Source: Candidatus Gastranaerophilales bacterium (GTDB taxonomy: Bacteria; Cyanobacteriota; Vampirovibrionia; Gastranaerophilales; Gastranaerophilaceae). From it: a stretch of DNA of 47,217 nt. Numbering within the stretch: the first letter of the stretch is position 1; each line of letters opens with the position of its first letter. Below are positions 1-47,217 of this stretch, piece after piece. The DNA is taken from assembly GCA_944325665.1 (NCBI GenBank), contig CALVAY010000014.1:1-47217 (forward strand), written 5' to 3'. Below the pieces are notes generated by a model, which was not told the origin of the DNA, ran no database searches, and worked only from the letters and a program-made list of their open reading frames with translations. Both the position numbers and the translations under genes were made by a program.

Positions 1-276
1 GCGCGCAAGAGAATTGAACGGAGTCTTCCTTAGTACGAGAGGACCGGGAAGAGGGAACCTCCAGTGTACGGGTTATCCTGCCAAGGGTAAACGCCCGGTA
101 GCTGTGTTCCAAGCGGATAAGTGCTGAAAGCATATAAGTACGAAGCCCACCGTAAGATGAGTTCTCTTTTGACACAAGTCAGTAAGTCCCCTTGCAGATC
201 ACGAGGTTGATAGGACGCAGGTAGAAGAATGGCAACATTTGCAGCCGAGCGTTACTAATAGGACGAGGGCTTTTCC
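1..276 (+). rRNA. rrl: 23S ribosomal RNA, 3' end (partial)
   Basis: The window opens inside domain VI of 23S rRNA. The conserved sarcin-ricin loop sequence AGTACGAGAGGACC is at about 32-45, followed by the typical GTGTACGGGTTATCCTGCCAAGGG-like region and the final CGTTACTAATAGGACGAGGGC segment. The 3' end is estimated near 276, where a processing stem (TTTTCCT with AGGAAAA, 273-300) begins. The 5' part lies outside the window. Confidence 0.97.
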
Positions 277-370
277 TGATAACCGTTTGGTTAAGGAAAA
301 TACATCGGTTTTATATTATCTGTGCAACTTTCAGCGTGCAGGCTGAAAAAGCTGCATGACATCAGGTTTT

Positions 371-487
371 TCTGGTGGCCAAGCGGTAGGACTCCACCCG
401 TTCCCATCCCGAACACGGTCGTAAAGACTACTTGCGCTGACAATACTCGGAGGGTAGCCTCCCGGGAAGATAAGTCGCTGCCAGATC
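371..487 (+). rRNA. rrf: 5S ribosomal RNA
   Basis: About 117 bases with the conserved CCATCCCGAACACGG loop B/C region. The closing helix is formed by TCTGGTGGC at the start and GCTGCCAGA at the end. It lies about 95 bases after the 23S end, the normal rrn order, with no tRNA between them. Confidence 0.95.
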
Positions 488-495
488 TTAAATTT

Positions 496-529
496 AAAAA
501 AGAACCTTCTATAATTGAAGGTTCTTTTT
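496..529 (+). terminator. Rho-independent terminator of the rRNA operon
   Basis: The perfect stem AAAAAGAACCTTC / GAAGGTTCTTTTT has a short ATAATT-type loop and a trailing T run. It starts nine bases after the 5S gene. Confidence 0.9.
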
Positions 530-568
530 GCTATATACTCGTATTGGTCTAATTATAAAGGATTTACT

Positions 569-1042
569 ATGAAAGAATGGATTAAGGCAATTGTTATTTT
601 ACCATTTAATGTTATTATTGTTATTCCTTCTTTTATTCTGTATTTTTCAAAACACAATTTCTTATTACCAAATTTGCTCCAACTCTTATTAGGAATTATC
701 TTGCTTGTTATTGGACTTTTTATTGCAATTTGGACAATGCTTTTGTTTTATAAAATAGGCAAAGGGACTCCCGCCCCATGGTCACCACCCAAAAACCTTG
801 TTACAATAGGGCCTTATAAATTTGTTCGTAACCCTATGATTTTAGGAGTGTTGGCTATTTTGACTGCCGAGTCACTGATTTTAAATACTATAAATATTTT
901 TTACTGGGCAGTATTATTTTTTCTTATTAATTGTGTATATTTTAAGGTATTTGAAGAGAAGCAGCTTGAGAGAAACTTTGCCGGCGAGTACCTTGAATAC
1001 AAAAAGAGAGTCCCGATGTGGTTTCCAAAAATCAGGTTTTAG
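569..1042 (+). CDS. Isoprenylcysteine carboxylmethyltransferase-like membrane methyltransferase
   Basis: A 157-residue integral membrane protein with about four hydrophobic segments. The central GPYKFVRNPMILG motif (about residues 86-98) is the SAM-binding signature of the ICMT/PEMT-like family of small bacterial membrane methyltransferases, and the C-terminal EEKQLERNF / EYLEYKKRVPMW part is also typical. The ATG at 569 is preferred over an in-frame upstream start at 515 because AAAGGA sits seven bases before it and the upstream start lies inside the rRNA terminator. The substrate is unknown: bacterial members act on varied lipids or small molecules. It stands alone between the rRNA operon and a convergent gene. 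Confidence 0.8.
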   Translation: MKEWIKAIVILPFNVIIVIPSFILYFSKHNFLLPNLLQLLLGIILLVIGLFIAIWTMLLFYKIGKGTPAPWSPPKNLVTIGPYKFVRNPMILGVLAILTAESLILNTINIFYWAVLFFLINCVYFKVFEEKQLERNFAGEYLEYKKRVPMWFPKIRF

Positions 1043-1051
1043 CTGTCTGCA

Positions 1052-1525
1052 TTACCCCATCAACTGCAGTGTTCTTGCTATATCGGGGTGCATTTCGCTT
1101 AATTCTTTTTGTTTGTAGTTTGGGCTGAATAAATTTAGCTCGCAGCTGTCTTTGATTATTTTGTCGCTGACGGGTTTAAAAACATTTTGCCAGACTTCTT
1201 CTCTGTTGTCACATTGTTCCGAACGGTTTACATTCAGCCTCCAGGATACATCGTGTGAATTTTTGTATCTCCTGTATGTAGAGGCCTCTGTGACTATAAG
1301 GTCAAGTCTTTTGCCGTAAGGCGTTTTATCAGCCCTTGCTGCATACAAATCTACAAAATAAGTTAAATCATCGGGTGTATTGTTTTCTATATTTTCTTTA
1401 AAGTGCTTTAAGTTTTTTATGGTATCAGGCATCATTCTCTCATCAAGAGCGGAAATTTTTTCTGCAACATCTCTTTTGTTTATAAGCACCGTGCCTGCAA
1501 AATTTATATTTGATATGTTTTTCAT
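1052..1525 (-). CDS. Hypothetical protein with short N-terminal NINFAG motif
   Basis: 157 residues, not recognised. It has no signal peptide, no membrane segment and no catalytic motif that I can name. The N-terminus MKNISNINFAGTVLI followed by a charged, helix-rich body suggests a small soluble protein. It is rich in K/D/N/E and has two Cys. The start is well supported: AAGGAGA lies about eight bases upstream. It is separated from the upstream TPR gene by a terminator, so it probably has its own promoter between 1526 and 1590. It converges on the methyltransferase gene with a 9-base gap. Confidence 0.6.
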   Translation of the reverse strand: MKNISNINFAGTVLINKRDVAEKISALDERMMPDTIKNLKHFKENIENNTPDDLTYFVDLYAARADKTPYGKRLDLIVTEASTYRRYKNSHDVSWRLNVNRSEQCDNREEVWQNVFKPVSDKIIKDSCELNLFSPNYKQKELSEMHPDIARTLQLMG

Positions 1526-1591
1526 CGCTCTGTCTCCTTTTATTGTTTGCAGGGTTTATAAAACGTGTAAAATTTTTTTCTTGCACAATAA

Positions 1592-1620
1592 AAAAAACTC
1601 CCGAATTCAGAGAGTTTTTT
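1592..1620 (-). terminator. Terminator after the TPR gene
   Basis: The stem AAAAAACTC / GAGTTTTTT encloses a GAATTC-containing loop. It is A/T-flanked on both sides and lies 21 bases beyond the stop codon of the minus-strand TPR gene. Confidence 0.75.
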
Positions 1621-1641
1621 ATTGACGTTGAAATTTAGCAA

Positions 1642-2817
1642 TTATTTTTTGGAAAAGAGTTTTATAATTTTTTCAAGAAGTCCTTCATCCTCGTATGCGG
1701 CTTCTTTTTGCGATTTCTTTTCGATTGTTTTGCCGTAATATTCGGCAAGCCTTAAATCTCCCTGTTCGTAATAAAAATCGCCCAGAATCTGTCCCGCTCT
1801 TTTATCTTTGTCTATTTCGTAAACTTTTTTCCAGTATTCCATTGAGGCAAATTTTTCCCCGTTATTGGCATACAGGTTGGCAAGTTCGATTAATGTGTTT
1901 TTATCATCGGGCTTGGCGTTGTGCGCGTGTGTAAATTCTACAATCGCCTCATCAAACCTTTTTTGGTGCTTATAGCAATATCCCCAGTAATATGATGATT
2001 TAAACTCATCGCCCATTTGCTCATAAATTAATGCTCTCATCTGAAAAGCAACAGCGTTAGGTGAAGCTATATCTGCGTACTTTTGAACAGAGTTCAGTGC
2101 TTCTTCGTTAGAGTTTGTATTATAAAAATATTGTGCTTCAAGGAGATAGTAGCTTGCTAATTTTTCCTTGTTTGCTTCCTTGTAAAGGTCGCTGTCATCT
2201 TTTAGACGGTCAAGAATTTCTTTTGCCTTGTCATTTTGTTCATCCTGAAGCAAGATTTTGGCTTTTAAAAACTCATCTTGTACTACTTCAAGAGCGTTTT
2301 TGTAGTCGTTAAGTTTAAAATACAAATTAGCAAGGATGTTTTTAAATTCATTATTATCTTCAAAGTTTGCAATGGCTTTTTTTGCTATGCCAATTGCACT
2401 TTCTTCGCTGTTTTCTTTCAAATACAAATCAATTAGCTCATGATAAGGTTCTTTATCTTCCTTATCCAATTCCGTTAATTTTAAAAACTCATCTATTGCT
2501 CTTAGGTTTTTGTTGGTAATTTTATACAACCTTGCAAGTTTTTTAATTGCTTCTTTTGAATCACTTTCAAGGTTAAGCGCTTTTTTAACATCATTTATGG
2601 CATGTTCGTATTTATATTGAACTACATTAACATTAGCTCGTGTCATGTAGTACATAAACTTGTCTCTTTCAAGATACAAGTCCATAAGTTGAGAATGGGC
2701 TATTTCATCTGCCGGAGATAATTCTACAATTTTTTTATATATCTCAATAGCCTTTTCTTCGTTGCCGTTTATTAATTCTTCATTTGCTTGATGATGTAAG
2801 CTTTGAACATCTGCCAT
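1642..2817 (-). CDS. Tetratricopeptide repeat (TPR) protein
   Basis: 391 residues, almost entirely helical 34-residue repeats. Examples are NEEKAIEIYKKIVELSPADE (residues 19-38), YEHAINDVKKALNLESDSKE, NLRAIDEFLKLTELDKEDKE and FDEAIVEFTHAHNAKPDDKN. The TPR consensus A/G/Y/A/P positions recur, with at least eight repeats. No signal peptide is visible, so it is likely a cytoplasmic scaffold. It lies three bases downstream of the phosphoesterase gene and is probably co-transcribed with it. The binding partner cannot be inferred. Confidence 0.85.
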   Translation of the reverse strand: MADVQSLHHQANEELINGNEEKAIEIYKKIVELSPADEIAHSQLMDLYLERDKFMYYMTRANVNVVQYKYEHAINDVKKALNLESDSKEAIKKLARLYKITNKNLRAIDEFLKLTELDKEDKEPYHELIDLYLKENSEESAIGIAKKAIANFEDNNEFKNILANLYFKLNDYKNALEVVQDEFLKAKILLQDEQNDKAKEILDRLKDDSDLYKEANKEKLASYYLLEAQYFYNTNSNEEALNSVQKYADIASPNAVAFQMRALIYEQMGDEFKSSYYWGYCYKHQKRFDEAIVEFTHAHNAKPDDKNTLIELANLYANNGEKFASMEYWKKVYEIDKDKRAGQILGDFYYEQGDLRLAEYYGKTIEKKSQKEAAYEDEGLLEKIIKLFSKK

Positions 2818-2820
2818 ATA

Positions 2821-3558
2821 TTAATTCTCCAAATACATTTTTGCCAGTTCGTCCGAGTGTGGAAAGTTTCTTTTTAAAATTATATTGCTGACCTTTTTGT
2901 TGTCATATTTTGTAGTTTTGTGCTCAATTTGAAATGTAGCATCGTTGTTTATTGTAAGCAATGCCCAATAAGGCATTTTATCTTGCGTCATAGAACGTCC
3001 AACCGAGCCAACGTTTACAACTGTTTTACCTGAATTTAAGCTATATCCGCAAGGCAAGTGGGTATGTCCGCATAAAATTATCTGCGCATTTGAGTTTTCT
3101 ACCATTTGCTCAACTTCATTAATATCCAAGTTAGGGTAAATATTCTCATCTTGTTTTCTTGGTGAACCGTGAACAAGTTCTATTTTTAAATTATTTATTT
3201 CTATGCTTTTCTTCTCGGGTAAATTTCTTATAAAATCAAGATATTTTTTATCGATTATATTTAAATCATCTCTTAGGGCGTAACCCATACAAGGGAATTT
3301 ATTTTTTGCTAATTCAAAAAGCTCTTCGCTGTAATTAGCAAGCATTTTATCTGTGTTACCTTGGATTATTTCAAAATTTTCTTTGTATTTTTTAATTAAT
3401 TCAAAAATTTTTGCCCCTGTTGAATTTGGGTCGTATCCTGCTAAAAATAAATCACCGAGGCAGAAAATCTTATCAACATTGCTTTTTTCAATTTCAAAAA
3501 GTACAGCTTCAAGCGCCTCTAAATTTGCGTGTATATCTGATATAATTGCTATTTTCAT
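2821..3558 (-). CDS. Metallophosphoesterase (YfcE/MJ0936-like)
   Basis: 245 residues of the calcineurin-like phosphoesterase fold. Metal-binding blocks appear in order: SDIHAN (residues 7-12), GDLFLAG (about 35), QGNTDK (about 64), HGSPR, and CGHTHLP (about 162-168) followed by NVGSVG. The second block has GDLFLAGYDP where GDxVGYGP is usual. Members hydrolyse phosphodiesters with two divalent metals; the natural substrate is usually unknown. It is the first gene of a probable two-gene unit with the TPR protein and is divergent from ispG, with 34 bases between the starts. Confidence 0.88.
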   Translation of the reverse strand: MKIAIISDIHANLEALEAVLFEIEKSNVDKIFCLGDLFLAGYDPNSTGAKIFELIKKYKENFEIIQGNTDKMLANYSEELFELAKNKFPCMGYALRDDLNIIDKKYLDFIRNLPEKKSIEINNLKIELVHGSPRKQDENIYPNLDINEVEQMVENSNAQIILCGHTHLPCGYSLNSGKTVVNVGSVGRSMTQDKMPYWALLTINNDATFQIEHKTTKYDNKKVSNIILKRNFPHSDELAKMYLEN

Positions 3559-3592
3559 GCTATGATTTTAACATAAAAAAGGAATTAATGTT

Positions 3593-4657
3593 ATGGAAAA
3601 AATTCAAATCAAAATTGGGGATGTAAAAATTGGTGCAGGCGCTCCGATTAGCGTACAGTCAATGACAAATACTAAAACGGATGATGTCGAAGGTACGCTA
3701 AGACAGATAAACGAGTTTTATCAAGAGGGGTGCGAAATAGTTCGTCTTGCAGTTTTAAATAAAGACTGTGCGCAAAAAATAAAAGAAATAAAAAATAAAT
3801 CGCCTCTGCCGATTGTTGCAGATATTCATTTTGATTATCGTCTAGCGCTTGAGTGCATGAATTCAGGCGTTGATGCTCTAAGACTTAACCCCGGTAACAT
3901 TGGCGGTATGGAACATGTAAAAAAAGTTGTAGATTTAGCTAAGAAAACAAATACTCCAATTAGAATAGGTGTTAATGCGGGGTCATTAGAAAAGCATTTA
4001 CAGCAAGATAAAAGTTTGACTCTTGAAGAAAAAATGGTGAAATCTGCACTTGCTCATATAAAAATTCTCGAAGATTGCGATTTTAATTTGATAAAAGTTT
4101 CACTAAAATCGAGCGATGTTATGACAACAATTAAGGCTTATAAAATGATTTATGATTTAATTCCATACCCTCTGCATGTTGGAGTAACCGAAGCCGGAAC
4201 GCTAAGAGGTGGTTTGATTAAATCCTCTATCGGCATAGGTTCGCTTTTGTCTCAAGGTATAGGGGATACAATAAGAGTGTCATTAACTGAAAACCCGATT
4301 GAGGAAGTTCGCGCGGGCTGGGAAATCTTAAGAGCTATGAAATTAAGGCAAAGAGGAGTTAATTTTGTTTCTTGCCCTACCTGTGGCAGGACGCAAATTG
4401 ATTTAATATCTCTTGCTAAAAAAGTTGAGGAAAGATTTAAAAATTTAAATGAAAATATTACAATTGCTACAATGGGCTGTCCTGTTAACGGACCAAATGA
4501 AGCTCGTGATGCGGATTTTGGTATAGCGGGAGCAATTGGAGAAGGGTATATTTTTAAAAAAGGCGAAATGATTAAAAAAGTTCCGCAAGAAAATCTTTTA
4601 GACGAGCTTGAAAAAGTTATAAAAGAAGATTTAGGCGAATTGAAATATTTTAGCTAA
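3593..4657 (+). CDS. ispG: 4-hydroxy-3-methylbut-2-enyl diphosphate synthase (IspG/GcpE)
   Basis: 354 residues. IspG is the [4Fe-4S] enzyme that converts MEcPP to HMBPP in the MEP isoprenoid pathway. Visible hallmarks are the N-terminal SVQSMTNTKTDDVEGT, the TIM-barrel motifs LRLNPGNIGG and RIGVNAGSLE, and the C-terminal cluster-binding CPTCGRTQIDL with GCPVNGPNEA, which supply three Cys ligands. The length matches the standard two-domain bacterial enzyme. AAAAAAGG lies upstream of the ATG. It indicates use of the MEP pathway. The electron donor is not encoded nearby. Confidence 0.97.
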   Translation: MEKIQIKIGDVKIGAGAPISVQSMTNTKTDDVEGTLRQINEFYQEGCEIVRLAVLNKDCAQKIKEIKNKSPLPIVADIHFDYRLALECMNSGVDALRLNPGNIGGMEHVKKVVDLAKKTNTPIRIGVNAGSLEKHLQQDKSLTLEEKMVKSALAHIKILEDCDFNLIKVSLKSSDVMTTIKAYKMIYDLIPYPLHVGVTEAGTLRGGLIKSSIGIGSLLSQGIGDTIRVSLTENPIEEVRAGWEILRAMKLRQRGVNFVSCPTCGRTQIDLISLAKKVEERFKNLNENITIATMGCPVNGPNEARDADFGIAGAIGEGYIFKKGEMIKKVPQENLLDELEKVIKEDLGELKYFS

Positions 4658-4731
4658 AAATTACATTAAATAGGTGGTCAAAAACGCTCAATAGTATATA
4701 ATAATGTTAATTGAATACAATGAGGTAAATT

Positions 4732-5106
4732 ATGAAGAAAATAATTTTAGCACTTACTTTAATGTTTATGGCTCAGGCTTCTTTTGCTTATATTGTTGAA
4801 GGCAATACTGCCGATATGCAAGAGTATCAAAGTTCAGGGCATTCTCAAGCATTTCTTAAAATGATGGATTTATCGGTTGAACAAAGCCAAGGGGTTGAAC
4901 ATAAATACGTAAGATATTACAAAAATTATGAACCAAAAAATAAATATGCTGCTGCTTACACAAAAGCAAGAACATATTTTGATCCGACAACCGAGGATGG
5001 TTTCTTTGGTCGCCATGAAACAGACTTTCACAATGCTTGGTTCTTTGATATAGAAGATAAATCAGTTTATCCTAATGAACAAAGACAACAGATTGAAAGC
5101 TTGTAG
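4732..5106 (+). CDS. Small exported protein of unknown function
   Basis: 124 residues with a clear Sec signal peptide: KK followed by a hydrophobic core and an AQASFA-Y cleavage site near residue 19. The mature part is hydrophilic and rich in Tyr, Asp and His, with no recognised domain. A TATAAT-like box lies at about 4695-4702 and GAGG is the ribosome-binding site. The 3' end overlaps the end of convergent nuoN by 35 bases, so the two transcripts are antisense there. No family is recognised; a lineage-specific periplasmic protein is a reasonable guess. Confidence 0.65.
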   Translation: MKKIILALTLMFMAQASFAYIVEGNTADMQEYQSSGHSQAFLKMMDLSVEQSQGVEHKYVRYYKNYEPKNKYAAAYTKARTYFDPTTEDGFFGRHETDFHNAWFFDIEDKSVYPNEQRQQIESL

Positions 5107-6511
5107 TAAGGTTAATTAAGTCAGAATTTATAATAAGCGTTAAAAAGCACAATATTAGACAGATAAAGAGGATAAAATAATTAAGTTTTGTCCTCTTTGC
5201 GTATTTATTTGTATTGAAAAATTCTTCTTGAGCCGGTCTTTTAAGCATAATTTCACTTAGCCTTAGAGTTGATACGATTAAAAGTGTGTATGCTAAAATA
5301 GCGGCAAATGAAACAACACTACTCCATAGTCCTGTTTCACTAAGAGTTGAGAGTGAATAAATTCTTGATGTTAAAACGCCTGTTGGAACTAGACCTGCAA
5401 GAATAAACAGGACAGTACTTAAGAGCATAAACAGTTTTTTATTAATATGGCAAATTCCTTGAATAGATGTAAATTCAAGAGAATTTGTATTTGCTTTTAA
5501 TATTGAAAATATGTTTATTAGAGCTAATGTTATAATTTGCGTATTTATTAAAAGAGTTAGTGCGGCAGAGCTTGTTTTTGGGGTGAGGGTAAAAAACAAG
5601 ATTAAAATTGCGCAAAAATTAAGCGAATTAAACTTTGAAAGAAAATTTTCTAAATTCGATACTCTTGTCAGTTTAAGTCCATAGACAAGCATTAATAAAG
5701 TAAGAATAAATATGAAAATAAACTGCGCTGCACAACCTGCTTTAAGGTACATAAGAGATGTCTTATACGCCATAATTAAGCCGCTACTATAAGTTACGGT
5801 ATTTAAAAATGTTAGAGCGGGAAAGTTAATATTTTTGTCAAAAATATTGTGTAAATTAGTTTTAAAGATTATTGCGCCATACAGCAAAAGTTGAGAGATT
5901 GTTATAAGAAGTGAATTTTTAACGGTTAAGACGTTTGACAGTGCAAGAGATAGGAAAATTAATGCTGTTGAAAAAGCTGAAAATACAATGTATCTAAAGC
6001 CGTCAATAAAAGTTTCTTTTGTTTTAAAGCCTAAAAGTATAAAAAATGCGCATATAAAAATTGCCTCAAAAGCCAAAAGTGAAACAATGATATTTTGAGA
6101 TAAGATTAAAATGTTTAAAGCAAGAGCTGAGCATAAATATAGGGAATTAAAATAATATTTTTTATGTCTGAGTTTTTTAAGTAAATCAAAAGACGTGCTA
6201 AAAACAAGTAATATAAGTAAATTTGCACATATACAAAGGAACAGATTGGATGAGTTTAAAATTAAACTGTCGTTAAAATAACTAAGATTTTTTAGTCCTG
6301 ATGTATTTAGGAAGCCAAAAAATGCAGGCAGTTGGAAAATTGCCGCGCCAATTAAACTTAAATATACGACAAAATTTGAAAAAACGCCCGATTTCTTATT
6401 TAAAAGCCCGCTAAACAAAAAGTTGAAAATTGTTCCTAAAAACAGGATAAGAAAGCCTAAAAGTAAATATGTATTTTTTTGTGTGATTATAAAGTTGTCT
6501 AATAGAAACAT
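5072..6511 (-). CDS. nuoN: NADH-quinone oxidoreductase subunit N-like antiporter subunit
   Basis: 479 residues with about 13-14 hydrophobic segments, matching NuoN in length and position. In family members a Glu in TM5 and a Lys in TM7 carry proton transfer. Here they appear kept as E149 (LLAFEAIFICAFF) and K217 (GAIIFKTNLHNIF). A further TM8 Lys of E. coli NuoN appears as Tyr (FLNTVTYSSGLIMAYK). Sequence is divergent otherwise; for example the usual PFHLWTPDVYQGAP loop is not recognisable after K217. It is the last gene of nuoJKLMN, nine bases after nuoM. Assignment as N rather than another antiporter-like subunit rests mainly on gene order. Confidence 0.8.
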   Translation of the reverse strand: MFLLDNFIITQKNTYLLLGFLILFLGTIFNFLFSGLLNKKSGVFSNFVVYLSLIGAAIFQLPAFFGFLNTSGLKNLSYFNDSLILNSSNLFLCICANLLILLVFSTSFDLLKKLRHKKYYFNSLYLCSALALNILILSQNIIVSLLAFEAIFICAFFILLGFKTKETFIDGFRYIVFSAFSTALIFLSLALSNVLTVKNSLLITISQLLLYGAIIFKTNLHNIFDKNINFPALTFLNTVTYSSGLIMAYKTSLMYLKAGCAAQFIFIFILTLLMLVYGLKLTRVSNLENFLSKFNSLNFCAILILFFTLTPKTSSAALTLLINTQIITLALINIFSILKANTNSLEFTSIQGICHINKKLFMLLSTVLFILAGLVPTGVLTSRIYSLSTLSETGLWSSVVSFAAILAYTLLIVSTLRLSEIMLKRPAQEEFFNTNKYAKRTKLNYFILFICLILCFLTLIINSDLINLTTSFQSVVFVH

Positions 6512-6520
6512 TTTTTCTCC

Positions 6521-8029
6521 TTAAATTGAAAACGCGCAAAGAATCATATCGCAGTATTTACTCATACCGCTCAGTAAAACATAGGGCATAATTCCTAAAA
6601 ATACGGTTATCAAGCAAACGCTTAAAAGTCCGTAAAACCTGTGTCTTAAGAGCTTTTCGGGTTTAATATCCAAATTATTATCTTTTTTGAAATAAATTTC
6701 TTGAAAAGTTTTAAGAAGGTAGATTGCACAAAGCACTATATTTAAAACAATTGCAAGAATAATAATCCAAACTAAATTTTGCGAATAAACTTCGCTTGTG
6801 CAAGGCGCAAGAAGGCATAAAAACCTTGCAATAAAACCGCTTGTGAGAGGAAAACCGATGCCCGCAAGTATAAGGATAAAGTTTAATATGGCTAAATCAG
6901 GTGTTTTTGTGGCTATATCACCCATAAAAATAATTTTTTGAGTTTTAAAAATGTTATAAATATAATTTGCACATAAAAACAATCCAAGTGCCACAATGCA
7001 GATCGAAACAAATTGAAATACAGCGCTTAAAACACCTTCCTGTGTAATTGTGCTAAGGCAAGTCAGGCTAAGAGCTATTTGCGAGAAGGTAAAATAAGCA
7101 AGAGATTTTTTAAGCTCAATTTCTTTAATTGCAAGAGCTATAAAATAAATTAAGCTGATTAACCCCAGTATAATTAAAAGAAGTAAAAACATTTCAAACA
7201 TTTTTGCAAAGCAGTAAAAATTATATTTTACAAGAATAAAAAAGCCTAAAGTAAATTCGCACAGAGAAATAAATCCAAGCGAGGCACCAGAATTGTTAAA
7301 TATCTCTAAAATTGGTTTATGAAGTCCTATTATCGGCAATTTTATTGCAGAACATATTAAAAATGCCAAAAATGTTAAAAACTGTACCGCAGGCATGATT
7401 TTATCAGCGGAATTAATTAAATTTGTTGTATCGAGTTCAATTTGATATTTGGCAAAAATTGCTTTTGTTAAACATAGTGTTAAAACTAAAAAAGAAAAAG
7501 CAAAAAAGTTTAAGATTAAATATCTTTTATTTTGATTTTGAAATTTTGTTCTTGTGAAATTAAGAATAAGAATGTAAGCGCAAAAGACTTCAAAAAGTCC
7601 TGCAAGAGCAAAAAGAAACAAATCTTGCGACATTAGCATAACATTTACCCCAAAGCTAAAAAATAAAGCAAAAGAGTAGAAAAACTTATGCTTGTTTAAA
7701 ACCGTACTTTTAGCATTTAAAAGGCAAATAAATATTATAAAATCACATAATACAACAAGAGTTGAGCTTAAAAAGTCTTGAGCAAAAGTAATTAAAGCTC
7801 CTTGATTGCCGAATAAGCCGAAAGGAAGTGTTGTTACATACTCAAACTGCAAGTTTGTATTGTAGTTTAAAAGAAAAGCGAGCGCATAAATGAAATGCAG
7901 CAACATAAACCACTTTGCACTTCTTCTTATAATTATCTGATTATCTCTAAAGAGCCCTAAAAATATTAAAAGCCCTGCTATAAGGGGTGAGAAGATAAGT
8001 ATTATAATGTTTAAAAATCCTTGCTCCAT
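6521..8029 (-). CDS. nuoM: NADH-quinone oxidoreductase subunit M-like antiporter subunit
   Basis: 502 residues, about 14 membrane segments, close to the usual NuoM length of about 500. It belongs to the proton-antiporter-like subunits of complex I. Key residues seem retained: E147 in ALAGLFEVFCAYILI (TM5) and K230 in CSAIKLPIIGLHKP (TM7), the latter matching the VKxPxxPLHxW block of the family though the terminal Trp is gone. The start overlaps the nuoL stop by one base (TAATG), indicating translational coupling. Of the antiporter subunits here this is the best conserved. Confidence 0.85.
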   Translation of the reverse strand: MEQGFLNIIILIFSPLIAGLLIFLGLFRDNQIIIRRSAKWFMLLHFIYALAFLLNYNTNLQFEYVTTLPFGLFGNQGALITFAQDFLSSTLVVLCDFIIFICLLNAKSTVLNKHKFFYSFALFFSFGVNVMLMSQDLFLFALAGLFEVFCAYILILNFTRTKFQNQNKRYLILNFFAFSFLVLTLCLTKAIFAKYQIELDTTNLINSADKIMPAVQFLTFLAFLICSAIKLPIIGLHKPILEIFNNSGASLGFISLCEFTLGFFILVKYNFYCFAKMFEMFLLLLIILGLISLIYFIALAIKEIELKKSLAYFTFSQIALSLTCLSTITQEGVLSAVFQFVSICIVALGLFLCANYIYNIFKTQKIIFMGDIATKTPDLAILNFILILAGIGFPLTSGFIARFLCLLAPCTSEVYSQNLVWIIILAIVLNIVLCAIYLLKTFQEIYFKKDNNLDIKPEKLLRHRFYGLLSVCLITVFLGIMPYVLLSGMSKYCDMILCAFSI

Positions 8030-9933
8030 TATCCGTTAACCCCCATTTTAAAGTAAAATATAACAATAATAATTGCCAAAATAACAATTGTAAAAATTGC
8101 GCCGAAAATTCTTGAGCTTATTTTTCCGGTTTTATTTGCACATAAAATGTAAGATAAAATTCTTGTAATTAAACTTGGAATTAAATATAGAAATTCAAGT
8201 ACATATTTTTCAAATATATTAAAAACCTTGCCAAGAAATTCGGGTAAGGTTTTATATTTGAATTCGATAAAAGCTTCTGCTCCAAAGTGATTGGCGCAAA
8301 TTTTTCTTAGAGTTATATTTTTAACAGAGCTTAACTCTTTTGTGAAATATACCCTGTAAGCTAAAATATAGCCTGTCATGGCAGCAATAAAGCCAATAAT
8401 ATTAATCAGAGGAACACTGCTTTTTGTTAAATCCTGAGAAGACATTGTTATAAGTATTCCCGAGTAATTTTTTAAAATGTAGCCGATTAAAATACAAAGC
8501 AAGCTTAAAAGCACAAGAGAAAAAGTCATCAATTTACTTTGTTTTTGAACTTCATACGTTCCTCGATATTCTCCTTCAAAAATTCTAAAGTAAACCCTAA
8601 AAGTATAAAAAGCGCATAAAAGAGTTAAAACAAAGGAGAAAATCAGGAAGGCAAAATTTCCTTGATTAAACATGTAATTTTCAAAGGAAATTCTTGCCCA
8701 AAGCCCGCTGAATAAAAATCCGCACAGACTTATTGAGCCGATTAAATAAAAAATCGCAACAGGTAAAAGTTTTTCTCTTAAACCGCCTAAAAATCTTATG
8801 TTTTCTTGTCCTCCGCTATAAAGGCTTAGCGCATTTAAACTGTATGCTATAAGCATAAGAGAGCTTGTTTGGCAAATGTAGTAATAAACTGCACAATCAA
8901 CAAGTCTAAAACCGAAAAGGCAAAGCGAAACGGATGTTTGCACAAGTGCAAAGGATGAAATTAAAGACTTGATAGAGTTTTCCTTTAGTGCAATAAAGGA
9001 CGCAATAAAAGCGGTTATTATGCCTGCAATTTTTATAATCTCAAAAGTAAAAGGTGCAAGATTTAAAATCGGATATAATCTGATAAGAAGATATAAGCCT
9101 TCTGCAAGAATTACCGGGCTTAAAAATATTGTAAAAAACGGATTTGGAGCATTTGCAGCACAAAAGGTTCTTGATATAAAAGGGAATTGAGAGCTTTTGA
9201 TTAAAGAAGCCAATACAAACATTAAACAAATAATTATAAAAAATACAGGGCTGATACTTGCAAAAGAATAAAGCCCAAGAGAGTTTATGTTGTTAAACCC
9301 TAGTGTCGGGATGTCTTGAGAATTTTGTGCCATCATTGAAAAACAAAGAAATGCAACCGACGCGGCAAGAATTACAACATCTGCCGATATATTAATTTGA
9401 AAAACTTTTTTCGAATCGCTTTGAGCCTTTGGTTTTTGGAAGTAAAAATTTGCAAAAAGGTATTGCAAGAGCGTTGTAAAGAATAAAAATGCCGAACTTT
9501 GAATAAGGTTTGAGCTTACAATAAAGCAGGTTGAGAAAAACTGAAATAAATTAAGATAAATATAAAATCTGCCAAATCCTTGCCTGTTCTGACAAAGGTA
9601 TCTGTACGAAAATAGATTTACAATAAAGAATAAAAAAGTAAGGGCTAATATAAAAATACAGCTTAAGTTGTCAAAATATATTCCAAAATATATAAGAATA
9701 TTATTTATCGCACAGATAAGATTATTATCCTCAAGACTAAATCCTTGGTAAGTTATGGTATATACAAGCAAAATTAAGGATAAGATAACGGTTAAAAAAT
9801 TTGCCCCAAGGCTTGAGAAGAAATAAAGTCTTGAAGTCCTTTTTTTGTAGAATAATTTTATTAAAATCAGGGCTATTGCACAAAAAAGAGGAATGCCCAA
9901 AAGTAAATAAGCGCAAGTTAAAATATCTATCAT
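8029..9933 (-). CDS. nuoL: NADH-quinone oxidoreductase subunit L-like subunit, divergent
   Basis: 634 residues with about 16 membrane segments and the C-terminal extension that distinguishes NuoL (lateral helix plus last TM). Recognisable landmarks are GIYFDNLSCIF, GFGRFYIYLNLFQFF (residues 119-133) and LIKSSQFPF with the family Lys at 246. Ungapped alignment from memory with E. coli NuoL puts Phe151 where the TM5 Glu (E144) should be, and Leu271 where the conserved TM8 His should be. The TM12 Lys appears as Arg in GLWARISF. Its start overlaps the nuoK stop (ATGA). Proton pumping by this subunit is therefore doubtful. Confidence 0.85.
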   Translation of the reverse strand: MIDILTCAYLLLGIPLFCAIALILIKLFYKKRTSRLYFFSSLGANFLTVILSLILLVYTITYQGFSLEDNNLICAINNILIYFGIYFDNLSCIFILALTFLFFIVNLFSYRYLCQNRQGFGRFYIYLNLFQFFSTCFIVSSNLIQSSAFLFFTTLLQYLFANFYFQKPKAQSDSKKVFQINISADVVILAASVAFLCFSMMAQNSQDIPTLGFNNINSLGLYSFASISPVFFIIICLMFVLASLIKSSQFPFISRTFCAANAPNPFFTIFLSPVILAEGLYLLIRLYPILNLAPFTFEIIKIAGIITAFIASFIALKENSIKSLISSFALVQTSVSLCLFGFRLVDCAVYYYICQTSSLMLIAYSLNALSLYSGGQENIRFLGGLREKLLPVAIFYLIGSISLCGFLFSGLWARISFENYMFNQGNFAFLIFSFVLTLLCAFYTFRVYFRIFEGEYRGTYEVQKQSKLMTFSLVLLSLLCILIGYILKNYSGILITMSSQDLTKSSVPLINIIGFIAAMTGYILAYRVYFTKELSSVKNITLRKICANHFGAEAFIEFKYKTLPEFLGKVFNIFEKYVLEFLYLIPSLITRILSYILCANKTGKISSRIFGAIFTIVILAIIIVIFYFKMGVNG

Positions 9934-10232
9934 TTTTCCCCTTTCGCAATTTTTTCAATCTCTGAAATGTCGCTTGTATTGAATTTTTTTGTAAGTTTTA
10001 TTGTTAAAAACATACCCGCCATTATAAAAAACGGTGCAATAATTGCAAAAGTAATTGATAAAATTTCGCCCGTCGGGTTTTTCCAGCAATTTAGCGCTAA
10101 AAGTGAAGAAGAGTAAGCTAAAAGCACTCCAAAGAAAATTTTAAAAATATTCTTAGATAAAATGGTGATAAAAATCCCAAAACAGAATAAAATTAACCCT
10201 AAAAGCATAATTTTAAAAGCAATAACGCTCAT
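9930..10232 (-). CDS. nuoK: NADH-quinone oxidoreductase subunit K-like subunit, divergent
   Basis: The ATG at 10232 gives exactly 100 residues, the standard NuoK length. It is preceded by TTGGAG and overlaps the nuoJ stop as ATGA, so the longer TTG-started reading from 10244 is rejected. Three membrane helices are visible. NuoK normally carries two buried glutamates (E36, E72 in E. coli) in the E-channel. By ungapped alignment these are Leu37 (FFGVLLAYSSS) and Phe69 (FAIIAPFFIMAG). The NPTGEIL segment also faintly resembles MrpC, a paralogue, but length and order favour NuoK. Confidence 0.82.
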   Translation of the reverse strand: MSVIAFKIMLLGLILFCFGIFITILSKNIFKIFFGVLLAYSSSLLALNCWKNPTGEILSITFAIIAPFFIMAGMFLTIKLTKKFNTSDISEIEKIAKGEK

Positions 10233-10717
10233 TTTTTTCTCCAAAAAGCTATTGTGTAAAAGCCGCTTAAGACGATAATTAAAACAATGGTTAATAAAAT
10301 AAGTACTAAATCAAGCGAGGAAGCAAACTCAAAAAAGAAGTTTTTGAGATAATCAAAATTGGTTTTCTGAGATAAAATTTGATTTGCTAAAAACGGTGCA
10401 ATAAGAAGAATAAAAATGCTTAAAATAAAAGGAGCTATAAGCGTTTTTATGTCTTTGTTTATAGGGTTTTTCATCTCGACGTTAAAATCGTTGCCTAAAA
10501 ATATTACTAAAAGCCCGAAACCCAAAGCAAAAAATACAATTTGTATGACAAACATAACGGGCGATTTTAAAAGCAGATAAATACCGCCAATACTCATAAA
10601 TGCTGCTATTGCACCTAAAAAATAATATCTTGCACTTTTTGACACCAACACAACAAGCGAAGAGATAAAGGTCATAAAAGCAAGAAGATAAAAAGCAAGG
10701 TTTGCAATTTTTTCCAT
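10229..10717 (-). CDS. nuoJ: NADH-quinone oxidoreductase subunit J-like subunit
   Basis: 162 residues with five membrane helices, a normal NuoJ architecture. It is the first gene of the nuoJKLMN run, with GAGGAG before the ATG. The TM3 region, normally ALEIIVYAGAIMVLFVF with a pi-bulge and a conserved Glu, reads VIQIVFFALGFGLLVIF. So the Glu is Gln59, and the YAGA bulge motif is FALG. Identification relies on length, topology, matching flanks (FLGNDF for the MMLN region) and the downstream nuoKLMN genes. Confidence 0.8.
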   Translation of the reverse strand: MEKIANLAFYLLAFMTFISSLVVLVSKSARYYFLGAIAAFMSIGGIYLLLKSPVMFVIQIVFFALGFGLLVIFLGNDFNVEMKNPINKDIKTLIAPFILSIFILLIAPFLANQILSQKTNFDYLKNFFFEFASSLDLVLILLTIVLIIVLSGFYTIAFWRKK

Positions 10718-10799
10718 AAATACTCCTCAAGATAATAATAAAATAAAACCTCAACCAAGGGCAATGCACAAAAACTTTTTTGTTAAAAAACTTTATTTT

Positions 10800-10828
10800 T
10801 TGCGGCATTTTTACTTTGTTGTTATAAT
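10800..10828 (+). promoter_or_regulatory. Probable sigma70-type promoter of proS-gatD
   Basis: TTGCGG, a 17-base spacer and TATAAT, about 60 bases before the proS start. It lies in the divergent region shared with nuoJ. Confidence 0.5.
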
Positions 10829-10894
10829 GCTTATATCTAAAATTATTTTTTGAGTATATTAGACACAAGAGCACTTTGGAGGCTATTAAATATC

Positions 10895-12607
10895 ATGAAA
10901 ATGTCAAAACTTTTTGTTCAAACCCTAAGAGAATTCCCGAATGACGCAGAGGCTATAAGCCACAAGTTATTGGTGAGAGCAGGATATATTAAAAAACTTA
11001 CATCGGGGATATACAGTTATCTTCCCCTGATGCAAAGGGTTATAGCAAAAGTTTCAAAAATTATAAGAGAAGAGATGAATGCAGCAGGCGCTCAAGAACT
11101 TTTGATGCCTTTTGTTCAGCCTTCTGAAGTTTGGGAAAAATCAGGCAGATGGGAAGTTTACGGAAAAGAGCTTGCAAGATTTTCCGACAGGCATGGAAAT
11201 AAAATGTGCCTTGCGCCTACACATGAAGAAGTTATAACCTCTGTTGTGAGCGGTACTTTTACTTCATATAAGCAATTACCCGTTAATTTATACCAAATTC
11301 AAACAAAATTCAGAGATGAAATTCGCCCCCGTTTTGGTCTTTTAAGAGGTCGTGAATTTATTATGAAAGATGCATACAGTTTTCATACCAGCCAAGAATC
11401 TCTTGATGAAGAGTATGAAAATATGGCAAGAGCCTATAAAAGAATTTTTGAGCGTTGCGGTCTTGAAACAAAGATGGTTCAGTCCGATTCAGGTGCAATT
11501 GGCGGAAGTGTAAGCCATGAATTTATGGTTTTAACTTCAACACAAACAGGCGAAAACGATGTATTTTACTGCGAAGAGTGCGATTACAGCGCAAACTCTA
11601 ACCATGCGGTTTCAATTTTAAATGTTGAAGAAACGGACGGAGCTAAGTTTGGTTACAGTGAAGAAAAACTTGTTGATACTCCAAATGTTAAGACAATCGA
11701 GGATTTGGCAAAATTCTTAAAGATAGATTCAAATTGTATTTTAAAAGCAGTTCTTTATGTTGCCGATTCAAAGCCGGTTTTGGTTATGATTAGAGGAGAT
11801 AGAGAAGTTGAAGAAACTAAACTTCTAAACGCGGTTGGTGCACTTGAAATACGCCCCGCAACTTCTGATGAAGCTTATGAGTTTTTGGGCTGCGAAGCCG
11901 GATATTTAAGCTTCTTGGGGATAGATAAAAATAAAGTTAAAGTTATTTTTGATAAATCTGCAAAAGGTATGAAAAATTTTGTCGTAGGCCCAAATGAGCC
12001 CAATAAACACCTTGTCGGATATAACTTTAAAGAAGAATATGATTTTATTGATGTTGCACTTGTAAAAGAGGGCGACCTTTGCCCGCGCTGCAAAAAGCCT
12101 CTTAAAGTTACAAGAGGTATAGAAGTCGGCAATATATTCCAGCTTGGAACAAAATATTCTAAACCGATGAATGCAACTTATACAGATGAAAACGGTCAGG
12201 ATAAACCGTTTATTATGGGCTGCTACGGTATCGGTGTTACAAGAACTGCTGCCGCAGCGATAGAAAGATACCATGATGACTTTGGTATAGTTTGGCCAAA
12301 AGAAATTGCGCCTTATCATGTTGATGTTGTTCCCGTTAATACGGAAGATAAAGAGCAAATGGAAGTAGCTCTTAAAATATATAACAAGCTGTTAGATGAA
12401 GGCATTGAAGTTGTAATCGACGACAGGTCAGATAGAGCAGGTGTGAAATTTAAGGATTCTGAGTTAATTGGTTTCCCATACAGAATTACGGTGGGAAAGA
12501 CAATAAGCGAAGGACTTGTTGAATTTAAAGACAGAAAAACAGGCGAAGTTGAAAAACTTGGCTATGATGAGGTAGTTGAAAAATGCAAAGAGCTGCTCTT
12601 AAATTAA
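10895..12607 (+). CDS. proS: Prolyl-tRNA synthetase
   Basis: 570 residues from the ATG at 10895, which has TTTGGAGG 12 bases upstream; the in-frame ATG at 10850 adds 15 unrelated residues. It charges tRNA-Pro in the cytoplasm. Class II synthetase motifs are present: motif 2 with KFRDEIRPRFGLLRGREF, and motif 3 with GCYGIGVTRT near residue 440. The bacterial-type editing insertion (INS, YbaK-like) lies at about residues 220-390 and the anticodon-binding domain occupies the C-terminus. The length equals the E. coli type. The end overlaps gatD by 25 bases. Confidence 0.96.
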   Translation: MKMSKLFVQTLREFPNDAEAISHKLLVRAGYIKKLTSGIYSYLPLMQRVIAKVSKIIREEMNAAGAQELLMPFVQPSEVWEKSGRWEVYGKELARFSDRHGNKMCLAPTHEEVITSVVSGTFTSYKQLPVNLYQIQTKFRDEIRPRFGLLRGREFIMKDAYSFHTSQESLDEEYENMARAYKRIFERCGLETKMVQSDSGAIGGSVSHEFMVLTSTQTGENDVFYCEECDYSANSNHAVSILNVEETDGAKFGYSEEKLVDTPNVKTIEDLAKFLKIDSNCILKAVLYVADSKPVLVMIRGDREVEETKLLNAVGALEIRPATSDEAYEFLGCEAGYLSFLGIDKNKVKVIFDKSAKGMKNFVVGPNEPNKHLVGYNFKEEYDFIDVALVKEGDLCPRCKKPLKVTRGIEVGNIFQLGTKYSKPMNATYTDENGQDKPFIMGCYGIGVTRTAAAAIERYHDDFGIVWPKEIAPYHVDVVPVNTEDKEQMEVALKIYNKLLDEGIEVVIDDRSDRAGVKFKDSELIGFPYRITVGKTISEGLVEFKDRKTGEVEKLGYDEVVEKCKELLLN

Positions 12608-13323
12608 GTATAGCTCATCTTTACCCTGATTTGCTTAATATATATGGCGATATGGGTAATATTATGGCACTTAAAATGCGATGCGCCTGGCGTGATATCG
12701 AGGTTGAAGTGCATAATATTACAACAGGGCAAATTATAAATCAGGCTGATTACGACCTGTTTTTTGCAGGCGGAGGACAAGATACCCAGCAGGTGATTGC
12801 TGCAAACGAGCTTATGAGAAACGGCGTTGAGTTAAATAAAGCTGCTAATCTAAATAAGCCAATGCTTGCAATTTGCGGCTCTTATCAACTTTTTGGAAAT
12901 TATTACTTAACTTCCGACAATCAAAGATTAAGGGGAATATCTATTTTAGATGTGCACACCCAAGCGGGCGAAAAAAGGTTTATAGGTAATGTTACCGCCA
13001 CTTGCCCGTTTTTGCCGATTAGAACCATTGTCGGTTTTGAAAACCATAGCGGACAGACATTTTTGGGCGACAATGTCGAAGCTTTTATGAAGGTAAAAGT
13101 CGGCAACGGTAATAATGGAGCCGATAAAACAGAAGGTGCAAGATATAAAAATGTTTTTGGAACATATCTGCACGGGCCTCTTTTGCCTAAAAACCCCCAT
13201 TTTTGCGACTATTTGATACAACTTGCGCTAAATGTAAAATATGACTGCAATATTCCAATGTTCCCGCTGAATGATGAGCTTGAATATTTTGCTCATGAAG
13301 CAAGAATCTGTGCAAAATACTAG
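12583..13323 (+). CDS. gatD: Lipid II isoglutaminyl synthase, glutaminase subunit (GatD-like)
   Basis: 246 residues of the CobB/CobQ-like class I glutamine amidotransferase group. Visible parts are the N-terminal LYPDLLNIYGDMGNI, FAGGGQDTQQ, the nucleophile elbow LAICGSYQLFG (Cys about residue 101), IVGFENHSGQT, and the catalytic His in GTYLHGPLLPKNP. These match GatD, which supplies ammonia to MurT for amidation of D-Glu in lipid II. MurT, normally adjacent, is not in the window. The start lies inside proS, implying coupled translation. An unrelated CobQ-like role is less likely given the motif match. Confidence 0.82.
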   Translation: MQRAALKLSIAHLYPDLLNIYGDMGNIMALKMRCAWRDIEVEVHNITTGQIINQADYDLFFAGGGQDTQQVIAANELMRNGVELNKAANLNKPMLAICGSYQLFGNYYLTSDNQRLRGISILDVHTQAGEKRFIGNVTATCPFLPIRTIVGFENHSGQTFLGDNVEAFMKVKVGNGNNGADKTEGARYKNVFGTYLHGPLLPKNPHFCDYLIQLALNVKYDCNIPMFPLNDELEYFAHEARICAKY

Positions 13324-13468
13324 ATATAACTGCTTTTACTGTTTTGTTAAGAAATGTTAACCAAACTATAACAAATTAGCAATTTATAAAAACAAAAATA
13401 CTTTATTAGAATGTAAGGTTAGTTTTAGATATTACTGAAAGGTTAAAGTTTAAGGTTAGGAGGCAAGC

Positions 13469-14029
13469 ATGACTTGGGCGTTTCTATCGCTAAGGAAAAT
13501 GCAGTTAAAGCAAAGGCTTAGTGTTTATCAAAACAGATTAATTCAAATCAGCCAAAAGATTATGGATATGCAGGAAATGGCATCAGCTGTGGCAGATGGT
13601 AAGATTACTTACCAAGAGGCAACTTCAGGGCCTTCATCTGTCTTTGGAACTCAGTTGAATTTTCTTGGACAATCATCAAACATTGCTTATCAGTCTGCTC
13701 AAGTTAAAACCAATGCCTACCTTCAACAAATGCAAGCCATAAACCAAGCTACCGGCGGTCAATATCAATATGCACTCGACCCGAATGCAAACTTAGCTTA
13801 TATGCAAAATGGTCAAATACAACCATATCTTGTATTTAATGAAATATATAAAGAAGAATTGAAGGCGTTTGCTGATCAATATGCTCAAGAATTAAACCGT
13901 CAAGAGCAAGATTTGGAACAAGAAAAGCTTACTATTGAAACACAAATAAAAGCAATTCAAGCTGAATACGAATCAGTAAACGAACAAGAAAGTCAAAATA
14001 TCCAAAATGACGCAATAAAGCTATCATAA
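13469..14029 (+). CDS. Hypothetical coiled-coil protein
   Basis: 186 residues, not recognised. The N-terminus TWAFLSLRKMQLKQRLSVY is basic and amphipathic, the middle is rich in Gln, Asn and Tyr, and residues about 130-180 form a strongly acidic predicted coiled coil (QELNRQEQDLEQEKLTIETQ). There is no Sec signal. TAGGAGG is placed eight bases before the ATG, an exceptionally strong ribosome-binding site, and a terminator follows, so it is a well-expressed single-gene unit. A structural or secretion-related role is conceivable but nothing in the sequence proves it. Confidence 0.65.
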   Translation: MTWAFLSLRKMQLKQRLSVYQNRLIQISQKIMDMQEMASAVADGKITYQEATSGPSSVFGTQLNFLGQSSNIAYQSAQVKTNAYLQQMQAINQATGGQYQYALDPNANLAYMQNGQIQPYLVFNEIYKEELKAFADQYAQELNRQEQDLEQEKLTIETQIKAIQAEYESVNEQESQNIQNDAIKLS

Positions 14030-14055
14030 CTTCCTAAACTATAATCTAAAACTAC

Positions 14056-14084
14056 AAAAGCCGGTCTAAAAAACCGGCCTTTTT
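14056..14084 (+). terminator. Rho-independent terminator
   Basis: GCCGGT / ACCGGC stem with CTAAAAA loop followed by CTTTTT, 27 bases after the stop codon of the coiled-coil gene. Confidence 0.85.
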
Positions 14085-14219
14085 ATTTGGCATAAAAATA
14101 TTTAAAATTTTTGTTTTCAAAAAAAAGTTTGTATGTTAATATATGTTTAAGAAAATAAATATTTTGTAATATAATTAAAATATATTAATTTTAGCAATAA
14201 GGAAGAAAAGGACAACAAA

Positions 14220-14966
14220 ATGACCGAAGAGCTCCAAAATGAAAACAGCGATTCAAAACAAAGAGTGCTTGTAGTTGATGATGAAGCAAGTATAAGAAGA
14301 ATCTTGGAAACAAGGTTGAAAATGGCAGGCTATGACGTAGTTACGGCTGAAGACGGCGAAGAAGCAGTGGATGTTTATAACAAAACTGCACCCGATCTTG
14401 TAATTTTAGACGTTATGATGCCAAAAATGGATGGTTATGGAGTTACTCGCGAAATAAGAAGAACTTCCGATGTGCCAATAATTATTTTAACAGCTTTGGG
14501 TGATGTTTCAGAAAGAATAACAGGTCTTGAACTTGGTGCTGATGACTATGTTATTAAACCTTTTAGCCCAAAAGAGCTTGAAGCCAGAGTAAAAGCGGTT
14601 CTTAGAAGAACAAACACTAAAGAAGTTGCTGCGCCAACAGGAAAAACTGCTAAAAACGTTATTACAACAGGTCAAATTAAAATCGATACAGCTCGTCGTC
14701 AGGTTTATCGCAAAAATGAAAGAATCAGACTGACAGGTATGGAATTTTCTTTACTTGAACTTCTTGTAAATAACTCAGGTCAGGCTTATTCAAGAAATGA
14801 AATATTGCAACACGTTTGGGCTTATCCGCCGGATCACAGAATTGACACACGTGTGGTTGATGTTCATATTTCTCGTTTGCGCTCTAAATTGGAAGCAGAC
14901 CCTGCAAACCCCGAATTAATTCTTACTGCCCGCGGAATCGGTTATATGTTCCAAAGAATTAACTAG
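14220..14966 (+). CDS. rpaB: OmpR/PhoB-family response regulator, RpaB ortholog
   Basis: 248 residues. The receiver domain (about residues 15-130) carries the acidic pair D20/D21, phospho-acceptor D64 in LVILDVMMPKMDGYG, T91 and K113. The winged-helix DNA-binding domain follows (residues about 150-247). Long stretches such as SDVPIIILTALGD, ERITGLELGADDYV, RIRLTGMEFSLLELLV and DTRVVDVHISRLR match cyanobacterial RpaB almost word for word, far beyond general OmpR similarity. In cyanobacteria RpaB is an essential regulator that binds HLR1 sites and works with kinase NblS/Hik33. No kinase gene is adjacent here. AAAAGGA precedes the ATG. Confidence 0.9.
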   Translation: MTEELQNENSDSKQRVLVVDDEASIRRILETRLKMAGYDVVTAEDGEEAVDVYNKTAPDLVILDVMMPKMDGYGVTREIRRTSDVPIIILTALGDVSERITGLELGADDYVIKPFSPKELEARVKAVLRRTNTKEVAAPTGKTAKNVITTGQIKIDTARRQVYRKNERIRLTGMEFSLLELLVNNSGQAYSRNEILQHVWAYPPDHRIDTRVVDVHISRLRSKLEADPANPELILTARGIGYMFQRIN

Positions 14967-14975
14967 GAAGCAAAA

Positions 14976-15566
14976 TTGAGTATAGATTTAAAAATAAGAA
15001 ATAACTCCGCCTGCAAGAAAATCCTTGTGGTCGGAGTTTTTCATGGGGATGAGCCACAGGGTGAGTTTTTTATAAATGAATTTTTAAAACTGCCGAAAAG
15101 GTGCCCTAAAAACTCGCTTTACTTTGTTGCTCGCCTGAATAGTTCAAATACAAGAAAAAATAAAAACGGAGTAGATTTAAACAGAAATTTCCCGACAAAA
15201 AATTGGATTTTGGGTGAAAATGACGAATATTTTGGCGGCACACATCCCAAAAGCGAAGAAGAGACGAAGTTTCTGGTTGATTTAATCGAAGATAATAAAT
15301 TTGATGCGATAATTACAATCCATGCACCTTATAAAATTGTAAATTTTGACGGGCCTGCAAATGAGTTAGCACAAAAAATATCTCAAATTGTAGGTTATCC
15401 CGTGCAAGAGGATATTGGCTATCCGACCCCGGGAAGCTTTGGCACATATTGCGGAGTAGAAAGACAAATACCGACAATTACAATTGAAATTGACGAAAAC
15501 AAAACGCCCGAAGAACTTCTTGAGCGTTTTGTTGAGCTGTTTTATTTTCTTGAAGAAGAATATTAA
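14976..15566 (+). CDS. M14-family carboxypeptidase/desuccinylase-like metallohydrolase
   Basis: 196 residues. Zinc ligands typical of the M14 fold are seen: H and E in VFHGDEPQGE (residues 20-29) and the later H in TIHAPY (about 114). DLNRNFP (about 68) supplies the substrate Arg, and a C-terminal Glu in TITIEIDEN is the likely catalytic base. The short length and lack of a signal peptide resemble MpaA-type murein tripeptide amidases or succinylglutamate desuccinylase-like proteins. The start is TTG at 14976 with AGGAAG upstream, ten bases after rpaB, so it is likely co-transcribed. Its end overlaps the convergent dehydrogenase by four bases. Confidence 0.75.
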   Translation: MSIDLKIRNNSACKKILVVGVFHGDEPQGEFFINEFLKLPKRCPKNSLYFVARLNSSNTRKNKNGVDLNRNFPTKNWILGENDEYFGGTHPKSEEETKFLVDLIEDNKFDAIITIHAPYKIVNFDGPANELAQKISQIVGYPVQEDIGYPTPGSFGTYCGVERQIPTITIEIDENKTPEELLERFVELFYFLEEEY

Positions 15567-16717
15567 GCGTTTAGTACAATTTCATAAGCAACATCGGGGG
15601 TTATATTTTGTCTTTCTCCAAGAACAGTATTTCTTTCACTAAATCTTCTTTTGATTTCTTGTGCTGCTTCTTTTGGGTCAATTCCGTATTCTTTTAATTT
15701 TGTTTTTCTTCCGATGTTATGGAAAAACTTTTCTGTTTTCTTAATTGTTATATCTGCAAGCAAGCTTTTTGGTAAAAACTCGTTTGCGCCATAAACTTGA
15801 ATAGCCATTTTTGCAAGCTTGTCCATTTTATCTTTTTTCATAACTCTCCAAAGTGAAGGTAGAATTATAGCAAGTGTTTCACCGTGGTCAAGCCCGTAAA
15901 TTGCAGTCAATTCGTGCCCTATCATATGAGTTGCCCAGTCTTGCACGCAACCTAAGCTAATCCAGTAGTTAAGACCGCAAGTTGCACACCAAAATATATT
16001 TGCTCTTGCCTCGTAGTTTTGCGGTTCCCTTAAAACTTTTGGGCCTTCTTCAAGAAGTGTTTTAATTATCCCTAAAGCCCACTGGTCTTGAAGAGGTGTA
16101 TTTACATCATAAGTTGCATACTGTTCCATAACGTGTACAAAAGTGTCAACAATTCCGTTAACAGTTTGCTTTTCGGGCAAAGAATATGTAGTTTTAGGGT
16201 CTATTATTGAAAATTTAGGATAAACTTTTTCAGAAATAAAAGGAAATTTCTCTTTTGTTTCAAGTCTTGAAATAACTGCCCCACAGTTCATTTCAGATCC
16301 TGTTGCAGGAAGGGTTATAACGTCAGCAAGCTCAAGCGCCTCTTTTACCTCAACCCCTTTTGTAATTAAATCCCAAGGCTCTCCTTCATACTTGCTTGCT
16401 GCTGCAATAAACTTAGTTCCGTCAAGCACTGAGCCTCCGCCCACAGCAAGAAGAAAGTCATATCCTTCATTTTTCACCATCTCGATTGCTTTTAATAGTG
16501 TTTCATATTTAGGGTTTGGCTCGATACCGCCAAACTCGTTATAATTAAAGCCTTCCAAAGCTTCTTTAACTTGTTTTAGTACACCGTTTTTTCTTATTGA
16601 ACCGCCACCGTATGTTATAAGGATTTTTTTATCTTGCGGAATTTCGTCTTTTAATTTTGAAATTGTGTCTGCTCCGAATATTACTTTTGTCGGGCATCTG
16701 AATTCAAAGTTATTCAT
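15563..16717 (-). CDS. Iron-containing alcohol dehydrogenase (YqhD/BDH type)
   Basis: 384 residues of the group III metal-dependent alcohol dehydrogenases. NAD(P) binding is indicated by ITYGGGSIRKNG (about 33-44) and AVGGGSVLDGTKF (about 91-103). Metal ligands are the D and H of GIVDTFVHVMEQY (about 189-201), the H of WATHMIGHEL and the H of LDHGETLAIILP. The YGGGSI plus NFEF start is characteristic of the YqhD/butanol dehydrogenase branch, which usually prefers NADPH and reduces aldehydes. It stands alone and is likely fermentative or detoxifying. AGGAGATG-like SD precedes the ATG. Confidence 0.92.
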   Translation of the reverse strand: MNNFEFRCPTKVIFGADTISKLKDEIPQDKKILITYGGGSIRKNGVLKQVKEALEGFNYNEFGGIEPNPKYETLLKAIEMVKNEGYDFLLAVGGGSVLDGTKFIAAASKYEGEPWDLITKGVEVKEALELADVITLPATGSEMNCGAVISRLETKEKFPFISEKVYPKFSIIDPKTTYSLPEKQTVNGIVDTFVHVMEQYATYDVNTPLQDQWALGIIKTLLEEGPKVLREPQNYEARANIFWCATCGLNYWISLGCVQDWATHMIGHELTAIYGLDHGETLAIILPSLWRVMKKDKMDKLAKMAIQVYGANEFLPKSLLADITIKKTEKFFHNIGRKTKLKEYGIDPKEAAQEIKRRFSERNTVLGERQNITPDVAYEIVLNA

Positions 16718-16810
16718 ATCATCTCCTCTTAAAATTTATGAAATTATATTATCATATTTTTTAATTTTTAAAAACAAGGTATAATTATTTTTGTACATTC
16801 GGAGTAAGTT

Positions 16811-17392
16811 ATGAAAAAAAATTCTGCCTTTGCGCTTGTTGAAATGCTTATAGTCCTTATTGTTTTGGGTGTTATAATTTCTCTGACCCTGCCTAATTTT
16901 ATGGGAAATTCCCCCGATGCAGCCGTAAAAAAGGCAAGAAATCTTGAATTTGGTGCACAAAAGAGCAAGATTATAACAACTCTTAATACAGCTTTATTAA
17001 CCGCCTCTGCAAAGGGAGATAAAAATCCTTCTTCCACCTCATCAAATGACCAATTAGCTCAGATTTTTTCTAAAAATATTAATATTGCAAAGCAAAAGAA
17101 AGCTGATGACGGTTGGATAATGCTATATACTTCGGATGGCTTAAGAATAGATATTCCTTCTTGGGCGTATGGTTGCAAACAAAGCTATTCTGATGATAAC
17201 GGCATAAATTGTATTGTATATGTTGATCTTAACTCGGACACGCCGCCTTCCGATTATTCAAGCTATGATGCGGAAACTTATAGAGAGGGCGGAAATTCCG
17301 ACATTTTTCCTGTTGTAATATATGATACGGAAGCAAAAGGTGTTTACAATCCGGCTCAAATATATCGCGCAATTGTTGATGGTGAGATATAA
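16811..17392 (+). CDS. Type IV pilin/type II secretion pseudopilin-like protein
   Basis: 193 residues with a class III signal: short basic leader MKKNSA, then FALVEMLIVLIVLGVIISLT with Glu at +5. The prepilin peptidase site has Ala rather than the canonical Gly at -1. The globular part is rich in Asp/Ser with Cys pairs near GCKQSYSDDNGINC, which may form a disulfide. GGAGTAAG precedes the ATG and a TATAAT box lies at about 16778. Part of a tandem pair with the next gene. The role (pilus, T2SS or surface fibre) cannot be decided because no assembly gene is present. Confidence 0.83.
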   Translation: MKKNSAFALVEMLIVLIVLGVIISLTLPNFMGNSPDAAVKKARNLEFGAQKSKIITTLNTALLTASAKGDKNPSSTSSNDQLAQIFSKNINIAKQKKADDGWIMLYTSDGLRIDIPSWAYGCKQSYSDDNGINCIVYVDLNSDTPPSDYSSYDAETYREGGNSDIFPVVIYDTEAKGVYNPAQIYRAIVDGEI

Positions 17393-17470
17393 ATATTAAT
17401 TTGTGGACTAAATATCTAAAATGTAATATAATTGTTTGCAACGGTGAGTTTATTTTATGAGGATTTATAA

Positions 17471-18016
17471 ATGAAAAAAAGTTTAGCATTTACTTTGGCA
17501 GAGGTTCTAATCACTCTTACAGTTATCGGTGTTGTAGCTGCTCTTACTATTCCTTCGGTTATTGTTAAAACAAATCAACAGGAGTACAGAACGGGCTTTA
17601 AAAAAGCAGTTACAGTATTAAATCAGGCAATTACAATGAATATGGCAAAAGATGACGAAAGTCCAAAAGATATGGAAAATGATGGTGATTTGTTCGATTA
17701 TCTAAAAAGACGCATGAATGTAATTAATATTGATACAAGTGCGACTAACTCAGCCTTTTATACCGCTGACGGTTTTAGATACGAAGTTACGGATAATAAC
17801 ACCGAATGTGCATATTCTAACCCTTGCTTTGTTATGGTAGATGTTAACGGTGATAAAGGGCCGCATGATGTCAACAACGGAATTACAAACTCTGAACTTT
17901 CCGATTTAGCACAAAGAGAAAGAGTGAGCGATATGTTCCCGATTATGATTATTGAATCCGGTGCTGTTCCTTATGGTGAAGTTGCACAAAAAGCCTTGTA
18001 TAAAGGTGGGGACTAA
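17471..18016 (+). CDS. Type IV pilin/type II secretion pseudopilin-like protein
   Basis: 181 residues. The class III signal is MKKSLA-FTLAEVLITLTVIGVVAALTIP with Glu at +5 and Ala at -1. The C-terminal domain has a Cys pair in ECAYSNPC and an acidic VDVNGDKGPHDVNNG segment that resembles the calcium-binding loop of pseudopilins. Its size and domain plan match the preceding gene, so the two are probably paralogues from an old tandem duplication. A TATAAT box lies at 17427-17432 in the 78-base gap, so it may have its own promoter, and a terminator follows. Confidence 0.85.
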   Translation: MKKSLAFTLAEVLITLTVIGVVAALTIPSVIVKTNQQEYRTGFKKAVTVLNQAITMNMAKDDESPKDMENDGDLFDYLKRRMNVINIDTSATNSAFYTADGFRYEVTDNNTECAYSNPCFVMVDVNGDKGPHDVNNGITNSELSDLAQRERVSDMFPIMIIESGAVPYGEVAQKALYKGGD

Positions 18017-18036
18017 TAAAAAAGAAAATTATTTGT

Positions 18037-18064
18037 TAAAGCCTGTTAATTTAACAGGCTTTTT
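18037..18064 (+). terminator. Terminator after the pseudopilin pair
   Basis: AAAGCCTGTTAA / TTAACAGGCTTT perfect stem followed by TTTT, 21 bases after the stop codon. Confidence 0.85.
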
Positions 18065-18066
18065 AA

Positions 18067-18094
18067 TTGCAAAAAAATGTTTTTGTTCTATAAT
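18067..18094 (+). promoter_or_regulatory. Probable promoter of rpmI-rplT
   Basis: TTGCAA, a 16-base spacer and TATAAT. The transcript leader of about 60 bases contains a small GTGCT/AGCAC hairpin at 18109-18128. Confidence 0.6.
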
Positions 18095-18162
18095 TATTTT
18101 GTCTTGAAGTGCTTTTTAGGTATAGCACAAGAGATGTTACAGTTAAAGAAATGGAGACGAAA

Positions 18163-18372
18163 ATGCCTAAAATGAAAACACACCGCTCTGCTGCAAAGAG
18201 ATACAAAGTTACAGCATCGGGCAAAATCCTAAGACGTAAAGCAGGAAAAGGACACCTTCTTGCACACAAAAGCCAATCAAGAAAAAATCGTTTGTCAGGA
18301 ATGACAGAAGTTTTTGAAGGTAATGTGGCTTTAATTACAAAAGAGTTGCCATACATCAGGTACTCAAGATAA
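18163..18372 (+). CDS. rpmI: Ribosomal protein bL35
   Basis: 69 residues beginning MPKMKTHRSAAKRYKVTASG, the family signature, with the basic GHLLAHKSQSRKNRL segment. It is a component of the 50S subunit. The ATG at 18163 is chosen over an upstream in-frame start at 18109 because it matches the universal N-terminus and has GGAGA six bases before. It is 12 bases upstream of rplT. The gene infC, which often leads this operon, is missing. Confidence 0.96.
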   Translation: MPKMKTHRSAAKRYKVTASGKILRRKAGKGHLLAHKSQSRKNRLSGMTEVFEGNVALITKELPYIRYSR

Positions 18373-18384
18373 GGAAGGTGAAAA

Positions 18385-18735
18385 ATGAGAGTTAAACGCG
18401 GAAACGTTCTTAGAAAAAGACATAAAAAAATATTAAAACTAGCTAAAGGCTTTATTGGTGCACGTTCAAGAATTTTTAAAGTTGCTAACTGCGCTGTAAT
18501 GAAAGCTCTTAAATACCAATACAGAGATAGACGCGTTCTTAAAAGAAATATGCGTTCGCTTTGGATTGTACGTATTAATGCTGCTGTTCGCGCTATGGAT
18601 TTAAGCTATTCAAAATTTATGAATTTGCTTAAAAAGGCTAACATTCAAGTTAACAGAAAAATGTTGGCTGAACTTGCAGTAAACGAACCGGAAGCATTTG
18701 CTGTTTTAGTTGAAACTGCAAAGAAAAGTGCATAA
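18385..18735 (+). CDS. rplT: Ribosomal protein bL20
   Basis: 116 residues, the normal length, with [20 protein letters not shown], the [13 protein letters not shown] block and the C-terminal [20 protein letters not shown] globular part. It is needed early in 50S assembly and in many bacteria represses its own operon. AAGGAAGG lies before the ATG. It ends at a strong terminator shared with the opposite strand. Confidence 0.97.
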
Positions 18736-18754
18736 AAATTATTTATGTTTTTTA

Positions 18755-18785
18755 AAAAAACCGTCCTGTTTTGGGCGGTTTTTTT
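18755..18785. terminator. Bidirectional terminator between rplT and the Spy-like gene
   Basis: AAAAAACCGTCC / GGGCGGTTTTTT stem (one G-T pair) with TGTTTT loop. A and T runs on both sides let it act for both converging transcripts. Confidence 0.88.
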
Positions 18786-19218
18786 ATAGTTTTAAATAAC
18801 CGTTTGCAATATCAAAGACTAATTCGTCAAACAAATCAAGCTGTTCTTGGGTTAGAATTCCTTTGTATCTTGATATGTAATATTGCTTTTTTTGTCTTGC
18901 TAGGGCCTTTTTGAGTGTTATTACTTCATTTAGCTTTTGAATTTCTTCTCTATTTCCTTCGGCTTCATAAGACAGCTCTTGAAGTTTTTTCTCATCCTCT
19001 TGAATTTCTCTTAAAAGAGGTTCAAGATGGTACATTTGTTCCAGTTTAATTCCAAATGCTTTTCTTTGCTGGTTAAGGCTTAAGTTTAATCTTTGAGTAA
19101 TTGTAAAATATATATCCGCACCCTTTTGAAGTTTTTCCATAGTTGTTTTTTGTGCAAAAACAGGCATTTGTAGTAAAAATATAATTAAAAACGTAACTAA
19201 AATTTTTTTATTTTTCAT
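18784..19218 (-). CDS. Exported Spy/CpxP-like protein (LTxxQ motif)
   Basis: 144 residues with a Sec signal peptide (MKNKK, hydrophobic core, cleavage after PVFA-Q near residue 22). The mature part is fully helical and highly charged. LNLSLNQQRKAFGI and ILTQEQLDLFDEL fit the two degenerate LTxxQ repeats of the Spy/CpxP periplasmic chaperone-like family. This is a fold-level suggestion. It overlaps the upstream membrane protein gene by 11 bases, so the two are translated from one transcript. Confidence 0.65.
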   Translation of the reverse strand: MKNKKILVTFLIIFLLQMPVFAQKTTMEKLQKGADIYFTITQRLNLSLNQQRKAFGIKLEQMYHLEPLLREIQEDEKKLQELSYEAEGNREEIQKLNEVITLKKALARQKKQYYISRYKGILTQEQLDLFDELVFDIANGYLKL

Positions 19219-20728
19219 TATTTCCCCAGTTTATTTTCGTATTAAATTTTTCTCTCATATAATATTCTTGCTCAAAAGCGATATTTTTAAAATCATCTCT
19301 TACGAGATTATTTTTTAAAAACAAGCCAAAGTATTTGCTTTGTGTAACCTGTGTAAAGTCTTTATTTTCCTGCATTTTTTTATATATGGGATATTTTTTT
19401 GAAGCAATTATAATCTGTGTATTATATTTTTTGATTTCCTCTTGCCAATTATCTTTTGCAATATTAAAATCCCTTAGGGAATAAATCAGGTTATTTGGGT
19501 AAACTTCTTCGTATCTTCCGTCCATGAAAATTAAATTATTCGGATAAAGCTTATATGTTGCAAAACTTCCATGGTGAAATTCGCACAGCAAATTACCTTT
19601 GATGTTATTTACCTTTAAGAATTCTATCTCGCCTATTGGGAAATTTTTAAGCGAGCAGTAGCCTTCAAAAAGATAAAGTGAGCTTGCTGCAAATAAAAAT
19701 GTTAAAATTAAAAATATTATTTCTTTTGTATTATCTATTATTTTAGGTAATTTTTTGTTAAATAGTGCGTAAAAGTCGTTATAACAAAAGGCAAAAAGAC
19801 TGAATATAAAAAACGCCTGCAAGCGGATAGATTTTATTGCCAAAACCATTGTTGCAAGCAGAATAATAGCTTTGGTTTTGTCAAGCTTTGAGTATATTTC
19901 TTTTATGCTTTGCCCTTTAGTGTTTTTTATAATGTAAATTAGGCTTATAATCCAGAAAATGATTATAAAAATTATAAACTTCGCATGATTTGCCAGTCCT
20001 ACAAGGCTGAATGTGCTCATCCACTCGGTTATAAATTCCCTGTTTAGTGTTATTGCGTAGAATAAAAATTCTAAATATTTTATTCCGTACGGGTTTATAA
20101 GTAGGGCTAAAATTGATAAAATAAGGGCTAAAAGGTAAATTCTCACCTCTTTTTTGTTTAATTTTTCCCCAATTATGTAGAGTATTAAAAGTCCAATGCC
20201 GCTAAAACAGCCTCCGTGCAAGTTCCCCCAAAGTATCATTGTAGAAGGAATTATCCAAATTAATCTTGTCTGGTTTTTTACCCTTATTCTTTCTAATACA
20301 TAAAGCCAAAGTACAAAGAAAAAGAAGCTGAACATTTGGCAGCGTATAGTAGAGAAAATTATCATAGGAATTGTATTAATCAAAAGAAAAAACGGGAGAA
20401 AATGAAATTCGGTATCTTTCTTATGCAGTAATATTATTCTTGTTATTATGAAAAATATTGCTATATATGTTATGGCTTTAAAAAGTAAAAGTCCGATTTC
20501 ATTAAGATTGCTTTGAAGAAAATAAAAAATAACGCCCGAGCCCCACTCATGGTCAATAAAGGGGTGTGTTGGCGTGTAGGATAGAAAATCCCATTTTAGA
20601 ACACTTCCTGTTTGAAAATACGTTTTACCTACGATAAGTCTTGCAAAAAAGTCGTAATCAATATTATTTTGACTAATTGAATAGCCAAGAATAAAGAAAA
20701 AAAGTGTTAAATAAAAAACAATCCTCAT
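19208..20728 (-). CDS. Multi-pass membrane protein, GT-C glycosyltransferase-like
   Basis: 506 residues with about 11 membrane helices and a soluble C-terminal part of about 130 residues (after about 370). The first periplasmic loop has FLSYTPTHPFIDHEWGSGV (about 49-67). An acidic/His motif in this place after TM1 is typical of GT-C enzymes that use polyprenyl-linked sugars. The C-terminal domain contains NLLCEFHHGSFATYKLYPNN and MDGRYEEVYP, seen in uncharacterised members of this group. Sugar and acceptor are unknown. It is divergent from pheS. Confidence 0.7.
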   Translation of the reverse strand: MRIVFYLTLFFFILGYSISQNNIDYDFFARLIVGKTYFQTGSVLKWDFLSYTPTHPFIDHEWGSGVIFYFLQSNLNEIGLLLFKAITYIAIFFIITRIILLHKKDTEFHFLPFFLLINTIPMIIFSTIRCQMFSFFFFVLWLYVLERIRVKNQTRLIWIIPSTMILWGNLHGGCFSGIGLLILYIIGEKLNKKEVRIYLLALILSILALLINPYGIKYLEFLFYAITLNREFITEWMSTFSLVGLANHAKFIIFIIIFWIISLIYIIKNTKGQSIKEIYSKLDKTKAIILLATMVLAIKSIRLQAFFIFSLFAFCYNDFYALFNKKLPKIIDNTKEIIFLILTFLFAASSLYLFEGYCSLKNFPIGEIEFLKVNNIKGNLLCEFHHGSFATYKLYPNNLIFMDGRYEEVYPNNLIYSLRDFNIAKDNWQEEIKKYNTQIIIASKKYPIYKKMQENKDFTQVTQSKYFGLFLKNNLVRDDFKNIAFEQEYYMREKFNTKINWGNNEK

Positions 20729-20784
20729 AGAAAAATTTTACCATAAACTTTGTTTCTGCTATTATAATTGTGGAGATTTTAACT

Positions 20785-21819
20785 ATGGAACAAAAAATTT
20801 TAGATATTAAAAACAATGCTTTATCGGAAATTGAAAAAGCTGCATCTATTAAGGATTTAGAAGAGGTTAAAAATAAATACCTTTCTCGCTCGAGCGAATT
20901 AAATAATATGAAAAAGAGCCTTAAAGATTTAGATCCTCAAATGCGTCCTAAAATTGGGGCTTTAACTAATGAGGTTTCAAAATTTTTAGAAGAGCAGCTT
21001 CAAGTTAAATATGATGAGTTTTATAAAATCGAACTTAACCAAAAGCTTCAAAGCGAGAAGATAGATGTTACATTAGATGGCACTTATAACCCGATTGGAA
21101 GAGTGCATCCTTTGACTCAAACGCAAAATGAAATTGTTGAAATCTTTGAACACCTTGGTTTTTCATTGATTGAAAATCAATATTCACCTGAGGTTGAAGT
21201 TGAAAAATATAATTTTGACTTGTTGAATGTACCAAAAGAACACCCCGCTCGTGATGTTCAAGATACTTATTATACGCATCTTGCGCCTAATGTTATTTTA
21301 AGAAGTCAAACTTCAAATGCGCAAGTAAGACAAATGCAAAATTCTCGCCCGCCGATTAAAATTATCTCTCCGGGGCGTGTATATAGGAATGAATCAGTTA
21401 GTGCAAGAAAAAATAACCTGTTCCACCAAATTGAAGGTTTGTATGTGGATAAGGATGTTAACTTTGGGCACTTAAAAGGTGTTTTAAACGAGTTTATCAG
21501 ATTATACTTTGGTTCAGCTCGTCCGACAAGATTTCGTAACAGCTTTTTCCCCTTTACCGAACCTTCTGCCGAAATTGATGTTCAGTGCATTATGTGCCAA
21601 GGCAAGGGCTGTTCGGTATGCTCAGGCTCGGGCTGGCTTGAAATTTTGGGTTCAGGCATGGTTGACCCCAATGTCTTAAGTGCTGTTGGTATTGACCCTG
21701 ACGTATATAGCGGTTTTGCCTTTGGTATGGGTATCGAAAGGCTTGCAATGCTTAAATATGCAATAGATGATATAAGATTGTTCTTTAACAATGACGAAAG
21801 ATTTTTAAAACAATTTTAA
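20785..21819 (+). CDS. pheS: Phenylalanyl-tRNA synthetase alpha subunit
   Basis: 344 residues from the ATG at 20785, preceded by GGAG; a GTG start at 20770 would put the Shine-Dalgarno inside the gene. The N-terminal coiled coil (about residues 1-85) contacts tRNA. The catalytic domain includes HPARDVQDTYY, ILRSQTSNAQVR (motif 2 region), FRNSFFPFTEPSAEIDV, and GFAFGMGIERLAML (motif 3). A CxxC...CxxC-type insert, CIMCQGKGCSVCSGSGW, could bind metal. The beta subunit gene pheT is not adjacent: the next gene converges two bases away. Confidence 0.96.
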   Translation: MEQKILDIKNNALSEIEKAASIKDLEEVKNKYLSRSSELNNMKKSLKDLDPQMRPKIGALTNEVSKFLEEQLQVKYDEFYKIELNQKLQSEKIDVTLDGTYNPIGRVHPLTQTQNEIVEIFEHLGFSLIENQYSPEVEVEKYNFDLLNVPKEHPARDVQDTYYTHLAPNVILRSQTSNAQVRQMQNSRPPIKIISPGRVYRNESVSARKNNLFHQIEGLYVDKDVNFGHLKGVLNEFIRLYFGSARPTRFRNSFFPFTEPSAEIDVQCIMCQGKGCSVCSGSGWLEILGSGMVDPNVLSAVGIDPDVYSGFAFGMGIERLAMLKYAIDDIRLFFNNDERFLKQF

Positions 21820-21820
21820 T

Positions 21821-22474
21821 TTATTTCAAATTATCCGCATTTAAATTTAATACACTATATAGATTTTTGCCCTCAATCAAACGCCTTGAGGGCGTATCTA
21901 TTTTTGCACCATGGTTTATTAAATCGCTTGCAATTTCATATTGCTTAAGCTTTAGCGCTGTGTATAAAAGTGAATAACCGCTCATAAAATCATCACTGTT
22001 AACTCTTGCGCCGTGTTCCATAAGAATGTGTGCAATTTTTGGGTTTTTATTTTTAATTGCAACAATTAACGGCGTATTAAAGCCAAGGTTAGGCTTTGCC
22101 CCGTTTTTGAGTAAAAATTCTACTGCCTCATAATTGTTTGCTTTTGTGGCATAGTAGATAGGGTAATCGGTGTAAAAGTCTGTGTTAACGTCAAAACCCG
22201 CGTCAACAAAAATTTGCAAAACCTCAATATCATTTTTTTTAACATGCTTAACAAAAGCATCAACCGAGGTAGGAATTTTTCTTTTCTTTAGTTCATCCAT
22301 AGCTGCCGTCATCTCGGGTGTTTTTTGAGGCTTGGATTTTTTAGTGTTAAAAAAATCTTTTTGAAAATATTCTTCAAATGAATCGTCAAAAGCATATGTG
22401 CAGCAGCTTGTAAAAAGCATTGCTGCACATATCGCAAATATACTAATTGTTTTTTTAGATAACAAGACCGCCAT
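21821..22474 (-). CDS. Exported ankyrin-repeat protein
   Basis: 217 residues. An N-terminal hydrophobic segment (about 10-28), with AMLFTSC before the mature part, could be a Sec signal or a weak lipobox. Residues about 70-205 hold four ankyrin repeats, for example YPIYYATKANNYEAVEFLLK, TPLIVAIKNKNPKIAHILME and SLLYTALKLKQYEIASDLIN. It is a protein-protein interaction domain likely placed in the periplasm. The start overlaps the 3' end of fabG by 20 bases, so it is probably the last gene of the lipid operon. A role in lipid synthesis is not implied. Confidence 0.78.
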   Translation of the reverse strand: MAVLLSKKTISIFAICAAMLFTSCCTYAFDDSFEEYFQKDFFNTKKSKPQKTPEMTAAMDELKKRKIPTSVDAFVKHVKKNDIEVLQIFVDAGFDVNTDFYTDYPIYYATKANNYEAVEFLLKNGAKPNLGFNTPLIVAIKNKNPKIAHILMEHGARVNSDDFMSGYSLLYTALKLKQYEIASDLINHGAKIDTPSRRLIEGKNLYSVLNLNADNLK

Positions 22475-23186
22475 CTACTCCTATAACTTGTCCTGTGATG
22501 TATGTCGCATCAAGCGCTAAAAATTTAACTGTTTTTGCAATATCTTCAGGCTCACCCAATCTTTTAAGAGGGATTTTATCCACAATTTGTTCCTGAGGTA
22601 AGTCTTTTGTCATATCAGTTTGAATAAAGCCCGGAGCAACGGCGTTTACTCTTATGTTTCTTGAAGCAAGTTCTTTTGCAAGAGCTTTTGTCATACCGAT
22701 TAGACCCGCTTTAGCCGTTGAGTAGTTTGCTTGACCTGCATTACCGTAAATTCCTGAAATGCTTGCCATATTAACAATGGCGCCGGAGCGTTGTTTAATC
22801 ATAATTTTGGCAATAGGGTTTGTAACATAATATGCGCTGTTTAGGTTTGTATTAATTACATCAAGCCAATTTTGCGCGTTCATTCTCATAAAAAGACCAT
22901 CTCGAGTTATACCTGCATTGTTTACAAGAATGTCGATTTTACCGTATGTATCAACGATTTCCTTAACAGCTGCTTCTACAAGTTCCTGATTAGCTACGTC
23001 AAACTTCATTGCTTTAGCATTTGAGCCAAGAGCTTTAAGTTCTTCAACGGTTTTGTTTGCAGCTTCTTCGTTTCCTGCGTAGTTAATAACTACATCGCAG
23101 CCTGCTTTCGCCAGCTCAAGCGCGCAAGCTCTGCCTATACCTCTTGAACCGCCTGTTACAAGTGCAACTTTTCTATCTTCTGACAT
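22455..23186 (-). CDS. fabG: 3-oxoacyl-[acyl-carrier-protein] reductase
   Basis: 243 residues of the short-chain dehydrogenase family. The NADPH-binding TGGSRGIG (residues 11-18), NNAG (about 88-91), catalytic Ser in NMASISG, and YSTAKAG (Tyr-x3-Lys, about 154-160) are all present, as is the C-terminal TGQVIGVDGG typical of FabG. It reduces 3-oxoacyl-ACP in fatty acid elongation. It lies ten bases after fabD in the plsX-fabH-fabD-fabG run, which supports this function over other SDRs. Confidence 0.95.
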   Translation of the reverse strand: MSEDRKVALVTGGSRGIGRACALELAKAGCDVVINYAGNEEAANKTVEELKALGSNAKAMKFDVANQELVEAAVKEIVDTYGKIDILVNNAGITRDGLFMRMNAQNWLDVINTNLNSAYYVTNPIAKIMIKQRSGAIVNMASISGIYGNAGQANYSTAKAGLIGMTKALAKELASRNIRVNAVAPGFIQTDMTKDLPQEQIVDKIPLKRLGEPEDIAKTVKFLALDATYITGQVIGVDGGLVI

Positions 23187-23195
23187 ATTTTTCTC

Positions 23196-24149
23196 CTATA
23201 CTAAATTTAAAATGCCATTAACGGTGTCGTTAAGGGATTGTGCGTCAAAAACATTGTATGTTTTTACTTCAGCAGGGCAAATTTTTCTGTTTAAACCTGC
23301 TAAAACTTTACCGTTTCCAAGTTCAATAAAAGTGTCAACGCCTTCATTTAGCATTAATTGAATTGTTTGCACCCAATATACACTCGATGAAATTTGTTTT
23401 GGCATTTTTGCTCTAAAATCTTCTTTATTTTGAGTAATTTTAGCGTCAACGTTCGTAACAACAGGTATTTTTGCGTCATTTAAATCTAATGTTTTTACAA
23501 ATTCTTCAAAGCCTTCTGTTGCACTTTTCATAAGTTCAGAGTGGAAACCGCCTGAAACTGCCAATGGAACAACTTTTCTTGCTCCTGCCTCTTTTATAAT
23601 TTCATTTGCTTTTAAAATTGCCGCTTCTTCACCTGTTATAACTGTTTGAGTAGGGTCATTGTAATTGGCAATTTGTGCTACGCCCAAGCTTTGAACTTCT
23701 TTTAGGCATTCGCTGATTTTATCTGCGTCAAGACCTAAAACTGCACTCATAGCACCTTTTTTCAACTTTGTAGCTTCATCCATCAAGTCTGCTCTTTTTT
23801 GGATTGCACTTAGTGTTGTTTCAAGATTCATAACGCCTGATAAATATAAAGCGCCGTATTCACCAAGTGAGTGTCCTGCTGTCATCGTTGCTTCAATTTT
23901 ACCTTCAGAAGCTTCTTTTAGAGCTTCAAGGGCTGCAATTGAGGTTGTTAAAATTGCGCTTTGTGCGTTAATCGTTTGCTTTAAAAGCTCATCAGGTCCT
24001 TCAAAACAAATTTTTGAAACAGATTTTCCTAAAACTTTGTCCGCTGTTTCGTAAACTTTTTTTGCACTTGCAAAATTGTTGTACAAATCAAGCCCCATAC
24101 CGGTTGTTTGAGAACCTTGACCGGGGAAAATGAAAGCAATTTTTTTCAT
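23196..24149 (-). CDS. fabD: Malonyl-CoA:ACP transacylase
   Basis: 317 residues. The N-terminus has IFPGQGSQ (8-15), the nucleophile lies in GHSLGEYGAL (Ser about 93), and the catalytic His is in SGGFHSELM (about 202). It loads malonate onto ACP for fatty acid synthesis. It starts on the last base of fabH, so translation is coupled. The acpP gene, often next, is not in the window. Confidence 0.95.
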   Translation of the reverse strand: MKKIAFIFPGQGSQTTGMGLDLYNNFASAKKVYETADKVLGKSVSKICFEGPDELLKQTINAQSAILTTSIAALEALKEASEGKIEATMTAGHSLGEYGALYLSGVMNLETTLSAIQKRADLMDEATKLKKGAMSAVLGLDADKISECLKEVQSLGVAQIANYNDPTQTVITGEEAAILKANEIIKEAGARKVVPLAVSGGFHSELMKSATEGFEEFVKTLDLNDAKIPVVTNVDAKITQNKEDFRAKMPKQISSSVYWVQTIQLMLNEGVDTFIELGNGKVLAGLNRKICPAEVKTYNVFDAQSLNDTVNGILNLV

Positions 24150-25153
24150 TAGTAAATTCCTTCTCTAAGTTTGATAATAACACTGCCCCAAGTCATACCT
24201 GCACCAAATGCACAAAGTATAGCAGTGGAAGGAGTTTTGATTTTGCCTTCTTCAATTGCTTCACTAAGCGCTATGCCGACTGACGCAGCTGATGTGTTAC
24301 CGTATTTATCAATATTTGTAATGACTTTTTCATCCGTGTAGTTTAGTCTTTGTTGAAGCGCATCGATAATTCTTAAGTTGGCTTGGTGCGGTACTAAGTA
24401 ATCAATGTCTTCAGGTTTTAAGCCGCAATTTTCAATGCAGTTATTAACCGAATCAGGCATTGTTGTTACAACAAATTTGTAAACTTCTTTGCCGTTCATC
24501 ATAACTCTTTCGTTTGAACCTTGTGCAGGCTCAACAAGCGGGCAGTTTGTACCGTTTAGATGCATTGTAATGTGTCTGCCTTGTTTGCCGTCTGCATTTA
24601 TATCAATTGCTATAATATCATCTTGTCCGTCAGGAGATTTTTCAAGAATCATTGAGCTTGCACCATCTCCAAAAAGTACACAAGTGCTTCTGTCTTCCCA
24701 GTTAACAAATTTTGAAACTGTGTCTGTTGCAACAAGAAGTGCTCTTTGGTATTTGCCCGATGAAATCATTGAGCGTGCTATTTCCATAGCGTAAATCATA
24801 CCTGTGCAAGCAGCTGTTATATCGAAAGCAACAGTTCCTAATTTAGCATCTATTGCATCTGCAATAGAACATGCTGTTGAGGGGTAAATATTGTAAGGGT
24901 TTGATGTTGCCGCAATGATTAAGTCAATATCTTTGCCTTCCAAGTTGCCTTTGGCTAAAGCTTCTTTTGCAGCTTGCACACCAATTGTTAGAGAATTTTC
25001 ATCACCTGAGGCTATGTGTCTTTGCTTGATACCTGTTCTTGTTGTAATCCATTCGTCAGATGTGTCAAGAATTTTGGTTAAGTCATCATTTGTGATAACT
25101 GTTTTTGGAACAGCTTTTCCTAAAGATACTATCCTTATAGGTGTTGTATTCAT
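24149..25153 (-). CDS. fabH: Beta-ketoacyl-ACP synthase III
   Basis: 334 residues of the thiolase fold. The Cys-His-Asn triad is visible in DITAACTGMIYAM (Cys about 117), VPHQANLRI (His about 256) and YGNTSAAS (Asn about 285). The N-terminal SDEWITTRTGIKQR is the family signature. It condenses an acyl-CoA primer with malonyl-ACP to start fatty acid synthesis. It follows plsX by 25 bases. Confidence 0.95.
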   Translation of the reverse strand: MNTTPIRIVSLGKAVPKTVITNDDLTKILDTSDEWITTRTGIKQRHIASGDENSLTIGVQAAKEALAKGNLEGKDIDLIIAATSNPYNIYPSTACSIADAIDAKLGTVAFDITAACTGMIYAMEIARSMISSGKYQRALLVATDTVSKFVNWEDRSTCVLFGDGASSMILEKSPDGQDDIIAIDINADGKQGRHITMHLNGTNCPLVEPAQGSNERVMMNGKEVYKFVVTTMPDSVNNCIENCGLKPEDIDYLVPHQANLRIIDALQQRLNYTDEKVITNIDKYGNTSAASVGIALSEAIEEGKIKTPSTAILCAFGAGMTWGSVIIKLREGIY

Positions 25154-25178
25154 TTTCTCTCCTCGCTTAGTCTGAAAT

Positions 25179-26228
25179 TTATTGATAAATTTCCATAATT
25201 TTTTTGTTTACACCGGACTCAACGGCTTCTTTAGCTACTCTTACGGCGTTTTTAATTGCATAAGCAGTACTTCTGCCGTGTGCAATAACCGTAATACCTT
25301 TAACACCAAGAAGTAGGGCACCGCCAAATTCTTCGTAGTTGATTCTTTTATAGATTCTCTTCATAAACGGTTTTGCGCAAAGTCCGATAATTTTTGAAAG
25401 AATATCTGTGTTAAATTCTTGTTGAATCATTTTAAATAACATTGAAGAAGAACCTTCGATGATTTTTAATGCAACGTTTCCGACAAAGCCGTCGCAAATT
25501 ATAACATCACATGTTCCTTGGAACATTTCTTTTCCTTCAACGTTGCCTATAAAATTCAAACCGTTTTGGTTTTCTTCAAGCATTTTATATGTCTGCTGAA
25601 CAAGTTCATTACCCTTGCCTGCTTCTTCGCCGATGTTAATTACACCAACTTTGGGGTTTTTTCTTCCGTAAACGTTTTTAACAAAAGTTGTACCCATAAC
25701 AGCGAATTGATATAGCATTTCTGCCGTACAAGAGCTGTTAGCACCCGCATCAAGAAGCATAAACGGTTCTTTCATTGAAGGAAGAGTTACCGCAATAGCT
25801 GGTCTTTCAATACCGGGGAGTCTGCCAAGTCCGAATAGAGAACTTGCCATGGCTGCACCTGTTGAACCTGCTGCAACAACAGCGTCAGAACTGCCTTTTG
25901 CTACTGCGTCCACCGCAAGAACAATCGATGACTTTCTTTTTTTGCGAATAGCCTGCCCAGGAGCTTCACCCATCTCGATTATTTCTTCGGCATGGGTGAT
26001 TTTTATATCAAGCTTAGACAAATCGACTTTTATGTTTTGTGGGAAATAACCGCCTCTTTTTGACCTTATGCCATATTTTGCGATATTATCCAACTCAGCT
26101 TTGATTGCATCTTCTTTTCCAACCAGTTCTATGGGTATGTTGTAGTCAAGCGCAGCCCAAACCGCACCTTTTACAATTTCCCTTGGAGCATGGTCTCCCC
26201 CCATTGCGTCGATTGCTATTCTCGTCAT
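25179..26228 (-). CDS. plsX: Phosphate acyltransferase PlsX
   Basis: 349 residues beginning with the diagnostic IAIDAMGGDHAPREIVKGA. Later blocks VVAAGSTGAAMASSLF, LDAGANSSC and NIGEEAGKGNELVQ are typical. PlsX makes acyl-phosphate from acyl-ACP as the first step of phospholipid synthesis, working with PlsY. It sits between rpmF and fabH, the classical order found in many bacteria. Confidence 0.96.
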   Translation of the reverse strand: MTRIAIDAMGGDHAPREIVKGAVWAALDYNIPIELVGKEDAIKAELDNIAKYGIRSKRGGYFPQNIKVDLSKLDIKITHAEEIIEMGEAPGQAIRKKRKSSIVLAVDAVAKGSSDAVVAAGSTGAAMASSLFGLGRLPGIERPAIAVTLPSMKEPFMLLDAGANSSCTAEMLYQFAVMGTTFVKNVYGRKNPKVGVINIGEEAGKGNELVQQTYKMLEENQNGLNFIGNVEGKEMFQGTCDVIICDGFVGNVALKIIEGSSSMLFKMIQQEFNTDILSKIIGLCAKPFMKRIYKRINYEEFGGALLLGVKGITVIAHGRSTAYAIKNAVRVAKEAVESGVNKKIMEIYQ

Positions 26229-26257
26229 ACTAATTTTTCCTCAGGTTGTATATTTAC

Positions 26258-26545
26258 TTACTCTTCAGTTTTTTCTTCAGCTTCACTAACTTCTTCAGCT
26301 TTAGCTTTTTTTGCTCTGGTTTTCTTTGGTTTTTCTTCTTTTACTTCTTCAACTTTTGCTTCAACTTTTTTATTTTTTAAGCTTGCAAAGTCATTTTTAT
26401 AATAACCGCAATTTGAGCATACAGTGTGAGTTAAAACTGTTTCTTTGCAGTTTGGGCAAACAGTTGTTTGAGGAACTTCACCTTTCCAGTTAGCTCTTCT
26501 TGTTGCCTGTTTTGCTTTTCCTGTTCTTTTCTTTGGTACTGCCAT
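26258..26545 (-). CDS. rpmF: Ribosomal protein bL32 with a charged C-terminal extension
   Basis: 95 residues, against about 57-60 in most bacteria. The first 52 are standard: MAVPKKRTGKAKQATRRANW and a four-Cys zinc ribbon (CPNC ... CSNC). From about residue 55 a low-complexity tail of alternating Lys/Ala/Glu/Val follows, ending in acidic EEVSEAEEKTEE. The reading frame is intact and AAAGGA precedes the ATG. It is the first gene of the lipid operon, a conserved link between ribosome and membrane synthesis. Confidence 0.93.
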   Translation of the reverse strand: MAVPKKRTGKAKQATRRANWKGEVPQTTVCPNCKETVLTHTVCSNCGYYKNDFASLKNKKVEAKVEEVKEEKPKKTRAKKAKAEEVSEAEEKTEE

Positions 26546-26584
26546 TTTTATTATTCCTTTATTTTAATGTGTTCTTATGTCGTC

Positions 26585-26613
26585 ATTTTATCATGGACAA
26601 TCTCCATTGTCAT
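26585..26613 (-). promoter_or_regulatory. Promoter of the rpmF-plsX-fab operon with internal operator-like palindrome
   Basis: On the minus strand ATGACA, 17 bases, then TGA-TAAAAT (extended -10), about 40 bases before rpmF. The spacer contains a perfect 6-bp inverted repeat with 4-base centre, GACAAT-GGAG-ATTGTC (26596-26611). A repressor bound there would cover the promoter. Confidence 0.6.
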
Positions 26614-26655
26614 AAAAAAAGATGCCCTTGTCAACATTTGACTAAGAGCATCTTT
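26614..26655 (-). terminator. Terminator of the winged-helix gene
   Basis: AAAGATGC / GCATCTTT outer stem and TTGAC/GTCAA inner pairing, followed on the minus strand by seven T. It lies 20 bases after the stop of the winged-helix gene and directly abuts the rpmF promoter. Confidence 0.8.
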
Positions 26656-26675
26656 AAATTCTTTAACTATTTTAA

Positions 26676-26873
26676 CTATCTTAGGCTAACTTTTGTGTAA
26701 GAACCTTTTTTAGAGTAGTTAACTTTGTCTTCACGTGATAACCAGCCAAGACCCATGTTGATGAAGTTATCGTTAAGGTCTAAATCTCTTTGAAGTTTTT
26801 TTGTAGTAACTTCGCCGTTTTCATTTAGGTAGTTCCAAATTTTTCCTGCTGCTTCTACGATTGATTCTTGCAT
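26676..26873 (-). CDS. Small winged helix-turn-helix protein
   Basis: 65 residues forming a single winged-helix domain: VEAAGKIWNYLNENGEVTTKKLQRDL, a turn, then FINMGLGWLSREDKVNY and a basic wing ending in SLR. It matches the small DUF2582-type wHTH proteins found as stand-alone genes in diverse bacteria. It may bind DNA, but no regulon is known. AAAGGAGA gives a strong start. It lies back to back with leuD and just upstream of the palindromic rpmF promoter, for which it would be a candidate, though nothing proves the link. Confidence 0.75.
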   Translation of the reverse strand: MQESIVEAAGKIWNYLNENGEVTTKKLQRDLDLNDNFINMGLGWLSREDKVNYSKKGSYTKVSLR

Positions 26874-26902
26874 TGTTTTCTCCTTTTTTTAAATACTTCC
26901 GT

Positions 26903-26931
26903 TTGTAGATAACTAATTTCTTTGTTATTAT
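26903..26931 (+). promoter_or_regulatory. Probable promoter of leuD-leuB
   Basis: TTGTAG, 17 bases, TATTAT, about 40 bases before the leuD start. Confidence 0.5.
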
Positions 26932-26970
26932 ATTAAATATAAGTTGATAGTTTGTAAATGGGGCAAATGG

Positions 26971-27474
26971 ATGAGAAATTTTTCAAACGGTTCGGTTTTT
27001 TTGTATAAAGATGATGTAGATACGGATGTTATAATTCCCGCAAGATACTTAAATACACAGTCTCCCGAGGAATTGGCAAGTCATTGTATGGAAGATATAG
27101 ATATTAATTTTGCACATGATGTAAAAGAAGGAGATTTTATTGTAGCGGGCGAAAACTTTGGTTGCGGTTCTTCTCGTGAACATGCTCCTCTAGCAATAAA
27201 AGCATCAGGCGTAAGAGCAGTAATTGCAAAAAGCTTTGCAAGAATTTTTTATAGAAATGCAATTAACATTGGACTTGTTATTATAGAAAATGACAAATTA
27301 AGCGATGAAACAAATAAAGGCGATAAGTTAGATTTGGATTTAGATAAAGGTATTATTAAAAACCTTACAACGGGCAGGGAATATACTTTTGCACCGTATC
27401 CTAAAGAAATTCAAGAGCTTGTTAAGGCAGGCGGACTTGTGAATTATACTAAAGCCAAAATGGGAGTAAAATAA
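26971..27474 (+). CDS. leuD: 3-isopropylmalate dehydratase small subunit
   Basis: 167 residues from the ATG at 26971; the upstream in-frame TTG (26944) adds residues outside the family. Diagnostic blocks are [35 protein letters not shown] and [16 protein letters not shown]. The short length matches the archaeal/bacterial LeuD-HacB type rather than the 200-residue enterobacterial form. It forms the swivel domain of the aconitase-like isomerase in leucine synthesis. The large subunit leuC is absent from the window. The stop is immediately followed by the leuB start. Confidence 0.93.
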
Positions 27475-28566
27475 ATGTATAAAATTTGCGTATTATCAGG
27501 TGATGGCATTGGCCCTGAAATTGTCAACGAGGCATTAAAAGTTTTAAATAAGGTAGGGCAGGTTTTTGATATTAAGTTTGAATTTAACCATGCTTTAATT
27601 GGCGGTTGTGCTTATGAAAAATATAAAAAACCCTTGCCTGATGATACGGTTAAGCTTGCAAAAGATTCTGATGCGGTTTTATTGGGTGCGGTTGGCGACT
27701 GGAAGTACGACACTCTGCCGCCCGAGGTTCGTCCTGAAAGAGCGTTGCTTGGTATAAGAAAAGAATTAAATCTTTTTGCAAATCTTCGCCCGGTTATGAT
27801 TTTTGACGAGCTGCTTGATGCCTCAAGCTTAAAGCCTGAAATCATTAAGGGTGTAGATATTATGATTGTAAGAGAGCTTACGGGTGATGTTTATTTTGGT
27901 GAGCCAAAAGGAATTGAAGTAAGGGTAAACGAAGACGGCGTTGGGATAAGGTATGGCTATAATAATATGATTTATTCCGAAAAAGAGATTGAAAGAATAG
28001 CTCACAGCGCCTTTTTAACTGCTCAAGCAAGAAATAAAAAATTATGCTCGGTTGATAAAGCAAATGTACTTGATGTTTCAAGACTTTGGCGCGAAATTAT
28101 GATTGATGTTTCAAAAGATTATCCCGATGTTGAGTTAAGCCATATGTATGTGGATAATGCCGCTATGCAGCTTGTTGCAAACCCAAGACAGTTTGATACA
28201 ATAGTTACAGGCAATATTTTTGGAGACATTTTATCTGACGAAGCTTCAATGATTTCGGGGTCTTTAGGACTTTTACCTTCCGCAAGTCTTTCTGATAAAG
28301 GAAGTGTGTCTTTGTATGAACCTATTCACGGCTCTGCGCCTGACCTTAGGGGGTTAAATGTTGCAAATCCTATTGCTACAATTTTATCGGCTGCTATGAT
28401 GCTAAAATATAGTTTTTCAAATAATGAAGCTTATGATGTTATTTTAGATGCGGTGAAAAATGTTCTAAAACAGGGCTTTAGGACAAAAGATATGTTTAAA
28501 GATGGAGACAAGCTTGTTTCTACCACGCAAATGGGGGATGCTATTTGTGGAGAAATACAAAAATAA
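27475..28566 (+). CDS. leuB: 3-isopropylmalate dehydrogenase
   Basis: 363 residues. The N-terminus has [11 protein letters not shown], followed by [24 protein letters not shown], the NAD-specific [26 protein letters not shown] metal/substrate block and [13 protein letters not shown]. It oxidatively decarboxylates 3-isopropylmalate in leucine synthesis. The [10 protein letters not shown] motif supports LeuB over isocitrate dehydrogenase. Zero-base junction with leuD means a shared transcript. The end lies one base from the convergent glycosyltransferase stop. Confidence 0.95.
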
Positions 28567-28567
28567 T

Positions 28568-29728
28568 TTATTTATTTTTGTATAATTCAAAAGCTTCATA
28601 AAGAATTTGCTTATATTCTTTGCCGAATTTCTTCATTCGTGCAAGCATATTCTCTCTTGCGCTTTTCTCAAGTTCAAAGTCAGGGCCAAAAGAGTTACTT
28701 TGCCATTTTTCTTTTAAAATTTCAGCCAGTTGCTTGTCATCAAGGGCTGAAAAGTAAAGCGCATTTGGTGGATTTTGTTCTTTGTGCACATTTAAGTCAG
28801 AAAGAATAATATTTTTACCAAGGCTCTTTGCCTCTTCAACAGTTGATGACCAACCTTCAAATAATGATGGATTTATTATAAAAATGCAATTTCTCATTAG
28901 ATAAAATACTTCTTCGAGCTCAATTATCCCAAGAATTTTAACATTTTCTTGAATATTGTTTTCCTCGATAAACTTTGCGATTTCACCAAAGAAGCCCTTA
29001 TCCCTGTAATCGTTTTTATGTCCGCTAAATACTATTTTTATATCAATGCCTTGTTTTTTTAACTCTGATACAGCTTTAAGCACGGTTATATGATTTTTAT
29101 GCTTCCAGAATTGGTTTGGTACATAGAAGTATTTTTCAGGAAGCTCGAGTTTTGATTTTATTTCTTGAGATTTTCTGTCTGTTAAATCATATATTTTGGG
29201 ATTAATATATGATACAAAATTTAAAACCCGCCCCTTGTGTGCAAATTCCGGAGCAAATTTTTTAAAATCATTCAGGGCGTCATAACTGCTTAAAATAACC
29301 AAAGTTGCATTTTTAGCTATGTCTTTAAAAATAGCGTCTCTTTGTTCTAATTCCTTTTTTTCAAACATATCAGGAAGATAAAGATGTTGAAAGTCGGGTA
29401 TCCAACTTATTGAGCATACATCACTGTATGGCTTATAACAGTGGGAAAAAATATCAACTCTTTTTATTACACTTGTGTTTCTATCATATTTTTTCCCTAA
29501 AATCTTGTGGGCAAACTTATCTTTGATAAAAATTATTCCATTGATTTTTTTTGCATATCTAAAAAGTTCTTTTGGATTTTTGGGTGACAGATATGGCTCA
29601 AATTCATTATTATTAACCAAGGATAGCGCGTAGAGCAAATTTTTAAAATAATTTACTCCGCCAAGCCAGCCTGAACTGTTTTCTCTTGGAAAATATATTT
29701 TAATTTTCCTCTTTAAACCATTTTGCAT
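28568..29728 (-). CDS. GT4-like glycosyltransferase
   Basis: 386 residues from the ATG at 29728 (the longer reading would lie deep inside the upstream gene). GT-B fold: an N-terminal acceptor domain with NSSGWLGGVNYFKNLLYAL, a linker FYVPNQFWKHKNHITVLKA (about 200), and the donor-sugar site INPSLFEGWSSTVEEAKSLG with the EX7E pair (about 305). Members move sugars from nucleotide donors with retention. As the last gene of the surface-glycan island it probably adds a sugar to the glycan or to a modified protein. Overlaps the upstream epimerase gene by 29 bases. Confidence 0.85.
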   Translation of the reverse strand: MQNGLKRKIKIYFPRENSSGWLGGVNYFKNLLYALSLVNNNEFEPYLSPKNPKELFRYAKKINGIIFIKDKFAHKILGKKYDRNTSVIKRVDIFSHCYKPYSDVCSISWIPDFQHLYLPDMFEKKELEQRDAIFKDIAKNATLVILSSYDALNDFKKFAPEFAHKGRVLNFVSYINPKIYDLTDRKSQEIKSKLELPEKYFYVPNQFWKHKNHITVLKAVSELKKQGIDIKIVFSGHKNDYRDKGFFGEIAKFIEENNIQENVKILGIIELEEVFYLMRNCIFIINPSLFEGWSSTVEEAKSLGKNIILSDLNVHKEQNPPNALYFSALDDKQLAEILKEKWQSNSFGPDFELEKSARENMLARMKKFGKEYKQILYEAFELYKNK

Positions 29729-30590
29729 ATTTTTCCAATCCATTTTGTATTGATACTTTTGGTACGAAACCAATTTTTTTTGCTTTTTCTATATCTGCTA
29801 CCAAAGAAAAAGGGTTGCCTTTGTGAATGATATTATCAAAGCATAACTCAATATCTTTGTTATAACATTTTGCTAATTCTAGCAGTGTTTTTTCTATTTT
29901 ACAAGATTGCCCTGTGCCACAGTTAAAAATATCAAAGCCTTTATTTTGACTAATAACAATATTTATAAAATCAATAACGTCAGATATATGTATGAAATCT
30001 CGAGATTCTTCACCAGTCCCATAGCAAGAAACGGCATTTCCGTTTTTTTGTTTAAGTTTTTCAGAAAAGCTCCATAAAACCTGTTTTCTTAATCCTTCGC
30101 CATAGACTGAAAAAAATCTGATAACTTTTATATCCAAGTTATATTTCTCGCTATATTCTCTGCACAATTGTTCTGCTTCAAGTTTGTTTTTCCCGTATTT
30201 TGAAATTGGTTCCGTGCAATTTGTCTCTTTGATTTTTTCGCTATGATTATCACCATAAACAGCAGCAGAGGAGGCGTAAATCAGTTTTGCATTTTTATTG
30301 TGAAGCCTTATGAACTCAAGCAAATCTTTTGTAGAGTTTACGGTTTTTTTTCTTTCTTCTTCAGGATTATCTTCGGCTTCTGCAACGGTTGCGCTTCCTG
30401 CAAAGTGAAGAATAATGTCAAATTCTGTATTAAAGGATTTTAAATTTTCAAGATTCACAAGACCTTTTTTGAAATTATTCCCGGAGTTGTAATTTTTGTC
30501 TATGCCAAAAATGTCGTAATTGCTCTTGAAAAACTCTAAGCATTTACTACCAATAAATCCGCCGACTCCGGTTATGAGCATTTTAGACAT
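29700..30590 (-). CDS. NAD-dependent nucleotide-sugar epimerase/dehydratase (extended SDR)
   Basis: 296 residues from MSKMLITG at 30590, which has TGAGGT upstream; the longer start at 30611 is rejected. Extended SDR features: ITGVGGFIGSKC (Rossmann GxxGxxG), YASSAAVYGDN (catalytic Ser/Thr), YGKNKLEAEQ (Tyr-x3-Lys, about 132), RFFSVYGEGLR and RDFIHISDV. This matches the UDP-glucose 4-epimerase / dTDP-sugar dehydratase group. The product is uncertain. A TATAAT box on the minus strand at 30617-30622 could start a separate transcript with the following glycosyltransferase. Confidence 0.87.
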   Translation of the reverse strand: MSKMLITGVGGFIGSKCLEFFKSNYDIFGIDKNYNSGNNFKKGLVNLENLKSFNTEFDIILHFAGSATVAEAEDNPEEERKKTVNSTKDLLEFIRLHNKNAKLIYASSAAVYGDNHSEKIKETNCTEPISKYGKNKLEAEQLCREYSEKYNLDIKVIRFFSVYGEGLRKQVLWSFSEKLKQKNGNAVSCYGTGEESRDFIHISDVIDFINIVISQNKGFDIFNCGTGQSCKIEKTLLELAKCYNKDIELCFDNIIHKGNPFSLVADIEKAKKIGFVPKVSIQNGLEKYAKWFKEEN

Positions 30591-30655
30591 TAAAAACCTC
30601 ATTAATCTCAACTAAAATTATACTTAAGGAAATGGAATATAACATACTTCTTTTT

Positions 30656-31651
30656 TTATTTTCTGTTGTGTTCATTTTTCAAGTTTTCTGCTAAAGTAAA
30701 AATTTCATAAAGTTCCTTCTTTGTTTTAATATTTTGTATTGAAAAGAACCTATCCGCAAATGTTTTTTGTTCTTTTGTAATTTCTTCATTGTATGTGCAA
30801 AATAAATTTTCAAACAAGATTTTGTTTTCTTGTATTGCTGACTTTTTAATCTCTTTTACCTGGTCTTCGTATTTTTGTATTTTATGATTATACTCTTGTT
30901 TAAATAAGAAGTGTGGTTTGTTTAAGCAAAAGCTGTATGCTACGTGCGTTCCGTATGCATTTGACATTGTTACGTCGCTAAGCTCTATAATGCTCTTTAG
31001 TCTTGGTAAAAAGTTTTTGTCGTATATGTGTCCCGCAGATACGCATTTAAAACCGTTATCCTGATATATTTTATTAAATCCGTTAATTATGTCTTTCCAA
31101 TACAGACAAATCCTAACCGAATCAAAGTTGTACGCGTTTTTAATTTCTTTAATCTTCTTGCAAAAAGCTTCGGTATCGTAACTTACATCTACCCAGTGGG
31201 TTGAATGAGTAGGAAAAACCGTTAAACATTTTCCCAGTTTGTTTTTGTAGTCTTTAAATTTATTTTTACTTAAAAAAGATTCGGCATAAGCGATATATGG
31301 TCCAATTGAATATACTGGTGCGTTGACTTTATTTGAAATAACATCTTTTCTAAAATTACTCATTGTTACAATCAGGGGAATATTGTCATTAACATCTAGT
31401 TCCCAAATATAACTGTCCAAAGTAATGCCTATATGCTCTGTTGTACAAGCTAGGGGTTTTTTTAAATCATATCCGCAGTATTTTTTTAAGATGTAGGCAT
31501 TGTGGTAAAAGTCGTTTTGATGGTATTTTTCAACTGTTCTTAATTCTTTAATGTCGTATGACATTAAAGCAAGATTATTGAAATCAGCTTTGCTTATTTC
31601 TGCTAGTTTTAGTTTTTCTTTTATATTTCTTACAGTTCTTTGTAGCCCCAT
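30656..31651 (-). CDS. Hypothetical GT-B-like surface-carbohydrate protein
   Basis: 331 residues, soluble, no family securely recognised. The second half contains FPTHSTHWVDVSYD, VSAGHIYDKNFLPRLKSII and LSDVTMSNAYGTHVAYSFCLNKPHFLF. A run of a hydrophobic segment, a conserved G/T-H-x-x-Y-S loop and a K-P-H strand resembles the donor site of GT-B enzymes such as CDP-glycerol or sialyl-type transferases. Thus a glycosyl or nonulosonate transferase is plausible but not proven. AGGAGT precedes the ATG. The pseI relic lies directly upstream. Confidence 0.6.
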   Translation of the reverse strand: MGLQRTVRNIKEKLKLAEISKADFNNLALMSYDIKELRTVEKYHQNDFYHNAYILKKYCGYDLKKPLACTTEHIGITLDSYIWELDVNDNIPLIVTMSNFRKDVISNKVNAPVYSIGPYIAYAESFLSKNKFKDYKNKLGKCLTVFPTHSTHWVDVSYDTEAFCKKIKEIKNAYNFDSVRICLYWKDIINGFNKIYQDNGFKCVSAGHIYDKNFLPRLKSIIELSDVTMSNAYGTHVAYSFCLNKPHFLFKQEYNHKIQKYEDQVKEIKKSAIQENKILFENLFCTYNEEITKEQKTFADRFFSIQNIKTKKELYEIFTLAENLKNEHNRK

Positions 31652-31697
31652 ATAGACTCCTGTTTTTTATAATTCTAACATAACCCCTGGTAAACTA

Positions 31698-31823
31698 TCA
31701 AAAATCTTCCAAGGCCAAAGGAGTGCCGAAACTAATGTCGCACTTTGCAACCTTGCCGATAATTTCTTCGTAATATCTTGGATGCAACCCGTAATTTGGT
31801 CTAATGGAACGGACATCTTGGCA
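31698..31823 (-). pseudogene. C-terminal remnant of a second pseI gene
   Basis: In the minus-strand gap between two island genes, 42 codons read from CQDVRSIRPNYGLHPRYY through EEIIGKVAKCDISFGT to LALEDF and a stop. The intact PseI at 34180-35202 ends with NVRSIRPNYGLHPRYYSDIIGKTSNKDLKFGDAL, so this is the last part of its antifreeze-like (SAF) domain. About 46 bases around 31771-31816 are almost identical in the two copies and the rest has diverged. An in-frame stop lies just upstream (31824-31826), and the catalytic barrel is missing. Confidence 0.88.
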
Positions 31824-31844
31824 TTAATTGCGGACTAATTAAAA

Positions 31845-32840
31845 TTATTTCAATCTTGCAATTGTCATCATATGCGACGACAAGCAATTTTCTTTAAGAA
31901 AATTTTGAAACTTTTTGCCTGTGGTATCCCTTTCTTCTACACATATCTTATGCAATATTTTTGGTATACTTAAATTGTTTTTTTGAACCGTTTTTAAAAC
32001 TATATCTACATCGAGCTCCCCCGGGGTAATAATTTCAAGTACTTCAAAACCGCTTTTTTCTAACAAAATTCTGATAGATTTTTTCGTAAAATAATTTAAG
32101 TGTTCAGGGTCAACAGAGCCTGAATATTCTCTTAAAAGTGAAATATCAAATCCTTCCCAATTTGGGAAGGTTAACATTAAGAGTCCGTTTTCCTCTAATA
32201 TATTGGCGATTTTTTCTATAAAATTTTTGGGTGAAAATATATGTTCTATCACTTCAAATGCAACAGCAACGTTGAATTTTTCTTTAATATCAATATTTTC
32301 AATCAAGCCTTCGTATATTTTTATGCCGTTGTTCCTGCAAGTTTGTGCTAAGTTTTCTGTTGCTTCTATTCCGCATATTTCTTGAAATTCTTTTGTCTTT
32401 ATCATTTCTTCGCAGAAAATGCCAAATCCTGCCCCAATTTCAATTAATTTGTCTTTTTTCACCTTATATTTGTTGCAGTATTCTAATATTTTTTTTACTC
32501 TTGGTATAAAAATTTTTTCTCTTCTGACTTCTTTTGACGCAGGGAAAATGTAGTCATTAAAAAATTTGTAATTTGGAGAGTTAGAGTAGTATTCACCAAG
32601 TATTTCAACAGTTGGTCTTGGTGATATGTAGAGCATGCCACAATTTTTACATTCAATGTAGTCAATATCGTGTTTTTTAAAACATATATCCTGGTTTGCT
32701 TTTCCGCAAGCAGGGCAAGCAACTTCTACAAAACTACCTTTTCTTGATTTTAAAAACTCAATGTCATGCTGACAATATTGCTCCTGTTTTTTTACCAGTT
32801 CATCGGGGCGTATATCGTTTTCATTAAATGTTACGTTCAT
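31845..32840 (-). CDS. Class I SAM-dependent methyltransferase with N-terminal zinc ribbon
   Basis: 331 residues from the ATG at 32840, preceded by GGAGAGGA; the longer reading overlaps the upstream gene. A four-Cys zinc-binding motif (CPAC ... CKNC) lies at about residues 45-70, followed by MLYISPRPT. The SAM-binding motif IEIGAGFGIFCEEM is near residue 140 and AVAFEVIEHIFSPKNF near 200. This architecture is common in methyltransferases of deoxysugar and lipopolysaccharide loci. The overlap with the amidotransferase gene (17 bases) shows they are one unit. The acceptor is probably a sugar or nonulosonate. Confidence 0.85.
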   Translation of the reverse strand: MNVTFNENDIRPDELVKKQEQYCQHDIEFLKSRKGSFVEVACPACGKANQDICFKKHDIDYIECKNCGMLYISPRPTVEILGEYYSNSPNYKFFNDYIFPASKEVRREKIFIPRVKKILEYCNKYKVKKDKLIEIGAGFGIFCEEMIKTKEFQEICGIEATENLAQTCRNNGIKIYEGLIENIDIKEKFNVAVAFEVIEHIFSPKNFIEKIANILEENGLLMLTFPNWEGFDISLLREYSGSVDPEHLNYFTKKSIRILLEKSGFEVLEIITPGELDVDIVLKTVQKNNLSIPKILHKICVEERDTTGKKFQNFLKENCLSSHMMTIARLK

Positions 32841-33975
32841 CGAAATCCTCTCCAACGGTAAAGTTCTTCCTGTATATTCCTTGTCCGATTTTTGTAAATA
32901 ATTTTTTGTTAACAAAAGTATCTACGACATTCCAAAATTCATCTTTTGTTATGTTGATGTATTTACAAAATTGCTCTATATATTGCTCTCCGCATTTACC
33001 GTCGTATTCGTTTATAAGCCAAATTGCATCTTCTCTAGTGAGGTACCCTTCTCTTATATCATAACAAGCTTCATCAGTAGTTATGCCAAAGCCAAATTTA
33101 TAATATTTAATCATTTGATTAACTAAGGCAAAATCGCTATCTAATGAATTATAGCGCCTGTACCTTCCAAGGTCGTGCAAGTCTTCCCTGTCCCTACACC
33201 ACAAGCCTCTTGCGATTGAGAAGCTGGCGTTTTTAATTTGAGACCACTCTTTTGCATAACTTTGTAAATAGATTGCCTTTATCCCTTTTGCCCTGCACTT
33301 TTCTATATCCGGAAATTCATACATAAATAAATCTTTAAGTGTAATATCGTCAAAGCAAAGGTCTTTTGCCCTGCATCCACCCAGAGTATTTAGATTAACA
33401 ACGCCAAAAGCGTCTGAATTATCCTCTTGTGCTGTATTTGCAGTGCCGAGAGTCTGTACGGCATTTTCACCTTGAATTATGAGCGGAATATTAAACTTGT
33501 CCGCAATAATATATGCTGATGCCCAAAGGCAGTACTCGGAAGGTTTTACTATGTTGCCAAAACGATAAAAAGATTCTTTTGCCAGTTTTTTGCATATCTT
33601 TGGATTTGGTCTCATCTGAATAAGGTCAAAACCCCAATTAGCAAGATTATCCAAATTGTGTCTGCCTATTTCGGTTATGCAATCAGGTGTGGAATTTACA
33701 AGCAACACATTTAATCCAAGCTTTTCTTTTGCATAAATCGCTTGAAAGGTAGAGTCCTTCCCTCCGGATACGCCTATTACGGCATCGTAAGTATTTCTTT
33801 TATTGGCTTCTTTTTTTGCCCAACTTGCAATTTCTTTTAGTTCGGCCTCTCTTTTTGTCCAATCTATGTATTTATTTTTTTTATCTTCATATTTACATGC
33901 ATAACAAATTTGATTTTCATCAAATTTTATTCCGGGTCTGGTATCGGGTTGTAAACATTTTTTGCAATATTTCAT
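32824..33975 (-). CDS. N-acetyl sugar amidotransferase (WbpG/PseA-like)
   Basis: 383 residues. The N-terminal zinc-binding CKKCLQPDTRPGI and CYACKYE are hallmarks of the family, as is the PP-loop ATPase motif VIGVSGGKDST (about 66-76). Relatives convert an N-acetyl group on nonulosonic acids or hexoses to an acetamidino group; PseA does so on pseudaminic acid. The HisH/HisF-like ammonia-supplying partners often found beside WbpG are absent. AAGGAGA gives a strong start. Its ATG overlaps by one base a stop codon of an upstream reading frame remnant. Confidence 0.87.
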   Translation of the reverse strand: MKYCKKCLQPDTRPGIKFDENQICYACKYEDKKNKYIDWTKREAELKEIASWAKKEANKRNTYDAVIGVSGGKDSTFQAIYAKEKLGLNVLLVNSTPDCITEIGRHNLDNLANWGFDLIQMRPNPKICKKLAKESFYRFGNIVKPSEYCLWASAYIIADKFNIPLIIQGENAVQTLGTANTAQEDNSDAFGVVNLNTLGGCRAKDLCFDDITLKDLFMYEFPDIEKCRAKGIKAIYLQSYAKEWSQIKNASFSIARGLWCRDREDLHDLGRYRRYNSLDSDFALVNQMIKYYKFGFGITTDEACYDIREGYLTREDAIWLINEYDGKCGEQYIEQFCKYINITKDEFWNVVDTFVNKKLFTKIGQGIYRKNFTVGEDFDERNI

Positions 33976-34052
33976 TAATTTCTCCTTGTGCTTCCAATTG
34001 GATATAAATCTATTTCATTTATATAGCATTTTTTCTTAAAGACTTGAGGATT
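33975..34052 (-). other. Possible 3' remnant of a lost gene between pseI and the amidotransferase
   Basis: The 204-base gap 33976-34179 has no intact gene. A 25-codon minus-strand reading contains KKKCYINEIDLYPIGSTRRN and its TAA overlaps the amidotransferase ATG as TAATG, exactly like a coupled upstream gene. It is cut by a stop at 34053. Another frame upstream reads DIIRRAIRHFKPYNRNGMIL. I do not recognise the parent family. Chance cannot be excluded. Confidence 0.35.
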
Positions 34053-34179
34053 TTAATATCATACCGTTTCTATTGTAAGGTTTGAAATGCCTTATTGCTC
34101 GTCTTATGATATCTTGTTTTGCTCTTTGATAGTTTTATTGGATATGTCTAGAGATAAACTCACTCTGTTTTTTGCAGAA

Positions 34180-35202
34180 TTAAGTATCCGTTATGTCGTC
34201 TTTTCTAAGTGCATCTCCAAATTTTAAATCTTTGTTTGAAGTTTTACCAATGATATCACTATAATATCTTGGATGCAACCCGTAATTTGGTCTAATAGAG
34301 CGGACATTTTCGGGTGTAAATTTTTCACCTTTTTTTATATCCTTAACCACAAAAAGAGAACGGGCACCCTTTCTTAGATTTTCATTTACATTATAGTTTA
34401 TATTACCGATAGCCAGTTCTGTTTCTCTGACTTTTTCAACCATTAGTTTAAACTCCTCCTTGTTAAGTGAAAATCCACTATCTTCACCCCCCAAGGATCT
34501 ATCAAGCGTAAAGTGTTTTTCAATTACTCTTGCGCCCATTGCAACTGCACAAATAGGGGGAACTATGCTTATTGAGTGATCACTTAGACCTATTTTTACG
34601 CCCTGGGGTGAGAATCTTTCTATCATATCTTTAATTGTTAGCAAATTCATATCTTCAACTTTTGCCGGATATGATGAAGTACATTTTAGTATGGTTATAT
34701 CATTATTTCCGACAGACTTGCAAGTATTAATGGCTTCCTGTATTTCTTCAAGAGTTGAAATGCCAACGGAAATAATCATTGGTTTCATCTTTGAAGCGGT
34801 ATATTTAATTAAGGGAAAATCTATTGCTTCAAATGAAGCTATTTTATACATTTGAACATTGAGACTTTCTAAAAAATCAACAGCGGTATAGTCAAAAGGA
34901 GTTGAGAAGAAATCTATTCCTATTTTATCAGCATAATCCTTTAACTCTTTTTGCCATTCCCAAGGTGTTGATGCACTTTTGTAAACATCGTACATGTATC
35001 TGTTGTCCCAAAGTGTTCCACCGGAGATTTTAAAGTAATCATTCTTGCAATCCAATGTAATTGTGTCTGCCGTATAAGTCTGTATTTTAACTGCATCAGC
35101 ACCGCATGCCTTAGCTTCTTCTATAATTTTTTTGGCAAGTTTCTTGTCTCCGCAATGATTTGCCGACATTTCGGCTATGATGTAAACGCTATTCATTTTC
35201 AT
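34180..35202 (-). CDS. pseI: Pseudaminic acid synthase
   Basis: 340 residues of the NeuB family. It condenses the 6-deoxy-AltdiNAc sugar with phosphoenolpyruvate. The TIM barrel has IIAEMSANHCGD (8-19), VKIQTYTADT, FFSTPFDYTAVDFL, ISVGIST, LKCTSSYPA, IGLSDHS and RVIEKHFTLDRS; the C-terminal SAF domain follows (from about 280). The segment YKSASTPWEWQ and GGEDSGFSL favour PseI over the sialic acid (NeuB) or legionaminic acid (LegI) synthases. It is the last gene of the tightly packed pseB-led run, with a 14-base overlap upstream. Confidence 0.9.
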   Translation of the reverse strand: MKMNSVYIIAEMSANHCGDKKLAKKIIEEAKACGADAVKIQTYTADTITLDCKNDYFKISGGTLWDNRYMYDVYKSASTPWEWQKELKDYADKIGIDFFSTPFDYTAVDFLESLNVQMYKIASFEAIDFPLIKYTASKMKPMIISVGISTLEEIQEAINTCKSVGNNDITILKCTSSYPAKVEDMNLLTIKDMIERFSPQGVKIGLSDHSISIVPPICAVAMGARVIEKHFTLDRSLGGEDSGFSLNKEEFKLMVEKVRETELAIGNINYNVNENLRKGARSLFVVKDIKKGEKFTPENVRSIRPNYGLHPRYYSDIIGKTSNKDLKFGDALRKDDITDT

Positions 35203-35833
35203 ACTTCCTTAAGCAGACTGTTTCAAAAGTGGAATATTTTTTTCTATCTATGCAGTCAAACCATATATCCTCTTGTTCTTCAATTTTTTTGAGCCCTTCT
35301 AAAAATTCATTATTCAACTGTTCTTTTTTTACAACTATTACGCCTGAGTCATCGGCTATAATTATTGCACCATCAAGTTCTTTTTTTCTTCTTTCATAGT
35401 ATTCGCTATCAATTCCTGTGTCTTTGTTTATGCAGCCAATAGGACTTGTTCCGGCTGCCCATATAGGGTAGTCCTCTTTGATTAGTGTGTGCACATCTCT
35501 CACAAAACCGTTTGTAACTATCCCACAAGCCCCTCTGTATAGGAGTGCATATTTTGCAACTAATGAGCCAAAAAGGGCTCTGCTTTTGCAATTTACACTC
35601 TCTGCATATACTACGCATTTTTTTGGTGCATTTTGTATAAAATAGTGTAAATACCAGTTTGATTCGTTAAAAGATGGTGCGTAGAATAGTCTTCCAACAG
35701 CTCGTTTTCTTGGTGTTAATGAAAACATTTTTTCGTCCAGCAGTCCAGTCTTATTAAGGACATCAGCTATTTCAGTTGTGGAAACTTTATTTTCTTCTAT
35801 GTAATCTATTATTTCATCAACAATATTAGTCAT
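35189..35833 (-). CDS. RraA-like / HMG-aldolase family protein
   Basis: 214 residues. The family core is clear: GSLVAKYALLYRGACGIV, then TNGFVRDV (Arg-Asp that bind the pyruvate moiety and metal, about 113-120), DYPIWAAGTSP and IIADDSGVIVV. Relatives are 4-hydroxy-4-methyl-2-oxoglutarate/oxaloacetate aldolases and the RNase E regulator RraA; the latter is restricted in distribution. Its place inside a nonulosonate operon, sharing one base with the next gene, suggests an aldol or decarboxylase step on a keto-acid. The exact reaction is unknown. Confidence 0.78.
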   Translation of the reverse strand: MTNIVDEIIDYIEENKVSTTEIADVLNKTGLLDEKMFSLTPRKRAVGRLFYAPSFNESNWYLHYFIQNAPKKCVVYAESVNCKSRALFGSLVAKYALLYRGACGIVTNGFVRDVHTLIKEDYPIWAAGTSPIGCINKDTGIDSEYYERRKKELDGAIIIADDSGVIVVKKEQLNNEFLEGLKKIEEQEDIWFDCIDRKKYSTFETVCLRKYENE

Positions 35834-36624
35834 TATACGCCTCCAACGTGTTTTTCAATATTTTTGTATGCTATATTTTGAGCTTTTTCGATACTTATTC
35901 CTTTTGAAAAATATTCAAATCTCTCTCTTAGTTTTTTATGAGTTATTTCAGGAAAATCTGTACCTATACATATTCTTCTGTCAAAATTTTTAAATAAATA
36001 TTTTATATCTAAATCCACAGAACTTTCTTCATATTTGCAAATTGTAAAAGAAAGGTCAAATAAAACATTCTTAAAAACATACGCCATATTTATTAATTCA
36101 AGTGCGTAAATGCCACCACTGTGCAATAAAACAATTTTTTCATTTTCAATTCGCGATAATAGTTGCATTAACTCTTGCAAATTATTTCTTAAACCTAATT
36201 TTTTATCAGAAAAATATGTGCACAAAAATACGTTTAAAGACAAGTCATTCGCAGTTTTGACAATGTTTTCAAGCTGATTGTTTGTCAGGTTTATGTTTGA
36301 AAATCGGGGGTGGATTTTAATGCCAATATAGCCAAGTTTTTTTAAATATTTTAAGTAATTTGCAAGCTCATCTTGGTGCGAAAAATCGAATAAGTCAAAA
36401 AATGCAACCGGCAAAAGTTTGTCTTTGTATTTTTTAACTGTCTCAATGTATTTCTTTTCTTCATAATTGCCGATATTTTTCATTCCGACAGCAATAGCTT
36501 TTTTAATTTTATTTTCATTCATTGAGCTAATGAGTGCATCAAAACCAGCCAAACCCTTATATTTTTCGTTTGTCCAGTTAGAATCTATGGTTGGGTGTGC
36601 TAATGTGTCAAATATTTTTATCAT
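35833..36624 (-). CDS. Amidohydrolase-like TIM-barrel metalloenzyme
   Basis: 263 residues from the ATG at 36624; the longer reading enters the upstream gene. The N-terminal FDTLAHPTID takes the place of the metal-binding HxH motif of the amidohydrolase-2/TatD group, though only one His is kept. IGIKIHPRF (Lys/His), IVLLHSGG (His) and CIGTDFPE (Asp) follow in the right order. It likely hydrolyses or decarboxylates a small acid or amide. Nonulosonate operons do not usually have this gene. Overlap with the methyltransferase gene is 17 bases. Confidence 0.7.
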   Translation of the reverse strand: MIKIFDTLAHPTIDSNWTNEKYKGLAGFDALISSMNENKIKKAIAVGMKNIGNYEEKKYIETVKKYKDKLLPVAFFDLFDFSHQDELANYLKYLKKLGYIGIKIHPRFSNINLTNNQLENIVKTANDLSLNVFLCTYFSDKKLGLRNNLQELMQLLSRIENEKIVLLHSGGIYALELINMAYVFKNVLFDLSFTICKYEESSVDLDIKYLFKNFDRRICIGTDFPEITHKKLRERFEYFSKGISIEKAQNIAYKNIEKHVGGV

Positions 36625-37279
36625 TTTTATACTTCTTAAAAATTGTGTCCGATTTTTCAAAAGAGTCGTCTTTAAATACGAAAATTGAAAATTCAAAGGG
36701 CATATAATCGCTTCTTAAGACCACATTTCTGGATAATTCATATGCAAAGGATAATATTTTTTCAGGAGTTGCATAGAAGATATGTTCGTCTTTGTAGTCA
36801 ACTTTGTCTGAAATAAAATCAAAAGAAAAGCCGTCTTTTGATATTTCATAAGCTTTTTTCATAACACTTTTTATAAAATCATAATTGCCTTCTTTTTCAA
36901 ATTTATGATTAAAAGGGCCTGAAGCTATGCACCAATCTATATTTTCCCTTATGTTGATTTTTAAAAAATCGCCAATATAAAAATGAGCGTCAGGGTATAG
37001 TTCTCTACCCTCTTTAATTAAATTTTCGCATAAATCGCAGCCTATATATTGATAGGCTTGAGTCTTTTGTCTTAAGGTTTTGTTTAAATCCCCAAAACCG
37101 CAGCCTATGTCCAATATTGTCTTGTTTTCACAGTTGTATAGAGAGGTTAGGATGTCAAATCTTATGTCTTGTTTGCCTTTTAGCCAGCCTAAAGTTTTTG
37201 GCGAATAACCAAATTCTTTATACCTTTCATTGTATCTCTCTATTGTTATTTTTATTTCCTTTTCATCCATTTTATTCAT
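36608..37279 (-). CDS. Class I SAM-dependent methyltransferase
   Basis: 223 residues. Motif I is ILDIGCGFGDLNKTL (about 55-69) and the acidic residue follows in YIGCDLCENLI. IDWCIASGPFNHKF replaces the usual post-I motif. No zinc ribbon is present, unlike the other methyltransferase of the island. The N-terminus RYNERYKEFGYSPKTLGW is typical of methyltransferases found in polysaccharide and flagellin-glycan clusters. Overlaps the ATP-grasp gene by eight bases. The acceptor is unknown. Confidence 0.8.
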   Translation of the reverse strand: MNKMDEKEIKITIERYNERYKEFGYSPKTLGWLKGKQDIRFDILTSLYNCENKTILDIGCGFGDLNKTLRQKTQAYQYIGCDLCENLIKEGRELYPDAHFYIGDFLKINIRENIDWCIASGPFNHKFEKEGNYDFIKSVMKKAYEISKDGFSFDFISDKVDYKDEHIFYATPEKILSFAYELSRNVVLRSDYMPFEFSIFVFKDDSFEKSDTIFKKYKNDKNI

Positions 37280-38495
37280 TGAATAAATCCTTATAAAATT
37301 CTTTTTCTGCTTTTTTTACATTTTCTATGGTTAAAAGTTCTTTAGGGCCTATTAATATTTCATAACCGTATCTGTCGGTATCCTGTTTTAAGGTGGGGTA
37401 TATTTTATTTAAGATTATATTGGACCTGTCAAAATATGGACTTGATATTTTTGGGTTCAGATAATTTGTAATATTTGTTACCTTTCTTACGGGTTTATTT
37501 GGTTTCATGTCATAAAAGTAATACATGGCACTTATATTATTTTGTGGCAATAAACCGTTTGTTATTTTTTTACCATTTAGTACATCTATAAATTCTTGAA
37601 GAAAAACTTTGCTTGTACCTGCTTGAGCTAAATGACTTGCAATAAAACCGCTTGATCTTGCTCCTAATTCTACGGGGGAGAGTTCGCCATTTTCTTTTAA
37701 GATTATCTCCAAGTGTCCGAGAGTGTTTTTCAACCCTAATGTTTTATAACATTTTATGCCGGTTTCAGCTATCTTATTTTGCAATTTTTGGTCGACATCC
37801 AATGCATTGTAATGAAGCTTTATGGCAACTTTATTTTTTGGAGCATTTTGGGTATGATATTTTTTTGATATTCCAAAAACCGAGACATTGCCATAATTAT
37901 CACCAAGCATTTCAACTGTGAATTCTGTTCCGTCTATAAATTCTTCAATATTTACAAAACTATTTTGCGAGTTATCTTTTGCATAATTAAATGCTTGCTC
38001 GATTGCACAAGTGGTAGAATTTTTATCTAAAATAGTTATACCTCTTGATGCACAAGAGTCTGATGGTTTTATGATAACTTTGTGTTCTTTATTTAAATCA
38101 ATTATTTTTTCAGGATTGAATGTGTCAAGTGCAAAACTTATCCTGTTTAGCAAATTGTTTTCAGACCATACCTTGTGCATTAAATTTTTATTGTGTGCAT
38201 TCATTATAGCATCTTTTGGCGCATAAAGCAGGTTAAAATATTTGCAAAGTTCTCTTTGTGCAAGTCCTGCATTATCCATTGAGGTATAAACAATTTGCAC
38301 ATTATTTACACCCTCTTTTTTTATTATATTTACAACATTTGGATCTGTTGCGTCATATAAAATATGTTTATCGCACTTTAAATTAATGTTTTCTCTGTAA
38401 TCTACAACAATTACGTTTAGACCTAATTTATGGAACAAATCTACAATTCCAATATTTAAAGGCTGTCCGCCCAATATTATAGCGTTATTTTCCAT
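37272..38495 (-). CDS. ATP-grasp ligase
   Basis: 407 residues with a full ATP-grasp plan: an N-terminal Rossmann-like domain (ILGGQPLNIGIVDLF), then VIIKPSDSCASRGITIL (nucleotide-binding Lys and glycine loop, about 141), NIEEFIDGTEFTVEML (about 185), and GHLEIILKENGELSPVELGARSSG (Glu/Asn metal ligands, about 270). Such enzymes form amide or ester bonds from an acyl phosphate. In this operon it may join an amino acid or hydroxy acid to an amino sugar. It overlaps the TIM-barrel gene upstream by 11 bases. Confidence 0.87.
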   Translation of the reverse strand: MENNAIILGGQPLNIGIVDLFHKLGLNVIVVDYRENINLKCDKHILYDATDPNVVNIIKKEGVNNVQIVYTSMDNAGLAQRELCKYFNLLYAPKDAIMNAHNKNLMHKVWSENNLLNRISFALDTFNPEKIIDLNKEHKVIIKPSDSCASRGITILDKNSTTCAIEQAFNYAKDNSQNSFVNIEEFIDGTEFTVEMLGDNYGNVSVFGISKKYHTQNAPKNKVAIKLHYNALDVDQKLQNKIAETGIKCYKTLGLKNTLGHLEIILKENGELSPVELGARSSGFIASHLAQAGTSKVFLQEFIDVLNGKKITNGLLPQNNISAMYYFYDMKPNKPVRKVTNITNYLNPKISSPYFDRSNIILNKIYPTLKQDTDRYGYEILIGPKELLTIENVKKAEKEFYKDLFNE

Positions 38496-39243
38496 TTATG
38501 TATTTTACATCCTCGATAAAATCTTCTAAGTTTTCTTTGCTATTTTTATTTGTTTCAATTGACAAACATTTGTCTTTACTAATTATACCCAGTATTTTCT
38601 TTATATCAAAATTTCCTTGACCAAAATGCAGATGTTTGTCAATCTCCGAATCAATTTCCCCGTCTGACAGGTGATACATTTTTGGATTTAATTTATTAAA
38701 TTCTCTAACATATAAATAGGGTTCAATATTCATTGAGTTTGCAGAGCATATACAGTGTCCTATATCAAGGCAAAAACCGCAATTTGTTTCGCTTATAATT
38801 TTTTTTATCTCTTCAATATTGTAACCTCTGCACAAATTTTGATTCCCTAATGGAGCCTTGTATGGCTTATTTTCTATGAGAAAATTTTTTGGATTAATGA
38901 ACTTTAGCTGTCTTATTGTTTCCTCGATATTTCCTTCTATTCCGCCGTGAATTACTGTGTATTTGGCGTTTAAGCTGCTTCTAAAGATTTCAACTTCTCT
39001 GTATGTCTCTTTATTGTATTCAAACTTTTCACTACTTGCCAAATTAACACCATGGGCAAAGTGGGGCGCGTGGAGAATATACGGGATGTTTAATTTTTTC
39101 CAATTTTCAAGGGTATTAAGAGTGTTCGGAACAACATACAGTTCGATGTAGTCGTAAACCCCAAGAGAATAAAGCCTTTGTGCTTCCCTTAGGTAACTTT
39201 CCGTATTTGTTGACCATAGTTTAAGACCTAATTTATACGTCAT
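38485..39243 (-). CDS. Sugar phosphate isomerase/epimerase-like TIM barrel (AP endonuclease 2 family)
   Basis: 252 residues. Putative metal ligands are spread as in the family: YIELYVV, HAPHFAHG, VIHGG, FLIENKP (Glu), FCLDIGHC (Asp, His), YHLSDGEID, HLHFGQGNFD and SIETNK (Glu). The fold is shared by xylose isomerase-like epimerases and endonuclease IV. In a carbohydrate operon an isomerase/epimerase role is more likely. Overlaps pseF by 11 bases and the ATP-grasp gene by 11 bases, so all are translated together. Confidence 0.78.
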   Translation of the reverse strand: MTYKLGLKLWSTNTESYLREAQRLYSLGVYDYIELYVVPNTLNTLENWKKLNIPYILHAPHFAHGVNLASSEKFEYNKETYREVEIFRSSLNAKYTVIHGGIEGNIEETIRQLKFINPKNFLIENKPYKAPLGNQNLCRGYNIEEIKKIISETNCGFCLDIGHCICSANSMNIEPYLYVREFNKLNPKMYHLSDGEIDSEIDKHLHFGQGNFDIKKILGIISKDKCLSIETNKNSKENLEDFIEDVKYINGK

Positions 39244-39916
39244 TTATTATCCTATACTTCATTTCTGCCATTTGCCAGTCCTCAAGTGTGTCTATGTCTT
39301 GGCATTGGTTTTCGTCAATTATGTACCCACAAGCCTTGTTTGACACCAGTGAATTGTTCTCATAAATTTTTTCAACTTTGCAAAAATAAAACATTCCTGC
39401 GTCAAAATACTTTGGCTCTATATCTTGCGAGCGGATATTTTGAGCATTTCTATCGTTTGGTACAAGAACTCCATTTTGAATTTTCATTGCCCACTCTATT
39501 GGTACAGGGTATTTGCAAACAGGCATTACCGAGTCAAACTCTTCCATTTTTCCGTACGCAAGTTTTAATGTTTCACTTTTTAAAAACGGAACACACGGGT
39601 ATATGCAACATAATGTATCAAATAAAACTCCGGTTTCTTTGTATTTGCATATAACTTCATCTATAACATCGAAAGTTGTGGCAAAGTCATCAGATGTCTT
39701 TGCTGAACGCATAAAAGGCACGTTTGCACCGTATTCTTTAGCAATATTTGCGATTTCTTCACTATCTGTTGAGACCATAATTTCATCAAATATGTTTGCG
39801 CCCTTGGCTGCCTCAATCGCGTAAGAGAGCATTGGTTTTCCCATAAAATCTTTAATATTTTTTTTGGGAATTCTTTTTGAACCGCCTCGGGCAGTTATTA
39901 TTGCAATTGTTCTCAT
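39233..39916 (-). CDS. pseF: Pseudaminic acid cytidylyltransferase
   Basis: 227 residues. The nucleotidyltransferase N-terminus IAIITARGGSKRIPKKNIKD (4-23) with MVSTDSEEIA and the metal Asp of QDIDTLEDWQMAE near residue 209 define the CMP-sialic acid synthetase-like family. PVCKYPVPIEWAM and PKYFDAGMFYF agree with PseF. It activates pseudaminic acid to CMP-Pse. The C-terminus has no fused PseG/PseH domain. It starts on the last base of the aminotransferase gene. Confidence 0.92.
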   Translation of the reverse strand: MRTIAIITARGGSKRIPKKNIKDFMGKPMLSYAIEAAKGANIFDEIMVSTDSEEIANIAKEYGANVPFMRSAKTSDDFATTFDVIDEVICKYKETGVLFDTLCCIYPCVPFLKSETLKLAYGKMEEFDSVMPVCKYPVPIEWAMKIQNGVLVPNDRNAQNIRSQDIEPKYFDAGMFYFCKVEKIYENNSLVSNKACGYIIDENQCQDIDTLEDWQMAEMKYRIINDV

Positions 39917-41232
39917 TAATTAATTCTCCCAAAGCCTTCTTGAACAACTTGCCCTTCAAGTTTTTCACCTACTTTGTTATTTTTAATCAGCACTGAAAGA
40001 TCTGCAAATACTTCATCTACCGCGTTAAGGTATTTTCTAACATGTTCTTCTTTATGGGCATACATGGAATAAAAACCTCCGCTTGCCAAAAATCCCTTTT
40101 TTAGCATTTCTTGAGTAAAATATGCTATGTTTGTCGAATGGTTTTGTTCAAAGCCAAAATGAATCATTGGTTTAAACCCGCCAATATGTATTTTAAGATC
40201 ATGTTTTTTTGCAAGCTCTTCCCAGCCTTGCCATACCATATCAGCAATTTTAACCAAATGCTTTGAAACATCATTTTTTACAAATTTGTTAATCATGGCA
40301 AGCGCTGCAACATTTCCCACTCTTTCTGTCCAGTTTGTGCTTGTAATAAAAGCTTCTTGCGCGAATTGCATTACCCATTTCTTGCCTATTACGGCAGAAA
40401 TTGGGAAGCCGTTGCCAAGGGCTTTTGAAAATACTGCTATATCGGGCTTAAAACCTAATTTTAAGTGTGCTCCACCATTGCAAATTCTAAAGCCTGCTGA
40501 AATTTCGTCTATAATTAAAGGAATATTTTTCTTTTTGGCCATTTCATGTATTGCTTCGATAAATTCTTTTGTTGGTTCAAAGTTTCTGATTGGCTCCATT
40601 ACAATAGCTGCTAAGTCATCGCCCGCTTTTTCAATAGCCTTGTTAAAATCTTCTATGTTGTTGTACAAAAAAGGTATAGCAGTATCTTTTAGTCCTTTTG
40701 GTACTCCGTTTGGATTTAATCCTTTTATCCAATGTTCATCCAATGCCTCTTTTTTGCCAAGATTGGCAGCCAAGTACCAATCCATCCAGCCATGGTAGCC
40801 ACAAAAAACGATTTTATCTTTCTTTGTAGCAACGCGCGCAATTCTTACAGCAACAGCCATTGCTTCACCGCCAGAGCGAGCAAAGCGCGCCATCTGTGCC
40901 CAAGGGTGAAGTTCGATAAGTTTTTTTGCAAGCTCAACCTCTTCGGGCGGATTAAGAGTTGTTGCAGAACCTTTGTTTATAACATCAATTACAGCTTTGT
41001 TAACATCTTCATCAGCGTAACCAAGCACGGTTGCCCCTATGCCGCCTATGGAAAAATCAAGATATTTATTGCCATCCAAGTCAGCAACTTCTACACCCTT
41101 AGCTTGAGCAAAATATGTTGGCCAAATTCCTCTTGAGAATCTGTCAGGTCTTTTTGACAGAAGTTGAGTCATTCCCGGAATTAATTCTACCGCTTCTTTT
41201 TGTAGTTCATCGCATTTTTTATTATTTAGCAT
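39916..41232 (-). CDS. Class III aminotransferase (glutamate-1-semialdehyde aminomutase-like)
   Basis: 438 residues of PLP fold type I. Blocks: YLDFSIGGIGATVLGYAD, FARSGGEAMAVAVRIAR, FCGYHGWMDWY, LIIDEISAGFR (PLP-binding Asp) and the Schiff-base Lys in VFSKALGNGFPISAVIG (about 268). This is close to HemL in sequence, but heme synthesis is unlikely here, because it lies between pseH and pseF in a nonulosonate operon. HemL-like enzymes are recurrent in such islands, presumably aminating or isomerising an additional amino/keto compound. Its start overlaps pseH by 11 bases. Confidence 0.85.
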   Translation of the reverse strand: MLNNKKCDELQKEAVELIPGMTQLLSKRPDRFSRGIWPTYFAQAKGVEVADLDGNKYLDFSIGGIGATVLGYADEDVNKAVIDVINKGSATTLNPPEEVELAKKLIELHPWAQMARFARSGGEAMAVAVRIARVATKKDKIVFCGYHGWMDWYLAANLGKKEALDEHWIKGLNPNGVPKGLKDTAIPFLYNNIEDFNKAIEKAGDDLAAIVMEPIRNFEPTKEFIEAIHEMAKKKNIPLIIDEISAGFRICNGGAHLKLGFKPDIAVFSKALGNGFPISAVIGKKWVMQFAQEAFITSTNWTERVGNVAALAMINKFVKNDVSKHLVKIADMVWQGWEELAKKHDLKIHIGGFKPMIHFGFEQNHSTNIAYFTQEMLKKGFLASGGFYSMYAHKEEHVRKYLNAVDEVFADLSVLIKNNKVGEKLEGQVVQEGFGRIN

Positions 41233-41785
41233 CTTTTTTGTGTTCCTTCCATTCTTCTCTTAGAATTGAATATTTATAGCCATCGCAATATTGATTACTA
41301 GTTTTAAGGAAATTTTTTTTCCGAAAAACACCTTCTTGTATAAAACCATTTTTAAGCAGCGCTTTTTGACTACCAATATTTTGCTCATAGGCTCCAGCTT
41401 CAACCCTATGCAGTTTTAATGTTTCAAAAGCGAATTCTAAAATCAGTCCAATAGCCTCTGTGGCATAGCCTTTGCCCCAACAACTTTTTTCTCCTATTAA
41501 GTATCCAATATCGGCAAATTTGTATAAGTAATCAATTGGACCTATTTTAATATTTCCTATATGTTTTGTGTTGTGTATTATTGCGAAAATATAACTATGT
41601 TTACTATCGTTAATTGATGCAACAAAATCCTTCACGCTGTTGATATTATGCTTACTCCAGCGACTTTCAAGATATTGGTTGGTTTCATTGTCGTTTAGCC
41701 AATTTATGTAATACTCTTGACAATCAGCCAATTCAAGCGTCCTTAGAATAATATTTTTACCTGTTATCTGTCCATCATATTTCAT
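41222..41785 (-). CDS. pseH: GNAT N-acetyltransferase, probable PseH
   Basis: 187 residues from the ATG at 41785, which overlaps the reductase stop as ATGA and has GGTGAG just upstream. RimJ/RimL-type GNAT: NIILRTLELADCQEYYINWLND, GYLIGEKSCWGKGYATEAIG (acetyl-CoA loop, about 90-110), and HRVEAGAYEQNIGSQKALLKNGF. By position it would acetylate the 4-amino group made by PseC. Identity as PseH is by context; the sequence alone says GNAT. Confidence 0.8.
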   Translation of the reverse strand: MKYDGQITGKNIILRTLELADCQEYYINWLNDNETNQYLESRWSKHNINSVKDFVASINDSKHSYIFAIIHNTKHIGNIKIGPIDYLYKFADIGYLIGEKSCWGKGYATEAIGLILEFAFETLKLHRVEAGAYEQNIGSQKALLKNGFIQEGVFRKKNFLKTSNQYCDGYKYSILREEWKEHKKDAK

Positions 41786-42681
41786 TTTCTCACCCATAAA
41801 CTTGGCATTACTATATTAGTGTCTATATTCTCAAACTCTTTTGCAATTTGGTGAATTGTATCTTTTGAAAAATCGTGCTCAAAGATTTCAATGTTTTCTC
41901 TAAGTTGCTCTATGTTGTCTACTCCAAATACAAGATGAGATATTACGTTAAATTGTTTTACAAAAAGCATTGCTAGTTCAATTCTTGAAATATTAAATTG
42001 TTTGCAGAGTTTATCAATTTTTTTGATAATAGGTTTTGCATCTGACAAAAATTCCGGCACTTTGTCTTCATCCATTAAAATTAATCCTTGGATAAAAGCA
42101 CTTCTGGAGTGGATTTGAGTATTTTGTTTTTCTTTTGCCAGTTTGAAAATACCTTCTTTTTGCATTCTCTGGTCAAAAATACTGAAGGGTAATTGGATAA
42201 AGTCTACGTAATTTGAATTAATACAAGCGACTGCTTCGTCAGGATAATATACCGATACACCACAGTGTCTTATTTTTCCTTGTTTTTTAACTTCGTATAG
42301 GCTTTTTAATATTTCATCGTTAAAAGCATATCTGGAACTATGTAAGATATAACTGTCAAGATAGTCGGTATTTAGTCTTTTTAGGGATTTTTCCAAATTT
42401 TCTTCAATGATATTTTTATAATCTTCAACTTTATGTGCATCGAGTTCGTTTGGTTTGAATTTGGAAATAATAAAAAGTTTGTCTCGGCTAATGGTTTTTC
42501 TCTTTATAAATTCACCCACGACATCTTCTGCGCAGCCATAGGCATAAGCGGTATCAATATTATTTATACCGTTTTGTGTTGCAAAGTCTAGCATTTTTAT
42601 CGAATCTTCAAGGCTTGGCATCCTTTGGTTACAAATACCGTAATCCATACCAAACTGTACTGTTCCAAGACATAATTTCAT
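41782..42681 (-). CDS. Aldo/keto reductase
   Basis: 299 residues from the ATG at 42681; a TTG at 42702 would give a non-family extension. AKR landmarks are CLGTVQFGMDYG at the N-terminus, the catalytic Asp and Tyr in NIDTAYAYG, Lys in IISKFKPNE and His in SYILHSSRY. The NADPH site at the end reads VISHLVFGVDNIEQLREN. AKR genes recur in pse loci, but a defined step in CMP-Pse synthesis is not assigned to them. It may be used for a variant sugar or for reduction of a keto intermediate. Confidence 0.87.
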   Translation of the reverse strand: MKLCLGTVQFGMDYGICNQRMPSLEDSIKMLDFATQNGINNIDTAYAYGCAEDVVGEFIKRKTISRDKLFIISKFKPNELDAHKVEDYKNIIEENLEKSLKRLNTDYLDSYILHSSRYAFNDEILKSLYEVKKQGKIRHCGVSVYYPDEAVACINSNYVDFIQLPFSIFDQRMQKEGIFKLAKEKQNTQIHSRSAFIQGLILMDEDKVPEFLSDAKPIIKKIDKLCKQFNISRIELAMLFVKQFNVISHLVFGVDNIEQLRENIEIFEHDFSKDTIHQIAKEFENIDTNIVMPSLWVRK

Positions 42682-42705
42682 ATTAAAAACACTCAGCTCC
42701 AATCT

Positions 42706-43809
42706 TCACAGACATTTTTTAATCCTTTTAACAATTTCATCCAAGTCTTTATTGGTTAAGTCGGGATAAAGCGGCAGCGAAATACATTTCTTGTAATATA
42801 TTTCAGCGTTTGGAAAATCGCCCCAATTGTACCCTTGCTCCCTGTAGCAGGGTTGAGTGTGAACAGGTATGTAATGTACCTGTAAATTCAGCCCCTCTTT
42901 CTTGGCTTTTTGATAAAATTCTGCTCTATTTCTAACCATTACGGGATAGAGATGAAAACAAGCATTTGAGTATTCCATTTCTTCCAGATGTGCTAAACCA
43001 AGGTTTTTATTGTAATACTCGACAATTTCACGTCTTCTTTTTTTGAATTTTTCAAGCTTTTTAAGTTGTGAAATTCCAAGAGCAGCTTGAATATCTGTCA
43101 TTCGATAGTTGTAACCAAGCTCGCGCATCTCATATTCCCAAGTATTTTGCATTTCGCCGTCTTTATGCATGCCATGCGAGCGGTAGGCTAAAAGTTTTTG
43201 GTATAATTCAAAGTTATTTGTAACAACCGCACCGCCTTCGCCTGTTGTAATTGTTTTGACAGGGTGAAAAGAAAAAACAGTCATATCTGAAAATTCGCAG
43301 CAGCCGACTTTTTTGCCTTTATACTCAGATCCAATCGCATGCGCCGCATCTTCAACAACTTTTAAATTGTGTTTTTTTGCAATTTCATAAATTCTTTCCA
43401 TATCGCAGCTTTGACCCGCAAAATGCACGGGAATAACGGCTTTTGTCTTTGAATTTATATGCTTTTCTATTTCATTCGGGTCGATATTTGCTGTTTTTTC
43501 TTCAATATCTGCAAATTTAACCGTGGCACCACAGTATCTGGCACAATTTGCACTTGCAAGAAAAGTCATAGGGCTTGTTATTACCTCGTCACCTTCTTTT
43601 ATGCCAAGTGCCAACATTGCAATGTGCAAACCCGATGTTGCACTGTTAACTGCAACACAGTATTTTGCACCGGTGTAGTTGCAGATTGCTTGCTCAAACT
43701 CTTTAACCCTGGGACCGCAGGTTAAAAATGGTGATTTTAGGACTTTAAGTACGCTGATAAAATCACTGAAATCTAAATGCTGTTTTCCGTAAGCATAAAT
43801 TTTAGGCAT
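42706..43809 (-). CDS. pseC: UDP-4-amino-4,6-dideoxy-N-acetyl-AltNAc transaminase
   Basis: 367 residues of the DegT/DnrJ/EryC1 family. PLP contacts: NSATSGLHIAMLALGI, SPMTFLASANCARYCGA, VVEDAAHAIGSEYKGKKVG and the Schiff-base Lys in FSFHPVKTITTGEGGAV (about 185), followed by RELGYNYRMTDIQAALG. PseC aminates the 4-keto sugar made by PseB. The adjacency to pseB (8-base overlap) and the rest of the set favour PseC over other sugar aminotransferases. Confidence 0.93.
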   Translation of the reverse strand: MPKIYAYGKQHLDFSDFISVLKVLKSPFLTCGPRVKEFEQAICNYTGAKYCVAVNSATSGLHIAMLALGIKEGDEVITSPMTFLASANCARYCGATVKFADIEEKTANIDPNEIEKHINSKTKAVIPVHFAGQSCDMERIYEIAKKHNLKVVEDAAHAIGSEYKGKKVGCCEFSDMTVFSFHPVKTITTGEGGAVVTNNFELYQKLLAYRSHGMHKDGEMQNTWEYEMRELGYNYRMTDIQAALGISQLKKLEKFKKRRREIVEYYNKNLGLAHLEEMEYSNACFHLYPVMVRNRAEFYQKAKKEGLNLQVHYIPVHTQPCYREQGYNWGDFPNAEIYYKKCISLPLYPDLTNKDLDEIVKRIKKCL

Positions 43810-44800
43810 CTAAGTCCCCTATTAACTTCCTCATATCTTCCACGCTTAACCATCTGTCGTTATTGCCGCTGTGGTATTCAAAATCACTATCAACAGGTTT
43901 TGCATTCGGGTATTTGTAGTCAATGTGTTCAATATTTATCTCGGGCAATATAATATAAAATTCGCCCATATCAATAGTATTTCTTGCATCCTCTTTTGTT
44001 ATCATTTGCTCGTGAACTTTTTCGCCGGGGCGTATTCCGATTTCTTTAATTGCAAGATTTGGCGCAATTGCACGAGCCAGGTCAGGCATGCGCATTGAGG
44101 GTATTTTTTTAACATAAAGCTCTCCGCCTTGCATATTCTCAATTGCTTCCAGCACCATTTCAACCGCTTGCTCAAGCTTTAGCCAAAATCTTGTCATATT
44201 CATATCTGTGATAGGCAGTTCTTTTGCACCTTCTTTAACCAGTTTTTGGAAAAATGGTATAACAGAACCCCTTGAGCCTGCAACGTTTCCGTATCTTACA
44301 ACAGAGAAACGAGTTTGCCTTGTTCCACAGTAACAATTTCCTGCTATAAATAATTTATCTGAGCACAACTTTGTGGCGCCGTATAGGTTAATTGGTGCAC
44401 AAGCTTTATCTGTGGAGAGTGCCACAACCCTTTTTACACCCTTATCAATAGCCGCATCAATTATATTCTGTGCACCCAGAACATTTGTCTTAACTGCTTC
44501 AAAGGGATTATACTCACAAGCAGGTACTTGCTTTAGCGCTGCCGCATGAACTACAACATCCACACCTTCAAATGCTCTGTATAATCTTTCTTTGTCTCTG
44601 ACATCGCCTATGAAAAATCTTAATTTCTCAAGATATGGTTTAAATTCCGGCATGTTTTGCATTACAAATTGTTTGTACTCATCTCTTGAAAAAATGATAA
44701 TTTTCTTTATATCAGGGTATTTTTCAAAGGCAATTTTTGTAAATTTTTTGCCAAAGCTACCTGTACCACCCGTAATTAAAATTGTTTTGCCGTTTAACAT
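43802..44800 (-). CDS. pseB: UDP-GlcNAc 4,6-dehydratase (inverting)
   Basis: 332 residues. Extended SDR with ILITGGTGSFGKKFTKIA (NADP loop), IIIFSRDEYKQFVMQ, FFIGDVRDKERL, VHAAALKQVPACEYNPFE (the active site replaces Tyr neighbourhoods as in PseB/FlaA1), STDKACAPINLYGATKLCSDK and RYGNVAGSRGSVIPFF. It removes water and inverts C5 as the first committed step to pseudaminic acid. It leads the operon; GGGAGAG lies six bases before the ATG, and a promoter is visible 21 bases upstream. Confidence 0.96.
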   Translation of the reverse strand: MLNGKTILITGGTGSFGKKFTKIAFEKYPDIKKIIIFSRDEYKQFVMQNMPEFKPYLEKLRFFIGDVRDKERLYRAFEGVDVVVHAAALKQVPACEYNPFEAVKTNVLGAQNIIDAAIDKGVKRVVALSTDKACAPINLYGATKLCSDKLFIAGNCYCGTRQTRFSVVRYGNVAGSRGSVIPFFQKLVKEGAKELPITDMNMTRFWLKLEQAVEMVLEAIENMQGGELYVKKIPSMRMPDLARAIAPNLAIKEIGIRPGEKVHEQMITKEDARNTIDMGEFYIILPEINIEHIDYKYPNAKPVDSDFEYHSGNNDRWLSVEDMRKLIGDLDA

Positions 44801-44820
44801 AATACTCTCCCAATAAATTC

Positions 44821-44849
44821 AATTTAGCAAAAACAAACATCTTGTACAA
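44821..44849 (-). promoter_or_regulatory. Probable promoter of the pseB-pseI operon
   Basis: On the minus strand TTGTAC, 17 bases, then an extended -10 TGC-TAAATT. It lies 21 bases before the pseB start and downstream of a terminator, so the operon has an independent start. Confidence 0.5.
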
Positions 44850-45155
44850 GGAATTTATAAGTTTTGTTATCAATTTTATTTGCGCTAACCGCCTCTTTTC
44901 TCTTTTGCTCGTGTAAAAATGGTTTTGCAATTAAGACTGTTTATAATTGCAATAAAAAAAGACTTCTTTGAAAGAAGTCTTTTTATGGTGGACCAAGTTC
45001 ATCACTTCTCGAACTATTTAGCAAAAATAGAATTTATATTGATGTATCAGAAAGAGTGTTTTATGTTTGTTTTGATTTAAAATTTGCAGCATAAAATAGC
45101 CTATCATTTTTTAATAGACTTTAAATTAAAATTTTAAAAACTAAAGCATTATTAA
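44850..45155. other. Intergenic region between pseB and the accessory block
   Basis: No gene is seen. It contains the hairpin at 44954-44985 and a small AGTTC/GAACT inverted repeat near 45000-45019. The rest is AT-rich with no recognisable motif. Confidence 0.6.
44954..44985. terminator. Strong bidirectional hairpin terminator upstream of the pse operon
   Basis: AAAAAGACTTCTTT / AAAGAAGTCTTTTT perfect 14-bp complementarity around one G. A run of seven A on the left gives a T run for minus-strand transcription; the right side gives TTTTTA for plus. It isolates pseB from upstream minus-strand transcription. Confidence 0.85.
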
Positions 45156-45350
45156 TTAGTTTTTATTTTTATTTTTATTTTTATTTTTTTGCCAGATTTT
45201 AAATTCTTCTACGTTTTTAGGGTCACTATAAAATCTTTTTGCGGCTTCAATTGTGGCAAGTGCCAAAGCTCTAGCCACATCTTCTTCGATTAAATCGGTG
45301 TTAATTACAACACCACCTTTTTTCTTGGATTCTGATTTGCCATTTTGCAT
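45156..45350 (-). CDS. Small hypothetical protein with Lys-Asn repeat tail
   Basis: 64 residues. A basic start (MQNGKSESKKKGG), then a helical part VINTDLIEEDVARALALATIEAAKRF, then FYSDPKNVEEFKIWQ, and five Lys-Asn units coded by an AAAAAT hexamer repeat. No signal or HTH is evident. GGAAGG eight bases upstream of the ATG supports translation. It is divergent from the DUF3800 gene, the two sharing a 111-base intergenic region with a 10-bp inverted repeat, so it might be a partner or antidote, but I do not recognise it. Confidence 0.55.
   Translation of the reverse strand: MQNGKSESKKKGGVVINTDLIEEDVARALALATIEAAKRFYSDPKNVEEFKIWQKNKNKNKNKN
45160..45190. repeat. Hexanucleotide tandem repeat (ATTTTT)n
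   Basis: Four exact ATTTTT units at 45165-45188 with partial units at both ends, lying in the 3' end of the small gene and coding for Lys-Asn. The period of six keeps frame. Confidence 0.85.
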
Positions 45351-45380
45351 GTCTTGCCTTCCTTTCTTTTGTAGTACACA

Positions 45381-45426
45381 AAAATGGACTTTAAAAAGCT
45401 GTATCGCGCAATTTCCAGTCCATTTT
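45381..45426. repeat. Perfect 10-bp inverted repeat in the divergent promoter region
   Basis: AAAATGGACT (45381-45390) and AGTCCATTTT (45417-45426) separated by 26 bases. They sit 31 bases before the small minus-strand gene and just before the -10 box of the DUF3800 gene. It could be a paired operator or form a cruciform. Confidence 0.8.
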
Positions 45427-45427
45427 A

Positions 45428-45436
45428 TGATATAAT
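45428..45436 (+). promoter_or_regulatory. Extended -10 promoter element of the DUF3800 gene
   Basis: TGA-TATAAT, 25 bases before the ATG, with no convincing -35 box. GAGAGGA follows as ribosome-binding site. Confidence 0.55.
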
Positions 45437-45461
45437 TATTGAATAAAAGAGAGGAATTTAC

Positions 45462-46184
45462 ATGGAATCAAATGAAATAAATGTATATTGTGATGAAAGT
45501 TGCCACTTGCAAAATGATGGTCAAAAGGTGATGGGGTTTGGGTCAATTTGGTGTCCAAAAAATAAAAGACTTCAAATTTGTAAAGATATTAGAGCGATAA
45601 AACATAATTTTGATATAAAAGAAAGAGCTGAAATTAAATGGACCAAAGTATCGCCTTCAAAAATAAATTTTTATGAAAAATTAATTGAATATTTTTTTAA
45701 TAGTGATGATTTAAGATTTAGGGCATTAATAATTCCAGACAAGAATAAATTGAACCATAATGAATATAATCATACCCATGATGATTTTTATTACATTATG
45801 TATTATTACACTTTAAAACATTTTTTGCGAAATGAAGAATCATACAATATATATATTGATATAAAGGACACAAAAAGTTGGGAAAAAACTTCAAATCTTA
45901 AATATTGGCTTTTAAAATATTTTAAAAATAAAAATTATTATTTCGATGAAAAATGTTTTATAAAAAAAGTTCAATTAGTTAGATCGCATGAAACAGAATT
46001 AATGCAACTTACTGATTTATTACTGGGAGCTATTGTTTATAAAAATAGGGGTATATATAAAAGCCCAACCAAGTTTTCACTAGTTGAAAAAATTGAACAT
46101 TTTAACAAATATCCTTTAAATCGAAAAAGTTTATATGGCGATTCTAAATTTAATATTTTTATTTGGGATGGAGGAAATAGATAG
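45462..46184 (+). CDS. DUF3800 domain protein (predicted RNase H-like fold)
   Basis: 240 residues. The N-terminal NVYCDESCHLQNDGQKVMGFGSIW (Asp-Glu near residues 11-12), the middle YNIYIDIKDTKS and the late ELMQLTDLLLGAIVYKNR are the three acidic blocks of DUF3800, which is thought to have an RNase H-like fold. These proteins occur sporadically on mobile elements and near defence genes. Extremely AT-rich and rich in Lys/Asn/Tyr compared with housekeeping genes in the window, suggesting transfer. Its stop is two bases before the next ATG. Confidence 0.82.
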   Translation: MESNEINVYCDESCHLQNDGQKVMGFGSIWCPKNKRLQICKDIRAIKHNFDIKERAEIKWTKVSPSKINFYEKLIEYFFNSDDLRFRALIIPDKNKLNHNEYNHTHDDFYYIMYYYTLKHFLRNEESYNIYIDIKDTKSWEKTSNLKYWLLKYFKNKNYYFDEKCFIKKVQLVRSHETELMQLTDLLLGAIVYKNRGIYKSPTKFSLVEKIEHFNKYPLNRKSLYGDSKFNIFIWDGGNR

Positions 46185-46186
46185 TT

Positions 46187-46687
46187 ATGAATTATTCTGT
46201 TTCTTGGTTGCCAAAATTAATAGAATATAATCCTCAAATTGACAATATCGATAAATATATTGAAGATATTTATCAAATTTATATAGAAGAATTCATAAAT
46301 CAAGGGATTTTTTTTAAAGGTGAAAAACTTGCATTGAAGAAAATGCCAATACGAAATGGGAAAGAAGCAACTTTTTATCACATTGTTAGTGAAGGCGAGG
46401 ATGAAGAAAATAGAAAAATTGATATTGACAGATGTGCACGCATAAGATGGCCAAAAGCAATATTGGCTTCTAATTATATTGGTTTGAAAATTTGGGAAAA
46501 TAAGCGAAAGAATAAAAATAATATACTTGTCTGGTTTTCCGAAATTGAATATTTGATTGTTATAAGAAAAAACCCAAATATAAAATTATTTTGGACTGCT
46601 TATCCTGTAACAAAGGAGCATAGGAAAAGAAAATTACAAAAAGAATACGAGAATTACATTAATAAAATGCAAAAATCGCCTCAATAA
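46187..46687 (+). CDS. Hypothetical protein, possible BECR-fold (phage-type) RNase
   Basis: 166 residues. The second half has ATFYHIVSEGEDEENRKID, DRCARIRWPKAIL, ILVWFSEIEYLIVIRK and KLFWTAYPVTKEHRKRKLQKEYENY. Order and motifs (a His near the start of the domain, an R-x-x-R-I-x-W segment, and T-A-Y-P-V before a basic helix) recall the phage Barnase-EndoU-ColicinE5/D-RelE nucleases; this is from memory, not a search. It is coupled to the DUF3800 gene (two bases apart, GGAGG upstream). Its last codons lie in a hairpin. Confidence 0.6.
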   Translation: MNYSVSWLPKLIEYNPQIDNIDKYIEDIYQIYIEEFINQGIFFKGEKLALKKMPIRNGKEATFYHIVSEGEDEENRKIDIDRCARIRWPKAILASNYIGLKIWENKRKNKNNILVWFSEIEYLIVIRKNPNIKLFWTAYPVTKEHRKRKLQKEYENYINKMQKSPQ

Positions 46688-46698
46688 ATTGAGACGAT
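46672..46698 (-). terminator. Hairpin overlapping the end of the second accessory gene
   Basis: ATCGCCTCAA / TTGAGACGAT, ten pairs including one G-T, with TAAA loop. On the minus strand it is followed by TTTTT, so it would terminate transcription entering from the right; on the plus strand it lies over the last codons of the upstream gene. Confidence 0.6.
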
Positions 46699-46771
46699 CT
46701 CGTTACTCTTTCTACAACTTGGCAGATGAGCTATCTATATTATGGCATACATAAATTAAAAAGTAAATACT

Positions 46772-46794
46772 TTTTGTAAAATTTCTTTACAAAA
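46772..46794. repeat. Operator-like inverted repeat upstream of a strong promoter
   Basis: TTTTGTAAA - ATTTC - TTTACAAAA, a perfect 9-bp palindrome arm pair four bases upstream of the -35 box. A third TTTACAAAA copy sits between -35 and -10 (46807-46815). Confidence 0.75.
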
Positions 46795-46797
46795 CTA

Positions 46798-46826
46798 TTG
46801 ACAATTTTACAAAAAATATGTATCAT
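46798..46826 (+). promoter_or_regulatory. Near-consensus sigma70 promoter
   Basis: TTGACA, exactly 17 bases, TATCAT, so -35 is perfect and -10 has 5 of 6. Transcription would start near 46833 and run out of the window. Confidence 0.75.
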
Positions 46827-46854
46827 GCAATTTTTTGTCATGCTATTTTATGAG

Positions 46855-46882
46855 TTCGAAATCAATATTTGTTGGTTTCGAA
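46855..46882 (+). repeat. 11-bp hairpin in the untranslated leader
   Basis: TTCGAAATCAA / TTGGTTTCGAA with one G-T pair and loop TATTTG, beginning about 22 bases after the predicted transcription start. No T run follows, so it is not a terminator. Confidence 0.7.
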
Positions 46883-47217
46883 GTGTCGATAAGGTTTAAT
46901 GAGACATTTGAGTTGTAGAATAATAGCCTCAATTAGGCAGTATGTTTGAATATTAGCGGTATTTTTTAAATTGACTGTAATTACTCAAATTGGTCTTTTG
47001 CTACTCTTTTTGTCTCTCAAAATCCAACAAAAATTCAAATAAGCTACCTGAAATTTAAGCACTGATAAGGTTATAGCGATTTTAAATAAAGGACAAAAAT
47101 GTCCCATTTGAAATACTAGTTTTCTACTCGGAAATAAGTCGGAAGCTTAAATGTATTTTGATTTTTTGTTTGTTATGCCAAAATCAACATAACATTTTGT
47201 TAACCAATTACGGAAAA

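What the first reader, a model, noticed from the sequence alone, without database searches (positions are those of the whole stretch)
45381..46687. Candidate two-gene accessory module: DUF3800 plus possible BECR-type RNase
Two coupled genes in a very AT-rich block encode a predicted RNase H-like DUF3800 protein and a protein with motifs like phage-type BECR nucleases (ARIRW, WTAYPV). A divergent small gene shares the regulatory gap. DUF3800 genes are sporadic, mobile and unexplained; a toxin-like or anti-phage module is possible. Motif matching was by eye.
Basis: inference. Interest (0 to 1): 0.6.

Follow-up and report, generated by a model that had tools for sequence, protein, structure and literature searches.

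The report
Toxin pair with hidden phage-copied RNA
The two genes are a real, very widespread pair (the RlfA-RlfB pair of phage P1, listed only as a candidate anti-phage system), and they always come with an overlooked small structured RNA that many unrelated phages carry without the genes, which suggests an RNA-controlled RNA-cutting defence module and a phage-borne RNA antidote to it.

Summary
The 240-aa protein is DUF3800 (RNase HII-like model, intact D-E-D-D set). The 166-aa protein has a confident model whose best solved matches are BECR-fold RNases (colicin D, then YafQ/HigB/RelE), with an invariant His and an invariant strand-4 Thr. Both genes hit PADLOC's unproven candidate PDC-M04 and are homologues of phage P1 rlfA/rlfB. 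In 76 of 78 related genome loci, over many phyla, the two genes are adjacent; the other two are cut by a contig end. New here: a ~72-nt RNA on the opposite strand, overlapping the rlfB stop codon (46662-46733, minus), was found in all 81 pairs with enough downstream sequence. It has compensatory changes in two helices, G·U evidence for the minus strand and promoter-like boxes. No Rfam family matches. Of 79 distinct viral loci found by its sequence, 71 lack rlfAB nearby; SPβ/phi3T, Vibrio and Rhizobium phages carry it, often beside same-strand tRNA genes. Some relatives sit directly behind HsdS or a type III Mod gene, as PrrC does. Best reading: an RNA-restrained RNase defence module, with solo phage RNAs as antidotes. 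Structure, linkage and solo copies are computed; expression, toxicity, neutralisation and defence are inferred.

The parts
45462..46184 (+). rlfA homologue, DUF3800 protein, 240 aa; RNase HII-like fold with D11 E12 D133 D185
46187..46687 (+). rlfB homologue, 166 aa; BECR-like RNase fold, invariant H65 and T137
46662..46733 (-). small structured RNA convergent with rlfB (5' end about 46733, 3' U-rich end about 46662); start and end inferred from conservation and structure
   Evidence: R1 68 bits, E 2e-20; MFE -23.1, z -4.4
46705..46731 (-). RNA helix 1: CUC/GAG plus UCUGC/GUAGA with a 6-nt loop; the most conserved part
46672..46701 (-). RNA helix 2: terminator-like hairpin followed by a U-rich tract, overlapping the rlfB stop codon
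46739..46767 (-). promoter-like boxes of the RNA: TTTACT (46762-46767), 17 nt, CATAAT (46739-46744)
   Evidence: 80 loci: mean score 9.2 against 7.4 in shuffles
45156..45350 (-). divergent 64-aa ORF; lineage-specific passenger or regulator of Gastranaerophilales copies, not core
44947..46889 (.). mobile unit: recurs at 97.8% identity in L009 with unrelated flanks; right border coincides with the start of DNA shared with congeners that lack rlfAB

Best explanation
The locus is a three-part module. RlfB is a metal-independent BECR-type RNase that harms the cell by cutting RNA, most likely tRNA or translated mRNA. RlfA is a metal-dependent RNase HII-like nuclease that works with it. A ~72-nt RNA made from the opposite strand just downstream acts in trans and keeps RlfAB inactive, by direct binding, as RNA antitoxins do for ToxN and AbiF. 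When infection disturbs the host (shut-off of host transcription, or an attack on a neighbouring restriction system), the RNA is lost or bypassed, RlfAB becomes active and infection aborts. Phages answer by carrying the RNA alone, often among their tRNA genes, as an antidote. Shown by computation: both gene families, obligate pairing, RNA structure and strand, its linkage to every pair, its solo copies in phages, and R-M neighbours in some relatives. Inferred: expression of the RNA, toxicity, neutralisation, the substrate, the trigger, the role of RlfA, and defence itself.
For: Pairing 76/78. RlfB: all top 14 solved matches are BECR RNases; invariant H65 in the helical part and T137 in strand 4 correspond to the N-terminal His and strand-4 Ser/Thr described for colicin D/E5-type BECR RNases (PMC3482391). 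RlfA: RNase HII Z 11.7, D11/E12/D133/D185 98-100% conserved. RNA: in 81/81 pairs with enough sequence plus the weak case L273; 12 pairs with double changes, 154 double-change cells against 41 in shuffles, 96.4% of cells paired against 42-52% when slid; 112 G·U against 15 A·C cells on the minus strand; promoter-like boxes, of the Bacteroidetes TTTG/TAnnTTTG type in five Bacteroidales loci. Trans action: 71 of 79 distinct viral loci have the RNA with no rlfAB in the fetched stretch; SPbeta, phi3T, Vibrio 1.084.O/1.121.O, Rhizobium TM30, Geobacillus PT9.1 phages carry it and do not appear among phages encoding RlfA or RlfB; the phage set shows its own compensatory changes, 228 against 57. tRNA gene within 300 nt in 18/71 solo cases, random positions 7.5, maximum 14; 80/80 tRNAs within 1 kb on the RNA's strand. 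Defence context: PDC-M04; HsdS ending within about 25 nt of rlfA in some 15 loci and Mod in two; rlfAB not needed for P1 plaques (PMC10695390). Precedent: RCd22 RNA neutralises AbiF by direct binding (PMC12373285); PrrC lies in a type I R-M operon (PMC3874165).
Against: No experiment on any member; no transcript data were available. The P1 annotation suggests a lytic-replication role. The invariant RlfA active site is not explained by a pure antitoxin scheme. Phage copies could be decoys for an RNA-activated enzyme, or serve the phage in another way. Solo copies also exist in some E. coli chromosomes. The tRNA-array link holds for a minority of solo copies, and small RNA genes may cluster for other reasons.
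Confidence: 0.55

Rival explanations
1. The RNA is an activating cofactor, not an antitoxin: RlfA, RlfB and the RNA form an RNP that becomes active on a trigger, and phage copies are decoys or inhibitors that compete for RlfAB.
For: RlfA keeps an invariant nuclease active site; DUF3800 nucleases accompany ncRNAs and RNA-guided systems (PMC10910872; PMC12669027); the RNA has its own promoter-like boxes and is strictly linked to the pair.
Against: The RNA has no variable guide-like segment. Solo phage RNAs keep the full structure, including the terminator hairpin, which a minimal decoy would not need.
Confidence: 0.22
2. A lytic-replication or other housekeeping function of phages and plasmids, as the name rlf (possibly associated with lytic replication) suggests; the RNA is a regulator of it.
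For: P1 rlfAB lie downstream of repL next to a C1 operator; phrog_16230 is labelled replication protein.
Against: Knock-down of P1 rlfA or rlfB leaves plating at about 1 (PMC10695390); the region is variable or replaced among P1-like elements (PMC6906374, PMC9603915); most related loci are bacterial contigs with no common replication genes, and several lie behind R-M genes.
Confidence: 0.07
3. Ordinary toxin-antitoxin pair with a protein antitoxin: RlfA restrains RlfB (or the reverse), and the RNA only tunes expression from the opposite strand.
For: Adjacent or overlapping genes in fixed order; BECR toxins usually have protein antitoxins (RelB, DinJ; entries).
Against: A cis-acting antisense RNA would not be kept, with the same structure, by phages that lack rlfB; RlfA looks like an enzyme, not a small inhibitor.
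Confidence: 0.1
4. The conserved element is a DNA feature (attachment site, terminator or end of a mobile element), not an RNA.
For: It lies near the right border of the mobile unit, next to tRNA genes in some Gastranaerophilales copies.
Against: Strand-specific G·U pairs (112 against 15), compensatory changes on that strand and lineage-matched promoter-like boxes; minus strand folds far better than plus in the window (z -4.4 against -1.1); kept in phages without the unit.
Confidence: 0.04

Closest known systems
Phage P1 RlfA/RlfB (RapA/RapB in P7)
   Same: Homologous pair, same order and spacing; 42% and 32% identity by tblastn; the same RNA lies unannotated at NC_005856 about 52904-52980, minus strand
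   Different: In P1 it is a phage gene set beside repL under a C1 operator; here a chromosomal mobile unit. No function is known for either
PADLOC candidate system PDC-M04 (PDC-M04A + PDC-M04B)
   Same: Both proteins match its models strongly
   Different: The models cover the two proteins; no paper in the held library names it and the RNA matched nothing in Rfam
Type III toxin-antitoxin systems (ToxIN) and AbiF-RCd22
   Same: RNase-type effector with a dedicated small RNA and a role in abortive infection (PMC5449768; PMC12373285)
   Different: Here the RNA is a single unit on the opposite strand downstream, the effector fold is BECR-like, and there is a second enzyme, DUF3800
PrrC anticodon nuclease of EcoprrI
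   Same: In some relatives rlfAB sits inside or directly behind type I R-M genes, as prrC does (PMC3874165)
   Different: No shared protein family; the window copy is not next to R-M genes
Rfam DUF3800-I to DUF3800-XI RNAs
   Same: Structured RNAs noted near DUF3800 genes (PMC10910872 and PMC11701678)
   Different: No Rfam family matches the RNA here in the window or in 20 related loci

Membership tests
DUF3800 (PF12686) | Score above the Pfam gathering cut-off | tested here: met
   56.6 bits against 21
PDC-M04 / RlfA-RlfB | Both subunit models match, genes adjacent in the order A then B | tested here: met
   PDC-M04A 2e-84, PDC-M04B 1e-52; pair 2 nt apart
PDC-M04 / RlfA-RlfB | Protects against phage | not testable with these tools
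   Candidate only; no assay found
BECR-fold RNases | Helical segment then four-stranded meander; preferential structural matches to BECR members | tested here: met
   Model pLDDT 95; top 14 VIA-align rows all BECR, best Z 5.3, 84 residues, 2.9 A. Foldseek alone is weak, best E 0.19
BECR-fold RNases | Active-site His in the helical part and Ser/Thr in strand 4 (colicin D/E5 type) | tested here: met
   H65 and T137 invariant in 68 sequences, in helix 61-67 and strand 133-140; rule from PMC3482391
BECR-fold RNases | RNase activity | not testable with these tools
   Needs an assay
Phage PBECR Pfam families | Match to a Pfam PBECR model | tested here: not met
   No Pfam family up to E 1
Colicin D family | Sequence-profile similarity to the colicin D tRNase domain | tested here: not met
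   hhalign probability 0.2, 17 columns; likeness is by fold and residues only
Type III toxin-antitoxin | Antitoxin RNA of tandem repeats directly upstream of the toxin gene, same strand | tested here: not met
   Single RNA unit on the opposite strand downstream
Type III toxin-antitoxin | RNA binds and neutralises the toxin | not testable with these tools
   Needs binding and rescue assays
PrrC | Gene embedded in a type I R-M operon | tested here: inconclusive
   True of some relatives, not of the window copy, which lies beside surface-polysaccharide genes
Rfam RNA families, DUF3800 RNAs included | Match at the gathering score | tested here: not met
   None in the window or 20 relatives; none up to E 10 over the RNA

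The most novel reading that the evidence does not exclude
RlfA-RlfB plus its convergent RNA is a new class of RNA-controlled abortive-infection module (BECR RNase + RNase HII-like DUF3800 + trans-acting RNA), and the solo RNAs of SPbeta, T4-size and jumbo phages are a widespread family of phage-borne RNA antidotes kept in tRNA arrays.
Probability: 0.5. Interest if true: 0.92.

Novelty: new variant of a known kind. Interest (0 to 1): 0.82.

Why it matters
DUF3800 proteins are widespread and unexplained, and some phage tRNA clusters hold RNAs of unknown use. This work ties one DUF3800 family to a fixed partner with an RNase-toxin fold and to a specific RNA, and shows the RNA alone in many phages, including the model phages P1 (with the genes) and SPbeta (RNA alone). 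That gives a directly testable hypothesis in laboratory strains: does SPbeta's small RNA neutralise RlfAB? If true, it adds an RNA-restrained defence class and a common RNA-based phage counter-defence.

Tried and rejected
Sequence links of RlfB to named BECR families: none in Pfam or NCBIfam, none by hhalign to colicin D, none in PDB sequences; only the fold comparison spoke. Foldseek against PDB alone was uninformative for RlfB (best E 0.19). The divergent small gene as a third core component: rejected, confined to some Gastranaerophilales copies. A cis-antisense role of the RNA only: disfavoured by solo phage copies. An attachment-site reading of the element: disfavoured by strand-specific G·U pairs. 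A guide-RNA reading: no variable spacer-like segment. A tRNA D-arm likeness (UAGCUCA...GAG) was noted by eye and not tested; I do not rely on it. Weak R1 hits in cyanobacterial genomes (E above about 1e-8) were not treated as real. Literature for PDC-M04 and for a yonN/yonK RNA: nothing; the library lacks most subscription papers and preprints, so prior reports cannot be excluded.

Full report
What is in the window. The window is the whole of contig 14 of a 1.65-Mb genome whose closest matching records are Candidatus Gastranaerophilales MAGs. At 45462-46184 (+) lies a 240-aa DUF3800 protein and 2 nt later, at 46187-46687 (+), a 166-aa protein. The block has 25-27% GC. DUF3800 is certain (PF12686 E 6.5e-15). 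The second protein has no Pfam or NCBIfam family, but both proteins match PADLOC's candidate PDC-M04 (A 2e-84, B 1e-52) and are homologues of phage P1 RlfA and RlfB; Bifidobacterium phage Bbif-1 has the pair too, its rlfB unannotated.

Pairing. A scan of one genome per species gave 78 loci with RlfB relatives, from Proteobacteria, Bacteroidota, Planctomycetota, Elusimicrobia, KSB1, Chlamydiae, Dehalococcoidia, Patescibacteria and others. In 76 the RlfA gene lies directly upstream in the same direction; in the other two rlfB touches the contig end. Of 57 further viral RlfA loci, 53 have RlfB beside or shortly after it; the other four end at or inside rlfA. The library hosts only one genome of the own genus with the pair out of 15, so the unit is sporadic in its lineage.

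Mobility. Window 44947-46889 recurs at 97.8% identity in another Gastranaerophilales MAG (L009), between unrelated flanks: a Fic-type protein on the left and tRNA-Val on the right there, surface-polysaccharide genes on the left here. In congeners that lack rlfAB, DNA orthologous to the window's right end begins at 46887-46890, the same border.

RlfA. The model (pLDDT 91) matches RNase HII best (VIA Z 11.7, 163 residues, 3.6 A), then Piwi domains (Z 8-10). D11, E12, D133 and D185, in the places expected for the RNase HII D-E-D-D set, are 98-100% conserved. The equivalence of each residue was judged from its place in the fold, not from a superposition. Published work also reports an RNase H fold for DUF3800.

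RlfB. The model (pLDDT 95) is a helical segment followed by four antiparallel strands and a C-terminal helix. Foldseek alone found nothing significant. In the second look by VIA-align, the 14 best entries are all BECR RNases: colicin D (Z 5.3, 84 residues, 2.9 A), YafQ, HigB1, RelE and others. Z about 5 is moderate, but the consistency of the list, the topology, and two invariant residues support the call: H65 in the helical part and T137 in strand 4 match the published rule for colicin D/E5-type BECR enzymes (PMC3482391).

A third component. All-against-all comparison of the flanks showed that DNA just downstream of rlfB is conserved across phyla (24-60 nt at 85-100% identity) although the proteins share only 30-45%; the upstream flank is not. 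The element was located in 81 of 84 tested rows; the other three end within about 50 nt of the rlfB stop. It reads as an RNA on the minus strand: 5'-AGCUCAUCUACCAUGUGUAGAAGGAGU, then a hairpin and a U-rich tract. RNAalifold on 67 sequences predicts two helices. In the count, 96.4% of cells are paired (42-52% when partners are slid by 1-3 columns), 12 of 18 pairs have double changes, and 154 cells have them against 41 in shuffles. On the minus strand 112 cells are G·U and 15 are A·C, which would be reversed if the plus strand were the RNA. In the window the minus strand folds at -23.1 kcal/mol (z -4.4), the plus strand at -10.9 (z -1.1). Promoter-like boxes precede it at the right distance in 80 loci (mean score 9.2 against 7.4 in shuffled sequence; these were mononucleotide shuffles) and in five Bacteroidales loci they take the Bacteroidetes form TTTG/TAnnTTTG. 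Rfam holds no matching family. One divergent pair, L273, has a weak but clear copy (25 bits, E 9e-7). P1 has it at NC_005856 about 52904-52980, unannotated.

The RNA without the genes. After removal of near-duplicates, 79 loci remain, 8 with rlfAB and 71 without it in the fetched stretch, which may not be the whole contig. Among sequenced phages the solo RNA occurs in the SPbeta/phi3T group (between yonN and yonK; two copies in SPBc2), Vibrio phages 1.084.O and 1.121.O, the Rhizobium TM30 group, Geobacillus PT9.1 and Mammaliicoccus phi6255; none of these is among the phages with RlfA or RlfB relatives. The pattern fixed helix 1 but not helix 2, and helix 2 shows strong compensation in these phage copies (228 double-change cells against 57 in shuffles overall; all 10 pairs of helix 2), so the RNA itself is under selection in phages; this alignment was fitted to the model, which leans the count towards it. 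Of 71 solo copies, 18 lie within 300 nt of a tRNA gene (random positions: mean 7.5, maximum 14 of 300 draws), and all 80 tRNA genes within 1 kb are on the RNA's strand. Solo copies also occur in E. coli chromosomes, one at the edge of a prophage-like element, others near dinD-yicG.

Neighbours. In about 15 loci, mostly gammaproteobacterial, an HsdS gene ends within some 25 nt of the rlfA start, often overlapping it; in two loci a type III Mod gene does, followed after rlfB by a ~965-aa ORF where res would be expected (hsdM, hsdR and res were judged by size only). This resembles prrC inside EcoprrI (PMC3874165). A wider Pfam survey of nearest neighbours found no other common partner.

How it most likely works. 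A BECR RNase, an RNase H-type enzyme, a trans-acting RNA kept with every pair, phage copies of the RNA alone, and R-M neighbours together fit an abortive-infection module held in check by its RNA, as AbiF is by RCd22 (PMC12373285), with phages carrying the RNA as antidote. Phage tRNAs have been proposed to counter tRNA-cutting defences (PMC10264068), so the company of the solo RNAs is suggestive. The strongest rival is that the RNA activates RlfAB and phage copies act as decoys; both predict that phage RNA protects the phage, and they differ in what loss of the native RNA does. The old replication label rests on gene position, and knock-down of P1 rlfA or rlfB did not affect plating (PMC10695390).

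Limits. Everything here is computed. RNA ends, expression, binding, toxicity, substrate, trigger and defence are untested, and the held literature is partial.

Noticed in passing
L317 3086-5805 (cyanobacterial genome G183): A TnpB-like ORF (3670-4875) lies between rlfA and rlfB; the RNA is intact (71 bits).
   Followed up: partly
L296 2428-4640 (Rhizobium phage RHph_TM30): The solo RNA sits inside a tRNA array about 560 nt before a TROVE (Ro60-type, RNA-binding) gene.
   Followed up: no
L292 2500-2634 (SPBc2); L297 2369-2571; L130 1018-1315; L134 2979-3290: Two tandem or nearby copies of the RNA; in SPBc2 the first copy has lost helix 2.
   Followed up: partly
L314 4497-4580, L315 4497-4580, L316 4497-4580 (E. 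coli chromosomes): Solo RNA copies without rlfAB, near a capsid-gene element and in the dinD-yicG region.
   Followed up: partly
L127 1298-12081: Viral contig with about 30 tRNA genes and a tmRNA gene around the RNA.
   Followed up: no
L011, L033, L041, L048, L050, L053, L059, L061, L069: The loop of RNA helix 1 carries an extra variable hairpin in several lineages, mostly gammaproteobacteria.
   Followed up: no
window 41782-44800: Surface-polysaccharide genes (aldo/keto-reductase-like, aminotransferase, 4,6-dehydratase-like) end just left of the mobile unit.
   Followed up: no
window 1-486: 3' end of 23S rRNA and a 5S rRNA gene.
   Followed up: no
E. coli P1-like plasmids: Features under rlfB or under the RNA are labelled oxidoreductase or hypothetical protein, probably mis-annotation.
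   Followed up: no
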